From Balneola sp. (GTDB taxonomy: Bacteria > Bacteroidota > Rhodothermia > Balneolales > Balneolaceae): DNA of 64,000 nt. Where the stretch lies: NCBI GenBank assembly GCA_002720745.1, contig PBJO01000004.1, forward strand, positions 3,861 through 67,860. The letters run 5' to 3'. Position numbers and translations under genes: made by a program. The notes below the pieces were generated by a model. The model was not told the origin of the DNA. It did not search any database and worked only from the letters and a program-made list of their open reading frames with translations. Position 1 is the stretch's first letter. Every line of letters starts with the position of its first letter. Positions 1-64,000 of this stretch are shown in pieces.

Positions 1-257
1 TCATTCTGTTTTGCTTCGTTTACTAATGCAAGAACACGAATTTCCTTACCTGTTCCATGAGGTAAACTAACTGTTCCACGCACCATTTGATCAGCATGTC
101 TGGGATCAATTCCTAATCGGATGTCAATATCGACAGATGCATCAAATGACGTGAAAGTCGTTTTTTTCACAAGCTCACAGGCTTCTTCCAGAGTGTACTC
201 ACCCTCTGAATTAACATGCGTTGCTATTTGTTGGTATTTTTTTCCTCTTTTTGCCAT
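1..257 (-). CDS. rplA: 50S ribosomal protein L1 (partial, N-terminal part)
   Basis: Only the first 85 codons are inside the window; the gene continues beyond base 1. The protein begins MAKRGKKYQ and contains SVDIDIRLGIDPRHADQMVR and VSLPHGTGK, the conserved start of L1, which binds 23S rRNA at the L1 stalk and can repress its own operon. The ATG lies 13 bases after the rplK stop, the usual rplK-rplA arrangement. No break is seen in the part present. The identity is secure from the motifs and the neighbour; nothing can be said about the C-terminal half. Confidence 0.95.
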   Translation of the reverse strand, partial: MAKRGKKYQQIATHVNSEGEYTLEEACELVKKTTFTSFDASVDIDIRLGIDPRHADQMVRGTVSLPHGTGKEIRVLALVNEAKQN

Positions 258-270
258 GATTACAACTCCT

Positions 271-702
271 TTACTTGTCACGATTAACTCTAAGACCCAT
301 ACTGCGGGCTGTTCCTGCAATCATTTCCGCGGCGGCTTCAACATCGAAGGCATTTAAGTCTTCCATCTTTTCCTTCGCAATTTGCTTGCATTGAGACCAT
401 GTAACCGTACCTACTTTGTTTCGGTTCGGTTCACCAGAACCAGACTTTAGTTTGGCAGCCTGTTTAAGAAGTACAGGTGCTGGCGGAGTTTTCGTTTTAA
501 ATGTAAACGACTTATCTGCAAACACTGTGATCTCAACAGGTATTACCGTACCAGTCTTGTCCTGAGTCTTAGCATTAAAGGCTTTGCAAAATTCCATTAT
601 ATTGATGCCAGCCTGACCAAGAGCCGGACCCACTGGGGGAGCCGGATTAGCCTGACCACCAACAATTTGGAGTTTCAGAATTCGTTCAACTTTTTTTGCC
701 AT
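271..702 (-). CDS. rplK: 50S ribosomal protein L11
   Basis: 143 residues, normal for L11. The N-terminal domain carries the proline-rich [11 protein letters not shown] segment (about residues 20-30), which sits next to the thiostrepton site and contacts EF-G. The C-terminal rRNA-binding domain holds [19 protein letters not shown] and ends in the usual GTARSMGL. L11 forms the base of the GTPase-associated stalk on 23S rRNA. It is followed by rplA and preceded by nusG after a 76-base gap. The ATG has a purine-rich AAAGGA stretch about ten bases upstream, one of the few plausible Shine-Dalgarno sequences here. Confidence 0.98.
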
Positions 703-778
703 GGATTCTCAGGATCCTTTTCTAAGTGTTATAATTTCTGTTTTTTGCGTAATAGCTAGTTCGCATTAACTAAGTTCT

Positions 779-1336
779 TTATGTAGTGGATTCAACTTGA
801 TTGATATCCACCTCAACTGGAGTCTTTCTACCAAAAATACTGACTAAAACACGCAGTTTTAATTTGTCGGTATTAACTTCCTGTACAGTCCCATCAAAGT
901 CCTTGAATGGACCTGCAATGACTTTTACCAAATCACCCTCTCGGTAAGGAATTTCTATGTTGCCTGATTCCATACCAGCTTCTTGGACTCGTCCAATTAT
1001 GCGCTGGACTTCGTGCTTTTTAAGCGGGGTAGGTACCTTAGTTTGACCGCCTACTACAAGAAAACCCATACATGATGGTGCGCTTTGTACTATGTTATTA
1101 ACTTCTTCATCAAAATGGGTATTGAGCAAAATATACCCTGGAAAAAAATTCTTCTCTCTAGTCCGCTTTTTCCCATTTCGGATTTCAACTATAGTCTCCG
1201 TGGGAACAAGGATATCCTTGATCTTATGCTCTAGTTTCTGATCTTCAATTTCACGATCCAAAAACTCTTTAACTTTTTTTTCATGACTAGAAAAGCAGCG
1301 AACTACATACCAGCCGAAATCTAATTCTTTACTCAT
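779..1336 (-). CDS. nusG: Transcription termination/antitermination factor NusG
   Basis: 185 residues. The N-terminal NGN domain starts GWYVVRCFSSHEKKVKEFL and includes FFPGYILL, the face that binds the RNA polymerase clamp. The C-terminal KOW domain (about residues 132-183) has GDLVKVIAGPFKDFDGTV, which in this family contacts S10 or Rho. No extra domain is inserted, so this is ordinary NusG and not a LoaP/RfaH-type paralogue. Its ATG overlaps the secE stop by one base (TAATG), which points to translational coupling. The secE-nusG-rplK order is the standard one. Confidence 0.98.
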   Translation of the reverse strand: MSKELDFGWYVVRCFSSHEKKVKEFLDREIEDQKLEHKIKDILVPTETIVEIRNGKKRTREKNFFPGYILLNTHFDEEVNNIVQSAPSCMGFLVVGGQTKVPTPLKKHEVQRIIGRVQEAGMESGNIEIPYREGDLVKVIAGPFKDFDGTVQEVNTDKLKLRVLVSIFGRKTPVEVDINQVESTT

Positions 1337-1518
1337 TAATTATATATCGCCTCTAAGACCGTACTGTATACCTGATCTATGCCAAATATTAATACAGATA
1401 GTATAATAGAAAACACAACAACAATAATGGTGTTGTCGACTAGTTCTGATTGTGTTGGCCAGGATACTTTTTTGAATTCTTTAGTAACGCTGTCGAAGAA
1501 ATTAGTGATCTTTTCCAT
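1336..1518 (-). CDS. secE: Preprotein translocase subunit SecE
   Basis: 60 residues, the short single-span form of SecE. FFDSVTKEFKKVSWPTQSEL is the amphipathic helix with the conserved KVSWP motif. It is followed by one membrane segment (about residues 28-52, IIVVVFSIILSVLIFGI). SecE clamps SecY in the SecYEG channel of the inner membrane. The gene lies between tRNA-Trp and nusG, its position in most bacteria, and shares one base with the nusG start. The identity is clear from motif and context. Confidence 0.96.
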   Translation of the reverse strand: MEKITNFFDSVTKEFKKVSWPTQSELVDNTIIVVVFSIILSVLIFGIDQVYSTVLEAIYN

Positions 1519-1535
1519 AATTCATTTTTTGTTAG

Positions 1536-1608
1536 CACGGGTGGAGAGACTCGAACTCCCGACACCTGGTTTTGGAGACCAGTGCTCTACCAGCTGAGCT
1601 ACACCCGT
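1536..1608 (-). tRNA. tRNA-Trp (anticodon CCA)
   Basis: On the minus strand a 73-base cloverleaf is readable. The acceptor stem ACGGGTG (from 1608) pairs with CACCCGT (1543-1537), and the D arm is GCTCAGCTGGTAGAGC. The anticodon arm CTGGTCTCCAAAACCAG carries anticodon CCA, the T arm is GGGAGTTCGAGTCTCTC, and G is the discriminator base at 1536. The CCA end is not encoded, since the next bases read CTA. Its place between tuf and secE is the classic site for trnW. The ends were derived by hand from the acceptor pairing. Confidence 0.96.
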
Positions 1609-1659
1609 ATGTGCCAAGGATAAAATAAATATTTCTTGGCCATACTTCATGTCGGTCGA

Positions 1660-2847
1660 TTAATCTAAAATTTTAGTTACAACGCCAGCACCTACCGTAC
1701 GGCCACCCTCACGAATCGCAAAACGCAATCCATCTTCCATAGCCACCGGTTGAATCAACTCTACGCTCAACTTAACGTTGTCGCCTGGCATTACCATCTC
1801 TACTCCTGATGGAAGCTCACATGCTCCCGTCACATCCGTTGTACGGAAATAGAACTGAGGGCGGTATCCTTTGAAAAATGGGGTGTGACGACCACCTTCA
1901 TCTTTACTCAATACGTATACCTCGCACTCAAACTTTTTATGTGGGTTAATTGAACCTGGCTTACAAAGAACCATTCCTCGTTGAATCTGCTCCTTGTCAA
2001 TACCTCGAAGTAGAATACCTGCATTGTCTCCCGCCTGACCTTGATCTAACAAACGGCGAAACATCTCAATACCGGTTACCACGCTCTTCATAGGATCTTC
2101 TACAATCCCTACAATCTCTATCTCATCATTGAGCTTAAGGATGCCGCGCTCAATCCTACCCGTAGCTACCGTACCACGACCCGTAATCGAAAATACATCC
2201 TCCACCGGCATCAAAAATGGCTTGTCCACATCCCGCTCAGGAGTAGGAATCGTGGTATCTACCGCTTGAATAAGCTCCACTACTTTCTCTTCCCACTGCG
2301 CCTCACCGTTGAGCGCGCCCAAGGCAGAACCTTGAATCACAGGAATATCATCACCATCAAACTCATAGCTAGATAACAACTCACGTACTTCAAGCTCTAC
2401 AAGCTCTAGTAACTCATCGTCATCTACCAAATCAACCTTGTTCATGAACACCACGATCTGTGGCACGCCTACCTGACGAGCAAGTAAGATGTGCTCACGG
2501 GTCTGTGGCATAGGACCATCTGTCGCCGCAACTACTAGAATTGCGCCATCCATCTGGGCCGCTCCCGTTACCATGTTCTTAACGTAATCCGCGTGACCTG
2601 GACAGTCTACATGGGCATAATGACGGTCCGCTGATTCGTATTCCACGTGAGCCGTAGCAATGGTAATCCCGCGCTCGCGCTCTTCAGGTGCATTATCGAT
2701 CTGATCAAACGCCTGTGCAACGCCACCGTAGGTCTTTGCCATTACCGTGGTAATTGCCGCCGTTAACGTAGTTTTGCCATGATCTACGTGTCCGATCGTT
2801 CCCACATTAACGTGGGGTTTGGTTCGCTGAAAGGTCTCTTTTGCCAT
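1660..2847 (-). CDS. tuf: Translation elongation factor Tu
   Basis: 395 residues, full length. G1 is GHVDHGKT (residues 19-26), switch II is [12 protein letters not shown], and the NKVD guanine-specificity motif lies near residue 136. Domains 2 and 3 follow and the protein ends [18 protein letters not shown]-Tu delivers aminoacyl-tRNA to the ribosome. It follows fusA by 35 bases and precedes tRNA-Trp. Base composition is odd: two 60-base lines counted by hand in tuf are about 55% GC, against about 37% in one line of fusA. That could reflect strong codon selection, gene conversion with a second copy, or transfer. Confidence 0.98.
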
Positions 2848-2882
2848 TTTATTTATTCATTTAAGTAAGTATTAAAAATTGT

Positions 2883-5021
2883 TTATGACTGACTCTCAAT
2901 AATTTCCTGGGCCAATTTGTCTGGTAACTGTGTGTACTCCTCAAATTCCATTGAATATACAGCACGTCCCTGAGTTAGTGATCGAAGATCTGTTGAGTAA
3001 CCAAACATTTCAGAAAGAGGTACTTTTGCTTTCACAACTGAACCTTTAGGATCTGAATTCATACTTTGGATTATACCACGACGTGAATTAAGGTCACCGA
3101 TAACATCACCCATATACTCTTCTGGTGTGGTAACTTCTACTTTCATTACCGGCTCTAATAGTGCAGGTCTTGCCTTTTTAGCCGAATCACGGAAACCACT
3201 CTTTGCGGCTAATTCAAAACTCAATTGATCTGAATCCACATCATGGTACGATCCATCAAATAAACGAACTCCTACATTCTGCACAGAATAATTGGCCTGA
3301 ATACCATTTTCTAGTGCCATTTTGAAGCCTTTCTCAACAGAAGGAATAAATTCACGAGGTATGTTACCTCCAACAATTTCGTTAATAAACATGAATCCAT
3401 CATCTCGGCTTATTCGGTCTTCGCGGCCCTCATAATTATCAAAAAATTCAATGGGTGCAATTTCAAACTGAATATCTGCAAATTTACCACGTCCACCCGT
3501 TTGTTTCTTGTAAACCTCGCGATGGGTAACATTTTTCGAAATAGTTTCGCGGTAAGATACCTGCGGAGCTCCTACATTCGCTTCTACCTTAAATTCACGT
3601 TTCAAACGGTCGACGATGATTTCTAAGTGAAGCTCACCCATGCCAGCAATGGTAGTCTGACCGGTTTCTTCATCAGTGCTTACTTTAAAGGTAGGATCTT
3701 CTTCTGCTAACTTTTGCAATCCTGTGGATAATTTGTCACTATCTGCTTTTGTTTTGGGCTCAACTGCTAATTTAATTACCGGCTCAGGGAAAGTAATTTG
3801 CTCCAATATTACAGGCTGGTCTAAATCGCAGAACGTATCACCGGTAAATACCGCTTTCACGCCCACAAGGGCGACTATATCTCCAGCTTGAGCGAAGTCT
3901 AAATCTTTTTTATCGTTTGCGTGCATTTCAAGCAAACGTCCTACACGTTCTTTTCTACCCGTTGTAGAGTTTAGTATATACGATCCTTTGGCTAAACGTC
4001 CAGAGTATATACGTGCAAATGTTAGTTTACCTACATACGGATCTGTCATAATTTTAAAAGCAAGGGCACTAAACGGAGCATCAGGATTTGCGACTCTGGT
4101 TATTTTGTTTTCCGTGTTAGGGTCTATGCCATTTACCGCTTCAATATCTAATGGACTTGGCATGAAATCGATAACACGATCTAACATAACCTGCACACCT
4201 TTATTTTTAAGTGCAGTACCACACATTACTGGGGTGATATCTTTTGCGATGGTAGCCTTTCTAATGGCATTAATAATTTCCGCAGCTGAAATTTCTTCTT
4301 CCATTAAATATTTTTCCATAAGCGACTCATCATGGTCAGCTATTGCTTCAAGCATTTGCACGCGATAATCATTCACACTATCTACCATGTCTTCAGGAAT
4401 ATCGATTACATCGTACTTTGCGCCCAAGGAGGCCTCATCCCAAACGATACCCTCCATATTAATGAGATCAACAACTCCTTTGAAATTCTCTTCACTGCCA
4501 ATAGGAATTTGAATGGGGATAGGGTTGGCTTTCAATTTGTCATTCAACTGATCAACAACGTTGTAAAAATCTGCACCTGTTCGATCCATTTTGTTTACAA
4601 AAGCCATACATGGAACTTTATATTTTGTTGCTTGACGCCATACTGTTTCTGACTGAGGCTGAACAGCACCCACCGAGCAAAGCACAAACACTGCCCCATC
4701 TAGTATCCGAAGCGAGCGCTCTACCTCTACGGTGAAGTCAACGTGACCAGGAGTGTCAATAATGTTAATACGATGATCATTCCAGATACAGTGAGTGGCT
4801 GCAGAAGTAATTGTAATGCCTCGCTCCTGCTCCTGCTCCATCCAGTCCATAGTAGCCGCACCGTCGTGCACTTCTCCAATACGGTGACTTCTACCGGTAT
4901 AAAAAAGAATACGTTCGGTTACCGTAGTTTTACCTGCATCAATGTGAGCCATGATCCCGATGTTACGGGTACGTCGCATTTGGTCAAGTACTTTTGGATC
5001 CATTGTTGTAGTGTCAGGCAT
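2883..5021 (-). CDS. fusA: Translation elongation factor G
   Basis: 712 residues from the chosen start. G1 is AHIDAGKTT (residues 25-33), followed by DTPGHVDF and NKMD. Domains II-V follow, including GGRGKFADI and [18 protein letters not shown] drives translocation and, with RRF, ribosome recycling. The frame is open 41 codons further upstream, but that would run into rpsG; the ATG at 5021 ([10 protein letters not shown]) is 28 bases after the rpsG stop and fits the family. A second ATG six codons in is also possible. It belongs to the rpsL-rpsG-fusA-tuf operon. Confidence 0.97.
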
Positions 5022-5049
5022 GATGTGATAAATTATATTTAAAGCGAAA

Positions 5050-5517
5050 TTAGAATCTGAAATGAGCAAAAGCTTTGTTTGCTTCTGCCATGCGATGTGT
5101 TTCGTCTTTCTTACGAACCGCACCACCTTCGTTTTTAGAGGCATCGATAAGTTCTCTTGAGAGACGCAAAGACATAGATTTATCGTTTCTTGAGCGCGCA
5201 GCTTTAATAAGCCAGCGCATTCCTAATGCAGTACCGCGCTCTTGCCGAACTTCCACAGGAACTTGGTAGGTTGCCCCACCAACTCGTCGTGATTTCACTT
5301 CTACCACAGGAGTTGAATTCTGCAGAGCAGAACGAAAAATTTCCACTCCAGTTTCACCTGTACGTTCTTCAATTATTTCAAAAGCTTGATAGACAATTTT
5401 TCTAGCAACACTTTTTTTACCATCACGCATCAAATTGTTTACAAAACGTGTAATTAGCTTATCGTCAAATATGGGGTCAGGTTGTACATCTCTTTTCTCT
5501 GCTTTTCTTCTACGCAT
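5050..5517 (-). CDS. rpsG: 30S ribosomal protein S7
   Basis: 155 residues, the expected size. It begins [15 protein letters not shown], contains [18 protein letters not shown] and [19 protein letters not shown], and ends with the helical [15 protein letters not shown]7 nucleates assembly of the 30S head and lies near the E site; in many bacteria it is the autogenous repressor of the str operon. The gene is 17 bases downstream of rpsL and upstream of fusA, the standard order. Nothing unusual is seen. Confidence 0.98.
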
Positions 5518-5534
5518 AATAGATTGAACTAAAC

Positions 5535-5915
5535 TTAAGATTTCGCTTTTGGTCTTTTTGTTCCGTACAGGCTTCTACTCTGAGTACGACCTTCTACACC
5601 AGCGGTATCGAGAGTCCCTCGAATAATGTGATAGCGGACACCAGGAAGATCTTTTACGCGACCTCCACGTATCAATACAATACTGTGCTCTTGCAGGTTG
5701 TGTCCTTCTCCCGGGATATAAGCCGTAACCTCAATACCATTTGTAAGACGTACTCTTGCTACTTTACGTAGTGCAGAGTTAGGTTTCTTGGGTGTTGTGG
5801 TATATACTCGTGTACATACTCCACGCTTTTGAGGACAACTTTGCATAGCAGGAGCAGTTGTCTTGCGTTTATTGGTTTTTCTACCTTTTCTAATAAGTTG
5901 TTGAATCGTTGGCAA
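5535..5915 (-). CDS. rpsL: 30S ribosomal protein S12
   Basis: 126 residues. It has the decoding-centre loops [20 protein letters not shown] and [13 protein letters not shown]. Both lysines where streptomycin-resistance mutations arise (KKPNS and RVKDLP) are the usual sensitive residues. The start codon is TTG: the family start [12 protein letters not shown] aligns with it, and an in-frame TGA lies two codons upstream, so no longer ATG form exists. I see no Shine-Dalgarno sequence before it. This is the first gene of the translation block and is divergent from recG. Confidence 0.96.
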
Positions 5916-6125
5916 TGTTCAAATAGTTTTAGTTGAGGCCATTGATGAGTTTTATAATCAATTCGAAAGCCTTAAAAGATACAACAACAAAACATATAAG
6001 TCCAAAGGTAAAACAAATAAAAAGGTTCAATCATATAAAGTTGATTTCAAATACCACTATATTTCCTAAACAATTTGGATCAACTCAACAAAATGTAATA
6101 ATACAGATATATATCACTATATCAT
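5916..6125. promoter_or_regulatory. Divergent intergenic region rpsL / recG
   Basis: 210 AT-rich bases separate two divergent genes, so promoters for both must lie here or within the adjacent coding ends. I see no convincing -33/-7 or -35/-10 pair and no clear leader structure. An open frame at 5933-6139 overlaps the recG start and has no protein-like features. The promoter role is inferred from gene orientation only. Confidence 0.45.
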
Positions 6126-8207
6126 TTGAAGATATCTAAACTCAAAGGAATAGGCTCAATTAAACTAAATGCTCTCGCAAAAGAAGGGATTCATTGTGCG
6201 CAGGATTTACTTTTTTTCTTTCCGCGGCGCTATTTAGATAGGACTAATGTTCAAAAAATTGGGCAACTCCGAGGTGTCGGTGAAAAAGTAACAGTCGCCG
6301 GCACTATTTCTCAGATAAGTGAACAAGGATTTAAAGCAAAGAAGCGCCTTGAAATAGTTGTGAAAGATGAAACAGGCGGACTTAAAGCGGTTTGGTTCAA
6401 AGGGGGATATTACATAAAACAAAGGTTTAAAGTTGGTCAAAAGATTGCCCTTTTTGGCACAGTAAAACAATTTGGACGTCATTTATCTATAGCTCACCCC
6501 GAGACAGATGATTTGCATAAAATAAGTGATTTAGCTGACTTCTCCAGTATAGTGGCCATTTATCCAAGTGGACAACATTTCCACAAAGCACGATTATATA
6601 ACAGTGATATCCAAAATTGGATAACTCAGTTACTGAATCAATCCTGCCTTGATAGCTTGATCCCTGAATTTATACCGGACTATATTCGACGCACTTATGG
6701 CTTCCCATATCGTGCAGACGCAATTAGGGCCATACATACCCCTTCTTCACAAGAAGCCCATAAGCAAGCACTCAGAAGATTTAAATTTGAAGAATTTTTC
6801 TTATTTCAACTAAGCATGGAACGCATCCACGGCGAACGTCGAAAAGCCAAAATAGGTCCTATACTTAAAAAAAGCATCCCAAATACGCGGCTTTATTTCG
6901 ATCAGCTGATCCCTTTTAAATTAACTTCTGGTCAAAGATCAGCATTGAGAGACATAAACGATGATGTGCGATCTGGGCGTCAAATGAATAGACTTATTCA
7001 GGGTGATGTAGGTGTAGGTAAAACCGTAGTGGCCATGGGAGCGCTTCTCATGGCGGTCGATAATGGATACCAAGGAGCCCTAGTTGCTCCAACCGAAATC
7101 CTGGCAGAACAGCATTTTACAGGCTTAAGAAAGGCTTTTTCCGAACTCAACATTTCCATAAGACTTTTAGTTGGTGGGCAAAAAACAGGACTGCGCCGCG
7201 ATGTACTTACAGACATTGAGGGTGGAGGATGCAATATCATAGTTGGAACTCATGCAGTTATACAGAAGGAAGTTCATTTTCATAACTTAGGGATGGTCGT
7301 TATAGATGAGCAACACCGATTTGGGGTTCAGCAGCGAGCCGCACTATTGCATAAAGCCAATAATCCGCACATTTTGGTAATGAGTGCAACACCTATACCT
7401 CGATCTCTTGCCATGTCATTATATGCCGACTTGGATATTTCTAAGATAAAGGGTTTACCAAAGGGGCGAAAAACTATCCGAACCGCAATTCGCTCGGAAA
7501 AAAAACGAGCAGATGTGTACCATTTTATAGAACAAGAAATATCTGATGGCGGGCAGATATATTATATTTATCCGCTAATCGAAGAATCTGAAGTCCTTGA
7601 TTTAAAGGATGCCACTGCCGGTTTTGAGAAGATACGTCGGCGCTTTCCGTCTGCTCGAGTAGCCTTATTGCATGGACGTATTAAAAGTGGGGAGAAGGAC
7701 GCCAAAATGCAATCATTTGCAAAAGGTGAGATTGATATTTTAGTTTCAACTACTGTAGTCGAAGTGGGAGTGGATGTGCCTAATGCTTCCACAATGATCA
7801 TAGAGCATGCCGAACGCTTTGGTCTTTCTCAGTTGCATCAGCTTCGTGGAAGAATTGGGCGTGGGAGTCGGCAGGGCTATTGTATCTTAATTCCTGATAA
7901 TGCAGTGAGTAAGTCAGGTGCTGTTCGGCTTAAGACTATGGAAAAGACCACAGATGGCTTTGAAATTGCCGAAATAGATTTAAAACTTAGAGGGCCAGGG
8001 GACTTCCTAGGAACTAAGCAAAGCGGATTACCTGATTTTAAATTTGCAGATATTATTCAGGATCAGGACCTACTAGAAACAGCAAAAAACCAGGCAAGAG
8101 AGCTTATGTTGAGGGATTTTTTACTTTCAGAGCAGGAACACCTTGAATTAAAGCAATACTTTGAATCTTATTATCACGAAAAACAACAACTTTATGGTTT
8201 AGCATAA
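6126..8207 (+). CDS. recG: ATP-dependent DNA helicase RecG
   Basis: 693 residues. The N-terminal part holds KGIGSIKLNALAKEGI, LLFFFPRRYLDR and the OB-fold wedge, which in this family binds branched DNA. The helicase core has Walker A GDVGVGKT (about 293-300), a DEQH box (about 394), SATPIPRSLA, and motif VI LHQLRGRIGRG. The C-terminal part has RGPGDFLGTKQSG. RecG remodels stalled forks and Holliday junctions. The start is TTG: an in-frame stop lies nine codons upstream, there is no ATG between, and the family N-terminus aligns right after it. It is divergent from rpsL. Confidence 0.95.
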   Translation: MKISKLKGIGSIKLNALAKEGIHCAQDLLFFFPRRYLDRTNVQKIGQLRGVGEKVTVAGTISQISEQGFKAKKRLEIVVKDETGGLKAVWFKGGYYIKQRFKVGQKIALFGTVKQFGRHLSIAHPETDDLHKISDLADFSSIVAIYPSGQHFHKARLYNSDIQNWITQLLNQSCLDSLIPEFIPDYIRRTYGFPYRADAIRAIHTPSSQEAHKQALRRFKFEEFFLFQLSMERIHGERRKAKIGPILKKSIPNTRLYFDQLIPFKLTSGQRSALRDINDDVRSGRQMNRLIQGDVGVGKTVVAMGALLMAVDNGYQGALVAPTEILAEQHFTGLRKAFSELNISIRLLVGGQKTGLRRDVLTDIEGGGCNIIVGTHAVIQKEVHFHNLGMVVIDEQHRFGVQQRAALLHKANNPHILVMSATPIPRSLAMSLYADLDISKIKGLPKGRKTIRTAIRSEKKRADVYHFIEQEISDGGQIYYIYPLIEESEVLDLKDATAGFEKIRRRFPSARVALLHGRIKSGEKDAKMQSFAKGEIDILVSTTVVEVGVDVPNASTMIIEHAERFGLSQLHQLRGRIGRGSRQGYCILIPDNAVSKSGAVRLKTMEKTTDGFEIAEIDLKLRGPGDFLGTKQSGLPDFKFADIIQDQDLLETAKNQARELMLRDFLLSEQEHLELKQYFESYYHEKQQLYGLA

Positions 8208-8583
8208 TAAATAACTGTAAACCTAATTTGTTAGGTGAGAGTATATCAATATTTTAGCAAATCTAAAGGGGTAACTGCGGTTTGGATTTCTAATTTTTCA
8301 TTTAAGTAATTGATGTGAATTTTATCTAGAGAATATGATAATAGGTAATTATAGATTTAATTTGTTTTAGTCTTTAGACAATTATTTTAAATGACTCATT
8401 GTTTTAATTTTACCTTATCATAATCTCATTACCTTTTTTTTGGTTAATAGGCTTCGAATTCTGATAAAATTGTCTTAAAGCACCTTGAATAACACAATAC
8501 ACTTAAATTAGCGTAACGCAGAATCTCCAAATTAATGTATAGCTATCAGTAAATGAAATGGTACAGCAGCAATACAATAAATT
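8208..8583. other. Intergenic region between convergent recG and typA
   Basis: 376 bases, very AT-rich, between the 3' ends of two convergent genes. A short hairpin ACCTAA-TTTG-TTAGGT lies at 8221-8236, just after recG; it has only six base pairs and no T tract, so I do not call it a terminator. No frame in this stretch shows protein-like sequence, and I recognise no RNA gene. It is the longest stretch in the window without a gene or gene remnant. Confidence 0.6.
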
Positions 8584-10401
8584 TTAATTCTGCTTTTTCT
8601 TTTCTTCTCTCTTACGCTCATTGTGGTCTAAAAAGCGTTTTCGTATTCGCAGATTTTTAGGAGTTACCTCTAGCCATTCATCTTCCTCAAGAAACTCAAT
8701 GCATTCTTCAAGGCTCATTTTTTTAGCCTGTGATACTTTAGTGGCTTCAGCAGTCTGAGTTGCACGGTGATTGGTCAAGTTTTTCTTTTTTACCACGTTC
8801 ACAACCATATCTGCTGCTCGGTTATTTATTCCTATGACCATTCCCTTATAAACTGGCTTACCCGCTTCGATAAAAAAAGTACCTCGGTCTTGAATGCCCT
8901 CCAAAGAATAATTGGTTGTCTCACCTTTTTCTAGCGCAATTAAGGCACCCCGACTTCTTCCTGGTATTTCCCCGGCAAATGGTTCATAAGTATCGAACTG
9001 TTGATGCATGATTCCTGTGCCTCGGGTTTCAGTGAGTAATTCGCTCCGAAATCCAATGAGTCCTCTGGATGGCGCTCTAAATTCAATCCTGTTATTTTCT
9101 CCTTCTTGGCTCATTCCTTGCATAATGCCCTTTCGTTTTTGCAAATTGTCTATAACCCGATTGGAATAGTCTTTGTGCACATCAACTACAACTTCTTCGA
9201 CCGGTTCATGTGGAATACTATCTATATTTTGAAAGAGTACCTCTGGTCGTGATACAGCGAACTCGTATCCTTCACGACGCATTGTTTCAATTAATATAGC
9301 CATTTGCAATTCACCTCTGCCAGAGACCTTAAAAACATCAGGACTATCTGTAAACTCCAGTTGCATCGCCACATTTGTTCGAACTTCTTTTTCTAAGCGA
9401 TCTTTTATTTGGTTAGAGGTAACATAACTGCCTTCTAAGCCTGCAAATGGGGAGTTATTCACTCTGAAATACATTGCAATGGTTGGCTTGTCTAAGTCAA
9501 CATATGATAAGGGTTCCTTATCGGAGGAATCGGTTAAGGTGTCACCGATATGAACACCTTCATATCCAGCTATGGCCACGATATCACCTGCGATTGCCTC
9601 TTCTACAGGTTCGCGCTTCAGACCACTAAAAGAAAATAGTCTTGTCACTCGGCGTTTACTTTTAACCTCACCGTTACCTTTTACTAAAGAGAGATCCTGA
9701 TTCACTTTTACAACACCTTGCTCGATACGACCTACTGCAATCCGGCCCACATAGTCATTCCAATCTATGGAACTTATAAGCATCTTGAACGGGACATTCA
9801 TAGGTTGTTCAGGCGCGGGTACATGTTCAATTATAAGATTCATTAAACTCGATAAATCATCGTCTATGCTATTGGGTTGTCTACCTGCAATCCCCTCTTT
9901 TGCAACTGCATAAAGTACAGGAAATTCTAACTGTTCATCGGTAGCATCAAGCACAACAAAGAGGTCAAATATTTCATTAAGTACATCGTCTGGCCTTGCA
10001 TCCTTTCGGTCAATCTTATTGATTAACACAATAGGTTTATACCCTAGGCTTAGGGATTTCCTGAGAACAAATTTAGTTTGTGGAAGCGGACCTTCTGCAG
10101 CATCTACTAACAAGATAACCCCATTTACCATCTTTAAAATCCGCTCGACCTCACCCCCGAAATCGGCGTGCCCAGGCGTGTCTACGATATTAATTTTGGT
10201 ATCTTTCCAAGACACGGCTGTATTTTTGGACGAAATAGTAATTCCGCGTTCCCTTTCAAGATCACCAGAATCCATCACTCGGTCATCAACTTCTTGGTGA
10301 GCTTGGAATGTACCGCACTGTTTTAATATTTGATCTAAAAGTGTCGTCTTGCCATGATCTACATGAGCAATTATGGCAATATTTCGAAGTTCTTGTTGCA
10401 T
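8584..10401 (-). CDS. typA: Ribosome-associated GTPase TypA/BipA
   Basis: 605 residues, typical of BipA. The G domain has AHVDHGKTT (residues 12-20), the effector region [22 protein letters not shown] and NKIDR. EF-G-like domains follow, then the BipA-specific C-terminal domain with SRGALIALEKGETTNYSLEG shortened by the usual lysine-rich end. In the family this GTPase binds ribosomes and supports assembly at low temperature or under stress. It stands alone: 95 bases separate it from the carboxyltransferase gene downstream on the strand. The ATG start aligns with the family. Confidence 0.96.
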   Translation of the reverse strand: MQQELRNIAIIAHVDHGKTTLLDQILKQCGTFQAHQEVDDRVMDSGDLERERGITISSKNTAVSWKDTKINIVDTPGHADFGGEVERILKMVNGVILLVDAAEGPLPQTKFVLRKSLSLGYKPIVLINKIDRKDARPDDVLNEIFDLFVVLDATDEQLEFPVLYAVAKEGIAGRQPNSIDDDLSSLMNLIIEHVPAPEQPMNVPFKMLISSIDWNDYVGRIAVGRIEQGVVKVNQDLSLVKGNGEVKSKRRVTRLFSFSGLKREPVEEAIAGDIVAIAGYEGVHIGDTLTDSSDKEPLSYVDLDKPTIAMYFRVNNSPFAGLEGSYVTSNQIKDRLEKEVRTNVAMQLEFTDSPDVFKVSGRGELQMAILIETMRREGYEFAVSRPEVLFQNIDSIPHEPVEEVVVDVHKDYSNRVIDNLQKRKGIMQGMSQEGENNRIEFRAPSRGLIGFRSELLTETRGTGIMHQQFDTYEPFAGEIPGRSRGALIALEKGETTNYSLEGIQDRGTFFIEAGKPVYKGMVIGINNRAADMVVNVVKKKNLTNHRATQTAEATKVSQAKKMSLEECIEFLEEDEWLEVTPKNLRIRKRFLDHNERKREEKKKQN

Positions 10402-10497
10402 TTATATAGTAAGTAGATTATCTCGATACCATTTCTACACATACTAAGCCTATATCGTAGAAACTAAGTAGCACTAAAATTACGAAGATTCTACTAA

Positions 10498-12075
10498 CTA
10501 AAGAGGAAGATTGTCATGTTTTTTTTTAGGCACGCTATCTACCTTGTTTTCACTCATTTTGAAAGCATGAATCAATCGCGCTCGCGTCTCCGAAGGCAGT
10601 ACTACTTCATCAATAAATCCCCTTGCTGCAGCTTTATATGGGTGGGCAAATTCCTGAGCATATTGTCGTTCCAATTCAGCCTGTTTAACTTCGGGATCGT
10701 CTGAAGCCGCAATTTCCTCTTTGAAAATTATCTCTACTGCACCTTTGGTTCCCATGACCGCAATTTCAGCGGTTGGCCAGGCTAAATTATAGTCAGCTCG
10801 AATATGCTTTGAATTCATCACATCATACGCACCTCCATAAGCTTTACGCGTGATAACCGTACATTTTGGCACCGTTGCCTCACATAATGCATAAAGTAAT
10901 TTTGCTCCATGTTTAATAATACCGCCCCATTCCTGATCGGTTCCTGGTAGAAATCCTGGCACATCCACCAAGACCAATAATGGAATATTAAAAGCATCAC
11001 AAAAGCGAACAAATCGTGCAGCTTTTAATGATGAATCAATACACAGTACTCCTGCCATCGCAAGCGGTTGGTTCGCTACTACTCCAATACTTGCCCCATC
11101 CAATCTGGCAAAACCAGTGACCATATTCTCAGCGTAATCGGGCTGTACTTCATAAAAACTTTTCGCATCCAACAGGCCCTCAATAATATCTTTAATATCA
11201 TAGGGTTTATTGGGATTTTCTGGTATTAAGGTATCCAAAGCGGCTACTTTATGGGCATCTGGAGCACTAGAATCGTAACGCGGTGGCTTCTCCTCGCAAT
11301 TGGAGGGTAAATAGTCCATTAATCGGCGAATATCACTTAGACAAACATTATCATTAGGTGTGGCAAAATGAGCTACCCCTGATTTCTGGGTATGAATGGA
11401 AGCCCCGCCTAAATTTTCTGAACTTACCTCCTCGTGAGTAACTGTTTTAACGACATTTGGTCCGGTAACAAACATATAACTACTGTCCTTAACCATGAAG
11501 ATAAAATCAGTTAGCGCTGGTGAATAAACAGCCCCACCTGCGCAAGGGCCCATAATGGCAGAAATTTGAGGAATTACACCAGATGCCATACTGTTTCGCC
11601 AAAAAACTTCTGCATAGCCGCCCAATGCGGAAACCCCCTCTTGAATGCGTGCGCCGCCTGAATCATTCAACCCAATTACAGGGTGACCATTTTTAAGGGC
11701 TAAATCTAAGATTTTGCATATTTTCTCCGCATGGGTTTCCGATAATGACCCTCCAAATACCGTAAAATCTTGACTATAGACATAGACCGGCCGGCTGTTT
11801 ATGGTTCCTGAACCCGTTACTACTCCATCTCCCAATACTTTTTGATCTTCCAACCCAAAAGCAGACGAACGGTGGGTCACAAAAGCGTCAATTTCATGAA
11901 ACGAATTCGGGTCCAATAGTAGACCCAGTCGCTCCCTAGCTGTCAATTTCCCTTTATCATGTTGGCGCTGAATTCTTTTTTCACCTCCCCCATGTGTGCT
12001 AAACACCCGCATATCTTGCAAGCGCTGTGTATGATCGGCTGTCAACTTAGGTTTTTTGGCGTCATTTGCATTCAT
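10498..12075 (-). CDS. pccB: Acyl-CoA (propionyl-CoA type) carboxylase, carboxyltransferase beta subunit
   Basis: 525 residues with two crotonase-like halves. The N-terminal half has [37 protein letters not shown] and [12 protein letters not shown]. The C-terminal half has [26 protein letters not shown] and [10 protein letters not shown]. It ends KKKHDNLPL, close to the usual KKHGNIPL end of PccB proteins. The enzyme moves carboxyl from biotin to propionyl-CoA or a similar acyl-CoA; the alpha/biotin subunit is not in this window, so the substrate is inferred from the family. It follows an unrecognised gene by 10 bases, probably in one operon. Confidence 0.9.
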
Positions 12076-12085
12076 AATTCAGCTT

Positions 12086-13423
12086 TTAATCGTTAAAATA
12101 TTTCTCTAACTCATCAGTAAACTGGACCATCGTTCTTGTGGTCATATCAATATCATAAGTTGGAATTATCTCTTTTTGGAGACATTTTACCACTTTGGGC
12201 CAAATAAATTTAGACTCCAGTGTTTCTAATACATACAAATAATCTTCTTTGGATCCCTTAAAAAGTTTTTTAATGTATTTCTTTCGATTTTTTTTCAGCG
12301 CCTGTGCCAATCGATCCTCCAGCTCAACATCATCTTTTTCCTGGGTTGATGTGTTCAGCGGCTCGTCTTCGCTTTTTACCTGCAACTGCATTTGAGTATT
12401 CTGCTTGTTTATTCCCGAAGAAATGTTGCTATCCTCAAAAAATGAGCTGTTTAGATGCACATTCTTAGATTTTTCTGCATCGTCTTTTTTTATTGGACGG
12501 TTGAAGAGACTTTCATCATCAACATGGTTAGCTTCATCAATCTTTAAATCTACCTCCTGAGAGGTATGTGATTCCGCTTTCATATATAAGAAAGCAAGAG
12601 AATCTGGATGAAGACTATCTTCTTCCTCATTTATTTCCTCAGCTACCAATACAAAGGATTCTGTCTCTTCTTCTGTTTGTTTATCCTCTATCTCATCCCC
12701 TATTTGTGTAACCGCTGACTTCAACACATCAAGAAGTTGATTCACTGTTAAGTTGACTGCTGGTAACTGCTGTGACCATTCTTTTAGCCCTCGATCATCA
12801 AAATAGGTCATTAGCCAATCTGAGGGAATATCTGCCCTAGAACATACTTGATAAAAGGTCTCTAATTCTTGTTCCCACCGATCCCAATCGAACTTTTCGA
12901 ACAATTTGTTGTGCAATTGCTGAATAATTTGAGAGGCCCTAACCTTTGACAATACATGTAAATCTTTACGATGGAGGTAAAGGGGTATAAGATTCTTAAG
13001 TTCAGGAAAAAAAAGAAGCTCCTCGCATCGTGCCTCAATTTGTTTGACCTGCATTTCTACTTTATCACCATATAACCAGCTAACTAAATACTTACTTGGC
13101 TCAACCAAAATTGGCACCCAAGTATGAACAAAATCTTGACCCAGTTTTATGACATCTTCTCGTGGAACTTGGATTGTTGGCGCGGCTAACTCTAAAAAAT
13201 CTTCCCACTTTTGCCTTAACTGCGCGTGATCCCATTGAATCCAATGTTCGTTTACAGGTCTCATTGACGCTTTAAAATGCTTTTGTACTCGAAGCCAAAT
13301 ATGCTCACATAAATAGGCCGGCAATAGTTCGAAATGCTTAAATTGTGCCTCATTTACGGAAATAGGCAAAGATTTCCATTCCTCAGATAATTGTTGAGCG
13401 ACACTTTCGGATATTTTTATCAT
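12086..13423 (-). CDS. Conserved-looking protein of unknown function upstream of pccB
   Basis: 445 residues from the ATG at 13423; a GTG one codon earlier is also possible. I do not recognise the family. The first 230 residues are tryptophan- and leucine-rich and look helical and soluble. A long acidic, low-complexity linker (about 245-370, rich in E, D, S, Q) follows. A compact basic-helical C-terminal segment (about 370-445) contains LAQALKKNRKKYIKKLFKG. No signal peptide or membrane segment is visible. The domain-linker-domain form suggests an adaptor or tether. It sits 10 bases upstream of pccB, and its start is 70 bases from the divergent ABC ATPase gene. Confidence 0.75.
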   Translation of the reverse strand: MIKISESVAQQLSEEWKSLPISVNEAQFKHFELLPAYLCEHIWLRVQKHFKASMRPVNEHWIQWDHAQLRQKWEDFLELAAPTIQVPREDVIKLGQDFVHTWVPILVEPSKYLVSWLYGDKVEMQVKQIEARCEELLFFPELKNLIPLYLHRKDLHVLSKVRASQIIQQLHNKLFEKFDWDRWEQELETFYQVCSRADIPSDWLMTYFDDRGLKEWSQQLPAVNLTVNQLLDVLKSAVTQIGDEIEDKQTEEETESFVLVAEEINEEEDSLHPDSLAFLYMKAESHTSQEVDLKIDEANHVDDESLFNRPIKKDDAEKSKNVHLNSSFFEDSNISSGINKQNTQMQLQVKSEDEPLNTSTQEKDDVELEDRLAQALKKNRKKYIKKLFKGSKEDYLYVLETLESKFIWPKVVKCLQKEIIPTYDIDMTTRTMVQFTDELEKYFND

Positions 13424-13493
13424 CACGTTTGCGTGGGATTTTTGGTATACTTCAAAAATAACGTCTCTTTAGTGGTGAAACAACTCATGCTTC

Positions 13494-14126
13494 ATGATTG
13501 AACTGCAAGCAGTACAACTCCGAAAACAATATACCCATCGCCGGCTTTTTTCCGAACTAAGCTTTGAACATCGTTCAGGTTTACTTGGAGTTGCCGGCGC
13601 CAACGGCAGTGGAAAGTCTACCCTACTCCGATGTCTTGCTCTTTTACAAGGTGTTGACGCAGGAAAAATACACTGGAGCCGAAAAAACCAAGAGTTGACG
13701 CGACAGGATTTCAGGAGTTCTATTGGATTTGTTGCCCCAAATATTCAGTTCTATGACGAACTAACAGTGCAAGAAAACTTAGACTTTGTGCAAAAAATTA
13801 GCGGATTTGGTCAACTTTCACTACCTGATAATCAAGTTACACCTATCGATTGGTTGGCTAAGATGCAGATAAAAGATTTAGCCGAGTATCGGTATCACAG
13901 TTTATCTACAGGGCAACAACAAAGAGTTAAATTAGCTATTGCGTTATCCCGTAATCCTAGCGTACTTTTCTTAGACGAACCTGGTGCCAATTTAGATGCA
14001 CAAGGTAAAGAACTTATAAAATATCTTTTAGCCGATCTCAAAATTAGTGGAACACTACTATTTCTGGCCTCAAACGACCCGAAAGAACTTGATCTATGTG
14101 ATCGCATATTATATTTGGATGACTAA
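13494..14126 (+). CDS. ABC transporter ATP-binding protein (orphan)
   Basis: 210 residues, a single ABC ATPase domain. Walker A is GANGSGKST (about residues 36-44), the signature is LSTGQQQRVKLA, and Walker B is LFLDEPGANLD. The H-loop position reads LASND, with asparagine where histidine is usual; related CcmA-like proteins often read ATN there. No permease gene lies nearby, so the partner and substrate are unknown. CcmA-type heme or ABC-2 export is the nearest general resemblance. It is followed after 44 bases by the M29 aminopeptidase, possibly cotranscribed. Confidence 0.88.
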   Translation: MIELQAVQLRKQYTHRRLFSELSFEHRSGLLGVAGANGSGKSTLLRCLALLQGVDAGKIHWSRKNQELTRQDFRSSIGFVAPNIQFYDELTVQENLDFVQKISGFGQLSLPDNQVTPIDWLAKMQIKDLAEYRYHSLSTGQQQRVKLAIALSRNPSVLFLDEPGANLDAQGKELIKYLLADLKISGTLLFLASNDPKELDLCDRILYLDD

Positions 14127-14170
14127 GTTCGAATAAACAAATGCAACTTTAATCATAAACTCTTTATTCT

Positions 14171-15259
14171 GTGATATCAACCTACGACTACCAGCTCGCC
14201 GACTTAATTTTAGACCATAGTACCGAAGTACATGCCAACGATAATGTAATGGTGCAGCTGATCGGCTTAAATGGTATTGATCTTCTCCGGGCACTTGTTG
14301 AAGGGGTGCGAAAGCGAGGTGCACATCCTTTTATCCAAATCATAGATACTGAAATACAAAGAGAGTTAATTGAGCAAGGAAATGAAAATTTTTGGAAAAT
14401 TCAGGCTAAAGTTGACCAGCTTCCATTGATGAAACAAATGGATGTATTTATTGGTATTAGAGCATCTGAAAATATTTATGAACAATCAAAAGCAACTAAA
14501 GATGCCAACAAGGCTTATTCAGAATATTTTTTAAAACCTGTACATTTTGATGAGCGAGTAAATAATACGCGCTGGTGTATTATGCGATATCCATCCCCAG
14601 CATTTGCAATGAATGCGAAATTACCAACCCATGAATTTACTCGATTCTATTATGATGCTTGCCTGGTCGATTATGGTCAGCTTAAAAAAGCCATGGTACC
14701 TTTGGAGAAACGCCTAAGAGCAACAGATCAAGTTCACCTAAAAGGAGAAGGAACGGACATCATACTGTCAGTAAAAGGGCAGAATTGGATACCATGTTTT
14801 GGCAGACATAACATCCCAGATGGAGAAATATTTAGCTCCCCTATCATTGACTCGGTGCAAGGCTTCATCACCTATGCTCCAAGCGTCTACCAAGGTAAAC
14901 CATTTGAATTTGTAACTCTAGAAGTCAAAAATGGGGTGGTGATTGAATTTGATTCCTCCAATAATGATGCCCTCCGAGGCATTTTAGACACTGATATGGG
15001 TTCTAGACGTTTTGGTGAATTCAGCTTTGGTACAAATCCAGTTATTTCTTCACCCATGTGTGATATATTATTTGATGAAAAAATTTATGGATCAAACCAT
15101 CTAACCCTAGGTAAAGATTATGAGGTAGCTCCCAATGGCAATAACAGTACTATTCATTGGGATTTGGTTTGTATAGGTGCTGATGTATACCTAGATGGTC
15201 AGCTCATCCGTAAGTGCCGAGAATATGTGGTAGAAGATTTAAGAGGACTGAATCCGTAA
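14171..15259 (+). CDS. M29-family aminopeptidase
   Basis: 362 residues with a GTG start that aligns with the family. The dinuclear metal-site motifs of M29 (AmpS/AmpT type) are in order: glutamate in NIPDGEIFSSP (about 219), glutamate in FGEFSFGTNP (about 283), histidine in IYGSNHLTLG (about 310), and histidine and aspartate in STIHWDLV (about 329 and 331). These cytosolic enzymes remove N-terminal residues from peptides. No signal peptide is seen. It lies downstream of an orphan ABC ATPase and is convergent with the aldehyde dehydrogenase gene 24 bases away. Confidence 0.93.
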   Translation: MISTYDYQLADLILDHSTEVHANDNVMVQLIGLNGIDLLRALVEGVRKRGAHPFIQIIDTEIQRELIEQGNENFWKIQAKVDQLPLMKQMDVFIGIRASENIYEQSKATKDANKAYSEYFLKPVHFDERVNNTRWCIMRYPSPAFAMNAKLPTHEFTRFYYDACLVDYGQLKKAMVPLEKRLRATDQVHLKGEGTDIILSVKGQNWIPCFGRHNIPDGEIFSSPIIDSVQGFITYAPSVYQGKPFEFVTLEVKNGVVIEFDSSNNDALRGILDTDMGSRRFGEFSFGTNPVISSPMCDILFDEKIYGSNHLTLGKDYEVAPNGNNSTIHWDLVCIGADVYLDGQLIRKCREYVVEDLRGLNP

Positions 15260-15283
15260 CCTTTTCCAAACATAATATTCAAA

Positions 15284-16795
15284 TTAGTCCACGTCAAAGG
15301 ATATGCCTTGCGCTAAAGGCAGAGTATCACCCCAGTTGATCGTGTTAGTTTGACGCCGCATATAAGCTTTCCAAGCGTCACTGCCGGATTCGCGACCTCC
15401 GCCTGTTTCTTTCTCCCCACCAAAAGCCCCTCCAATCTCAGCGCCACTTGTACCTATGTTAATGTTTGCAATACCACAATCTGAGCCAGTAGCGCTTAAA
15501 AAGCGCTCGGCTTCGCGCAGGTTCAACGTGAACATAGCTGAACTCAAGCCTTGCTTTACACCATTATGCATAGCGAAAGCTTCTTTTTGTGTGCGGTATT
15601 TTAAAAGATATAGAATAGGTGCAAATGTTTCTTCCTGGACAATTTCATAATCATTTTCAGCTTCAATAATAGCTGGTGTTACGTAGTTACCCTCTCTTTC
15701 TATTACTTGCCCGCCATAAACAAGTGTACCACCCTCGTTTTGAGCCTTTTTGAGGGCATTTTGCATAGCATCTACCGCAGCTTGATCAATCATAGGGCCT
15801 ACTAGTGTATCCGGTTTTAATGGATCTCCAATTGTGATTCTTTGATAAATGCTCACCAAGCGATCTTTTACTTTATCGTAGACATCTTGATGGACAATAA
15901 GACGCCGTGTACTTGTGCATCGCTGACCACAAGTTCCCACCGCCCCAAATACCGTTGCTCGAATGGCCATTTCCAAGTCAGCATCTTTACTAATTATAAT
16001 AGCATTATTGCCACCTAACTCTAAGATGCTTTTACCCAATCTACTGCCCACTACTTTTGCCACTTCCTTACCCATACGTACCGATCCAGTAGCTGATATT
16101 AATGGAATTCGTGAATCGGTAGTCATCCATTCACCTAGCTCACGATCACCTGTAATCAAGTTGAATATACCTTCAGAAAGATTATTCTCTTTAAGCACTT
16201 TTGCCACAATTTTTTGAATAGCAACTCCACAAAGCGGTGTTTTTTCCGAGCCTTTCCATACCATCACATTTCCACAAACTGCCGCAATCATGGCATTCCA
16301 ACTCCACACTGCAACAGGGAAATTAAAAGCAGATATGATGCCTACAATACCCAACGGATGCCACTGTTCATACATGCGATGCTCAGGACGTTCGCTATGC
16401 ATAGTTAAGCCATAAAGCTGTCGACTCAGTCCAGTTGCAAAATCACAAATATCGATCATTTCTTGCACCTCACCCAGACCTTCCTGATGGATTTTACCCA
16501 TCTCATAAGTAACTAACTTGCCGAGTGGTTCCTTGAATTCACGCAATTTAACACCAATTTGACGCACAATCTCGCCTCTCAGCGGGGCAGGCATTTCACG
16601 CCATACTAGATGCGCACTTTGCGCGGTAGCAATTACCTGTTCGTATTGCTCTTTCGATGTTTGAGTAACATTAGCAATCTTTTTTCCGTCAACAGGCGTG
16701 TAGCTACTGACAAGGGATTTGCTTTCTATGTGTTTAGTACCTGTACTAGTTCCTGCATTTACCCCCTCAATACCTAATTTGCGTAAAAAATCCAT
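15284..16795 (-). CDS. amaB: ALDH7-type aldehyde dehydrogenase (aminoadipate-semialdehyde dehydrogenase family)
   Basis: 503 residues. The NAD-binding part has ISAFNFPVAVWSWN, VWKGSEKTPLC and SATGSVRMGKEVA. The catalytic glutamate is in ILELGGNN (about 259) and the nucleophile is the last cysteine of GTCGQRCTSTRR (about 293). GTCGQRCT and the C-terminal FGGEKETGGGRESGSDAWK are hallmarks of the ALDH7/antiquitin group, which oxidises alpha-aminoadipate semialdehyde (piperideine-6-carboxylate) in lysine breakdown. No other lysine-catabolic gene is adjacent, so the substrate rests on family membership. It is monocistronic by spacing. Confidence 0.9.
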   Translation of the reverse strand: MDFLRKLGIEGVNAGTSTGTKHIESKSLVSSYTPVDGKKIANVTQTSKEQYEQVIATAQSAHLVWREMPAPLRGEIVRQIGVKLREFKEPLGKLVTYEMGKIHQEGLGEVQEMIDICDFATGLSRQLYGLTMHSERPEHRMYEQWHPLGIVGIISAFNFPVAVWSWNAMIAAVCGNVMVWKGSEKTPLCGVAIQKIVAKVLKENNLSEGIFNLITGDRELGEWMTTDSRIPLISATGSVRMGKEVAKVVGSRLGKSILELGGNNAIIISKDADLEMAIRATVFGAVGTCGQRCTSTRRLIVHQDVYDKVKDRLVSIYQRITIGDPLKPDTLVGPMIDQAAVDAMQNALKKAQNEGGTLVYGGQVIEREGNYVTPAIIEAENDYEIVQEETFAPILYLLKYRTQKEAFAMHNGVKQGLSSAMFTLNLREAERFLSATGSDCGIANINIGTSGAEIGGAFGGEKETGGGRESGSDAWKAYMRRQTNTINWGDTLPLAQGISFDVD

Positions 16796-16950
16796 ATAAA
16801 TAGTTTGTACATAATTATCGTATTAAGATACGTACTTACGCATTAAATCACAGACAAATAGCCATAAATCTTCTTCTAAACCATAGTGTTATTCTACCTA
16901 TTTTAAGGCTCAATTAACTACCTTTTCATTCTTGTCACCAACTCTAAGCT

Positions 16951-17793
16951 ATGAATACAGCCAGCCAGAAACAGTTAACTCTACTTCGCAAGCTTAAACA
17001 TAAAAAACATCGTGAACAATTAAGTGTTTTTTTGGCCGAAGGCTATCATACTGTAGAACAAATTGTATCTAACAAAAGACTTATAATAGATAAGTTATTC
17101 ATCGATTTCGAACATTTAGAGTGTGCGCAGTTAGATTATCTACTCGCATCCGGATTACATGCGGACCGGATATATACAACGAATAAGAGCACTATAAAAG
17201 AACTTTCGGATACCGAAAATACTTCTGGCTGGCTGGCTATTGTACAAATTCCAAAGTCCGATTCATTAGACAGTTTACTAGATGCTGCTTCCATTGCTTG
17301 TGAACCAATTTCTAAGACTTATTCAACAATGGAAAACGATTCAATCCTAATTGCTTTAGATCAAATTCAAGACCCAGGAAATATGGGGACTATTATCAGA
17401 ACTGCTGTTTGGTTCGGTGTACAAGGTATATTACTTGGAGAAGGTTGCGTTGATATTTGGAATCCTAAAGTAGTTAGGAGTAGTGTTGGAGCATCTGGGA
17501 TGGTGGCTCATGCCACTGCTAAATTAGAAGATGCCTTAATGCAGTGCCAACAAAAAGGATGGACTATCATGCTCTTGGATGGCTCAGCAGACGCCATTCA
17601 ACTCTCATCTGAGCTACCTAAGGGTCCTAAAGTTTGGGTACTTGGGAATGAATCTAGAGGTCTATCAGCCCGTTTAAAAGAAATTCCTGAATCTATTCGC
17701 TACCGAATAGAGAAGCAGTGTATAGGGGTTGATAGTTTGAATGCAGCCATGGCTATAGGTATAGCACTTTATCGAAGTATTAACTTTAAATAA
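16951..17793 (+). CDS. TrmH/SpoU-family RNA 2'-O-methyltransferase
   Basis: 280 residues. The N-terminal substrate-binding domain (KHKKHREQLSVFLAEGYHTV) resembles SpoU_sub_bind. The C-terminal SPOUT knot has motif 1 DQIQDPGNMGTIIRTA (about 140), NPKVVRSSVGASG, motif 2 WVLGNESRGLS (about 230) and motif 3 DSLNAAMAIGIALY (about 260). The family methylates ribose 2'-OH of rRNA or tRNA using SAM. It resembles the RlmB/TsnR-like group more than TrmL, but the target nucleotide cannot be read from sequence. The phoH remnant begins 75 bases downstream. Confidence 0.93.
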   Translation: MNTASQKQLTLLRKLKHKKHREQLSVFLAEGYHTVEQIVSNKRLIIDKLFIDFEHLECAQLDYLLASGLHADRIYTTNKSTIKELSDTENTSGWLAIVQIPKSDSLDSLLDAASIACEPISKTYSTMENDSILIALDQIQDPGNMGTIIRTAVWFGVQGILLGEGCVDIWNPKVVRSSVGASGMVAHATAKLEDALMQCQQKGWTIMLLDGSADAIQLSSELPKGPKVWVLGNESRGLSARLKEIPESIRYRIEKQCIGVDSLNAAMAIGIALYRSINFK

Positions 17794-17867
17794 GCCATTG
17801 TATGTGGCAGGGTCATTCCATTTATTGATGGTGGCTCCCAATGATTTCATATACATCCCCAACGCAA

Positions 17868-19080
17868 ATGCCTAAGAAAAAAATGAGGAAAACTTTCGTA
17901 TTGGATATACCTATTTCGTTGTACGATTACGAGGCGGTAAAAAATTTTCAAGACAACGAGATAGCCATTCCCATTAGCATCTTAGAAGAATTTGATACTT
18001 TTAAATAAGGCAATTCCATAACTAATTTACATGCAAGGGAATTTATTCGGTATTTGGCTCAAAGAAAAATGATCATGAAATTTTAAATGCTGAGTTGCGT
18101 CTTCGAGCCGAGAATCCTGAAGTGCGAGTAAATTTGGTCTCAAAAGACATTAATTTAAGGCTTAAAGCCCGCGCCTTGAATTTAGAGGGATAGGATTATT
18201 AGATTGTGCAAGTGGAAAATATTAATTAGCTGTACAAGGGATAAACCGAGCGTTTTCTCGAAGACGCGTCAATTGCTGCCAAATTTTATGAAAAAGGGAA
18301 ACTCAATCCCGAAGAACTTATAGAATAAACACCCACATCGAATCATGTCTACATTTTTAAAAGCCAAGGTTCATCGGCATCAGGATGGTACAATTCAAAC
18401 AGAGGATTTATAGAAAATATCGAGATAAAGAATATTTATGGTATTCATCCCAAAACGCAGAACAACATTTTGCAATGCATTCACTAATTAATCCAAATGT
18501 ACTGTCAACTTCCATTACTAGCTCTGCAGGTACTGGCAAAACACTTCTTGCCTTAGCCATAGCTTTAGAGCAGTGAAGTAACTTTAAGCAAATATACCTC
18601 GATCGACCTATCATACCATTAAACAACCGGGATATTGGATGCCTTCGGGATAATGCTAACACCAAAAAAGATCCCTATATGCAGCCATTACGGAATAATC
18701 AAAGTTTCATAAAAAATTAATTCAAAGAAAATAGCAAGTAATACAAAAGAATTAATGAAATAGTGCAAGCCGATAACCTTTGTATCATTCCACTAGCATA
18801 CATAAGAGATCGAAGTTTATCAAATGTGATTTTCATTGTTGATGAAGCCCAAAATCTTACTCCCTATGAAATCAAGACTATCATTACGCGAGCGGGTGAG
18901 AAAACCAAAATTGTATTTATTGGAGATATTTTCCAAATTGATATAATCTATTTAGATGCCGAAAGTAACGGACCTTCCTATTTGGTTGATCGTATGCACA
19001 GCTGTCCCCTTTATACCCATACAAATTAAGAAAAAGGGGAGAGCTCAGTTTTAGCTAATACAGTAAACAAACCACCGTAG
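17868..19080 (+). pseudogene. Decayed PhoH-family protein (PIN domain plus PhoH ATPase)
   Basis: The stretch spells a PhoH2-like protein spread over all three frames. 17868-18008 reads KTFVLDIPISLYDYEAVKNF and IPISILEEFDTFK, the PIN start, ending in TAA where lysine is expected; NLHAREFIRYL follows in the same frame. From 18071 another frame gives PEVRVNLVSKDINLRLKARA, then [20 protein letters not shown], and after a shift NAEQHFAMH, Walker [17 protein letters not shown] (about 18526) and stop TGA at 18574. After more stops (18718, 18739) come [24 protein letters not shown] (given here in part as the Walker B region, 18781-18858) and [15 protein letters not shown]. The tail KGESSVLAN is in a third frame. 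Multiple stops and shifts make it nonfunctional. Confidence 0.9.
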
Positions 19081-19147
19081 AAGCCTGATTTTACCCATTG
19101 TGAACTATCTAGATCTTGGAAGAAAATTTTCGATAACTAATGGACAA

Positions 19148-21484
19148 TTAATTAGACCAGTTATTGGCGTCTAAAAAGGATTCAGCATGCTCTGGCTGGA
19201 GTCGTTCGGTCAGATAGCGCATACGAATTTTATTGTAATGCGCACCGTATGCCCCACGAAAGCCATGTCGGTTATCTGGATAAAACATTACATCAAATAT
19301 TTTATCTGCTCGAACTAATGCGTCTATAAGCATGATGCTATTTTGTGGATGCACATTATTATCGGTTGTCCCATGAATAATGAGTAAATCTCCTCTTAGT
19401 TTATCAGCGTAGGTCATAGCTGAGCCAGCATCATAGCCCTTTTTATTGGCTTGTGGGGTATTCATAAAGCGCTCGGTATAAATAGTGTCGTAACTTCTCC
19501 AATCCGTTACCGGAGCTCCTGAAACACCGACATGAAATAGATTGGGATAACGTAAGAGTAACATTGCAGTAGCATACCCTCCATAAGAATGTCCGTAGAC
19601 GCCTACTCTAGATCCATCGGCATAAGAACGTTCGGAGATATGAGCAACAAATGCCGCATAATCATCTATCTCAATTGTACCTAACTTGCCGTAATGTAAA
19701 GTAGCAAAATCTTTACCTCTATTACCCGAACCCCGATAATTAGCACGTATCACTATATACCCGAGCTGCGCTAATCGTTGATAGCTGTCGGCATTTTTAT
19801 ATCCGTTGGTTACATCCTGATAGGCGGGCCCACCATATAATGGAAGTAGAATAGGATAACTTGTTGAAGAATCAAAATCTGCCGGTTTATACACTAACCC
19901 AACCAATTCGGTCTGACGATCTGCCGCTTTAAAAACCACCTGCTCAGGAGCTTGCAACCCTTGCTCAACCACTCGTTCTACATTCATTTTTTGCAGGCTT
20001 CGAACTAATGAACCATCGGATTTATGTAAGTCTGCGGTATAGGGACGATCGAAAGAGGACGATCGTGAAATATAGTATTCTGCTGCCTCATTCATAGAGA
20101 TTGTGTGGCGACCATCGGACTCAGAAAGCTGAGTTGATTCCCCATCAAGAGTTACTACATGAAAATACTCGTCTAAACCCATATTGTGGTAAGCCGTATA
20201 ATAGACTAGACTGTTTTTTTGGTCTACACGCACAACCGATCCCAAAGGATTATTACCGCTAGTTAATTTGCGGACTAAACTACCATCAAAATTAAAAAGA
20301 TATAATTGGTTAAATCCGGTTTGCTCAGAAGTCCACAAAAATTGCTCGCCGTCTTTTAGCTGATAAAAATTATCATGCAGGTTAATGTAGGTATCCTCTT
20401 GCTCGGTAAATAGAGTACGTACTTCTTGAGAATCGAGTGAGTAAGATAAAAACTCTAAATTATCTTGCTTTCTGTTGAGTCGTCGAAAGGTTAATTCTTT
20501 GGAATTTTCTCTCCATATGGGACGCACAATGTAGGTATCAGGACCGCTATTGGTTGGGATCTGCTCCACTTTTCCGGTTTTTATATCTACAATAAACAGA
20601 TTTACAGTCGGATTGGCCTCTCCAGCCTTAGGGTAGCGTTCTAGTTCGAGACCTGTTTCAAATTCCAATTCATGAATAATTGGGTATTGATAGACATCAG
20701 TTTCATTGTACTGCAAATATGCAATTTTTTTATTATTAGGTGAAAACCAATAAGCATCTCGCTCCCCAAATTCTTCGGGATACACCCAACTTGGGCGACC
20801 ATTCATTTGTTCTTCACTACCATAGGTTAATCGTTTTTCTTCCTGAGTTTTGGTGTTGACTAAATAAATATCATAGCCTTTAACATGAGCAAACCAATGA
20901 TAGTCATGAGAATACGTACCATTCCAAAGCTGACTTGTTTCCATACGCCGCATTAGTTCTTCGGTATAGGGTGCTCGCTCCACTTCTGGCTTGTAGAGAG
21001 CGCGTAGAGTTAAATCCTCCAAATGAAAAACATGGTCTTGTTCGTTGTATACAAAAAAGATGGCTTTGTTTTGCATCACATAATCAAAACGAGAAAATGG
21101 CAGAGCCTGAAATTTTATTCCATGCTCCTGCTCTAATAGTTGCGTTAATATTCGAACCTGTCGATCAGATAATAAAGGGCTTCTATCCTGTGTCTGAGGA
21201 TCTACGGCGAAAAATTCTGTACCTCCATCAACCTGTTCGGTTTCCAAATATCCTAAATTGCCAGGTAGCCACTGAATATTTGCGGTGCCTTCGTACTTTA
21301 CGAAACCAGGGGTGCCCATCTCTTGATAAAGGTTATACCCTCTTAATTGATCTTGTGCATATACTAAATCAGGTGCAGAAACTACGTAAGTGTGTAAGGA
21401 GGTATAAAACGCCAAAAATGCAAATAAGTAATTTCTGATAGACATTTTAAATATGGTTTTTTTGAAGTGAATATGTTGAATCAT
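19148..21484 (-). CDS. S9-family dipeptidyl-peptidase IV-like serine peptidase, secreted
   Basis: 778 residues, or 765 if the ATG at 21445 is used; both give a hydrophobic signal segment (SIRNYLFAFLAFYTSL). A DPP-IV N-terminal beta-propeller follows, with WVYPEEFGERDAYWFSP, whose EE pair matches the residues that hold the substrate amino terminus. The C-terminal alpha/beta-hydrolase domain has serine in GVYGHSYGGYA (about 631), aspartate in IIHGTTDNNVHP (about 707) and histidine in DNRHGF (about 740). It should release X-Pro or X-Ala dipeptides from peptides in the periplasm or outside. It is monocistronic and lies downstream of murI. Confidence 0.93.
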   Translation of the reverse strand: MIQHIHFKKTIFKMSIRNYLFAFLAFYTSLHTYVVSAPDLVYAQDQLRGYNLYQEMGTPGFVKYEGTANIQWLPGNLGYLETEQVDGGTEFFAVDPQTQDRSPLLSDRQVRILTQLLEQEHGIKFQALPFSRFDYVMQNKAIFFVYNEQDHVFHLEDLTLRALYKPEVERAPYTEELMRRMETSQLWNGTYSHDYHWFAHVKGYDIYLVNTKTQEEKRLTYGSEEQMNGRPSWVYPEEFGERDAYWFSPNNKKIAYLQYNETDVYQYPIIHELEFETGLELERYPKAGEANPTVNLFIVDIKTGKVEQIPTNSGPDTYIVRPIWRENSKELTFRRLNRKQDNLEFLSYSLDSQEVRTLFTEQEDTYINLHDNFYQLKDGEQFLWTSEQTGFNQLYLFNFDGSLVRKLTSGNNPLGSVVRVDQKNSLVYYTAYHNMGLDEYFHVVTLDGESTQLSESDGRHTISMNEAAEYYISRSSSFDRPYTADLHKSDGSLVRSLQKMNVERVVEQGLQAPEQVVFKAADRQTELVGLVYKPADFDSSTSYPILLPLYGGPAYQDVTNGYKNADSYQRLAQLGYIVIRANYRGSGNRGKDFATLHYGKLGTIEIDDYAAFVAHISERSYADGSRVGVYGHSYGGYATAMLLLRYPNLFHVGVSGAPVTDWRSYDTIYTERFMNTPQANKKGYDAGSAMTYADKLRGDLLIIHGTTDNNVHPQNSIMLIDALVRADKIFDVMFYPDNRHGFRGAYGAHYNKIRMRYLTERLQPEHAESFLDANNWSN

Positions 21485-21585
21485 AATTAATTCTATTTCA
21501 AGTTATGTTTGTAACTTAGGCTTGACTTTAACGGTTGTTCTAAATATTTGTTAAGCAGTGAAGCCGCCCGGTTACTTAATGTTAC

Positions 21586-22425
21586 TTAAAGCCTTTTATC
21601 AAGATCTCTGACTATTTCGATATTGGTCAAGGGTTTACCTAAAAATCGTTCTGCAAGTTCCTGAAATCGTTTTGGTCTATCACTTACATAACAATTAAAA
21701 AACCCTCCTTGAGTATTACATCCTCCATGCTCTACTAAATACTGCTTAGCCGACGCCGCTATAGATTCTGCCGAATCTACAATACTCGTCTCCTTAGAGG
21801 GCAATAAATCTATTATCAAATTAGTAAATAAAGGGTAATGAGTACAACCTAAGATTAAGGCATCAAGGGAATGCGGATCAAATGCTTGAACATACTCCTT
21901 CATGGTTAGTCGTGCGACCTCATGCTCAATCCATCCTTCTTCAGCTAAAGGAACCAACAGAGGACAGGCTTGCTGAATTACCTTTACTGAACCAAGCTGC
22001 TGAATTAAGGCTGCCTCATAGGCTTTGGACTGAACCGTTGCAATGGTTCCAATTACCCCAACGGTAGGGGTAGCTCCCAATCCAGATTCAGAAATAGTTT
22101 GAGCACCAGCACTAATTACATCCAAAACAGGAATAGAACCAGCCCGAAGTATAATGTCTTCCTTTGCCGACGCAGAAACCGTATTGCAGGCTATCAATAT
22201 CATTTTAACACCCTTATCCATCAAAAAATGGGTAATTTCAAGGGCATAGTTGCGTACAGTTTCCTCGGATTTCACTCCATAGGGTACTCGCGCAGTGTCC
22301 CCAAAATATACTATGTCCTCATTTGGAAGCACTGCTTTAACCGCTTTTGCCACTGTAAGCCCACCAATTCCGGAATCAAAGATTCCAATGGGTCTGTGTT
22401 GGTTATGTAGTATATCGCTGGTCAA
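21586..22425 (-). CDS. murI: Glutamate racemase
   Basis: 279 residues. The N-terminus has IGIFDSGIGGLTVAKAV and VYFGDTARVPYG. The two catalytic cysteines are in LIACNTVSA (about 78) and LILGCTHYPLF (about 192). The enzyme makes D-glutamate for peptidoglycan in the cytoplasm. The start appears to be TTG at 22425; no in-frame ATG precedes the conserved core closely enough to replace it. It is divergent from the TonB-dependent receptor, whose start lies within 70 bases. No regulatory motif is evident in the short gap. Confidence 0.94.
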   Translation of the reverse strand: MTSDILHNQHRPIGIFDSGIGGLTVAKAVKAVLPNEDIVYFGDTARVPYGVKSEETVRNYALEITHFLMDKGVKMILIACNTVSASAKEDIILRAGSIPVLDVISAGAQTISESGLGATPTVGVIGTIATVQSKAYEAALIQQLGSVKVIQQACPLLVPLAEEGWIEHEVARLTMKEYVQAFDPHSLDALILGCTHYPLFTNLIIDLLPSKETSIVDSAESIAASAKQYLVEHGGCNTQGGFFNCYVSDRPKRFQELAERFLGKPLTNIEIVRDLDKRL

Positions 22426-22493
22426 GTGTCTGAATGATTACAAGCTATTTATTGTATGTAATGTATAAATTTATTTACGCTTTATTCAATTGT

Positions 22494-24722
22494 ATGATAC
22501 TAAGATTTAATTTTTTTAGAGCTACTTGGGTGCTCACATTACTGTTCGTGGTCACCTTACTTTCTACTGAGAGTGCGCAATCTACCCCACAAAAGTCACT
22601 TAATACTGCTAAAGTAGATACCATCATTCAGGTTATTGATTTCAAAGAAATCTTTGTTATCGGATTCCTACACAATCAACGACTATTAGATACTCCGGGG
22701 TCTATTCAAACACTAGACCCTGCCGATTTTAGCACCCAAGATCAGCATTCTCTACGAGGTGCTCTTGAAAAAGTCTCAGGACTTCGTTTTGAAGAAAGAG
22801 CCCCGGCCAGTTATCGAATTGCCTTGCGTGGAAGTTCACTTAGGGCTCCATTTGGTATTCGTAACATTAAAATCTACTGGAATGATTTCCCCCTAACCGA
22901 GCCTACTGGGTCTACCTTCTTAAATCTACTGGATCCTATACAATTTCGCGAAGCAGAAGTGTTAAAGGGGCCATCGGGGAGTTTATATGGCGCAGGAAAT
23001 GGAGGGGTATTACTTTTTCGAAGCTTTCCATTATTACCAAAACCTACAACCATTAGGCCCTATATATCTTCTCAAGAATCCATTTCTCGGTCCACTATAT
23101 CAGAAGTAAAACGGGGTCGCACTACCATTCAACAGCAAACCGAAATTGGGGCTTATGGTAGGCAAATTTTTGGGAGCCGTATTGTAAAAGAAGATGAGCA
23201 TTCTCAGATCGGACTTCAATGGGCACAATCACAACTAGACGGCTATAGGATGCAATCTGCAATGGACCGATCCATACTTGAGTTCAGTGGCCGGTTCAGA
23301 GTCCCAGAAAACGCTCAAACACTCTCTGCTCACCTAATGCACAGCGACCTGGTCTATGAAATCCCAGGTGGCTTGAATGCCAATCAATTTGAAGATAACC
23401 CACGACAAGCTCGACCAGGGAATCGGTTTGTATTAAGTAGTGAGGACGCTGAGGCTGGAATTGATCATGAAGCGATTCTAGCAGGAGTTCATTGGGACTG
23501 GGCCTTTTCAAAAAAATGGAACCAAAGAATCTCTTTATTTGGCAGTTCATCCAGCTTTGAAAACCCGTTTAATTTAGATTATAAGGTAGATAAAAGAATA
23601 AGTGGTGGATTTCGTGGGCTTTGGTCTTGGGAGCCAGAAAACTCAAGATCCTCAAGACTCTCCGAACCACGTTTGCGCTGGGATACAGGAATAGAATTTC
23701 ACCGAGGCGCTTACGATGCCAGAAACTATGGAAATAAAATGGGAGAGGTAGACACTCTAAATTTTGACGATCGAATTCACGTAGATCAACTCCTTGTATT
23801 CAGTTCTATTCAATGGCAGATTAATCCTTCCCTTCGCCTTCAATTTGCACAAAGCGTGAACGACCTTAATTACTCTATAGATCGTCTTTTTGCAGCTCAT
23901 GGTTATGGAAAAACGGGTACCATTGATCGCACTTTTAATTTACAATGGATTCCTAGAATAGGGTTAAACTATCGCCTCAATACTGAACTCACAACTCATT
24001 TTAGCCTTGCTCGCGGTTTCTCACCACCTACACTCGAAGAAATTCGCACAAATGAAGGTACTGTAAATAAAGGTCTGGAAGCTGAAATTGGCACTAATAT
24101 TGAATGGGGTGTTCGCGCCTACTTATTTAACAAGCGATGGTTTATTGATGGTAGCCTATTTTACTTCTGGTTGAAAGACGCCATTGTTCAGCAGCAAACC
24201 GAAAGAGGTACCTTGATTTTCCTAAATGCGGGCGAGACAACCCAACCCGGTGCGGAACTGCGAATAGAAGGTAGTATCAGGGAACTTGATTATATCTTTG
24301 CGGGCAGTTATTACCCCTTTGAGTTCAAGAGCTATCAAAACAATCGAGGTGTATTTGACGGTAATGCGCTGACAGGAGTCCCAAAAACGCAATTTTTACA
24401 ACAGCTAATTGCAGAGCTTCCCGCAGGTATTAATCTGCAATTATCACATCAATACCAGTCAGAACTACCCTTGGATGATGCCAATACTGTATTTGCGGAT
24501 GCACATCATCTTCTACGAGCACAAATGAGTTGGGATCATCAATGGAGCGCTTCCCTATTTTCTCGAATATACCTAGCGATAGACAACCTGACTAATAGCT
24601 CCTACAGTTTAGGATATGATACCAACGCATTTGGAGGAAGGTACTATCAACCAGCAGCAATGAGGCATGGATATGCCGGGATTCAACTAAAATGGTCATT
24701 AAGAGCTATTGGACCTGATTAA
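22494..24722 (+). CDS. TonB-dependent outer-membrane receptor
   Basis: 742 residues from the ATG at 22494. The open frame extends to 22434, but this start places a clean signal peptide (ATWVLTLLFVVTLLSTESAQS, cleaved near AQS) at the N-terminus. The plug domain has DTPGSIQTLDPADF, LRGALEKVSGLRFEER, RIALRGSS and VLKGPSGSLYGAGNGG. The barrel follows, with FSLARGFSPPTLEEIRTNEG and a terminal YAGIQLKWSL strand. No CarboxypepD-like or SusD partner is present, so the cargo is unknown; the plug looks like the siderophore/vitamin class. Its 3' end overlaps the convergent lipoprotein gene by 17 bases. Confidence 0.92.
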   Translation: MILRFNFFRATWVLTLLFVVTLLSTESAQSTPQKSLNTAKVDTIIQVIDFKEIFVIGFLHNQRLLDTPGSIQTLDPADFSTQDQHSLRGALEKVSGLRFEERAPASYRIALRGSSLRAPFGIRNIKIYWNDFPLTEPTGSTFLNLLDPIQFREAEVLKGPSGSLYGAGNGGVLLFRSFPLLPKPTTIRPYISSQESISRSTISEVKRGRTTIQQQTEIGAYGRQIFGSRIVKEDEHSQIGLQWAQSQLDGYRMQSAMDRSILEFSGRFRVPENAQTLSAHLMHSDLVYEIPGGLNANQFEDNPRQARPGNRFVLSSEDAEAGIDHEAILAGVHWDWAFSKKWNQRISLFGSSSSFENPFNLDYKVDKRISGGFRGLWSWEPENSRSSRLSEPRLRWDTGIEFHRGAYDARNYGNKMGEVDTLNFDDRIHVDQLLVFSSIQWQINPSLRLQFAQSVNDLNYSIDRLFAAHGYGKTGTIDRTFNLQWIPRIGLNYRLNTELTTHFSLARGFSPPTLEEIRTNEGTVNKGLEAEIGTNIEWGVRAYLFNKRWFIDGSLFYFWLKDAIVQQQTERGTLIFLNAGETTQPGAELRIEGSIRELDYIFAGSYYPFEFKSYQNNRGVFDGNALTGVPKTQFLQQLIAELPAGINLQLSHQYQSELPLDDANTVFADAHHLLRAQMSWDHQWSASLFSRIYLAIDNLTNSSYSLGYDTNAFGGRYYQPAAMRHGYAGIQLKWSLRAIGPD

Positions 24723-27399
24723 TCGTCCAGCATCGCAATCCATCTCTAGTTAAAGCCACTAACTCCTGCTGACCATCTCCATTTAAATCGACGAACATAG
24801 GATAGCGTATGGATGCTGTTGGTAGTTCAAACAATCGCTCTTGAGTGATAATCGTCCAAGCAAATAATCGGCCAAAGCTACCTGCTAATCCAATATCCAA
24901 GTTATTGTCTCCATCTATATCTACAAAATGTAGATCGCTTTGAGAGGTAACAGATTGCCCAATAGCAAAGTTAGCTACTAACTTAGCTTCATCAGTATAT
25001 AAAAAGACCGATCCACTCTCACTAACCATCGCATATATATCTTTCCTAAAAAAACCTGTACTGTCCTTGAGCAACACGGAAGGATAATGGTTTAGCGATA
25101 TTAATGGCGCCGTACTTACAGGAATCCCCTGGATTTTTAGAGAGTCTTGTTGAAGTTGTAAGATCTGACGGCTGCTATCGGACCAAATTGGTTTAGTATC
25201 GAGGCCATAAAAAACTCCATCGGCCCCGGTCCCTCTCCATTTTTCGTCATATACAAAAGGGTCAGACATTAAAGGAGCTGGAAAAAACACAGGATACCCT
25301 TCTTTAACCTTTCCCTTGCTATTCCAACTATGAACTGAGTTTTCTGCATGGGCTACCAACACCCATTCATCCTCCCACTGGGTATGTAAAATAGTGCTGC
25401 GAACAGACGCATTCACTTTCTGCGGCCAGCCCAGTATATTTTGCCCTCGACCATCCAGTACATGCACAGATCGGGCAGCCGTACCAATGACCAATTCTGG
25501 GATTCCGTTACGTAGTACGTCGGTCACCAACAAGGGGGTAGTTATTTCCTCACCTACCTCAATTGGAAATTGAGGTAGTAGCAATCCATTCGTATTCCAC
25601 GCGTAGATCTTAGTACCCGCTGCTTGCATTATTATTTTTTGGCCATTTCCATACCAATCATACACTAATGGACTTCCTATGGGTATATCCTGTCCAGTTT
25701 GCACTCGGAAAACCTCAGTTCCATCAAAAGCTACTGCGATGACTGTACCATTGACGGTGGTTGCCAACACCTCCTGAGTCGGACTCCCCATCACATCCAC
25801 TGCAATAGGAGTAGCAACCAATGAATCTGCACTTAGCGGCCATACCCACAGTTCTTCATAGGGCTGTTCTTGTCCTTCCAGGGTAAAAGTATTTAACACA
25901 AATCGAGTACGATTCGATTGCGGTATTCGCTGCATTTGCATCATAGCGCCATCAAAACCCTGAAGAAAAGGTTCCAAAGATGCATCAGGCATTAGCATCG
26001 GGGCCAAGAATTGGTTAAAGTCTTTTGAAGAAAACCATATAATCGCGGATCGATTCTCCCATCCGTTATCCAATAATTCTCGGTAATGATTTTCATAATA
26101 CACAACTCGACGACGTCTACGATCGGCTTCTACCGTTTCCACTAAGCCCTTACGAGCAGCCAAAATAATTGCATCCCCGGAAAAATTCACATAAAAATTA
26201 TCATAAGAGGACAAACCTCCACCAAATAATTCTGCTAGCAAATCACTTTGCACATAGTAACTCTGATCTACTTTTCGCACCATTCCTTCTTCGGCCCACT
26301 GTTCAAACTGTTGCTTAACAATCCCAGGGTTTTGTAACAGACGCATAAACAAAAACTCCCCAGTAGCAGCCACCCCCGATTCGGCATAACTAACCACTCC
26401 AAATTCTTCATCCGTACTCAGCGCTAAGCCTCTGTAGAGTTCAGGTTCTGAGAGCAATAATGAGTCCAACGAGGATGAAGCTGCATTTTTCATATAGGGC
26501 GAAAATTTGAGTGGATAATGCATTATTGCAAAACCGGCTGCATTGGAGGCAATGTAACGATCAAGCTCAATAGAATGATTGCCATGGGTTAATGATCGCA
26601 CTAAAGTAGATGTTGCCGAATCGCTCTGACTAAACTGTGCTCTGAGTACGAATCCGTCCCTGTTTTCATTCAAAACACCTTGAATTTTTACCGCCGATAA
26701 TCCGTCAGTCGCGCCCTTAATAATTGGACGATAGCGAATTTGAAATAGTTGTTCTACCCATTCATCCAAATTTTGGAGCACCACCCATTGTTCTGCTGGC
26801 TTTATACGATCCGCTGAAATCAGCGGTACGTCCATACCAGCTCGCTTACTATTTTTACTCTGCTCTTCCAAGCCAGAATCACCAAAATCCGAGTATAAAT
26901 AATCATTGCCCATGTATGCCGCCAAAGAGCGTTCAACTACCCCTGAATAGGCTGAAATTATCCAATAATCGTGTATATTGGCTGCATATAAAAAACCATA
27001 TGGCGTTAACAAACGATGAATAACAACTTTACCAAAACGATAATTGTTTTGAGTTAGTGGTTCATAAAATAGGGGTGCCCACTCCTCTATCTCTTCATCG
27101 GTTTCAAATATCCAAAGAGTGGTATTTCGGGTCGATGTAGACCGAACAATTGCCACCGCTTTGAGGACTAAATTAGAATGTATTTTTTTTTGAATAAAAT
27201 CCAAAGCAATTAAAGGCACACTTGATACAGGATCTAGTAGTCTCATATAAGATTCCTGACTTAGTTGCTGAAGGCTTATACCTTGACTGGGTGTAATTAC
27301 CCATCGAGCATCTTTAGGTAGCGAAAAAGTCCAATGTTGCTGCTTTATCTCAGAGCAACTCATGATTACAAGTAATGCTAAACCAATCCAAATACGCAT
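24706..27399 (-). CDS. Large lipoprotein with C-terminal beta-propeller/FG-GAP-like repeats, function unknown
   Basis: 897 residues. The N-terminus MRIWIGLALLVIMSC is a lipoprotein signal with the acylated cysteine at 15. Residues 30-520 form an all-alpha/beta region that loosely resembles DUF3352-type envelope proteins (uncertain). From about 530 on there are propeller-like repeats: PTQEVLATTVNGTVIAVAFD, PELVIGTAARSVHVLDG, DIDGDNNLDIGLAGSFGRLF and DLNGDGQQELVAL, the last two with FG-GAP/calcium-type DxDGDxxxD motifs. It is probably held on the outer membrane. The last 17 bases overlap the end of the receptor gene on the other strand, so mRNA ends could pair. I cannot name a function. Confidence 0.82.
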   Translation of the reverse strand: MRIWIGLALLVIMSCSEIKQQHWTFSLPKDARWVITPSQGISLQQLSQESYMRLLDPVSSVPLIALDFIQKKIHSNLVLKAVAIVRSTSTRNTTLWIFETDEEIEEWAPLFYEPLTQNNYRFGKVVIHRLLTPYGFLYAANIHDYWIISAYSGVVERSLAAYMGNDYLYSDFGDSGLEEQSKNSKRAGMDVPLISADRIKPAEQWVVLQNLDEWVEQLFQIRYRPIIKGATDGLSAVKIQGVLNENRDGFVLRAQFSQSDSATSTLVRSLTHGNHSIELDRYIASNAAGFAIMHYPLKFSPYMKNAASSSLDSLLLSEPELYRGLALSTDEEFGVVSYAESGVAATGEFLFMRLLQNPGIVKQQFEQWAEEGMVRKVDQSYYVQSDLLAELFGGGLSSYDNFYVNFSGDAIILAARKGLVETVEADRRRRRVVYYENHYRELLDNGWENRSAIIWFSSKDFNQFLAPMLMPDASLEPFLQGFDGAMMQMQRIPQSNRTRFVLNTFTLEGQEQPYEELWVWPLSADSLVATPIAVDVMGSPTQEVLATTVNGTVIAVAFDGTEVFRVQTGQDIPIGSPLVYDWYGNGQKIIMQAAGTKIYAWNTNGLLLPQFPIEVGEEITTPLLVTDVLRNGIPELVIGTAARSVHVLDGRGQNILGWPQKVNASVRSTILHTQWEDEWVLVAHAENSVHSWNSKGKVKEGYPVFFPAPLMSDPFVYDEKWRGTGADGVFYGLDTKPIWSDSSRQILQLQQDSLKIQGIPVSTAPLISLNHYPSVLLKDSTGFFRKDIYAMVSESGSVFLYTDEAKLVANFAIGQSVTSQSDLHFVDIDGDNNLDIGLAGSFGRLFAWTIITQERLFELPTASIRYPMFVDLNGDGQQELVALTRDGLRCWTINQVQ

Positions 27400-27540
27400 A
27401 AGTTAAATCTACCTATTTTTGCTGTTCTGCAATATCAAACAATCCTTTTCAGTATTTTAGTTTAAATATACGGTCTTTCATTAATCTCTTATAGAAACAT
27501 AAGGTATTTTAAGGTAAATGAGTTTTTTGAACCCATTTTT

Positions 27541-29664
27541 TTGTTGGCGATTTTAGCTGTAGGCTTACCGCTACTACTACATCTATTAAAATTAAGAAAG
27601 GCCAAAAAACTATCATTTTCTACGCTGCAATTTTTCAAAGCTCTGGAACAGACTACTCTACGTCGTGTTGAGATAAAACGCTGGTTATTATTAATGCTCA
27701 GAATGCTGTCTTTAGCCTGTTTAGCCATCGCTTTGGCTCGACCTTTTATACCCCCAAATAGTTTTGGAATAGCTAATCAAAATGCATCGGTAGTTCATGC
27801 TATAATTATCGATAATTCTCCTTCAATGAGTCGAATAGGTCCTCAAGGTCCACTCCTAGAACAAGCACAGACATTGGCTTTAGAGATGATTGATAATGCA
27901 CAAGACAGTGATCGATTTATACTCCAAAGCACCTCTGGCCCCGGATTTTTCAATCATCTATCGGAATCGGTTACTGCTCGAGCACAAGCGCAGGAAATAA
28001 GCATTCAGAGAGGAGGTGATTACCTTGTCAAACGATATGCCGAATTAGTTGAACTTATTCAAAATACACCTTTTGCTCAAAAAAACATCTATTTCATAAC
28101 AGATGGTCAATCAAACAGCCTCGCACCACTGGCGGAGTATTTAAGTCAATTGAATGAAAGTACTGCGGTCAACCAGGCCATACGCCCACCTATACCTACC
28201 ACAATTATTGCTCTCGCAGACGCTAGCATCCAGAACACTTATGTGTCTAAGGTTGAACTTTCTTCAAACATGATGGGTATTAACATTCCGTTGGAACTGT
28301 TTATAGAGGTACACAATGCCAGCCCCATCCCCATTGCCAATCAATTCTTGACCCTTGAATTTAATAACCAACAAGTGGGGCAATATACCCTAAGTTTAAC
28401 GGCTGATGAGTCAAGAACACTTAGTTTCGAAATAGTTCCTAGATCTACTGGATCAAACACGGGGCTACTAAGATTAGAAGGAGATGAATTTGGACTAGAT
28501 AATAAGAGAGCTATATCATTGTTTATTCCCGATAAACGAAATATCCTTTGGCTAGAAGAAGCTAGCGAACCTCTAGATCTAAGCTCCCCTCTAGAATTGG
28601 TCATTCAAGCTTTATCTACTCCTCAAAATCCAAGTTCTAGTAATTTTAATGTTATCAAAAGAACACTTGATAGTTGGGATAAACAGGAACTTGAGGAGTT
28701 CGATGCTGTACTTATTCAGGGGCTCACCCAAATTCCAGATAGGCTGGTGAACAGTCTTTTACCCTGGGTTCAAAATGGTCATGGTCTATGGGTAATTCCT
28801 AGTAAAACCAGTCAATTAACCAGTTATAACCGATTTTTATCATCGTTTAATGCCGGGCAGTTCGTGGGGCAGATTGGCAACTATGGTAGCTACGAAGTGC
28901 AAACAAAGGCCGATGAACTCATTGAAAATCATCAGTTATTTGACGGTCTTTTTGAAAGAGAAGAACGCGAGAAATTAGAAATAGATCCCATTTCAATTTA
29001 TTATCAGTTCAAGCATAATACCTCGGGAGCAGATGGTGGATATAATTTAATCCTAAACAGTTTTGGAGACCCTTTGTTATTCAATAAAACCTTTGGTAAC
29101 GGGCAATTATTAGTCTCAAGTATAGGCTATGACCCAGGATTCACTAATATTCAACTAAAAGCCATATTCCCGCCACTACTTTACCGAGCACTCGTTTTCA
29201 TGAGTTCAAGTCAACAGAGTGGCTTAGATGAACATGAACTTGGTAGCGCCATAGAAATCAATGACGGTCGGCGTTTGGCGGGTGCCCTATTTGTGCAAGG
29301 TAATAAAACTTGGCCCGCAAGAGAGCAACAAAGCAACAATAGAATTCGTTTTAGTAGTGACGATCAAGAGTGGGAACCCGGTTGGATTCAATTGAAAAAC
29401 GATACAAACCAACGAAACATAGCACTATTATCACCTATAAGTGAGTCTATTTTTTCTACATATGATAAGCAAACTTGGGAAACAAGAATTTCAGATAGTC
29501 CTTATCTAAGTCTAGAAGAGCTTAGCAGTGAGCAGCTGAGTACCGAAATACAGGCAATCAGTTTTGGACGAGAAATTTGGACTTGGTTTTTATTTGCTGG
29601 CCTCCTATTTCTTATATTGGAAACCATGGTTACTATATTTTATACTCCACAACAATATGAATGA
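27541..29664 (+). CDS. BatA-like protein with VWA domain (start disrupted by apparent frameshift)
   Basis: 707 residues from the TTG at 27541. The N-terminus is the BatA type: hydrophobic LAVGLPLLLHLLKLRKAKKL, then FSTLQFFKALEQTTLRRVEI and a second membrane helix. A VWA domain follows with the MIDAS motif DNSPSMS (about residue 92). A large periplasmic region and a C-terminal membrane helix (WTWFLFAGLLFLILETM) complete it. The family start would be MSFLNPFFLLAIL, and this is spelled by the ATG at 27518 except that the T tract before GTTGGCG has seven T where eight are needed. The ATG frame therefore stops within 13 codons. Either a sequencing error, slippage, or a true TTG start. BatA relatives support envelope integrity. 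Confidence 0.85.
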   Translation: MLAILAVGLPLLLHLLKLRKAKKLSFSTLQFFKALEQTTLRRVEIKRWLLLMLRMLSLACLAIALARPFIPPNSFGIANQNASVVHAIIIDNSPSMSRIGPQGPLLEQAQTLALEMIDNAQDSDRFILQSTSGPGFFNHLSESVTARAQAQEISIQRGGDYLVKRYAELVELIQNTPFAQKNIYFITDGQSNSLAPLAEYLSQLNESTAVNQAIRPPIPTTIIALADASIQNTYVSKVELSSNMMGINIPLELFIEVHNASPIPIANQFLTLEFNNQQVGQYTLSLTADESRTLSFEIVPRSTGSNTGLLRLEGDEFGLDNKRAISLFIPDKRNILWLEEASEPLDLSSPLELVIQALSTPQNPSSSNFNVIKRTLDSWDKQELEEFDAVLIQGLTQIPDRLVNSLLPWVQNGHGLWVIPSKTSQLTSYNRFLSSFNAGQFVGQIGNYGSYEVQTKADELIENHQLFDGLFEREEREKLEIDPISIYYQFKHNTSGADGGYNLILNSFGDPLLFNKTFGNGQLLVSSIGYDPGFTNIQLKAIFPPLLYRALVFMSSSQQSGLDEHELGSAIEINDGRRLAGALFVQGNKTWPAREQQSNNRIRFSSDDQEWEPGWIQLKNDTNQRNIALLSPISESIFSTYDKQTWETRISDSPYLSLEELSSEQLSTEIQAISFGREIWTWFLFAGLLFLILETMVTIFYTPQQYE

Positions 29665-30238
29665 GTTTTTAGTCCATTTTTTTTCTGTTTTATTGGTTGT
29701 GTTTTCACTAGCTTCAACTTTGATGGCGTGTTATTCACTTAGTAATAAATTTAGGCTACGAGGGGTACGTCTACACTGGCAAGCGGGCAAACTTATGGGA
29801 TATCCACTTTTTGCCACAGTTTTTTTATTACTCATAGGCCTACTCTCGATTACCTCAGTTTTTATTCTCCAAGATAGCCTACACTCCTCTATATTTTTAG
29901 GCTATTTTTGGATAGGTACCATGTGGTTTATCTCAAGCTACCTCAGTTCCAAGCACTATATCACCGACCACGGAATAGTAAAGAACATTAACGATCCGGC
30001 TCAGACCATCCCTTGGTATCATATCGTTGATTATGTAGAACATCCTACTGACAAAGGCATACTATATATGTTCTCTTATTCCCAACCTAATTCATATGAA
30101 CAAGAACATTTTAATCAACTGCGCATTGAAGTTCCTCACTTATATACTTCGAAATTTAATAAAATTATTTCCCTTAAGTTGCACATAAAGGTCGACGAAA
30201 CAGTACCAAAAATAAATTGGGAAAATTTTCAATCCTAA
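29657..30238 (+). CDS. Small membrane protein with a C-terminal PH-like segment, unknown function
   Basis: 193 residues from the ATG at 29657, which overlaps the end of the BatA-like gene by eight bases and so implies coupling. Three hydrophobic helices are visible: about residues 5-27, 46-69 and 76-93. They are followed by a soluble part with HYITDHGIVKNINDPAQTIPWYHIVDYVE. That last stretch resembles bacterial PH-like or DUF5673-like domains, where a membrane pair precedes an 'IPW..I..Y' core; this is only a resemblance. Neighbours suggest an envelope role. I do not recognise the gene. Confidence 0.75.
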   Translation: MNEFLVHFFSVLLVVFSLASTLMACYSLSNKFRLRGVRLHWQAGKLMGYPLFATVFLLLIGLLSITSVFILQDSLHSSIFLGYFWIGTMWFISSYLSSKHYITDHGIVKNINDPAQTIPWYHIVDYVEHPTDKGILYMFSYSQPNSYEQEHFNQLRIEVPHLYTSKFNKIISLKLHIKVDETVPKINWENFQS

Positions 30239-30284
30239 ATTCTTCTATTGCTCTTAATTTTCATATTAGCTCATAAGGAATCAA

Positions 30285-31571
30285 TTGCTGGACAATGTTA
30301 AAAACTCTGATATTGAAAAAGAAAAAGTACTATTAGTTGGTATTTATAGCCTTAGTTCGGAAAAATTTCAGGCACAGGAACACCTCGAGGAATTAGCATT
30401 ACTCTCTTGCACTGCCGGTGGCAAACCTGTAGCCAAGGTACTCCAACAGCGTAACAAACCGGACGTTAGCAGTTACGTTGGAAAAGGAAAACTGAATGAA
30501 ATAAATGGGCAGATAAATGCTCTTGGGGCAAAAACGATTATATTTGATGATGATTTAAGCCCAACTCAGATTAGGAATGTAGAAAAAGTTACCAATGCAA
30601 AAGTATTGGATCGAAGTGCTCTCATTTTGGATATTTTTGCATCAAGAGCGCAAACAGCCGCTGCCAAAACACAGGTTGAATTAGCCCAATTACAATATTT
30701 ATTACCTCGACTGACTCGTTACTGGACTCACCTCTCACGTCAAAGTGGGGGCATCGGAACCAAAGGACCTGGTGAAACCCAGATAGAAACCGATCGGCGA
30801 ATTATTGGCCAGCGAATTGGGGTGCTAAAATCAAAATTAGAAAAGCTCGACAAGCAGCGAACTACTCAGCGAAAAAGTAGAAATCAAATGACTCGAGTAT
30901 CCCTGGTGGGCTATACCAATGCAGGTAAATCTACGCTTATGAATGCCTTAACAAACAGCTGCGTTATTGCTGAAAATAGACTCTTTGCCACCCTTGATTC
31001 CACGGTTCGAAGACACCAACTCAAGAGTCAAGAAATTCTCCTTTCTGACACTGTAGGCTTCATTAGAAAGCTTCCTCACCATCTTGTTCAAAGCTTCAAA
31101 TCTACTTTAGACGAAGTACGAGAAGCTGATCTTCTTATCCACCTGGTAGATGGAAGCTCGAAAATGGTTCATGAATACATAGAAGTAGTACAACAAACTC
31201 TTAAAGAATTAAAATCGAATAGAAAACAAACTCTCCTGGTATTCAACAAAGTAGATCGCATTGATGATGAACAACACGAAATGCTCCGGGCTGAGTATCC
31301 AAGTGCCTTGTATATATCTTCAGTTCGAGGGATAGGAATTAGCCAGCTTGAAGAAGCTATTGAACAAAAAATTGTATCTAAGTACATACAGATGGAGCTC
31401 AATATTCCAATTCAAGCCTATAAAGCTGTGGCATTCATACATCAACATGCCAACGTAGAAAAAGAAAAATACACCGATGAATATGTACACATATCTTGTA
31501 GAATTGACGAAAAAGATTTCAAGCAATTATCCAAGATGTTGAATACTATAGAGTACGGTACTGAAACCTGA
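30285..31571 (+). CDS. hflX: Ribosome-splitting GTPase HflX
   Basis: 428 residues. The N-terminal HflX domain has PDVSSYVGKGKLNEI and FDDDLSPTQIRNVE, then the linker SGGIGTKGPGETQIETDRR. The G domain has G1 GYTNAGKST (about 209), G3 DTVGFIRKLPHHLVQSFKST (about 254) and G4 FNKVD (about 319). HflX splits stalled or hibernating ribosomes after stress. The start is TTG at 30285, backed by AAGGAA seven bases upstream; no ATG is placed to replace it. It lies 46 bases after the membrane-protein gene. The hfq/hflKC genes of proteobacterial clusters are absent. Confidence 0.95.
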   Translation: MLDNVKNSDIEKEKVLLVGIYSLSSEKFQAQEHLEELALLSCTAGGKPVAKVLQQRNKPDVSSYVGKGKLNEINGQINALGAKTIIFDDDLSPTQIRNVEKVTNAKVLDRSALILDIFASRAQTAAAKTQVELAQLQYLLPRLTRYWTHLSRQSGGIGTKGPGETQIETDRRIIGQRIGVLKSKLEKLDKQRTTQRKSRNQMTRVSLVGYTNAGKSTLMNALTNSCVIAENRLFATLDSTVRRHQLKSQEILLSDTVGFIRKLPHHLVQSFKSTLDEVREADLLIHLVDGSSKMVHEYIEVVQQTLKELKSNRKQTLLVFNKVDRIDDEQHEMLRAEYPSALYISSVRGIGISQLEEAIEQKIVSKYIQMELNIPIQAYKAVAFIHQHANVEKEKYTDEYVHISCRIDEKDFKQLSKMLNTIEYGTET

Positions 31572-31619
31572 TAATAACCTATTTGAATCTATTAATTCAA
31601 TTGCTGTAATTATTATAAA

Positions 31620-32300
31620 ATGACCATTTTATTAGAACAATATATTTCTGGATTAGAGTTAGACGCAAGTTTAGCTGAAGCTAAAGCTTGGGCAGAGCGC
31701 ACTCAATTAAACTCTCTCATCATCACAAATGATGGGCGGTTTATTGGTATGTTAGACGCACAGTTTTTAATGGATGATAATTTTGGTCAAGAATTAAATC
31801 GTCTAGATGATTACATCAATGCCTATCCTGAAGAAGTTCAACAAGGAGCATACATATGCGTGCAAGCTCATATCTTCAATGCAGCTGAAGCCTTCAGCAA
31901 TGTGTTAAATGACCACCTCGCTGTGGTAGATCATGACCATAATTATATAGGCATACGCTCACGCAATGATGTACTTGAGGAATTGAGTGAGTTTTTAAAC
32001 ATGAGCCAAAAAGGGACGGTAATAGACGTGCATATTCCATCCAAGGAACCCATGATTAGTGAAATTATCCGATTGGTAGAAACCGAAGGCGTTCATGTCA
32101 AAACTGTAACAGTGCAACAACCCAAAATAGAAGAGAAACACTGTAGGTTAACAATCAAATTTGAAAATGAAGAGGTATCTAATGCCATCTCCACTTTGGA
32201 GCGATTTGGATATACCGTATACATTCCCGACAGAGATTTGCAGCGAGATATAGATTTTCATGAACGAGCCAATGAACTCATTCGACTTTTGGAATTATAA
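31620..32300 (+). CDS. CBS-domain protein
   Basis: 226 residues with two CBS-type repeats. The first (about 1-60) has LNSLIITNDGRFIGMLDAQFL; the second (about 75-125) has DHLAVVDHDHNYIGIRSRNDVL. A C-terminal alpha/beta part (about 130-226), with GTVIDVHIPSKEPMISEIIR and LTIKFENEEVSNAISTLERF, is ACT-like. Such proteins usually sense adenine nucleotides and have no transport partner; here no channel or enzyme is fused. The downstream TPR gene begins 41 bases before this stop, so the two are probably coupled. The ligand and target are unknown. Confidence 0.85.
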   Translation: MTILLEQYISGLELDASLAEAKAWAERTQLNSLIITNDGRFIGMLDAQFLMDDNFGQELNRLDDYINAYPEEVQQGAYICVQAHIFNAAEAFSNVLNDHLAVVDHDHNYIGIRSRNDVLEELSEFLNMSQKGTVIDVHIPSKEPMISEIIRLVETEGVHVKTVTVQQPKIEEKHCRLTIKFENEEVSNAISTLERFGYTVYIPDRDLQRDIDFHERANELIRLLEL

Positions 32301-35300
32301 ACTATTTAGCCAGAAGCTATTAGCACCTTCATCAAAGCGTAAGGTAGTTAATGCTAAACCAACCGTTTTTAATACGACTAATTGGCTCATCTATTCCTTA
32401 ACTGTCCTGGTATTATGGTTATTTACCACTGCTTTGAGTTCTAGCTTAGCTCAGACACAGAACCTCCTGACTCCAGAGACACAAAAATTCCACAATGCTG
32501 TAGAAGCTTATAAACAAGGGCGGTTCGAAAAGGCCTCCGAAGAACTTAAACGCCTTGCAGAGGCATCGTCCACATCGTCCACCTTGGAAATGAAAATAAA
32601 ATATTATTGGACGCGAAGTCAAATAGCCCTAGATTCAAAAAAAACTGAACTTTACATCGAGGACTTCATATTAAAGTATCCGGGGAGTGCTGAATCCGGC
32701 ACCCTACTCATTGAACTGGGCCACCACAAGATACGCTTAGAAAGGTACTCAGAAGCAGTTCGGCATTACCAAGACGCTCTGGACTCTGGTTTAGATTCCA
32801 TTATGGCAGCCCAGGTTCACTATTGGAAAGCTGAAACCTTGGCAGAAGCAGGTGATTATGATGGTTCTCGTACAGAATTTCTGTTATTGGCAGATAGCTT
32901 TCCTTCATCAGAATGGTCTGCTAAAGCCCTATATGCCCGAGGACGTTTATTTTTATCGGAAAATCGATATGATTCTACTTCAACTGCCTTTGAACTACTA
33001 AAAGAACGCTATCCCAATGATCCCGTCACCCGTGGGGTAGGTACCGCCTTGGGTGAATCGTACTACCAACAGGGCCGTTATGAGGAAGCGATTCAAGCAC
33101 TAGATGCTCAAATGATATTTCTAGATGATATATCTATTATAAAGGCACTATTTTTAACGGCCGAAGCACATAACTATTTAGGGAATTATGATGAAGCTAT
33201 TAAGGATTATTTACGCTACTTAAACCTCACGAAAGGAACCGAGAGGGAAGCCCCTGCCCATTATGGATTGGGATGGCTGTATCACCATCAAGGAATTTAT
33301 CATTGGGCAGCTCAATCATTTGAAAGAGCTATAATTGGCAATAACCTGCAATCCCGGAAAGCTTTGTATTACGAAGCAGTCAACCATAAACTATCTGGGA
33401 ATTTCCAACGAGCGATGAACACCTTTAAAGAGTTTGGTGATCGCTATAAAGAAGGCATGTGGGTAGAGCAAGCCTACTATGAGTGGGGGATCTCCGCATT
33501 TGAGGCCGGTAATTATAATGGGGCTATTACCATTTTACTCAATCTCATACGCCAACAAGACAGTCTGAGTAATGGTGCTCAAGTGTATACCCTTCTTGGT
33601 GAAATATTCTATGCCAACAACGAATATACTTCGGCTATTACTGCTTTTGAACATGCAGAAACCATTGGTAAAGTAAATCCTAGCTTGCGAAGGCAGGCAC
33701 AATTTCAAAAAGCTTGGGTATTACACCGAAATCAAGCTTTCGAACAAGCTCAACCACTTTTTGAAAGCGTGTATGCGGAAGCCCCAAGAGCTGAATTAGG
33801 TGCTGAAGCATTATTTTGGAGCGCCGATAGTTATTATAAATTGGATCAATTTGGTGAGGCATCTAATCGATTTAAAACCTTTACAGAATATTTTCCTACC
33901 CACGAAATGATGGGAGCTGCCCTATACTCTTTAGGTTGGTGCTATTTTAAATTAGGAAATTTTGAAGCGGCCGTAGAACCTTTGGAGACTTTTTTAGAAA
34001 AGTATGAAGCCCCCCCGATAGCACTCTTTCCGTACGATACCGACACTCAACTTCGCATAGGTGATGCCTACTATGCTCTAGGACAGTATCGTAAATCCAT
34101 TGAATTCTATAACAAAGCGATAGGTGCTGAACCAGGTGGAGACTATGCTATGTTTCAGGTAGCAAACTCTTATTACAGAGCCAATAGAACTTTTGAGGCG
34201 GTGAGCACCTTTCGCCGCTTGCTGCGTATCTATCCATTTAGTAGACTACGTGAACAAGCCCAGTATAATGTAGCTTATATTTATATGACTACCGGGAATA
34301 ACGAACAAGCCATAGAAGAGTTTGAAACGGTCATTAACCGCTACCCAGGGACAGAATGGGCTGCAAGAGCTCAATATAATATTGGAGATGCCCATTACAA
34401 TATAGGTGAATATGAGCTGGCAGTTGGGGCATATCAACAGGTGCTTAATCGATACCCACGCAGTTCATACATTATACAGGCAATCAATGGTATTCAATAT
34501 GCTCAACTATCATCGGGTAAAATGGATAGTTCATCAGTTATTTTAGAAGAATTTCTAAGCGATAATCCACAGAGTAATACAGCAGATCGTTTACGATTCC
34601 GCCAGGCTGAAAATACATTTCAGAGTGGTGACTACCCAACAGCTATTAAAGAATTTAGACAGTATCTTCGCGTAACAAATTCCGATCAATTAGTACCCCA
34701 AGTCTATGCAAATTTGGGAGAGTCGTATAAACAAATAGGCGAGGAAGATAGAGCTATTGAAGCTTATAAACAGATTATAAGTGACTTCCCCCAATCAAAG
34801 CAAGCACCTGGTGCTCTAACCTCTCTTGGCTTAATATATTTTGAAAAGGCTGAGTATGAAGCGTCCAATGGATACTTTAATCGCCTTCTTACCATAAGTA
34901 ACCGTTTCCAACAAGAAGCTTATGTGGGAATGGGAAATGCTCGGTTGGGGCAATCTAATTTAGTCGAGGCCAGAGACCAGTTTAAAGCTGCCCTTCAAAT
35001 AAATCCTAAGAATGCAAATGCTCAACTAGGACTGGCTAAAGTTACTTTTGGAGAGTCTAATTATACCGAAGCACGTGATCTACTCTTTGCTATAGCGGAT
35101 CGCAACACCACCGAATTAGGTGCCGAATCGCAATATTTGCTTGGTATCATAAGCAAAATGGAAGGGAATAGTACGCTAGCATTGGAAGAATTTGCAAAAG
35201 TTAAGGTTTTATTCGAGGCCTTTGATGAATGGGTATCCGCTGCATTGTACGATGCAGCCCAAATCCATCTTAATTTGGGTAATACCGGGGAAGCCTCTGG

Positions 35301-35385
35301 TATGCTCAATGAAATCATCGAACGTTATCCTAACACCCCTGTTAGTCAGGCTGCAAACACACTCATCGAACAACAAAATCTTTAG
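32260..35385 (+). CDS. Large tetratricopeptide-repeat protein, probably periplasmic
   Basis: 1041 residues from the ATG at 32260; another ATG lies at 32272. A hydrophobic segment (WLIYSLTVLVLWLFTTALSSS, about residues 42-62) ending in SLAQT looks like a signal peptide with an unusually long 40-residue leader, so the true start may be later or the protein may stay anchored. The rest is an array of more than twenty TPRs, for example YGLGWLYHHQGIYHWAAQSF and AYNVAYIYMTTGNNEQAIEE-like units, of the YbgF/BamD type. It should be a protein-binding scaffold in the envelope. It overlaps the CBS gene and precedes aroA by 14 bases. Confidence 0.85.
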   Translation: MNEPMNSFDFWNYKLFSQKLLAPSSKRKVVNAKPTVFNTTNWLIYSLTVLVLWLFTTALSSSLAQTQNLLTPETQKFHNAVEAYKQGRFEKASEELKRLAEASSTSSTLEMKIKYYWTRSQIALDSKKTELYIEDFILKYPGSAESGTLLIELGHHKIRLERYSEAVRHYQDALDSGLDSIMAAQVHYWKAETLAEAGDYDGSRTEFLLLADSFPSSEWSAKALYARGRLFLSENRYDSTSTAFELLKERYPNDPVTRGVGTALGESYYQQGRYEEAIQALDAQMIFLDDISIIKALFLTAEAHNYLGNYDEAIKDYLRYLNLTKGTEREAPAHYGLGWLYHHQGIYHWAAQSFERAIIGNNLQSRKALYYEAVNHKLSGNFQRAMNTFKEFGDRYKEGMWVEQAYYEWGISAFEAGNYNGAITILLNLIRQQDSLSNGAQVYTLLGEIFYANNEYTSAITAFEHAETIGKVNPSLRRQAQFQKAWVLHRNQAFEQAQPLFESVYAEAPRAELGAEALFWSADSYYKLDQFGEASNRFKTFTEYFPTHEMMGAALYSLGWCYFKLGNFEAAVEPLETFLEKYEAPPIALFPYDTDTQLRIGDAYYALGQYRKSIEFYNKAIGAEPGGDYAMFQVANSYYRANRTFEAVSTFRRLLRIYPFSRLREQAQYNVAYIYMTTGNNEQAIEEFETVINRYPGTEWAARAQYNIGDAHYNIGEYELAVGAYQQVLNRYPRSSYIIQAINGIQYAQLSSGKMDSSSVILEEFLSDNPQSNTADRLRFRQAENTFQSGDYPTAIKEFRQYLRVTNSDQLVPQVYANLGESYKQIGEEDRAIEAYKQIISDFPQSKQAPGALTSLGLIYFEKAEYEASNGYFNRLLTISNRFQQEAYVGMGNARLGQSNLVEARDQFKAALQINPKNANAQLGLAKVTFGESNYTEARDLLFAIADRNTTELGAESQYLLGIISKMEGNSTLALEEFAKVKVLFEAFDEWVSAALYDAAQIHLNLGNTGEASGMLNEIIERYPNTPVSQAANTLIEQQNL

Positions 35386-35399
35386 CCATTTTAGCTTTT

Positions 35400-36692
35400 A
35401 TGTCTTCAAAATCGGTTGCCCCCGCCAATTCCTTGTCTGGGACCATAGCACTTAGTCCTGATAAATCAATTGCACAACGTGCGGCTATTTTTTCATTGCT
35501 GCACGATGGGTCTTCCACTATCTACAACTACTCACAGGCACAAGATCCCCAAACAACCCTAAAATGTGTGCAACATCTAGGTGCAAAGGTTGAAATAGAG
35601 GCCGATAAAATCTGCATCTATGGCGTGGGACGTGAAGGGATATCCGCACTGAAAGGTGAACTGGATTGTGGGAACTCAGGAACAGCCATGCGCCTACTCT
35701 CAGGACTGTTAACAGGAGTAGGTTTATCCATCAAGCTTATTGGGGACCGCAGTCTAAGCGGGCGAACAATGACGCGAATTATTACCCCACTAAAAGAGAT
35801 GGGGGCTCATATTTTAGCCAGAAATGGAGTATTTGCACCCTTATACATTAGCCGAGAAAACCCTTTGAAAGCCTTGGAATTCACCCTGCCTATTCCAAGT
35901 GCTCAATTGAAATCCTGTATTTTATTGGCCGGTCTTTTTGGAGAGGAAGAAAGTTGTGTAATCGAGCCTATTCCAAGCCGAGATCATACTGAACGGTTAC
36001 TACAACTCCGAGTGGAAACAGACGCCCTAGGAATACGTCATATTTATGCCTCTAAATCAGATGTAATACCTGCACAGAATTATCGGATTCCAGGTGATTA
36101 CTCTGCCGCAGCATTTTGGTTGGTAGCGGGTACTATTGTTCCCAATTCGGTCATAACACTCCTGAATGTTGGTTTAAATCCAACTCGTATAGCATCGTTG
36201 CAAATACTAAAAGAAATGGGTGCCCAAGTCAAGATTACTGAGGATGATTCAGATTTTGACGAACCAGTTGCAGAACTCACAGTACAGACCACAGAACTTA
36301 CTGGGATAGATATTCCTTTGGAATGGATACCCAATGCTATTGATGAGCTTCCCATATTAGCAGTGGCTATGGCGTTTGCCAACGGAGAGTCTCATATTCG
36401 TGGTGCTGCTGAACTTCGCCACAAAGAAACCGATCGCATCATGGCTATCACTAAATTATTGGATGCCATTGGCTCATCCTATGTCGAATATAGGGATGGT
36501 CTTAGTATCCAAGGCAACCCTCATTTGGACTTTGACGGAACGCGATTTGAAAGTTTTCATGATCATCGTATTGCTATGGCATCGGCTGTAGCAGCCCTAC
36601 GAGGGAATAAAATGTCATCTATCAAAGATGCTGAAGTTACAGCTGTTTCCTACCCAGAGTTTTGGAATCACTTAGACTTGCTAAGGGATTAA
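35400..36692 (+). CDS. aroA: 3-phosphoshikimate 1-carboxyvinyltransferase (EPSP synthase)
   Basis: 430 residues. Motifs in order are SPDKSIAQRAAI (substrate lysine and serine near the N-terminus), ELDCGNSGTAMRLLSGLL, RDHTERLL, PGDYSAAAFWLVAG, IDELPILAVAMAFANG, RHKETDRIMAI and HDHRIAMA. The enzyme joins PEP to shikimate-3-phosphate in chorismate synthesis. The GNSGTAMR loop keeps the glycine found in glyphosate-sensitive forms. The ATG is 14 bases after the TPR gene stop. No other aro gene is adjacent. Full length with no breaks. Confidence 0.95.
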   Translation: MSSKSVAPANSLSGTIALSPDKSIAQRAAIFSLLHDGSSTIYNYSQAQDPQTTLKCVQHLGAKVEIEADKICIYGVGREGISALKGELDCGNSGTAMRLLSGLLTGVGLSIKLIGDRSLSGRTMTRIITPLKEMGAHILARNGVFAPLYISRENPLKALEFTLPIPSAQLKSCILLAGLFGEEESCVIEPIPSRDHTERLLQLRVETDALGIRHIYASKSDVIPAQNYRIPGDYSAAAFWLVAGTIVPNSVITLLNVGLNPTRIASLQILKEMGAQVKITEDDSDFDEPVAELTVQTTELTGIDIPLEWIPNAIDELPILAVAMAFANGESHIRGAAELRHKETDRIMAITKLLDAIGSSYVEYRDGLSIQGNPHLDFDGTRFESFHDHRIAMASAVAALRGNKMSSIKDAEVTAVSYPEFWNHLDLLRD

Positions 36693-36827
36693 TGATTGTA
36701 TAGTAGCCACTAAAGAAAATTACTCAAATTTGTGGTTTCTTCAGATGTTTATGGCTTTTACCTTGATTTACTTTACAGCATTTTGATTGTCTATCTGGAG
36801 CATTAGCTAGACTCTTCGTGTAATATC

Positions 36828-36844
36828 TGACATTTCGTCGGTCA
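36828..36844. promoter_or_regulatory. Candidate dyad upstream of hsp20
   Basis: In the 230-base gap before hsp20 there is TGACATTTCGTCGGTCA, whose outer four bases TGAC/GTCA are inverted around nine bases. It lies about 80 bases before the hsp20 ATG, where an operator or activator site could sit. It is not a CIRCE element. The match is short and could be chance; I mark it only because the downstream genes are heat-shock genes. Confidence 0.2.
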
Positions 36845-36922
36845 ATTAGGCAGATTCCCATTTCTATGACGCATTTGGTACGGTCATTGCAATAACATCT
36901 TCAAACTATTTAATTATCCATT

Positions 36923-37366
36923 ATGAAAAAAACATCTAATTTTTATGAATTAGGAGAAGAAATAGAAAGGCAGGTTCACAAATTTGGGCAAGAATTTCAC
37001 AATTTCGTTGAAAGAGTAGTACCTACTTCCACAAAGGTTAAAGATTATCGACCCGAAGCTGACCTAATTACTTCGGACAAAAGCTTCAGCATCATAATAG
37101 ATTTACCTGGGCTAACCAAAAAAGAAATTGCAATTACTCGCAAGCAAGATATGCTCACCGTGCGAGGAGAGAAAGAGATAGAATTAGCGGATAATGAACA
37201 ATATGAGCGAAGTGAAAGAAAATCAGGTGCCTTCATACGTTCTTTTGCTATACCAGAAGGAGCCGATGTCACTAAAATCACTGCTAGCTTTAGAAATGGG
37301 GTGTTAACCATACAACTTCCAATAGATAGTGCCAATGAAAAAGCTACTCACATACCCGTGCAATAG
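36923..37366 (+). CDS. Small heat-shock protein (Hsp20/alpha-crystallin family)
   Basis: 147 residues with an alpha-crystallin domain (about 45-140): YRPEADLITSDKSFSIIIDL, DLPGLTKKEIAITRKQDMLT, RSFAIPEGADVTKITASFRN and the GVLTIQLP end strand. A short N-terminal arm is rich in charged and aromatic residues, and the C-terminal tail is short. These ATP-independent holdases keep unfolding proteins soluble for DnaK. dnaK begins 72 bases downstream on the same strand, which fits a shared heat response. A 230-base upstream gap gives room for a promoter. Confidence 0.93.
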   Translation: MKKTSNFYELGEEIERQVHKFGQEFHNFVERVVPTSTKVKDYRPEADLITSDKSFSIIIDLPGLTKKEIAITRKQDMLTVRGEKEIELADNEQYERSERKSGAFIRSFAIPEGADVTKITASFRNGVLTIQLPIDSANEKATHIPVQ

Positions 37367-37438
37367 GAGTAGGTATATAGAGCCTGTCTCGCCTTAACAA
37401 CAAATTTAATGACAACGAACGAGTAAACAGATACAGAA

Positions 37439-39379
37439 ATGGGAAAAATAATTGGAATAGATTTAGGAACAACCAACTCTTGTGTTTCAGTAATGGAAGG
37501 CAATGAACCGGTTGTTATTCAAAACGCAGAAGGCGGACGTACTACCCCGTCAGTAGTGGCTTTTGCTAAAGATGGTGAGCGTATGGTAGGGGCTCCTGCT
37601 AAACGTCAGGCCATTACCAATCCAAATAAAACGATTGCCTCTGTAAAGAGGTTCATGGGTCGCATGTTCAATGAAGTATCGGGCGAAACCAAACAAGTTG
37701 CCTACAAAGTGGTTAAGGGAGAAGACAATACAGCACGAGTAGAAATTGATGATCGTAAGTATGCACCTCAAGAGATCTCCGCTATGGTACTTCAAAAAAT
37801 GAAACAAACTGCTGAAGAGTATTTAGGTGAAAAAATTACCGAAGCTGTAATTACCGTACCCGCATATTTTAATGATGCCCAACGTAAAGCCACTCAAGAG
37901 GCTGGTAAAGTAGCTGGACTAGAAGTTAAGAGGATTATCAACGAGCCTACGGCAGCAGCACTGGCTTATGGTTTAGACAAGAAAGATTCCGATCAAACTA
38001 TCGTTGTATATGACTTAGGTGGAGGTACTTTTGATGTTTCTATACTTGATTTAGGTGATGGAGTTTTTGAAGTTAAGTCAACGAATGGGGATACTCATTT
38101 GGGTGGTGATGACTTTGACCAACGTATTATTGATTTCCTAGCCGATGAATTTAAGAATACCGATGGCATTGATTTGAGAACTGATGCAATGGCAATGCAA
38201 CGACTAAAAGATGCTGCAGAAAAAGCTAAAATTGAATTATCCAGTTCACAGAAAACAGCCATTAATCTTCCGTTTATCACAGCCACCCAAGAAGGTCCAA
38301 AACATATAAATGTCGACCTAAGTCGCTCAAAATTTGAACAGCTTGTAGACGATCTAGTAAAGCGTTCAATTAAACCTTGTGAACAAGCCCTAAAAGATGC
38401 TGGCCTAAAGAAAAATGACATCGATCAAGTAATCTTAGTTGGTGGTTCAACTCGAATTCCTCGCATTCAAGAAGCTGTTAATGGATTCTTTGGAAAAGAT
38501 CCGAGTAAAGGGGTAAACCCTGACGAAGTTGTGGCTGTAGGAGCTGCTATTCAAGGTGGAGTGCTTACCGGCGAGGTAGATGATGTTGTATTATTAGATG
38601 TAACTCCTCTAACCTTAGGTATTGAGACCCTTGGAGGTGTAATGACTCCGCTTATTGAGTCAAACAGTACAATACCAACATCTAAGTCTCAAGTATTCTC
38701 AACCGCAGCAGATAACCAAAGCAGTGTAGAGATACATGTTCTTCAAGGCGAGCGTGCCCAAGCAGCAGCCAATCGGACTCTAGGTCGTTTCCATTTAGAT
38801 GGTATTCCACCTGCGCCGCGAGGTATGCCACAAATTGAGGTGACCTTTGACTTAGATGCTAATGGAGTGCTTAATATCGTTGCCAAAGACAAAGGTACGG
38901 GTAAAGAGCAAACAATTCGTATTGAATCTTCTTCAGGATTATCCGACGAGGAAATTGAAAAAATGAAACAAGCTGCTAAAGAACATGAAGATGAGGATAA
39001 AAAACTCCGCAAAAAAGTAGAAAAGATGAATCAAGCAGATGGGTTAATATTTTCAACCAAAAAACAGCTTGAAGAGTACGCAGATAAAATTTCAGAGGAT
39101 AACAAAAAAGCCATTGAAGACGCAGTTGCCAAACTTGAAGAAGTGCATAAAGCTGAGGATTTAGACGATCTCGATGCCGCCATGGAAGCAGTGAATACCG
39201 CTTGGGCAGGGGCTTCCCAGGAAATTTATGCAGCATCGCAAGCTGAAGCGGAAGCTGCCACCAGTAGCGCAGGTACCGAAGACGATGCAGCGGATGGGGA
39301 TGAGAGCACTACTTCTAAAGATAATGATGCCATTGACGCTGATTTTGAAGTAGTCGACGAAGACGACAAGGATAAGTAA
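37439..39379 (+). CDS. dnaK: Chaperone protein DnaK (Hsp70)
   Basis: 646 residues. The ATPase domain begins [19 protein letters not shown] and has [44 protein letters not shown] and [12 protein letters not shown]. The interdomain linker [17 protein letters not shown] is intact. The substrate-binding domain has [17 protein letters not shown], and a helical lid ends in the acidic tail [11 protein letters not shown]. DnaK folds nascent and stressed proteins with DnaJ and GrpE, neither of which is in this window. It follows hsp20 and is seven bases before tsaD. Confidence 0.98.
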
Positions 39380-39386
39380 ACTTGTT

Positions 39387-40400
39387 TTGAATATTCTTGG
39401 CATCGAATCTTCTTGCGACGATACTGCCGCCTCAGTGTTAAATGAGACGGGGGTGTTGTCAAATATCATCGCTTCTCAATCTATTCATATTCAATATGGT
39501 GGAGTAGTTCCTGAACTCGCTTCTAGAGCCCATCAACGTAACATTAGTCAAACGGTCGAACAAGCATTATCGGAAGCTCAACTAGGTATACAAGACATTG
39601 ACTTAATTGCCGCTACGCAAGGCCCTGGCCTTATGGGTTCATTGTTAGTTGGTTTAAGTTTTGCCAAAGGAGTATCTCTAGCTCACCAAATTCCTTTGGT
39701 GGGTGTAAATCATATGGATGCGCATATTTTTGCCAATACAATTGAGCACAAACTTGAATTCCCATTGATCGCTTTAACCGTGTCTGGGGGGCACACCCAG
39801 TTGAGTAAACTTAGCGATCCATACTCCCTAGAAATTATTGGTCAAACAAGAGACGATGCTGCTGGCGAAGCCTTCGATAAAATCGGTAAACTCTTAGGTC
39901 TAAACTATCCAGCAGGTCCTAAAATAGATGTATTATCTCGGGAAGGGAACCCCCTTTTCCATGAATTCCCAAAAGGCCTTATCCAAGAAGGATTAGATTT
40001 TAGTTTTTCCGGACTTAAAACTAGTGTTTTATACTATCTCCAAAATAAAAAAAATGCTCTCATAACACAATACCTTAACGACATTTGCGCAAGCGTAAGT
40101 CATGCTATTACCGAGGTGCTGGTTACAAAACTAGAGAGGGCTATGCAGGCACATTCCATCCCTCGAGCAGTGTTAGCCGGTGGGGTCTCAGCAAACACAA
40201 TGCTGAGAGAAAAAGCAGCCGAAATGGCGGAAAAAAATAAGTTCACCATATATAAACCCTCTTTCTCTTATTGCACTGATAATGCTGCAATGATAGCTGC
40301 AACAGCAAGAATAATGCTACAGAATGAGCCTAGTATTAGTCATATGCAACGATTAAAAGAAGGTTTTGGAATTCATCCATATTCTGTTCAACCTGATTGA
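39387..40400 (+). CDS. tsaD: tRNA N6-adenosine threonylcarbamoyltransferase TsaD
   Basis: 337 residues. It begins NILGIESSCDDTAASVL and has the metal-binding VNHMDAHIFA (about 107-116), LTVSGGHTQL, TRDDAAGEAFDKIGKLLGL, FSGLKTSVLYYL, GGVSANTMLRE and YCTDNAAMIAA. The enzyme transfers threonylcarbamoyl to A37 of ANN-reading tRNAs with TsaB and TsaE. The start is TTG at 39387, because the family core begins at once after it and no ATG is nearby. It follows dnaK by seven bases and is likely on the same mRNA. Confidence 0.95.
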   Translation: MNILGIESSCDDTAASVLNETGVLSNIIASQSIHIQYGGVVPELASRAHQRNISQTVEQALSEAQLGIQDIDLIAATQGPGLMGSLLVGLSFAKGVSLAHQIPLVGVNHMDAHIFANTIEHKLEFPLIALTVSGGHTQLSKLSDPYSLEIIGQTRDDAAGEAFDKIGKLLGLNYPAGPKIDVLSREGNPLFHEFPKGLIQEGLDFSFSGLKTSVLYYLQNKKNALITQYLNDICASVSHAITEVLVTKLERAMQAHSIPRAVLAGGVSANTMLREKAAEMAEKNKFTIYKPSFSYCTDNAAMIAATARIMLQNEPSISHMQRLKEGFGIHPYSVQPD

Positions 40401-40507
40401 GGCTTTGTAAAATTATCATTTAATTGCTCTTTTAATTGTACCGTTTGTACCTGTGAGAAATGTTTTACATCTATGCAGCTTAGCTAGCAATTCAGTACTT
40501 TTACTTG

Positions 40508-41434
40508 ATGAACGAAACAATTGATGCTCTCCAACTGAATCTTAGCGGTGGTGGACTTATGGTTATGAATATGTCCTTGGCCATAATCATGTTTGGAGTA
40601 GCCTTAGAACTAAAACTCCACCATTTTGAAGCCATCGTAGAACAGCCTAAAGGAGTTATTTCAGGCTTTATATCCCAATTTTTGTTTCTACCAGCTATCA
40701 CCTTAGTGCTTATTTGTCTGTTAGAACCCTATCCTAGTTTTGCATTGGGAATGATGATGGTTGCGGCTTGTCCAGGAGGAAATATTTCAAATTTTTTCTC
40801 CCAGTTATCAGGAGGTAATACCGCTCTTTCTATCAGCCTTACAGCCATTGCTACCTTGTTAGCAGTCTTCGCCACACCATTGAATTTTACATTTTGGGCT
40901 AGTTTATATCCTCCAACAGCTAACATACTTCGAGAAATTCAAGTCGACCTATTTCAAGTATTTCAAATTGTAGGCTTAATTTTAGGTATCCCACTGATAT
41001 TGGGAATGCTTGTCAGACATTATGCAGAAAAGTATGCACTGAAATGGACCGGTTGGATTAAAAAATTTGGTATAGTTTTTTTTGGGAGTTTTGTAGTAGT
41101 CGCTTTTAGTATGAATATTGAACATTTCTTGGGTTATGTTCACTTAGTTATTGGTCTAGTTTTTTTGCATAATCTCCTGGCACTATTAGGGGGTTATAGC
41201 TGGGGGAAACTGTTCAATCTACCTATGTCTGATTGTAAATCTATAGCTATAGAAACGGGTATACAGAATTCAGGACTCGGACTTTTACTTATCTTTAGTT
41301 TTTTTGATTCATTAGGTGGTATGGCATTAATTGCTGCTTGGTGGGGGATTTGGCATATAATAGTGGGTTTTATAATTAGCTGGTATTGGTCCACAGGTAA
41401 AACCAGCATAAAAAAATTATTTTCAAATGCGTAA
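40508..41434 (+). CDS. Bile acid:sodium symporter (BASS) family transporter
   Basis: 308 residues from the ATG at 40508; a TTG just before it is less likely. About nine hydrophobic helices fill the protein. Family motifs include VALELKLHHFEAIVEQPKGV, the crossover region MMVAACPGGNISNFFSQLSG (the GGNxSN signature), and IETGIQNSGLGLLLIF in the second half. BASS proteins couple sodium to uptake of organic acids such as pantoate, pyruvate or sterol acids; the substrate here is unknown. Its last eight bases overlap the start of the acyltransferase gene, so the two are coupled. Confidence 0.88.
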   Translation: MNETIDALQLNLSGGGLMVMNMSLAIIMFGVALELKLHHFEAIVEQPKGVISGFISQFLFLPAITLVLICLLEPYPSFALGMMMVAACPGGNISNFFSQLSGGNTALSISLTAIATLLAVFATPLNFTFWASLYPPTANILREIQVDLFQVFQIVGLILGIPLILGMLVRHYAEKYALKWTGWIKKFGIVFFGSFVVVAFSMNIEHFLGYVHLVIGLVFLHNLLALLGGYSWGKLFNLPMSDCKSIAIETGIQNSGLGLLLIFSFFDSLGGMALIAAWWGIWHIIVGFIISWYWSTGKTSIKKLFSNA

Positions 41435-42698
41435 ATATTATCTATGGTATAATTTCTGGCGATATATTGTTGTAAAAACTGGACTTATACTATTTTATAA
41501 AAATATAAAAATTATTGGCAAAGAGAATTTGCCAAAAGGAAAACCAGTTCTGATTACACCCAACCATCAAAATGCACTGATAGATGCCTTATTAGTTGAA
41601 GGATATGTGCCAGGCACCCTATTTGCTCTTACAAGATCTGATGCTTTTTCAACAAAATTCATAAGCCGGTTTCTTCGCAGTTTAAATATGTTACCAGTGT
41701 ATAGAGTAAGAGATGGGCTTAGTTCAGTTACTAAGAACAATGCTATTTTTGAACTTTGTATTAAATATTTAAATGATAAACACTCAGTATTGATTTTTCC
41801 TGAAGCAAGTCATGACTTGAGAAGAAGAATTCGCCCCCTTAATAAAGGGTTTACGAGAATCGCTTTTGATGCCGAGTTAAAATATAATTGGATGTTAGAT
41901 CTTCAAATCTTACCAGTGGGGATAAATTACACCGAACATCGAAGATCGAGGAATGATATTCGAATAGTATATGGTAAGCCAATATCACTAAAAAAATATA
42001 AAGAGCTCTATGAAACAGACAAAAGAAAAGCTGCTAATCAGTTAAGAAATGATGTTTCCGATGAGATGAAAAAAACTGTAATGCATGTCTCTAATATGGA
42101 TCAATATCCAGCAATACAAGTCTTACTTACAGATCTAGAGACTGATGAAAAAAAATACTTAGATCCAACAAAAATCAATAAAAAAGTGAAAGAATTAAGT
42201 AGTCAATTAACCCCTGAACTAATTGAATTGGGAAAGAAAGTAGTTATGATAAGTAATACCCATGACATATCAATTAAGACTATACATGGCAGAAAAAGAC
42301 CCTGGCTTTTTTGGTTATCATTATTCCCATTCTATCTATTTAGCTGGATAAACAACATCATTCCATATCAACCCATCAGAAAGATTCTTCAAAATAAAAT
42401 TAAAGATCCCACTTTTGATGCTACTGCTAAATACATGCTTGGGCTAGTAATCTTTCCAATTTGGTGGCTAACAATTTCTCTTATACTTTGGCTCGCTAGT
42501 ATATCAACCACATATATAACGGCTTATGCAATATTAAGTATTTTCACATCAATTTATTTTAAAAATGCCAATTGTCTTTTTGTAGAATCATCCACCAATA
42601 ATAGACTAAAAATACTTAAATTAAAGCATCCAGAAGTATACCAAACCTTTATTAATGGAATAGAATCTTTGAACGAATTTCGTCAAAAAATACTTTAA
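41427..42698 (+). CDS. PlsC-like glycerolipid acyltransferase, membrane
   Basis: 423 residues. The acyltransferase block has NHQNALIDALLVEG (about 45-58, histidine and aspartate separated by five residues as in many Bacteroidota relatives), LPVYRVRDG, FPEASHDLRRRIRPLNKG and LQILPVGINYTEH. Two membrane segments lie near residues 295-312 and 335-380. The enzyme should add acyl groups to glycerol-3-phosphate or lysophosphatidate at the inner membrane. The ATG overlaps the transporter stop by eight bases; sodC follows after 18 bases. The exact acceptor is not certain. Confidence 0.87.
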   Translation: MRKYYLWYNFWRYIVVKTGLILFYKNIKIIGKENLPKGKPVLITPNHQNALIDALLVEGYVPGTLFALTRSDAFSTKFISRFLRSLNMLPVYRVRDGLSSVTKNNAIFELCIKYLNDKHSVLIFPEASHDLRRRIRPLNKGFTRIAFDAELKYNWMLDLQILPVGINYTEHRRSRNDIRIVYGKPISLKKYKELYETDKRKAANQLRNDVSDEMKKTVMHVSNMDQYPAIQVLLTDLETDEKKYLDPTKINKKVKELSSQLTPELIELGKKVVMISNTHDISIKTIHGRKRPWLFWLSLFPFYLFSWINNIIPYQPIRKILQNKIKDPTFDATAKYMLGLVIFPIWWLTISLILWLASISTTYITAYAILSIFTSIYFKNANCLFVESSTNNRLKILKLKHPEVYQTFINGIESLNEFRQKIL

Positions 42699-42716
42699 TA
42701 TTTAAAGTATAACATC

Positions 42717-43256
42717 ATGAAAACAATGAAATATATATTAATAACCGTTGTTCTAGTTCTTAGTACAACAAATTGCACAAATGTGGATAAAGTTCAAGAT
42801 GAAACAAATACTCCTTCATTTGATAAAGCAGTTGCTGTCATAAATCCTATAAATGATAGTAATGTTTCAGGAGTTGCTTATTTTGAACAAATTGAAAATG
42901 GAGTACATGTTAAAGCAGAAGTATATGGACTCACAGGAGAAAAGCATGGTTTTCACATCCACACATTCGGAGATTGTACTTCAATTGACGGAACGTCAAC
43001 TGGAGGACATTTAAATCCCTATGGGTTTGAGCATGGTTCTCCAAAATCTTTAAAACGCCATATGGGAGCAATGGGTAATTTGCAAGTAAATGAAAATGGC
43101 ATTGGCCTTAGAGATTACATAGATGAAGTAATAGTGATGGATGAAATAATTGGTCGTGGGATAATAGTTCATGGCGGAGAAGATGATCTAAAATCACAGC
43201 CTTCAGGAGCATCTGGCCCACGAGTTGGTTGTGGTGTTATAGGAATCCAAAATTAA
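42717..43256 (+). CDS. sodC: Cu,Zn-type superoxide dismutase, secreted lipoprotein-like, missing one zinc ligand
   Basis: 179 residues. The N-terminus YILITVVLVLSTTNC (cysteine 20) looks like a lipoprotein signal, although asparagine before the cysteine is unusual. Metal residues are H80 and H82 (HGFHIH), H98 (GGHLNP), H106 (EHGSP), H115 (RHMGAMGN) and H152 (VHGGEDD). Cysteines 87 and 172 can form the family disulfide and R169 is the guide arginine (GPRVGCGV). The aspartate that binds zinc three residues after H115 is alanine 118 (GAMGN in place of GDLGN). It should remove superoxide outside the inner membrane. It is the last gene of a three-gene run. Confidence 0.93.
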   Translation: MKTMKYILITVVLVLSTTNCTNVDKVQDETNTPSFDKAVAVINPINDSNVSGVAYFEQIENGVHVKAEVYGLTGEKHGFHIHTFGDCTSIDGTSTGGHLNPYGFEHGSPKSLKRHMGAMGNLQVNENGIGLRDYIDEVIVMDEIIGRGIIVHGGEDDLKSQPSGASGPRVGCGVIGIQN

Positions 43257-43343
43257 AGAGTATACTTTTTTCATTACTTTAATCTAATTAAGTTGAGTGA
43301 AAACGGAATGAAATCTGCACCTTATAATTAAAAAATATACGGA

Positions 43344-44795
43344 TTAACTCGGCTTCCAATCCTTTATTCCCTCTTTGATAGCATATGCTATTTTATTTAA
43401 TGGAATACGTTCTTGGCTCATATCATCACGATAACGAATGGTAACCTTATTATCTGTTTCAATAGTATCGAAATCAACCGTAATACAGAAAGGGGTGCCA
43501 GCTTCATCTAATCTGCGGTAACGCTTACCAATCGAACCCGTTTCATCATACCGAACAGAGTAATGTTCAATCAATTCTGCTTCAATTTTTCGGGCGACTT
43601 CCTGAAGCCCAGACTTTTTTACCAATGGGAATACTCCTACTTGAATAGGTGCTAATTCTGGATGCATCTTGAGAACTGTACGCTTTTCACCATTAACTTC
43701 TTCTTCTCGATATGCATCACAAAGAACCATTAATATACAACGATCAAGCCCAATCGAGGTTTCGATTACGTAAGGGACGTATCTTTTGTTATTCTTCTGG
43801 TCAAAATAGTCCAGTTTTTTACCGGATAACTTTTGATGTTGGGTTAAATCAAAATCGGATCTATTATGGATACCTTCAACTTCTTGCCAACCTATAGGAA
43901 ATTTATACTGAACATCAACAGCGGCTAGAGCATAATGGGCTAATTTGTCTTTAGGATGATCTGAAAATCGCAAATTTTCTTCTCGAATACCTATACTTTT
44001 ATGCCAGCTAAGTCTCTTTTTTTTCCACAATGCATAAGCATTTGAATCGGTTCCAGGTTCAACAAAGTATTGCATTTCCATTTGTTCAAATTCCCGCATA
44101 CGGAATACAAATTGGCGAGCTACTACTTCGTTCCTAAAGGCCTTTCCTGTCTGTGCGATTCCAAAAGGGACCGAAACTCGACTTGTATCAAGTATATTCT
44201 TGTAATTCACAAAGATTCCCTGTGCTGTTTCCGGGCGCAGATAAACTCCATCATCTTCTGATGAAGTTGCTCCAAAGGCAGTTTTAAACATTAAATTAAA
44301 TTGCCGAACTTCAGTCCAATCAAACGCGCCGGAGTCCGGAGCCTTGATCTCATTTTCAATAATTATATCATACAAATCTTTAGCCAAATTTTTTCGAGTT
44401 CCAGACGTATTCAATAATTCCTGTATCTCAGCAGCTTTTTCTTTCTTTCCATCTTTTGCCAAATTTAAAATACAATCCTCGATCAACATATCTGCACGAT
44501 ATCGTTTCTTAGACTGCTTGTCATCGATCATGGGATCATTAAATCCCTCTATATGGCCAGAAGCCTCCCATACTTTTGGATGCATGAAAACAGCTGCATC
44601 TACCCCAACGATATTTTCATGGCGTTGCGTCATATCTTTCCACCAGATATTTTGGATATTTCGCTTTAGTTCAACGCCTAAAGGTCCATAATCATAAACT
44701 GCGCTTAAGCCACCATATATCTCCGAGGACTGAAAAATGAAGCCTCGTGCTTTGGCCAAGGACACAATGGTATCTAAACTATCTAAATTCGACAT
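43344..44795 (-). CDS. glyS: Glycyl-tRNA synthetase (alpha2, class II)
   Basis: 483 residues, the eukaryote/Gram-positive-like homodimeric form rather than the alpha/beta form. Motifs include AKARGFIFQSSEIYGGL, YDYGPLGVELKRNI, PETAQGIFVNYKN, QTGKAFRNEV (motif 2), FRMREFEQMEMQYFV, VIETSIGLDRCILM (motif 3) and the C-terminal anticodon-binding part with GSIGKRYRRLDEAGTPFCIT. It charges tRNA-Gly. It is convergent with sodC and 184 bases from the divergent asd gene. I see no T-box or leader in that gap. Confidence 0.96.
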   Translation of the reverse strand: MSNLDSLDTIVSLAKARGFIFQSSEIYGGLSAVYDYGPLGVELKRNIQNIWWKDMTQRHENIVGVDAAVFMHPKVWEASGHIEGFNDPMIDDKQSKKRYRADMLIEDCILNLAKDGKKEKAAEIQELLNTSGTRKNLAKDLYDIIIENEIKAPDSGAFDWTEVRQFNLMFKTAFGATSSEDDGVYLRPETAQGIFVNYKNILDTSRVSVPFGIAQTGKAFRNEVVARQFVFRMREFEQMEMQYFVEPGTDSNAYALWKKKRLSWHKSIGIREENLRFSDHPKDKLAHYALAAVDVQYKFPIGWQEVEGIHNRSDFDLTQHQKLSGKKLDYFDQKNNKRYVPYVIETSIGLDRCILMVLCDAYREEEVNGEKRTVLKMHPELAPIQVGVFPLVKKSGLQEVARKIEAELIEHYSVRYDETGSIGKRYRRLDEAGTPFCITVDFDTIETDNKVTIRYRDDMSQERIPLNKIAYAIKEGIKDWKPS

Positions 44796-44979
44796 CTTAC
44801 TAGTTTTGTTATTAATAATTGAACCTTGAGAAAGATACCAATTCTATTTGGCTATTTAAGAACGCTTTTTTGAATAAAAATACTATTTTACCTAACAAGT
44901 AAATAAATGTATACTGACTAAGTAAAATAACTAAGTCCATATACTAAACACTCTTATCTTTCACTCACTCTAAGCACAT

Positions 44980-46029
44980 ATGAACGTAGGAATATTAGGC
45001 GCTACAGGAGCTGTTGGGCAAAAATTTATTCGTCTGCTGGTTAAGCACCCATGGTTTACCATAACTGCTTTGGGAGCTTCTCAGCGCTCTGCTGGCAAAC
45101 CATATGCAGAAGCGGTTAATTGGATTGAAGATGTTCCCATATCCGATGAAATAGCTCATTTAATAGTTAAAGAGTGTACACCTGAGGCACTTGGCTCTGT
45201 TGATTTTGTATTTTCGGGGCTGGACTCGAATGTAGCAAGTGACATTGAGGCCTGCTTTGCCAAAGCCAGTATTCCTGTAATTTCTAATGCCAAAAACTAT
45301 CGCCAAGATCCCACAGTACCTTTATTAATTCCAGAGGTCAATCCAGACCATATCTCACTAATTTCAAGTCAGGACTTCAGTCAGGACGGATCCGGATGGA
45401 TTGTAACGAATCCAAACTGTATTGCAGTACCCCTCTCGCTCGCACTCAAGCCGCTACATGACCGTTTTGGTCTTAAAAATCTTTCCTTAACCACTTTGCA
45501 GGCTTTATCTGGCGCTGGTTATCCAGGGGTATCAAGTTTAGATATTCTAGCTAATGTCATTCCATTCATATCAGCTGAGGAGCCAAAAATTGCACCAGAA
45601 ACACAAAAAATATTAGGATTATTTAACTCAACGCTCATTGAACGCCCATCATTTACAGTGGATGCAACTTGTACTCGTGTTCATACACTAAATGGACATA
45701 TGGCAGCGGTAAGTTGTAGATTTTCCATTAAACCTTCTTCAGTGGAAGAAGTAATTCAAACCCTCAAAGAGTATCCAAACCCCATTGCAAATCTGAACTT
45801 ACCTACCTCGCCTGCTCAACTGTATTATCTGTACGAACAACAGAACTATCCTCAACCAAGACTTCATGCCGATTGTGATAAAGGGATGAGTTTACATATC
45901 GGGCGAATACGAGATGGTGATTTCTTTCACACTAACTTCGTTTGCATGGCTCACAATACAATTCGAGGTGCGGCTGGTGGGGCTATTTTAAATGCAGAAT
46001 TACTTCATAAAAAAGGCTATCTAAAATAG
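44980..46029 (+). CDS. asd: Aspartate-semialdehyde dehydrogenase (fungal/archaeal-type)
   Basis: 349 residues. NVGILGATGAVGQKFIRLL is the NADP-binding start. The catalytic cysteine is in IVTNPNCIAVPLSLAL (about 146). TLQALSGAGYPGVSSLDI, VHTLNGHMAAVS and NTIRGAAGGAILNAELL follow. These features match the longer fungal/archaeal branch rather than the proteobacterial usg-like branch. The enzyme makes aspartate semialdehyde for lysine, threonine and methionine, and for diaminopimelate in the wall. It is monocistronic by spacing, with a candidate hairpin just after it. Confidence 0.95.
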   Translation: MNVGILGATGAVGQKFIRLLVKHPWFTITALGASQRSAGKPYAEAVNWIEDVPISDEIAHLIVKECTPEALGSVDFVFSGLDSNVASDIEACFAKASIPVISNAKNYRQDPTVPLLIPEVNPDHISLISSQDFSQDGSGWIVTNPNCIAVPLSLALKPLHDRFGLKNLSLTTLQALSGAGYPGVSSLDILANVIPFISAEEPKIAPETQKILGLFNSTLIERPSFTVDATCTRVHTLNGHMAAVSCRFSIKPSSVEEVIQTLKEYPNPIANLNLPTSPAQLYYLYEQQNYPQPRLHADCDKGMSLHIGRIRDGDFFHTNFVCMAHNTIRGAAGGAILNAELLHKKGYLK

Positions 46030-46036
46030 ATATAGG

Positions 46037-46060
46037 ACTAGATCGTCTTTAACTCTAGTT
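46037..46060. terminator. Possible bidirectional terminator after asd
   Basis: Between two convergent genes, ACTAGA at 46037-46042 pairs with TCTAGT at 46054-46059 around an 11-base loop. Two flanking G.U pairs may extend the stem. Only three T follow, so its strength as an intrinsic terminator is doubtful. Confidence 0.25.
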
Positions 46061-46452
46061 TATGATGTCCGGTACTTCTGGTCAAGTTCTTTTAGCTTTA
46101 ATTCCGAAAGAGCTAAATTGAGCTGAGAAACCATATTAGCTAATGCAAGCCTATACGCTCGTTTAAACGAAAAAACACGTTGGGTTAGATTGTTGCCAGG
46201 AATAGCCTCAAGTATTTTCCCACTCTGGACGTGAATCCATAATCGGGTGCGGAACCATCCTACCTTGGTTTCTATAGCATCGATATCCTCTAATGCCAAG
46301 AAATGAGTTTTAATCGGCGATTTGTATGCTTTTATCACTGCATCTTTTATTTGAAACTCTAAATATAATCTGTTCTTTTCTAGGCGTATGATGCCCTCAA
46401 CCCGCATAAAACCACCGTTTACACCATCTATATAAAATGGGATATTTTTCAT
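46060..46452 (-). CDS. Small protein of unknown function
   Basis: 130 residues, start ATG at 46452. No signal peptide or membrane helix. The body is beta-rich: GGFMRVEGIIRLEKNRLYLE, FLALEDIDAIETKVGWFRTR and LWIHVQSGKILEAIPG. It ends in two amphipathic helices (YRLALANMVSQLNLALSELK). The beta-barrel-plus-helix plan resembles PH/GRAM-like domains, which is only a shape argument. It is convergent with asd, and the TIGR01777 gene lies 104 bases upstream on the same strand. I do not recognise the family. Confidence 0.7.
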   Translation of the reverse strand: MKNIPFYIDGVNGGFMRVEGIIRLEKNRLYLEFQIKDAVIKAYKSPIKTHFLALEDIDAIETKVGWFRTRLWIHVQSGKILEAIPGNNLTQRVFSFKRAYRLALANMVSQLNLALSELKLKELDQKYRTS

Positions 46453-46556
46453 AATTCAAATATACTCTAAATAAAAAAACAAGTTTTCTTGTTAGTAATT
46501 CCTCTTTACATACTTTTTTAGAATCGATACTACTTAGGCTTAAAACAAAGATTCTT

Positions 46557-47456
46557 CTACACTAAATCGAAAAGTGCCTCTTCTAAATCTTCATACATAT
46601 ACATGAATCCAATGACCTCCAAAACTCCTGCCTTCATTCTAATACTGTCTAAAATTGGTTGGGCACCCTCTCCAAAAATAAGTTTTAGGGCAAAGCTTGG
46701 AACAGTAAATAGGTTGAGACTATGCATTGTTTTAGCCAAAATCTGCGTAAATACATCCATTGTTACAGGCTCAGGAGCACACATATTTACGGGCCCCTCA
46801 ATATGGTCATCTTCTAAAAGATGTATGATAGCACGGGCTAAATCCCGTAGATGAATCCAACTCATGAATTGAGTTCCAGGTCCAATAGACCCACCTAAAC
46901 CTAGTCGAAAGGGAGTAAGCATACTCTTTAGTGCCCCACCATTGTGACCTAAAACAATTCCAATACGAGGATTAACCACTCGTACTCCTAACTCCTTGGC
47001 TACCTTCGCCTCTTTTTCCCAATCGACGCATAGCTTTGCCAAAAAATCGTCTCCTGGTGAATCTTCCTCCCTGCACCAATTTATTCCAGCATTTCCATAA
47101 TAACCTGCTGCAGAAGCAGATATGAATACTTTAGGTCTATTTTTTGACGAAGTCATTGCTTTGACAAGCTTCCTCGTTGATTGTATGCGAGAATTGTAGA
47201 TTTTTTTCTTTACACTTTCAGTCCATCGTCCACCAATTAACGGTTCACCGGCCAAATGAATGACAGCATCAGCTTCATCCATAATTGCATGTAATGAATC
47301 ATCCCAAGATACATAACGTAAGTTCGTAGCCTTATCCGCTTCATATTTATTTGGATTTCTAGTGATAATTATGAGCTCATAATTTTTTTGTAGAAGCTCT
47401 ATACATATATCTGAACCTATAAATCCAGTACCACCACTCACTACTATTTTTATCAT
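46557..47456 (-). CDS. TIGR01777-type NAD(P)-dependent epimerase/oxidoreductase (YfcH-like)
   Basis: 299 residues of an extended SDR. It begins KIVVSGGTGFIGSDIC (dinucleotide-binding GxxGxxG) and has DAVIHLAGEPLIGGRWTES, NSRIQSTRKLVKAM, SASAAGYYGN, VNPRIGIVLGHNGGALK, SWIHLRDLARAI and GPVNMCAPEPVT. LAGEPLIGGRW and the C-terminal FGEGAQPIL-type segment mark the SDR39U1/YfcH family. Substrates of this family are not established. No functional partner is adjacent. Start ATG at 47456, with a 212-base non-coding gap upstream in which I see nothing else. Confidence 0.9.
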   Translation of the reverse strand: MIKIVVSGGTGFIGSDICIELLQKNYELIIITRNPNKYEADKATNLRYVSWDDSLHAIMDEADAVIHLAGEPLIGGRWTESVKKKIYNSRIQSTRKLVKAMTSSKNRPKVFISASAAGYYGNAGINWCREEDSPGDDFLAKLCVDWEKEAKVAKELGVRVVNPRIGIVLGHNGGALKSMLTPFRLGLGGSIGPGTQFMSWIHLRDLARAIIHLLEDDHIEGPVNMCAPEPVTMDVFTQILAKTMHSLNLFTVPSFALKLIFGEGAQPILDSIRMKAGVLEVIGFMYMYEDLEEALFDLV

Positions 47457-47668
47457 CCTATCCCCTTATACTTTTCGCTCTTAATTTAATGAATAAGGTA
47501 GAATATCAAACTAATGAATTATTGCTTTAGCTTAGCTATTTTTGATTACTAATATTATCACCTAACTAGATTCGACTACGCAACATAAACCAGATATAAT
47601 CAAACACATTATTATAAACATACTATATTTGTTTTCACAAACTTTAAATTCTTCAATATCATTCTGCT

Positions 47669-48118
47669 GTGAATCTTACATTTTCATTACATATGGGCGT
47701 GCGAATCTTTCTAGGAGCCATATTTATACTATCGAGTATCGGCAAATTCATTGACAGCAGTGATGCTCAATATTTAGTTGAGTTACTAAGCATGAATATT
47801 TATTGGCTCATTGAGTATAAAGGAATCATTGTTCTTAGCATAACCATCCTTGAGTTAGCCCTTGGTATTCTATTAGTATTGAACCGTTACACTTTTTGGT
47901 CCTATCTCACGTCTGCACTCTTAATTTTATCGCTATCCTCTGTTCTCTTATTTTTTAAATTCCAGGGAACTCAGGTAGCAGCTTGTGGATGTTTTGGCGC
48001 ATTTGATTTATTTTCTGGCCCTAATGCAACCCTTGCAAAAAATGGAGTTTTGATAATTTTGATCATTTATGGCATATATGGACATACCAAAGAAGCAAAA
48101 GCCCAATCAGTCGATTAA
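47669..48118 (+). CDS. MauE/DoxX-like membrane protein
   Basis: 149 residues with a GTG start; an ATG eight codons later is an alternative. Four hydrophobic helices are seen: about 8-24, 44-72, 78-97 and 126-142. The first has FLGAIFILSSIGKF, typical of MauE/DoxX. Between helices 3 and 4 is VAACGCFGAFD, a CGCFG motif common in MauE-like proteins thought to work with thiol-redox partners. No thioredoxin gene is adjacent. Its stop overlaps the convergent cdsA stop. The role is inferred only from the family. Confidence 0.85.
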   Translation: MNLTFSLHMGVRIFLGAIFILSSIGKFIDSSDAQYLVELLSMNIYWLIEYKGIIVLSITILELALGILLVLNRYTFWSYLTSALLILSLSSVLLFFKFQGTQVAACGCFGAFDLFSGPNATLAKNGVLIILIIYGIYGHTKEAKAQSVD

Positions 48119-48915
48119 AAAATAAATCGTAAGTAAACATACGCTGCTGGAGCAGCCAGTAATAAAGCATCAAACCGATCAAAAAATCCTCCATGCCCAG
48201 GAATTAAAGCTGAGGAATCTTTTGCATTCGCTTTTCTTTTGATTTTACTTTCTAGTAGATCTCCAATGGGACCGAAGGTAGCTGCCAATACTGCCATTGG
48301 AAGTAATTCAAGCAGGGTTAAAGGCTTATCAAAAGGCATTACAAAATAAACTAATAGCATTCCCATCAAACTACCTAGATAACCAAATGCTAATCCTTCC
48401 CAGGTTTTATTAGGACTGATAGTTGGCGCTAATGGATTTTTGCCAAAGGCTTTACCTCCAAAATAAGCTAAACTATCTGCTCCCCAAACCATGAATACCA
48501 ACATAATGGTTAGTATAAACCCGTCTACTTTTGTCCCAAAATTATCAATCAATATAAGACTAAGCATACCGAGTGGTGCATAGAGGCCAGCAAAAAAAGT
48601 TGAACTCAGCTTTGGGATACTAGCGGAAGAGGCACTAAATGTTTGCCTTGAAACAAACAGTAAAAAAAGAAGTAAGCCTATTTCAAAGACGTAAGGAAGT
48701 TCTGTTGATAATAAAACCCATAACCCAAATGAATAAGGAAAAATTGAGTCGCTAGGGGTTAATGCTCCATCTAATAGCCTGATTAACTCAAATTGAATGA
48801 GTAGGGTAATTCCTATTATCATTATTTTAAAATACCACCCTCCCATCCATGCCATCCATACAAATAAAATGGCAGCAGGTAATGCTACTAAAATTCGCTT
48901 GAGTGAATTACTCAT
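48115..48915 (-). CDS. cdsA: Phosphatidate cytidylyltransferase
   Basis: 266 residues, about eight membrane helices. The C-terminal signature is intact: SPNKTWEGLAFGY, then GDLLESKIKRKANAKDSS and IPGHGGFFDRFDAL, the S-x8-D-x3-R-x4-K-D type pattern. The enzyme makes CDP-diacylglycerol from CTP and phosphatidate in the inner membrane. It is the last gene of a run led by accA and follows the DUF2007 gene by one base. Its stop overlaps that of the MauE-like gene on the other strand. Confidence 0.95.
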   Translation of the reverse strand: MSNSLKRILVALPAAILFVWMAWMGGWYFKIMIIGITLLIQFELIRLLDGALTPSDSIFPYSFGLWVLLSTELPYVFEIGLLLFLLFVSRQTFSASSASIPKLSSTFFAGLYAPLGMLSLILIDNFGTKVDGFILTIMLVFMVWGADSLAYFGGKAFGKNPLAPTISPNKTWEGLAFGYLGSLMGMLLVYFVMPFDKPLTLLELLPMAVLAATFGPIGDLLESKIKRKANAKDSSALIPGHGGFFDRFDALLLAAPAAYVYLRFIF

Positions 48916-48916
48916 C

Positions 48917-49261
48917 CTATTCGCTTTCTAGATCTGTCTGCTTAGATTGTTCATTCGCTTTATGCGTAGAAACATTCTCAGGATTTAATGACTCTTCAGT
49001 AAGTGCATCATCTAGATTCGCTTCTGGAATACTATCTAATAAATTAATTGCCTGTTCGGAATACTCGTTGGGCACATATAAATACATAAGCGCCATTTCA
49101 CCAACCACTAAGCTATACGCTGTATCACGTTTTGATAGAATTTGTGAAGGAATATCATAATCCTTCAAAAAATTATGACATAGGTTCACTTCAAATTCCT
49201 GCGTGCTTTCTAAAATACACGTCCAATCTCTTATCTCGTTGGGTTTGGGGCTAGTAAACAT
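48917..49261 (-). CDS. DUF2007-family small protein
   Basis: 114 residues. The first 75 form the DUF2007 fold: WTCILESTQEFEVNLCHNFL, YDIPSQILSKRDTAYSLVVG and MYLYVPNEYSEQAINLL, often called a putative signal-transducing protein because of likeness to the GlnB/ACT shape. The last 40 residues are acidic and disordered. It sits between the CPBP protease gene and cdsA with gaps of 15 bases and one base. The protease-DUF2007-cdsA order suggests a shared membrane-lipid or envelope role; the biochemical function is not known. Confidence 0.85.
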   Translation of the reverse strand: MFTSPKPNEIRDWTCILESTQEFEVNLCHNFLKDYDIPSQILSKRDTAYSLVVGEMALMYLYVPNEYSEQAINLLDSIPEANLDDALTEESLNPENVSTHKANEQSKQTDLESE

Positions 49262-49276
49262 GGAATACTCCGCTAG

Positions 49277-50236
49277 TTAGTCGGTGGTATTTGGCGTTGA
49301 GGTGGGTACACTTGCCAAATATCGTTTGTGTAAGATACTTAATAGGGTAATCAGTAACACAACTCCAAACAAAATCACTACCCATGCTACCCATGGTAAA
49401 TTGGTATCAGCATTAAGTTCTTGATCAAGTATTTCTGGGTAGATAGTACTCAAAATAACCTGACCTCCATTGTATACTAAATGAGCTGCCATAGCAGGAA
49501 TAAGGCTATTCGACACATAGGTTATGTAAGCGAATAAAATCCCAAGCGCAGCAAGGGGCAAAATTCGGGTGATTTGCAGATGATATGCTCCAAAGATGAG
49601 ACCTGATAGTATTATAGCGGTCCATATACCCCAAGACTTTTCAAGTGAGCGCTGAACATATCCACGATACATTATCTCTTCACAAATAGAGGGGACCAGT
49701 CCAATATGAAAAAGACCCATCCACAAGATATTTTCAGAGCCTAACAATATAGCTATCATTTCATCCATGCTTTGTTGCATTTCAGCCAACCACTCTGGTA
49801 CCGGTAAAAAAGCATTTAACCATCCTAGAAAAAAAACTGTTGGGTAAGAAATTATCGCAAGTAAAATGGCCCAAACAACATATTTATAAGTATCTGAGTC
49901 AATTTGCAACCGCAAAAAGCGCCTCCTACTGCCCGAATCAGCCGCCAAACGAGTAACTAATAAAGATCCCAATGCAAATACAGTTATTTGCCCAGTGGTG
50001 TTAATCCAAAAAAAGACCGTTGTTTGTTCAGTAAGCACCTGCAAGAGTGCCTCGATATTAGTAGGATCGTCCACCAAAAATACTGCTGCAATTACTCCTA
50101 ATATTCCACCCACCAGATTAAAAACAATAAAGGCAAGAAAAACCCAAATAATTGCCATTACACCAAGGTTAAATCCATTTCGCTCATACCAAGACCCATT
50201 AGTGGTGTCCGAGATGGCGGTATAATAAAGTGACAT
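49277..50236 (-). CDS. CPBP-family intramembrane metalloprotease
   Basis: 319 residues with about eight hydrophobic helices. The CPBP (Abi/Rce1-like) active-site motifs are present: the EExxxR box in SICEEIMYRGYVQ (about 186-191), the histidine in FGAYHLQ, and the final HxxxN in AHLVYNGGQ. Such enzymes cut membrane or prenylated proteins, and some give self-immunity to bacteriocins. No toxin gene is near, so housekeeping processing is more likely. It lies 16 bases upstream of the DUF2007 gene. The ATG start is clear. Confidence 0.9.
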   Translation of the reverse strand: MSLYYTAISDTTNGSWYERNGFNLGVMAIIWVFLAFIVFNLVGGILGVIAAVFLVDDPTNIEALLQVLTEQTTVFFWINTTGQITVFALGSLLVTRLAADSGSRRRFLRLQIDSDTYKYVVWAILLAIISYPTVFFLGWLNAFLPVPEWLAEMQQSMDEMIAILLGSENILWMGLFHIGLVPSICEEIMYRGYVQRSLEKSWGIWTAIILSGLIFGAYHLQITRILPLAALGILFAYITYVSNSLIPAMAAHLVYNGGQVILSTIYPEILDQELNADTNLPWVAWVVILFGVVLLITLLSILHKRYLASVPTSTPNTTD

Positions 50237-50315
50237 GAGTAAAAGATATAAATTAAAAGTAAAGAGCCAACTCTATGAGTCAGCTCCTAAATATGAATAA
50301 ATTATAAACGGTAGA

Positions 50316-50855
50316 TTATTCTTCTTCTTTGGCAAATATTTTTGCACTAATAATACCAGATATGAGATTTATAAAAATATACATTGCTAATGCTGAAGCA
50401 AAAGTTATAATTAGACCTACTAATGAATTAGGGTCAGGGATAAATGATTGAGCCATATCTATTTCTTCTTGTGTAAGTCCTTGATCTTCAAAACTTTTTA
50501 TGGTTGCCTCAATAATTGCTTCATTCATCCCGGTATCAATAAATTTTGTCCAGAATAGTGATAGACAAAAGGTGACTATACTTGTAATGATACCAGAAAA
50601 AACACCTAGTAGAGCACCTTTACCAATTGGATATGTTAAATTATAACCTTTAGCATACATCCAATTAGAAATGATACCTGCAATTGATGCAATCAAACAT
50701 CCGATAATAGTCATACCAGTTACGCTTGATCCAGCAATAGTCATGTAACTTGTTATCAATTGAATTACTGTCAAAACTGTTCCAGTAATTAATCCCGCTG
50801 TTATTACAGCATTCCAATAACTAGGCATGCCATGATGAGTTATTTCTTTAGCCAT
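50316..50855 (-). CDS. DUF4199-family membrane protein
   Basis: 179 residues with four hydrophobic helices: about 15-35, 42-63, 75-98 and 143-170. The loop between helices 3 and 4 is acidic and ends in a basic-acidic tail (AKIFAKEEE). The spacing and MPSYWNAVITAGLITG start fit DUF4199, a Bacteroidota family of unknown function often placed next to glycosyltransferase and thioesterase or lipid genes. Here it sits between the DUF2085 and CPBP genes. Nothing more specific can be said. Confidence 0.82.
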   Translation of the reverse strand: MAKEITHHGMPSYWNAVITAGLITGTVLTVIQLITSYMTIAGSSVTGMTIIGCLIASIAGIISNWMYAKGYNLTYPIGKGALLGVFSGIITSIVTFCLSLFWTKFIDTGMNEAIIEATIKSFEDQGLTQEEIDMAQSFIPDPNSLVGLIITFASALAMYIFINLISGIISAKIFAKEEE

Positions 50856-50999
50856 TTCATTGATCTTAATTGTTAGTGTGTTTAATTAATTTGCACTTTT
50901 ATTTCATTTTCAAAAAAGATAGACACCCGTAAGTCTCTATTTAAGTATCCTATAAACACATATAAAATAATGCATTAATACTTAATATTTTACCCAAAG

Positions 51000-51479
51000 T
51001 TATACATTAGGCGAAAAACTATCCTTAGAGGTAATGAATATAGACGCCATTAGCCCAAAACCAACTCCTAATAATAATCGAGAATAGTGAGTATTTGTCC
51101 AAATATCCAAAGCATTTATTAATACATCGATTCCACTTAAACCAGCAAATAAATATAAAAGGCGCAAAGCTAGATCTCTATTAGGCCAAATTTCAAATCT
51201 TACTGTTATAGCTTTTAACCAAAAACCAAGAGCAAAAGCACTATATATTCCAATGCAACGCGAGCAAACGCCCATTTGAGCTCCCATGAAATCAAATGAT
51301 CGAGATGGATCTTGATGACATACCCAAGAATAAAACAAATAATGCCAATGAAAAGGGGCTAAAACATCATTGGTATACCATCCAGGACCCAAAGCTAGTA
51401 CCGCTATCAGACTACTACCTGTTAACAGTACAAGATTAGTTCTACTAGAAATTTCAGACTGCACGGAGATCTGTTTCAT
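51000..51479 (-). CDS. DUF2085-family membrane protein
   Basis: 159 residues with four hydrophobic helices. The DUF2085 hallmarks are present: WVCHQDPSRSFDFMG and MGVCSRCIGIYSAFALGF, that is one cysteine-histidine and a CxxC pair facing one side of the membrane, which suggests metal binding or redox. The function is not known for the family. Its ATG lies one base after the thioesterase stop, so the two are probably cotranslated. A 144-base gap separates it from the DUF4199 gene. Confidence 0.88.
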   Translation of the reverse strand: MKQISVQSEISSRTNLVLLTGSSLIAVLALGPGWYTNDVLAPFHWHYLFYSWVCHQDPSRSFDFMGAQMGVCSRCIGIYSAFALGFWLKAITVRFEIWPNRDLALRLLYLFAGLSGIDVLINALDIWTNTHYSRLLLGVGFGLMASIFITSKDSFSPNV

Positions 51480-51480
51480 T

Positions 51481-51903
51481 TCACAAGGCGTCTAGCAAAT
51501 ATTTAGGTGCCCGGCATGGTTTTCTAGTAACCGAATTCATGAATACCAAGCTCACCTCACCTAATGCACAAAGCTGATCTCGTTCTTGGGCTACCACCTC
51601 ATAATAGGTAACCAACTTAACGGAGGGTACCGCATATACATATACTTTAATGATAATCTCCTCATCGTAGTAAAGCGGATGCTTATAATCAATTTCAGAA
51701 TGTATCACCGGCAACATAATTCCATCCTTTTCCATGGTGCTGTAATGGATACCCATGCTTCGAATCATTTCGGTGCGGGCCTGCTCAAAGTATTCTAGAT
51801 AACGCCCATAATACACATAGCCCATCTTATCAGTTTCACTATACCTACTTCGTAATCGATGTTCAAAGCTATGAATGGGTATGCCGTCTGGGAATAGGAC
51901 CAT
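51481..51903 (-). CDS. Acyl-CoA thioesterase, YbgC/4HBT hot-dog family
   Basis: 140 residues, one hot-dog domain. The family core is RLRSRYSETDKMGYVYYGRYLEYFE with the catalytic aspartate in SETDKMG (YSETD in place of the common YADTD) and the HxxY-type tyrosine region YYGRY. The middle strand VTYYEVVAQERDQLCALGEV follows. These enzymes hydrolyse short acyl-CoA or 4-hydroxybenzoyl-CoA-type thioesters. It lies six bases after accA and one base before the DUF2085 gene. YbgC neighbours Tol-Pal in proteobacteria but not here; fatty-acid context is more apt. Confidence 0.87.
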   Translation of the reverse strand: MVLFPDGIPIHSFEHRLRSRYSETDKMGYVYYGRYLEYFEQARTEMIRSMGIHYSTMEKDGIMLPVIHSEIDYKHPLYYDEEIIIKVYVYAVPSVKLVTYYEVVAQERDQLCALGEVSLVFMNSVTRKPCRAPKYLLDAL

Positions 51904-51909
51904 AGTCGT

Positions 51910-52857
51910 TTATTTATAACATCCTATCGCCGAATATTTGGCTATCCTTTGATCAATCAGCTTTTCCGGACTTTGTTTCGAAAGATTTTTTAGACTATAA
52001 ATAAGTTGTTTCTTCACAGCGATAGCTGCCGCATCATAATCTCGATGCGCCCCCGCTAAAGGTTCTTCTATTACGCCGTCAATAATACCCATTTCCAACA
52101 AGTCAGGGGCCGTCAACTTTAAAGCAGAAGCGGCTTGTTCCTTGTAATCCCAGGTTTTCCAAAGAATTGAAGAACAAGATTCCGGTGAGATGACGGAATA
52201 CCAAGTATTTTCCATCATATAGACCTCATTCCCCATACCAATTCCAATGGCACCACCACTCGCACCTTCCCCTATAATAATAGTCACTATTGGTACTTTT
52301 AGCATAGCCATCCTTTTGAGGTTTCGGGCAATTGCCTCAGCCTGTCCACGCTCTTCTGCTTCAAGTCCTGGAAAGGCTCCAGGCGTATCAACCAGTGTCA
52401 TAACAGGTATACCAAATTTTTCTGCCATCTCCATTAGCCTGTATGCTTTGCGGTAGCCTTCAGGATTTGCCATACCAAAATTGCGATACGTACGACTAGC
52501 GGTATCCCTTCCCTTTTGGTGCCCAATTATACAGACTGTTTGGCCATCCACTTCGCCAAGTCCACCCACAATCGCCTTATCATCTGCATGAAATCGATCA
52601 CCATGTAATTCAATAAAACGATCACAAATATGCTCAATATAATCTAGAGTGTAGGGGCGCTCTGGATGTCGTGCCAACTGAACCCTTTGCCATCGAGTTA
52701 AATTCTCGAAAATATTTTTTTGAAGACTTTCCACTTTAATCTTCAAGCTTTCCACTTCCTTGCTAAGTACTCCTTTACTACTCGAAGAAAGCTGTTCTAA
52801 TTCTTGGATTTTTTTTTCCAAATCCGCAATGGGTTGTTCAAATTCTAAATACTGCAT
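51910..52857 (-). CDS. accA: Acetyl-CoA carboxylase carboxyltransferase subunit alpha
   Basis: 315 residues from the ATG at 52857; a TTG two codons before is less likely. It begins [17 protein letters not shown] and has [56 protein letters not shown]-type text (shortened here to its core [16 protein letters not shown]), [20 protein letters not shown] and [14 protein letters not shown]. With AccD (not in the window) it moves carboxyl from biotin to acetyl-CoA, the first step of fatty-acid synthesis. It leads the thioesterase-to-cdsA run. Confidence 0.95.
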
Positions 52858-52980
52858 GTACAATAAAATCTAATTTAGCCAAATATAGCAAATACTCGCA
52901 TCTAAAAGTGGATTTCTCTAGTCGGTCGGTTTCAAGTTTTTCATTTGGACAATATGAATGTTGGCAGCGAGAACACCTCC

Positions 52981-53709
52981 TTACAAGCGACCAAATAGAC
53001 TCCGAATTTTAAGGGCCCAGACCCTCCAAATAGCCTCTCTAACAATATCTTTCGACATTTTAGACACTCCTTCTTCTCGTTCCCTAAATATAATAGATAC
53101 CTCCCGCAATCTAAAGCCAGCTTTCCAAGCTCTAAAATGAAGTTCTATTTGAAATGCGTATCCATTGGATTTAATTCGGTCCAAAGAAATAGACTCTATA
53201 ACCCGACGATGGATGCATTTAAAGCCTGCGGTGGTATCTTTTACTGGCAGACCCGTTATCCATCTTGCATAAATATTGGCACCATAAGATAAGATAAGAC
53301 GACTCAGAGGCCAATTTACTATGCTTATTCCATTGGCATAGCGTGAACCTATAGCAATATCCGTTTCTCCACTTTGAACGGCTTCTATGAGTCTAGGAAC
53401 ATCTTCTGGTGGATGTGAGAAGTCCGCATCCATTTCACAAACTAGTTCATAGTCATGTTCCAAGGCATATTCAAAACCTCGGACATAGGCCGTCCCTAAA
53501 CCTAATTTACCCTCTCGCTCAACTAAATGTATGCGGTCTGGATTGGTTTGCTGCTGCTCTTTAATTCTCTCTGCCGTACCATCTGGTGATCCATCATCCA
53601 CAAAAAGTATGTCTACCTTCATATTCAAAGCCATAAGTGTATGAATCATTCGTATGGCATTGGTCGCTTCATTGTAGGTCGGGATAATGATTAAAGGATG
53701 TTTCTGCAT
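52981..53709 (-). CDS. Polyprenyl-phosphate glycosyltransferase (Dpm1-like, GT2)
   Basis: 242 residues, a GT-A fold without membrane helices. PLIIIPTYNEATNAIRMI, FVDDGSPDGTAERI (about 36-49), GTAYVRGFEYAL, CEMDADFSHPPEDVP (DAD at 94-96), GSRYANGI and KDTTAGFKCIHRRV are typical of Dpm1-like enzymes that put mannose or glucose on a polyprenyl phosphate. The donor and lipid are not fixed by sequence. It follows the WcaJ-type transferase by 14 bases, so it is probably part of the same envelope-glycan unit. Confidence 0.92.
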   Translation of the reverse strand: MQKHPLIIIPTYNEATNAIRMIHTLMALNMKVDILFVDDGSPDGTAERIKEQQQTNPDRIHLVEREGKLGLGTAYVRGFEYALEHDYELVCEMDADFSHPPEDVPRLIEAVQSGETDIAIGSRYANGISIVNWPLSRLILSYGANIYARWITGLPVKDTTAGFKCIHRRVIESISLDRIKSNGYAFQIELHFRAWKAGFRLREVSIIFREREEGVSKMSKDIVREAIWRVWALKIRSLFGRL

Positions 53710-53723
53710 AGGATTATTTTGGC

Positions 53724-55133
53724 TTACTGACCTTTACCTTTAATCATTGTAATTATTGTATTAATAATAATTTTTATGTCCATACGTAACGAAATATTTT
53801 CAACATAATACAAATCATACTTGGTTTTTTCTTTAACATCATCCAGTGAGGTATCATACTTCCATTTAACCTGAGCCCAACCAGTAATCCCTGGGCGAAC
53901 TCGTAATCTTCGCATATATAATGGGATTTGATTTTTAAACTGTTCTACAAAATGTTCACGTTCGGGTCTAGGTCCTACTAAACTCATTTCGCCTCGAATG
54001 ACATTGTAGAGTTGAGGAAGCTCATCAATACGTAATTTTCGCAACCAATATCCGATTTTTGTAATTCTTGGATCATTTTTTTTTGCCCACATAGGTCCAG
54101 TTTTTCGTTCAGCATCTTGTACCATAGTGCGAAATTTATTGATAACAAAAGGTTTACCATTTCGTCCAACCCGTTCTTGACGAAAAATAACAGGCCCTGG
54201 AGACCCTAAACGAATAAATAGGGCCACTATTAGCAAAAAGGGTGCTAACGCAATCAATACAACCACCGAAATAGTCACATCCATCAATCGCTTAACAGCT
54301 TTCTCCCAAAGCGGCATAGGTTCTGGAGAAATCTCAATAATGGGCATACCAAAAATCTGATTCGTTTTGGATAGACCACTCACAATTTGATAAAAATCAG
54401 GTAACAGCTTTAAACGAACATCCGGATTATCCAGTTTAGAAATAATCTCAACCAAATCTTCTCGGCCATTTGCTTCTACTGCCACCAAGACATCCTGGAC
54501 TTTATACTCGGCGATAATTCGATCAATATCAGAGAGTTGCCCAATCACATCCTCAGGATAAACACCCGATTCAGCATCGGGATCATTTCCATTTACTTGG
54601 ATGTAACCAATTACTTCCATGCCCAAAATTTTGTTACGTATAAGATCATCGAAGGCCATTTTAGCATTTGACCCGGTTCCAACAATTAATGTTCTATGCA
54701 GCCCCCTACCTTGTTGGGCATACAAACGTTGGATAGTTCTAATGACAAAACGATTGGTAATGGTAGCCCCCAAAATAATTGCCCAGTAAGAAAAAATTAG
54801 CCCTTGATGAGTACTGCCCTCAGTAAACAACCAATAATCCAAAATAACGTACAACACCAGCCCTCCCAATACCACAGCTTTTACTACCTGGGTAAATTCA
54901 TCGAGCCTGGAGATCAAATATAAACTCTTGTACAAACCTGATAAGACAAAAACCCCAAGCCAATACCCGCTGAATATTACTCCTGCACTAATCACAGCTA
55001 AGCCAAAATCAGCCAATCGAGGATCTAAATAAGCCGAGAAAAAAAAATGAAAGACGAACCAACTTGCTAATAAAAGCAAGTAATCAAGAGCACTCGTCAG
55101 TATAACTTCACGATATCTTTGCACAGAAAGCAA
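53724..55133 (-). CDS. Undecaprenyl-phosphate sugar phosphotransferase (WcaJ/WbaP-type, polytopic PGT)
   Basis: 469 residues with a TTG start forced by a stop eight codons upstream and no ATG between. Four N-terminal membrane helices, then a nucleotide-binding-like domain (TLIVGTGSNAKMAFDDL, about 145-250), a helix, and the catalytic PF02397 domain with NKFRTMVQDAE (about 331), LRKLRIDELPQLYNVIRGEM (aspartate-glutamate pair about 370), SLVGPRPER and VRPGITGWAQVKW. The enzyme starts repeat-unit or glycan synthesis by moving a sugar-phosphate to undecaprenyl phosphate. All catalytic motifs are intact, unlike the fused gene at 56370. Confidence 0.93.
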   Translation of the reverse strand: MLSVQRYREVILTSALDYLLLLASWFVFHFFFSAYLDPRLADFGLAVISAGVIFSGYWLGVFVLSGLYKSLYLISRLDEFTQVVKAVVLGGLVLYVILDYWLFTEGSTHQGLIFSYWAIILGATITNRFVIRTIQRLYAQQGRGLHRTLIVGTGSNAKMAFDDLIRNKILGMEVIGYIQVNGNDPDAESGVYPEDVIGQLSDIDRIIAEYKVQDVLVAVEANGREDLVEIISKLDNPDVRLKLLPDFYQIVSGLSKTNQIFGMPIIEISPEPMPLWEKAVKRLMDVTISVVVLIALAPFLLIVALFIRLGSPGPVIFRQERVGRNGKPFVINKFRTMVQDAERKTGPMWAKKNDPRITKIGYWLRKLRIDELPQLYNVIRGEMSLVGPRPEREHFVEQFKNQIPLYMRRLRVRPGITGWAQVKWKYDTSLDDVKEKTKYDLYYVENISLRMDIKIIINTIITMIKGKGQ

Positions 55134-55220
55134 ATGGATGGTTAGATTCGTAATTTAAATCTTTAAAAAGTACGGATTTTTAGTCTGTATATATAACTGA
55201 AACCACTTTATACCTTTATT

Positions 55221-56348
55221 TTGTTTCAACTACATACAACATGTTCCACAAGCAAAGCGCGCCTAGGTAGCTTAACTACCAACCATGGGGTCATAGAAAC
55301 ACCGATATTCATGCCCGTAGGGACACTTGGAACAGTGAAAGGTGTATCACAGGATCGTTTAAAAGACCCTATTAAAGCCCAAATTATTTTGGGCAACACC
55401 TACCATCTCTATTTAAGACCTGGTACCGAAATCATACAGGCTTCCGGCGGATTACATGGATTTATGAATTGGGACCGACCCATACTAACGGACTCTGGAG
55501 GGTATCAAATTTTTTCCCTTTCAGATAAACGAACTTTAGACGAGGAAGGAGCTCATTTTAAAAGTCATTTAGACGGTTCAAAACACTTATTTACTCCAGA
55601 GAACGTAGTAGATATCCAGAGAATTTTAGGTTCAGATATCATAATGATTTTGGATGAGTGTCCACCTTATCCTAGTAACTATGAATATGTGAAAAAATCT
55701 ATGGAAATGACCCATCAATGGGCAAAAAGAGGCCAAAAACAATTTTTAGAAACGCAAGCTCTTTACGGACATCGACAATTTCAATTTGGAATTGTACAAG
55801 GTGGAACGTACAAAGATCTTAGGATTGCCTCCGCCGAATTTATGGCAGAACAAGATTTTGATGGTATTGCAATTGGTGGGCTCAGCGTGGGGGAACCTAT
55901 CTCACTATTATATGAAATGACTCACATAAACACCGATGTGTTACCTGAAAAAAAGGTACGATACCTAATGGGAGTAGGTACACCTGCTAATTTACTAGAA
56001 TCCATCGCTCGCGGTGTAGATATGTTTGATTGTGTCATGCCTAGTAGAAATGCCCGAAATGGCACCATATTTACACAACGCGGGAAAGTTAATCTCAGAA
56101 ATTCTAAATGGAAGAACCATCATACAGCCTTAGAAGAAGATTTCCCAAGTGATTTATGTCAAAGGTACCATATGTCTTATGTTCATCACTTGTTCAAAAG
56201 TAATGAACTCTTTGGAATGACCTTAGCCTCGGAACATAATCTTCAGTTTTATTTGTGGCTCATGAAAGAAGTAAGAGGACATATCAAAAAAGGTACTTAT
56301 GCTGCTTGGTATCCAAATATGGTTATGCAATTAGAGTCAAAAATTTAA
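55221..56348 (+). CDS. tgt: tRNA-guanine transglycosylase
   Basis: 375 residues with a TTG start that begins the family core FQLHTTCSTSKARLG. Motifs include IFMPVGTLGTVKGVS, LTDSGGYQIFSLS (about 89-101, active aspartate), ILDECPPYP, GGLSVGEP, YLMGVGTPANLLESIARGVD and DCVMPSRNARNGT (nucleophilic aspartate). The enzyme swaps guanine 34 for preQ1 in tRNAs for Asp, Asn, His and Tyr. Of the zinc ligands CxCx2C...H, only the last cysteine (SDLCQRY) and the histidine (SEHNLQFY) remain; the first two are F and S. It is convergent with the fused transferase gene. Confidence 0.93.
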   Translation: MFQLHTTCSTSKARLGSLTTNHGVIETPIFMPVGTLGTVKGVSQDRLKDPIKAQIILGNTYHLYLRPGTEIIQASGGLHGFMNWDRPILTDSGGYQIFSLSDKRTLDEEGAHFKSHLDGSKHLFTPENVVDIQRILGSDIIMILDECPPYPSNYEYVKKSMEMTHQWAKRGQKQFLETQALYGHRQFQFGIVQGGTYKDLRIASAEFMAEQDFDGIAIGGLSVGEPISLLYEMTHINTDVLPEKKVRYLMGVGTPANLLESIARGVDMFDCVMPSRNARNGTIFTQRGKVNLRNSKWKNHHTALEEDFPSDLCQRYHMSYVHHLFKSNELFGMTLASEHNLQFYLWLMKEVRGHIKKGTYAAWYPNMVMQLESKI

Positions 56349-56369
56349 ATTTTTGTTTTCTAAAAACGC

Positions 56370-58466
56370 CTATTTCCAGTTATTACCCGGTTGAAATATA
56401 GACTTCAATAATATGTCCATATCCATACCTAAAGAATAATTTTGCATATAATATAACTGATAATGCTCTGTATCTTGACCCTCCTGAAGCTTCCCCTGAT
56501 TTAACTGTACCAAGCCAGTAAGACCCGGTTTTAGCACCCCTTTTTGATCGTTATTATGTTTAGAATGACTGTTCTGAACTGGAAGATTTGAGCCTATCCA
56601 TGAATAATGTCCATACAGCACACCAACTAAAAATAAACTTCGGTTATGCCACTTATACTTAGCTAATGGCTTTAAAAAATGTTGACCTTTTGGCCGTTTA
56701 ATTTCTGCTAGAAGGGCTAGAGGCCAGAGTAGCGCAATACTAGGTACAGCCAAAGCCAAATCAAAACTCCGTTTGACAAAGCGGTTTATGGGCTTATTTA
56801 ATGCAAGTTCTACATCAATCAGAGGTAAACTTTCGAGATAATCTACTTTTGATTTACCTAAAATAAAGTCCCTACTATCAGGAATGAGCTTACACTGAAC
56901 TGATAGACCTTGCAACGTTGAAATAGCTCGAAGCATCTCTTTGTAGGATAGAGTAGTCAATGAGAATAGTACCTGATCTGCATGATATGCCCTGACTAAA
57001 TCTTTTAACTGACTTAATGAACCAAGAGGGTTTAGTATTACTTTCTGGTTCAGCATATCCTGTTCTATTTCAAGATCCTCGTCCTTACCAACAGTGTTTA
57101 TCTGGACCCAACCTAGTACCTCAACATTCCAATCTGGTCTGGCATGTATTTTAGGTATAAGTTCACAGGCATCTAAATCATTGCCAATGAGAAGTATTTT
57201 CGATTTTTTTATCTGTCCTTTGGCATATATTTGGTTCCGTTTAGCATTTATCTGCAGTAGCTTCAAAACAATCATAAGCGTCACTGAAACCCCAAAACCA
57301 ATTAGCAAAGACAAACGGGAAAAGGCTAGATTTCGTACAAAAAATGTAATAGCGGCAACTCCTAAATAAGAAAATAAAAGAGCCTTTAGAGGAGTGGAAA
57401 TAGAATCAGTTTTATACTGATATAAACCAAAAAGTCCCCCAATTAATAGATAAATTCCAGAGGCTAAAAGATTGATCCAAAGAAACTGAAAAGACTGTAG
57501 ATCACTAAATATTTCAACACTGAATTGAAACCGAATTAAGAAACCTAAAATAATGGAGATATTTAACAGAACTAAATCGGCTGCAATCTGTGAAATTGCT
57601 CTTAAACGACTGAATATGAATGAAAAAATGGTCTTTAACCAAATAGCAGAAAAAATTACTGCTCTAAATAGAGCGCTATATCTAAAGGAATGATGCTTAT
57701 CAAAGAACAAATACATGGCCTTGTTGAAAATTTGAATATAGCGTAAATCCCCCTTTTTTGTACTCTCTCCTTTATAGTGAATAATGGAAGTAAATGGAAC
57801 ATAATCAATATGGTAACTGGTCTCTTGTATACGGTAACAGAGATCAATATCCTCTCCATACATAAAGAAACGTTCATCAAAGCCCCCCATTTGTTGCAAC
57901 AGCTCTGTTCTCCAAAACATAAACGCACCAGATAAGACATTGATCTTTGCCTGTTGATTTTCCGAAAGCCAAGTAAGATAATACTGGCCAAATAAACGCG
58001 ATTTCGGAAATATCGAATGCAAACCCAATAACTTAGTCAATGCAGCCCAAATAGTGGGGACCGAACGTTTAGATTCTGGCGCAAAGCTACCATCGGGATT
58101 GAGAATTTTACAACCAGCAGCGCCACATTCCGGATTTTGTTTCATATGCTCAATAAGGGTAGTAAAGGTATCCTCACTGACCAGGGTATCTGGGTTAATA
58201 ATCAAAGTAAACTCTCCTTTAGCGTCTTTAATCGCCTGATTATTTGCCTTGCTAAACCCCAAATTATCCTCGTTTTCAATATAACTTACGCCTGGGTGCC
58301 GCTGTCGTAAATAAACTACTGAATCATCATCAGAGTCATTATCTACCACAAATATCTGTACCGTGTGTTGACTTGCTGCCTTGTAAATAGAACTGAGTAG
58401 GTTCGAGACGTATTCCTTAACTTTATAGTTTACAATTACTATACTTATATCAATCTTTTTAGCCAT
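56370..58466 (-). CDS. Fusion: GT2 glycosyltransferase + membrane/nucleotide-binding part + degenerate phosphoglycosyl transferase
   Basis: 698 residues. Residues 1-260 are a WbbL-like GT2: DISIVIVNYKVKEYV, VVDNDSDDDSV, LGFSKANNQAI, INPDTLV, MGGFDERFFMYGEDIDLCYR. Residues 260-390 hold about five membrane helices. Residues 400-530 hold a nucleotide-binding-like domain (ILLIGNDLDACEL) as in polytopic PGTs. Residues 540-698 align with PF02397: FVKRSFDLALAVPSIAL, VLYGHYSWIGS, LKPGLTGLVQLNQG and YYMQNYSLGMDMDILLKS. The KFRTM segment is missing and the LDELPQ segment reads NRSLFLV, so the aspartate-glutamate dyad is gone. It shares one base with the preceding GT2 stop. Confidence 0.88.
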   Translation of the reverse strand: MAKKIDISIVIVNYKVKEYVSNLLSSIYKAASQHTVQIFVVDNDSDDDSVVYLRQRHPGVSYIENEDNLGFSKANNQAIKDAKGEFTLIINPDTLVSEDTFTTLIEHMKQNPECGAAGCKILNPDGSFAPESKRSVPTIWAALTKLLGLHSIFPKSRLFGQYYLTWLSENQQAKINVLSGAFMFWRTELLQQMGGFDERFFMYGEDIDLCYRIQETSYHIDYVPFTSIIHYKGESTKKGDLRYIQIFNKAMYLFFDKHHSFRYSALFRAVIFSAIWLKTIFSFIFSRLRAISQIAADLVLLNISIILGFLIRFQFSVEIFSDLQSFQFLWINLLASGIYLLIGGLFGLYQYKTDSISTPLKALLFSYLGVAAITFFVRNLAFSRLSLLIGFGVSVTLMIVLKLLQINAKRNQIYAKGQIKKSKILLIGNDLDACELIPKIHARPDWNVEVLGWVQINTVGKDEDLEIEQDMLNQKVILNPLGSLSQLKDLVRAYHADQVLFSLTTLSYKEMLRAISTLQGLSVQCKLIPDSRDFILGKSKVDYLESLPLIDVELALNKPINRFVKRSFDLALAVPSIALLWPLALLAEIKRPKGQHFLKPLAKYKWHNRSLFLVGVLYGHYSWIGSNLPVQNSHSKHNNDQKGVLKPGLTGLVQLNQGKLQEGQDTEHYQLYYMQNYSLGMDMDILLKSIFQPGNNWK

Positions 58467-59197
58467 TAGACCCCAATCTTATTGAGTAGGTACTCTAGCT
58501 TTGCCCGCCATCCTAAACCATATCCAGTCTTTCTGGCGGTTCCACGCCAGAGATGGTCAATGCTGTTATTCATCGGATAATCTACTAACTGGAATCCATT
58601 CAACCAGGCTTCTCTGAAATTTTGAAGAGTAGGCTGCCCATGATGTACAAAAGGGGAGAACTGAAGATATAATGTCCTATTTACTACCATGTAAGGCGTT
58701 TGCAAAATAATTTGACCTGTTGACTTGCTAGTGCTGAATCCTCGTTTATTCACCCTATTAAACATTCCTACTGCATAATTCTTCTCATCGGATTCCAAAA
58801 GCTCTATTACACTTTCTAAAAAACCCCCTTCTTTTGTTACTGTGTCACTATCTAGAAAAAAAACATACTTTGATTTTACTATCTTTCGTGCTGCAAAGTC
58901 CATAGCTGGGCCGTGATACATATTATTCGGTAGAGGAATCCATTGAGTGTTAAATTGTACGCCAATCCACTCCTGGACCTGATTTACAATGTCCGAGTCT
59001 GACCCATTATCCACTACATATAAAGGGGTTGTGGGGTAAAAATAGTTAAATGATTCAACTGCCTTTTTGAGCAGTTCTGGAGTCTGGTAATGGATAATTA
59101 CCGCACTTAGATCCAACTGCTTAGATGCATCTTCCCGTATTAATGCATCAGTTGATTCTTTTAAACTTGTGATATCTGTCGGCAATTCTTGTTTCAT
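58466..59197 (-). CDS. Family 2 glycosyltransferase
   Basis: 243 residues from the ATG at 59197. A longer frame exists, but this start comes one base after the porZ stop (TGATATG). The GT-A fold shows LSAVIIHYQTPELLKKAV, PLYVVDNGSDSD, a YHGPAMDFAARKI substrate loop and YVFFLDSDTVTKEGGFL, whose DSD binds the metal and sugar nucleotide. The C-terminal part with HLWRGTARKTGYGLGW is less usual. The donor and acceptor are unknown. Its stop overlaps the start of the fused transferase gene by one base (TAATG), so the three genes form a tight operon. Confidence 0.9.
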   Translation of the reverse strand: MKQELPTDITSLKESTDALIREDASKQLDLSAVIIHYQTPELLKKAVESFNYFYPTTPLYVVDNGSDSDIVNQVQEWIGVQFNTQWIPLPNNMYHGPAMDFAARKIVKSKYVFFLDSDTVTKEGGFLESVIELLESDEKNYAVGMFNRVNKRGFSTSKSTGQIILQTPYMVVNRTLYLQFSPFVHHGQPTLQNFREAWLNGFQLVDYPMNNSIDHLWRGTARKTGYGLGWRAKLEYLLNKIGV

Positions 59198-59198
59198 A

Positions 59199-61607
59199 TC
59201 ATTGTATAATAACAACTTTACCAACGCCGCGCTCACCTTTGCTCACATCCCAGGCCACTAAAAAATAAACACCACTACTAAATTTTTGACCATTTGAATT
59301 ATACCCGTCCCATTGCGCACGACCACCACGAGGTTGCAATTCATGCACTACATTCCCACCCGAGTTAAGTACTCGTATCCGTGTAGATTGGCTTAAATTT
59401 TCAATTATAATTCGCTCATGTTGATCATACAAAAAGGGATTAGGATAGACCTTCAATGATCCCATTTTAGCCTTTGGGGATTGTGCTATATCAATAAAAC
59501 TTACCAATCCCCTATCGGTTGCTACAAATACTTCACCTGATTCTTCATTTATAGCAATGGATAAAATGTTATTTGAAATCAGTGGACTATTCTCTTCAGT
59601 ATAACGCTTAAGAATTGTACTCCCTTCCTCATTTAACAACCATAATCCTTGATTAATACTACCAATCCATTTCTGATTAGCTCCATTGATTGCCATAGCA
59701 CTAACGTTAATATCACGCAATAAATACCTCGATAAAGCCGAGGTATCTTCATTTAATAACCACTGAGATTGACGTTCGGATGACTGTTGACTGTCTATGA
59801 TAAACCGAGGGAATAGAAAGCGAGCAATCCCCCTAGCCGTGCCAATCCAAACTTCCCCATTCTTGTCTTCCAAAAAGGCATTAACTTTATTATCCGGTAA
59901 ATTACCATTACTTGCAGATGTAGTCAGTTTAACTCCTTGGTTGTCTTGAAGATCAGTTGGATCATTGGTATCAAGTATTAATAAACCCGTTCCATCACCT
60001 GTTGAACTTTGAAGGGAAATCCACTTATTATCATTAGAGTCGGTGAATAAATTAACATATTCATCAAGTGTATTTACTGCGTTATCTTTTGCATGAGCTA
60101 ACCAAGTATCCTGATTTGGTTCATAGACATACAACGGTTCAGATCCATACCGGCTAACCAGCCAAACCCGATCTTTAATATCTGCAGATAAACCAGAAAT
60201 CACCGTATATTCCGGATTATCAGCTTCCCAACCCCGGATGGTACTGTTATATGCATTATATATTTGTATCGCATTGGTTGTTTTGTTGTGCTTAACTACT
60301 CCACTTCCCCAAGATCCAATAAAATAATGAGAATTATTTTGGGCTGTTGTAAAGGCTTGTTTGAAGTTCTCTTGATCTAACAATTCAGTATTTTGGGCAT
60401 TAAAGCTTATCCAAGAACTATCCTGAAAAAAAGAATAACCTTTTGATCGGTCAAGGATTCTGTTACCTATAACATTATTAGAAGACGCAGAAAATAAGCG
60501 CCCATCAGACCAATCCAACCCAGTAAAAAAATTAGTATAAGGACCAATAGGTACAAATTGATCCCATTCTGATGGGCTAGTAAATACCAATAAACCCAAA
60601 TCAGTCGTTCCCATGAGCAATTGATCATATAACATAGTACTAGTACGAATACCTCGAACATTTTCAACTCTATAAATCTTGGTAGGTGTATATGTTGATC
60701 GACGCATTATTCTATTATTAAAAACCAACATCAGATCTTGGCCGTCTCCCTGGCGTACAATATCTAATGATTGAAGATAGTTTACTCCTTCTTCTTTTAG
60801 CCAATTATCACCATTGAAGTGATATAATGACTCCTGTACAACAGCATATTCCCCACTATTAAAAAAACAAACGTCTTGTATAAAATTAGAAGGGAGACCG
60901 TCGACCGTAGTAAATACGATCCAAGATTCACGGATTAGCAAATTATCATTCAAATTAGCCCTAACGACTCCATGCGATGTAGCAGCTATTAATTCGTCAT
61001 CAAAAATATCTAAGGCATAAATTGGTGTACCACGATCAAGATTACCTAATCCTATATAGCTTTGCTGCACGTATAAGTCATCTATATTTAATTCAATAAT
61101 TCCAAAATCTGTAGCTATAAATAAAACATCATCATGAACAACAAAATCACGGATAAATTTTGACGGATACTGATCAACTCTGAGTATATCCGTAATAGTT
61201 TGTATGGAAGAATATTCTATGTTATACACATCAATTGCGCCATCCATATATCCTAAAAATAATTGCTTTGATGGCGAATGATAGGCTAGCTTTTGAATAT
61301 CCAAACGATGAAGACCGTCCATGGTTGTTAAAGTGCTACTGATTCCTACTGGATCTGTAATAACAAGGCCACCCTGAGTTGCAACAAATCTATAGTTTTG
61401 ATCAGTCACAATAATATCATTGACAGTGGAAAAGGAGGAATAGACCCGCCATTCATCAATTACTTGTGCATTTATGGAATTAAAACTCAATGATAAAACC
61501 CAACAAAGAATTACGGACATAACAAGTAGTTGAGTGAGATCCAATATTCTCTTAATTAGATATTTATCTGATAGTATTTCTTTCGTTTTATTTAATTGAA
61601 CAAGCAT
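59199..61607 (-). CDS. porZ: PorZ-like beta-propeller protein of the type IX secretion system
   Basis: 802 residues. A signal peptide (LLVMSVILCWVLSLSFNSINAQ, read here as the 22-residue hydrophobic stretch near 29-49 ending INAQ) is followed by two beta-propellers built of two-component-regulator-type repeats: FVATQGGLVITDP, LAYHSPSKQLFLGYMDGAID, LFIATDFGIIELNID, EVWIGTARGIARF and EVFVATDRGLVSFID. The C-terminal 85 residues have LKVYPNPF, AQWDGYNSNGQKFSSGVYFL and a KVVIIQ end, the T9SS-type sorting domain. In Porphyromonas PorZ sits on the cell surface, works with sortase PorU and binds A-LPS. It leads an operon with two glycosyltransferase genes. Confidence 0.87.
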   Translation of the reverse strand: MLVQLNKTKEILSDKYLIKRILDLTQLLVMSVILCWVLSLSFNSINAQVIDEWRVYSSFSTVNDIIVTDQNYRFVATQGGLVITDPVGISSTLTTMDGLHRLDIQKLAYHSPSKQLFLGYMDGAIDVYNIEYSSIQTITDILRVDQYPSKFIRDFVVHDDVLFIATDFGIIELNIDDLYVQQSYIGLGNLDRGTPIYALDIFDDELIAATSHGVVRANLNDNLLIRESWIVFTTVDGLPSNFIQDVCFFNSGEYAVVQESLYHFNGDNWLKEEGVNYLQSLDIVRQGDGQDLMLVFNNRIMRRSTYTPTKIYRVENVRGIRTSTMLYDQLLMGTTDLGLLVFTSPSEWDQFVPIGPYTNFFTGLDWSDGRLFSASSNNVIGNRILDRSKGYSFFQDSSWISFNAQNTELLDQENFKQAFTTAQNNSHYFIGSWGSGVVKHNKTTNAIQIYNAYNSTIRGWEADNPEYTVISGLSADIKDRVWLVSRYGSEPLYVYEPNQDTWLAHAKDNAVNTLDEYVNLFTDSNDNKWISLQSSTGDGTGLLILDTNDPTDLQDNQGVKLTTSASNGNLPDNKVNAFLEDKNGEVWIGTARGIARFLFPRFIIDSQQSSERQSQWLLNEDTSALSRYLLRDINVSAMAINGANQKWIGSINQGLWLLNEEGSTILKRYTEENSPLISNNILSIAINEESGEVFVATDRGLVSFIDIAQSPKAKMGSLKVYPNPFLYDQHERIIIENLSQSTRIRVLNSGGNVVHELQPRGGRAQWDGYNSNGQKFSSGVYFLVAWDVSKGERGVGKVVIIQ

Positions 61608-61750
61608 AACTAAATGTACGGATTCAGTTGGGCTTCTACCATACTATTTCAATGATGAATATCATAAAAGAAGAAGAGTACTATGCCAAATTTATTTTCG
61701 ATTTTATTGGAAAATACTTAGCAAATAAAGAATAGTAAGTTCAGTCTAGA

Positions 61751-62485
61751 CTATACAATTCTATCTTCATCATAGTTCTTTAGCAAACGTACACCTATAT
61801 ACATGAGCGGGGTATCGAATAAAGCAAAAAAGAACTTAAATAAGTATGAATTGACAATAAGTATAATGACAGCACTCGCATTATTAATAGCATCATCTAG
61901 ATTGCCCGCTAGATATAAAATGGTAATGATAGCTGTTGAATCTACTAGCTGACTAACCGTTGTTGAAGCATTATTCCTGAGCCAGAGATGTTTACCTTTT
62001 GTTAAACGTTTCCAAAAATGGTACAATCGAACATCTACACTTTGAGCGATTAAATAAGCAATCATGGAAGCGATGGTATTACCGACCATGAATTGATATA
62101 CTCCTTCAAATAAACCTAGCCCTCCACTGACTCCGACAGAATTGGGTAGCCAGTGATTTATACTCATCAGCAACAGCATAAAAACATTCATTCCAAAACC
62201 GACCCAAACTAACATTTGAGCTCGTTTACGTCCAAAAAGTTCACTGATTAAATCGGTGGCAAGAAAAGTAAATGGATAAGCAACCACCCCTGCCGGCACA
62301 CTCATAGTGTAGGTACTACCATTCCTAACGAGATCAGGTGTTAAAGCTTCCAACCAGTAAGGTAATTCCAGACTAAAAATTGTTACGAATTTGGTAGTTC
62401 CAATGACATTACCTAATACAAGAGAAGTCAAAAAAATCCCTGATAGAGTCAAAAATAAGGCGTCGCGTCGATGATCTTTTTCCAT
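61751..62485 (-). CDS. yhhQ: Queuosine precursor transporter (YhhQ/Vut_1 family)
   Basis: 244 residues with about six membrane helices. The core VVAYPFTFLATDLISELFGRKRAQMLVWVG (key part YPFTFLATDLISELFGRK), then MIAYLIAQSVDVRLYHFWK and LRNNASTTVSQLVDSTAIIT, are typical of the ECF-independent YhhQ family that takes up preQ0, preQ1 or queuine. A tgt gene lies 5.4 kb away, so salvage of queuosine bases is likely. I looked for a preQ1 riboswitch in the 197 bases upstream and did not find the conserved loop. The gene is divergent from tetR. Confidence 0.93.
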   Translation of the reverse strand: MEKDHRRDALFLTLSGIFLTSLVLGNVIGTTKFVTIFSLELPYWLEALTPDLVRNGSTYTMSVPAGVVAYPFTFLATDLISELFGRKRAQMLVWVGFGMNVFMLLLMSINHWLPNSVGVSGGLGLFEGVYQFMVGNTIASMIAYLIAQSVDVRLYHFWKRLTKGKHLWLRNNASTTVSQLVDSTAIITILYLAGNLDDAINNASAVIILIVNSYLFKFFFALFDTPLMYIGVRLLKNYDEDRIV

Positions 62486-62682
62486 AAATTAATGATCTCA
62501 TTGTATGGTTAGGTTTTTTCTAAAATTTAGTCAAATGCTTGAACGAAGCGAACATTGCAACTGTTAAATTTTATGCAAGAAAATTGAGTGTATTTAACAT
62601 TCTAAATCAACTAAACTACTCGGATAATCATTCACACTAGTAATTATACACCTATTCAAAAAGACATTGACTTATAGCGGAC

Positions 62683-63342
62683 ATGAAAGAAAATAATACG
62701 GATCAAATTACATCCAAAATTGAGTTGAGTTTATTAGCAGCTGAATTGTACCAAAAGAAAGGTCGACTAAGTATGCGTGACCTAATTAACAAAAGTGAGA
62801 TTAGCATAACAATGATATATGATTTATTTCCAAATAAAGATGCACTTATCAGCTATGCCTACCCTTCAATGGTATTCCAATATTGGGCCATGATCGACGA
62901 GATTGATGACTTTCATAAACTGGTAATTAGTGAAAAACTCGGAAATTTTATCTATAGCATGTTTGAGATGTTTTCAGATCATGAACTTTTTGTTAAAGAT
63001 ACATTCACCCGTTTAGTGGCATGCAAGGGAGTAAAAAGTGATTTTGCTGATGAAGTTTCTGCCGTTTATAAAGACTTTTTAACTCGCGATAGTAATCTGT
63101 CTATTACTGCGGGTCTTGTCACTCGCCCATTTTTTTATCGTTGGATGACTTCACAATTTATTGCAGTAATAGAATATTGGATTCGTGATACATCAACTAA
63201 TAAAGAGCGTACAATTGGATTGGTTGATAAGGCCTGTAGTCTGTTTGAAGACGTTTTATATAGTGAATTAATTGATAAAGGCTTTGACTTCAGTAAATAT
63301 TTATATACGACCCTAAACACAACTTTCAGAGATAAGTCATGA
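62683..63342 (+). CDS. TetR-family transcriptional regulator
   Basis: 219 residues. The N-terminal helix-turn-helix is at about residues 28-60: RLSMRDLINKSEISITMIYD and LFPNKDALISYAY, with the TetR pattern of a tyrosine-rich recognition helix followed by F-x-N-K. The C-terminal helical domain (60-219), rich in aromatics, should bind an unknown ligand and dimerise. Its stop overlaps the start of the UbiB-like kinase gene (ATGA), so it very probably regulates or is coregulated with it. The upstream 197 bases are AT-rich; I see no clear operator palindrome. Confidence 0.88.
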   Translation: MKENNTDQITSKIELSLLAAELYQKKGRLSMRDLINKSEISITMIYDLFPNKDALISYAYPSMVFQYWAMIDEIDDFHKLVISEKLGNFIYSMFEMFSDHELFVKDTFTRLVACKGVKSDFADEVSAVYKDFLTRDSNLSITAGLVTRPFFYRWMTSQFIAVIEYWIRDTSTNKERTIGLVDKACSLFEDVLYSELIDKGFDFSKYLYTTLNTTFRDKS

Positions 63343-64000
63343 GCGATTTTCCATCATCCAAATTTGAACGTGGCAGAATAATTGCCAAAACTGGTTTGAA
63401 AGTTGGAACAAATTATGCCCAACGATATATCAAAAAAAAAATCACAGGTAAAGAGGATAGTGCAAAGAATTTTCACTCAGAAAATGCCCGTGAGGTGTTT
63501 AAAGAATTCACCAAGTTAAGAGGCACAGCACTCAAGATTGCCCAAGGCATGAGTATGGATCAAGGCTTTTTACCTCAAGAATTTGCAGAGGTGATGACCC
63601 AAGCTCAATATAGTGTCCCCCCCATTAACAAGGCGTTAGTGCGTGCCATTACAAAACGAGAACTGGGTGAGTATCCAGAGCAGATTTTTGCACATTTTGA
63701 AGCTGATGCCTTTGCTGCCGCCTCTATCGGACAAGTGCATAAAGCCGTGCTCAAAGACGGCAGAAAAGTAGCCATCAAAATTCAATATCCAAATGTTCGA
63801 GAAACCATTGATTCGGATATGATCGTTGCAAAATCTTTAGCTCGCAGAATTATCAAAAAAGGTCAGGATATTGACCCTTATTTTGATGAGATTCGTTCAA
63901 CTCTCCTTATTGAAACTGATTATCTACACGAGGGAGTACAAATCAAGGCCTTCAAAGAGCGTTTTGGTAGTGAGTGTTTCCTTATACCTGATTGGATACA
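63339..64000 (+). CDS. ABC1/COQ8 (UbiB, AarF)-family atypical kinase, partial at 3' end
   Basis: 220 codons are present; the gene runs off the window. The region matches COQ8/ADCK3: FTKLRGTALKIAQGMSMD (the KxGQ helix, here KIAQ), FAAASIGQVHKA (the alanine-rich loop that replaces the P-loop), GRKVAIKIQYPNV (lysine of the VAIK-type motif) and ETDYLHEG. The family are unusual ATPases that help make or move quinones and lipids. It is translationally coupled to the TetR gene by a four-base overlap. The catalytic DFG-like part lies beyond base 64000 and cannot be judged. Confidence 0.9.
   Translation, partial: MSDFPSSKFERGRIIAKTGLKVGTNYAQRYIKKKITGKEDSAKNFHSENAREVFKEFTKLRGTALKIAQGMSMDQGFLPQEFAEVMTQAQYSVPPINKALVRAITKRELGEYPEQIFAHFEADAFAAASIGQVHKAVLKDGRKVAIKIQYPNVRETIDSDMIVAKSLARRIIKKGQDIDPYFDEIRSTLLIETDYLHEGVQIKAFKERFGSECFLIPDWI

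Follow-up and report, generated by a model that had tools for sequence, protein, structure and literature searches.

The window, a 64,000-nucleotide stretch of DNA from Balneola sp., contains an ORF that is best explained, going by its sequence and those of its homologues, as an old fusion of a GT2 glycosyltransferase to a complete large phosphoglycosyl transferase (Lg-PGT) whose transferase site was lost afterwards. The PGT part is almost certainly catalytically dead. The fusion is a candidate builder of the surface anchor of T9SS-secreted proteins, and the explanation of the whole that we lean towards is a GT2 step in the synthesis of the T9SS-anchor glycan, with the dead PGT acting as a scaffold. 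The features discussed are listed in Table 1.

Table 1. Features of the fusion ORF and of its neighborhood, with positions in the window (residues are those of the fusion unless stated otherwise).
Feature	Position	Strand	Basis
GT2–pseudo-Lg-PGT fusion, 698 aa	56370..58466	(-)	ORF; full-length homologues across many genomes
GT2 domain, residues 1-258; motifs NPD (91-93) and GEDID (204-208)	57693..58466	(-)	PF13641/PF00535
Membrane helices, residues 262-412, N-terminal bundle of Lg-PGT type	57231..57683	(-)	TIGR03025/TIGR03023, AF2 models
PF13727 DUF, Rossmann-like, residues 420-533	56868..57209	(-)	Pfam; 3nkl structure match
Hairpin motif FILGKSKVDYLESLPLIDVE, residues 534-553, between DUF and PGT	56808..56867	(-)	Alignment, predicted strands
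PF02397 shell, predicted catalytically dead, residues 555-691	56394..56804	(-)	Pfam 613-691; PglC 8g1n match
N608-R609, position of the catalytic Asp-Glu dyad	56640..56645	(-)	Profile-profile alignment, anchored count
Intact Lg-PGT; KFRTM 333, DELPQ 370, GPRP 387 (own numbering)	53724..55133	(-)	TIGR03025 438 bits, PF02397 237 bits
DPM1-like GT2; operon neighbor of the fusion in other phyla	52981..53709	(-)	Synteny
Second GT2, 256 aa; its end coincides with the start of the fusion; kept in close relatives	58466..59236	(-)	Pfam
PorZ-like T9SS protein, 802 aa	59199..61607	(-)	PF21544 6e-19

The initial annotation of this ORF described a full GT2 at its front, and a Pfam match to residues 7–237 (E 7e-21) bears this out. 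The domain has a GT-A fold with NPD/DxD-like and ED motifs. Both NPD and GEDID are invariant in a 30-row alignment, and the domain looks intact and working. Behind it, residues 362–529 match CoA_binding_3 (PF13727, E 3e-9), and the NCBIfam Lg-PGT models TIGR03025 and TIGR03023 cover residues 296–587, so the membrane and nucleotide-binding-like parts do remain, as had been stated. Residues 613–691 match PF02397 (40 bits, cut-off 27) at model positions 94–175 only, which leaves the half of the model with the KFR segment and the dyad unmatched. The assignment of the C-terminal part to PF02397 therefore stands, but its extent does not. Taken together, the PF13727, PF02397, and NCBIfam matches indicate that an entire Lg-PGT is fused to the GT2, including the N-terminal membrane bundle and the DUF that define this architecture, and not just a PGT-like last third. 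The hairpin motif is placed like the dimer-swap hairpin of WbaP and is conserved in the alignment. Its strands are predicted at residues 534–536 and 541–543 in the full-length model, and at 280–283 and 286–290 in the numbering of the model of residues 262–698.

The PGT segments of the fusions were aligned, profile to profile, to intact PGTs from the fetched loci (99.9%, E 1e-30). K-W-H-N-R-S-L-F-L of the fusion aligns to L-R-I-D-E-L-P-Q-L of the intact PGTs, which places Asn608-Arg609 at the Asp-Glu dyad of DELPQ. SNL takes the place of the PRP motif, and the KFRTM region falls for the most part in a gap, deleted or unmatched. The dyad position was then counted with the G..S.VG motif as an anchor; seven fusions without the anchor were left out. 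All 25 intact PGTs have DE there, but not one of the 59 anchored fusion homologues does; their pairs are NR, GL, GF, KW, and others. The loss or replacement of the KFRTM and DELPQ segments claimed for this ORF is thus confirmed. Of the features of a catalytic monotopic PGT, the dyad, KFR(T/S)M, and PRP are lacking, and the fold with its re-entrant helix and PGxTG segment is present. With no dyad in its PGT half, the protein is not a bifunctional PGT-GT, in which both domains would be catalytic.

AlphaFold2 models have a pLDDT of 79.8 at full length and 78.9 for residues 262–698. The full-length fold search was dominated by GT2 structures, with GT-A matches such as 6p61 (Z 24.2) and WbaP 8t53 ninth (Foldseek), and was rerun with residues 262–698. 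PglC 8g1n and WbaP 8t53 were the top structural matches of this segment. The PGT shell (model residues 294–434) matches 8g1n with a Z of 12.3 and an rmsd of 2.8 over 134 aligned residues. The match of the whole segment to 8t53 has a Z of 12.2 over 331 residues, with an rmsd of 17.2 that is probably due to differing domain placement. The DUF (model residues 159–294) matches 3nkl with a Z of 10.8. Foldseek E-values for the segment are weak, the best being 1.2e-3, to PglC. From the PglC and WbaP matches, the PGT fold is predicted to persist although the dyad, KFR, and PRP are gone. An overlay on a WcaJ/PglC model had been proposed together with the original description; the structure matches show a PGT fold, and the alignment puts NR at the dyad position. 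A helix is predicted from residue 605, and in PglC the corresponding helix has the dyad at its start.

A survey for the same fusion, also proposed at the outset, extends it to several phyla. Full-length homologues occur in Balneolota, Calditrichota, Marinimicrobia, one Ignavibacteriales genome, and Saprospiraceae/Chitinophagales, and the range also takes in Rhodothermales, Ignavibacteria-like lineages, and Bacteroidota. Of the 117 Rhodothermia genomes, 85 carry a match, which is mostly full-length and almost always single-copy. Many more families of the phylum have the fusion, and the dyad is missing from the members sampled there too. A GT2 tree, which has a midpoint root and many weakly supported forks, places fused forms of several phyla near the base, follows species groups, and nests the reduced forms in Bacteroidota. 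Between the window fusion and L004, the closest pair (most other pairs are saturated at synonymous sites), the dN/dS values are 0.092 (GT2), 0.085 (membrane part), 0.166 (DUF), and 0.090 (PGT shell). Constraint on the PGT shell thus resembles that on the GT2, and the DUF is not the most slowly evolving part in this pair. The loss of the site is not local decay, because DE is absent from all 59 homologues, dN/dS is close to 0.09, and several phyla share the fusion. The same dN/dS and the depth of conservation led us to reject a recent pseudogene. A sequencing or assembly artefact was rejected because many independent assemblies have this architecture, including that of the isolate Gracilimonas mengyeensis DSM 21985 (L008).

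Erosion or loss affects the PGT part more often than any other (Rhodothermales, Saprospiraceae, Bacteroidota). Its shell is more eroded in Rhodothermales, Saprospiraceae, and Chitinophagales, and in L029 and L039 the membrane part and DUF are present and the PGT is gone. Many Bacteroidota proteins of about 380–410 amino acids (L036–L075) and two Rhodothermia proteins (L111 and L106) consist of a GT2 and a short tail. L018 is a GT2 alone. As the genomes of L111, L106, and L018 have an Lg-PGT in addition to these reduced forms, the bundle and the dead PGT are dispensable there. The Bacteroidota short forms lie in the same GT2 clade as the fusion but, unlike it, have neither membrane bundle nor PGT shell. 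A DUF profile built from full fusions matches 15 of the short tails at E < 1e-3 (13 from Bacteroidota and 2 from Rhodothermia), mostly over its second half (about positions 65–117 of 119), with the hairpin motif included. The PGT profile matches none of the short tails (best E 0.29). Since the DUF remnant survives where bundle and PGT are gone, the DUF end with its hairpin is the part most often kept, and the retained core looks like the DUF and not the PGT part. The earlier proposal of a docking module is compatible with this evidence as far as docking goes, but its placement in the PGT part is at odds with the frequent loss of that part and the survival of the DUF remnant. The tails of L036–L075 often end in a GS.SK motif, and those of L036 and L111 are not seen by Pfam.

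The intact Lg-PGT of the window lies two genes away from the fusion, and the two are 22% identical. The gene order in Balneolota is PorZ, GT2, fusion, tgt, Lg-PGT, DPM1, accA, and thioesterase. Several other families have the order Lg-PGT, a further gene, DPM1, fusion, accA, and thioesterase, and in Rhodothermales the co-occurring genes are not adjacent to the fusion. Across the lineages surveyed, the fusion often shares an operon with an intact Lg-PGT. The intact Lg-PGT of the window is a candidate partner of the fusion. A small PGT (PF02397, 210 bits) is located on another contig of the same genome (G000:C5:92313-92882).

Co-occurrence was scored in the 117 Rhodothermia genomes, 85 with the fusion in long or short form and 32 without. 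PorU is over its cut-off in 85 of 85 and 0 of 32, respectively. The same counts are obtained for the Lg-PGT at TIGR03025 E <= 1e-109, a threshold picked after the scores were seen. Full-length matches to this model reach at least about 425 bits with the fusion and at most 360.5 bits without it; two partial matches near 369 bits are close to the line, and many fusion-free genomes carry weaker matches or small PGTs. PorZ passes its cut-off in 82 fusion genomes and in none of the others (both/fusion only/other only/neither, 82/3/0/32). Two controls do not discriminate: SprA is present in 117 of 117 genomes, and DPM1 in all 26 genomes tested, with or without the fusion. A link to DPM1 was accordingly rejected, although it is an operon neighbor. 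GldM (TIGR03517), tried as a marker for the remainder of the T9SS, is over its cut-off in 0 of 117 Rhodothermia genomes, as the model does not recognize GldM in this class, and it carries no information here. The losses of the fusion map to a single genome of genus g5, to the genera g7, g9, and g12, and to family f12. These amount to about three to four independent losses, and the Fisher values (about 2e-29) therefore overstate the co-occurrence. All 48 long fusions from other classes of the phylum come from PorU-positive genomes, as do 11 of the 14 short forms; three short-form genomes have no PorU, and 12 PorU-positive genomes outside Rhodothermia have no recognized form of the fusion. The co-occurrence shows a shared pathway, not contact. 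SprA without PorU over its cut-off is found in 32 of the 117 Rhodothermia genomes.

The T9SS sortase PorU attaches cargo to A-LPS. The A-LPS-specific transferases of P. gingivalis include WbaP and GtfC, which are proposed to add the first two linker sugars (PMC13086638, PMC7468200). Because the fusion is constantly accompanied by an Lg-PGT of WbaP type and by PorU in Rhodothermia (85/85 vs 0/32), it fits the place of GtfC. Like the rhamnosyltransferase-like GT2 enzymes and GtfC, its GT2 probably acts after a WbaP-type initiator, and co-occurrence is what ties it to the T9SS. The likeness proposed here is one of role, and GtfC is not known to carry a dead PGT.

From the architecture, dyad loss, conservation, purifying selection, synteny, and co-occurrence, we infer the following pathway, step, and scaffold role. 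The intact Lg-PGT nearby would start a lipid-linked glycan on undecaprenyl phosphate, and the GT2 of the fusion would add the following sugar, most likely the second. The finished glycan would be the anchor to which PorU joins T9SS cargo, comparable to the A-LPS of Porphyromonas, where WbaP is followed by GtfC. The dead PGT part would keep the GT2 at the membrane and dimerize through the DUF hairpin, possibly with the active Lg-PGT, whose product would be handed over; this heterodimer is the least certain step. That the GT2 belongs to the same lipid-linked pathway as the Lg-PGT is highly probable, and that this pathway serves T9SS anchoring is probable. A scaffold acting through DUF dimerization is reasonably plausible, while the live Lg-PGT as the dimerization partner is suggested only tentatively. 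A dead initiator that is fused to the second enzyme of a pathway, and that heterodimerizes with its live paralogue to couple initiation to the next step of the T9SS-anchor glycan across the Fibrobacterota-Chlorobiota-Bacteroidota group, is a speculative proposal and taken jointly a somewhat unlikely one.

The role of the dead PGT part is most simply membrane attachment plus dimerization. It could be a mere anchor or homodimer module, slowly decaying and with no specific partner, so that only the GT2 is needed. The progressively eroded PGTs of Rhodothermales and Saprospiraceae, the loss of bundle and PGT in Bacteroidota, L111, and L106, and the lone GT2 of L018 agree with this, as does WbaP, which is itself a homodimer formed through a domain-swapped DUF hairpin (PMC10942596). 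Most Rhodothermia genomes, however, keep the full length, the pair tested is under purifying selection, and an Lg-PGT always accompanies the fusion; we regard this reading as doubtful. A regulatory role, with the DUF sensing UMP or UDP-sugars and adjusting the GT2 to the rate at which glycans are initiated, would suit the retention of the DUF in reduced forms. The DUF of WbaP binds uridine nucleotides, and UMP inhibits the enzyme (PMC10942596). Several reduced tails match just the second half of the DUF profile, though, and this half may not bind a nucleotide, which makes regulation quite improbable.

The PGT shell might instead bind the polyprenyl-diphosphate acceptor for the GT2, as the initial annotation suggested. 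The re-entrant helix (KR..D), PGLTG..Q, and Y..NYS..D are kept in Balneolota, Ignavibacteria-like lineages, Calditrichota, and Marinimicrobia, and acceptor-lipid binding is possible in lineages that have the helix and the PGLTG segment. The same elements are eroded or lost in many relatives with a functional-looking GT2, and as a general account acceptor binding is unlikely. Activity of the PGT part through migrated residues is extremely improbable: no support for it was found, the PF02397 match is confined to the positions given above, the dyad position is never DE, and no conserved acidic pair was seen in the aligned PGT segment of the fusions. Synthesis of the conserved core of general O-glycans (PMC12871550) was also considered, and the exact match with PorU favors the T9SS reading over it.

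Compared with the Lg-PGTs WbaP and WcaJ (PF13727 and PF02397), the fusion shares the membrane bundle, the DUF with its hairpin, and the PGT fold. It differs in having no KFR segment, Asp-Glu dyad, or PRP, and in the GT2 joined in front. As in the bifunctional monoPGTs (Bi-PGT, PMC10942596), a functional domain is joined to a monoPGT, but here the PGT domain appears dead and is of the large form. No description of a GT2–dead-PGT fusion was found in the open-access literature searched, and the initial annotation likewise knew of no case with this exact combination. Outside Porphyromonas, where little is known of the glycan pathway, the fusion provides a widely conserved, single-copy candidate for an enzyme of the T9SS anchor. 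If the scaffold reading is true, it is also a naturally occurring phosphoglycosyl transferase that is dead yet retained as a scaffold.

Fusions of another kind were seen in the fetched loci. In three Calditrichota loci (L017:3488-6001, L024:2604-5147, and L030:3521-6007), a WecA-like polytopic PGT (PF00953) immediately next to the GT2 fusion carries a fused Lg-PGT shell. The Asp-Glu dyad of this shell is replaced with Tyr-Lys and its KFR is changed, which by sequence makes it a second kind of dead monotopic PGT kept beside the GT2 fusion. L112 (8623-11103, minus strand) also encodes a WecA-like PGT fused to an Lg-PGT, with the LDE dyad intact, which puts two initiating enzymes in one chain.
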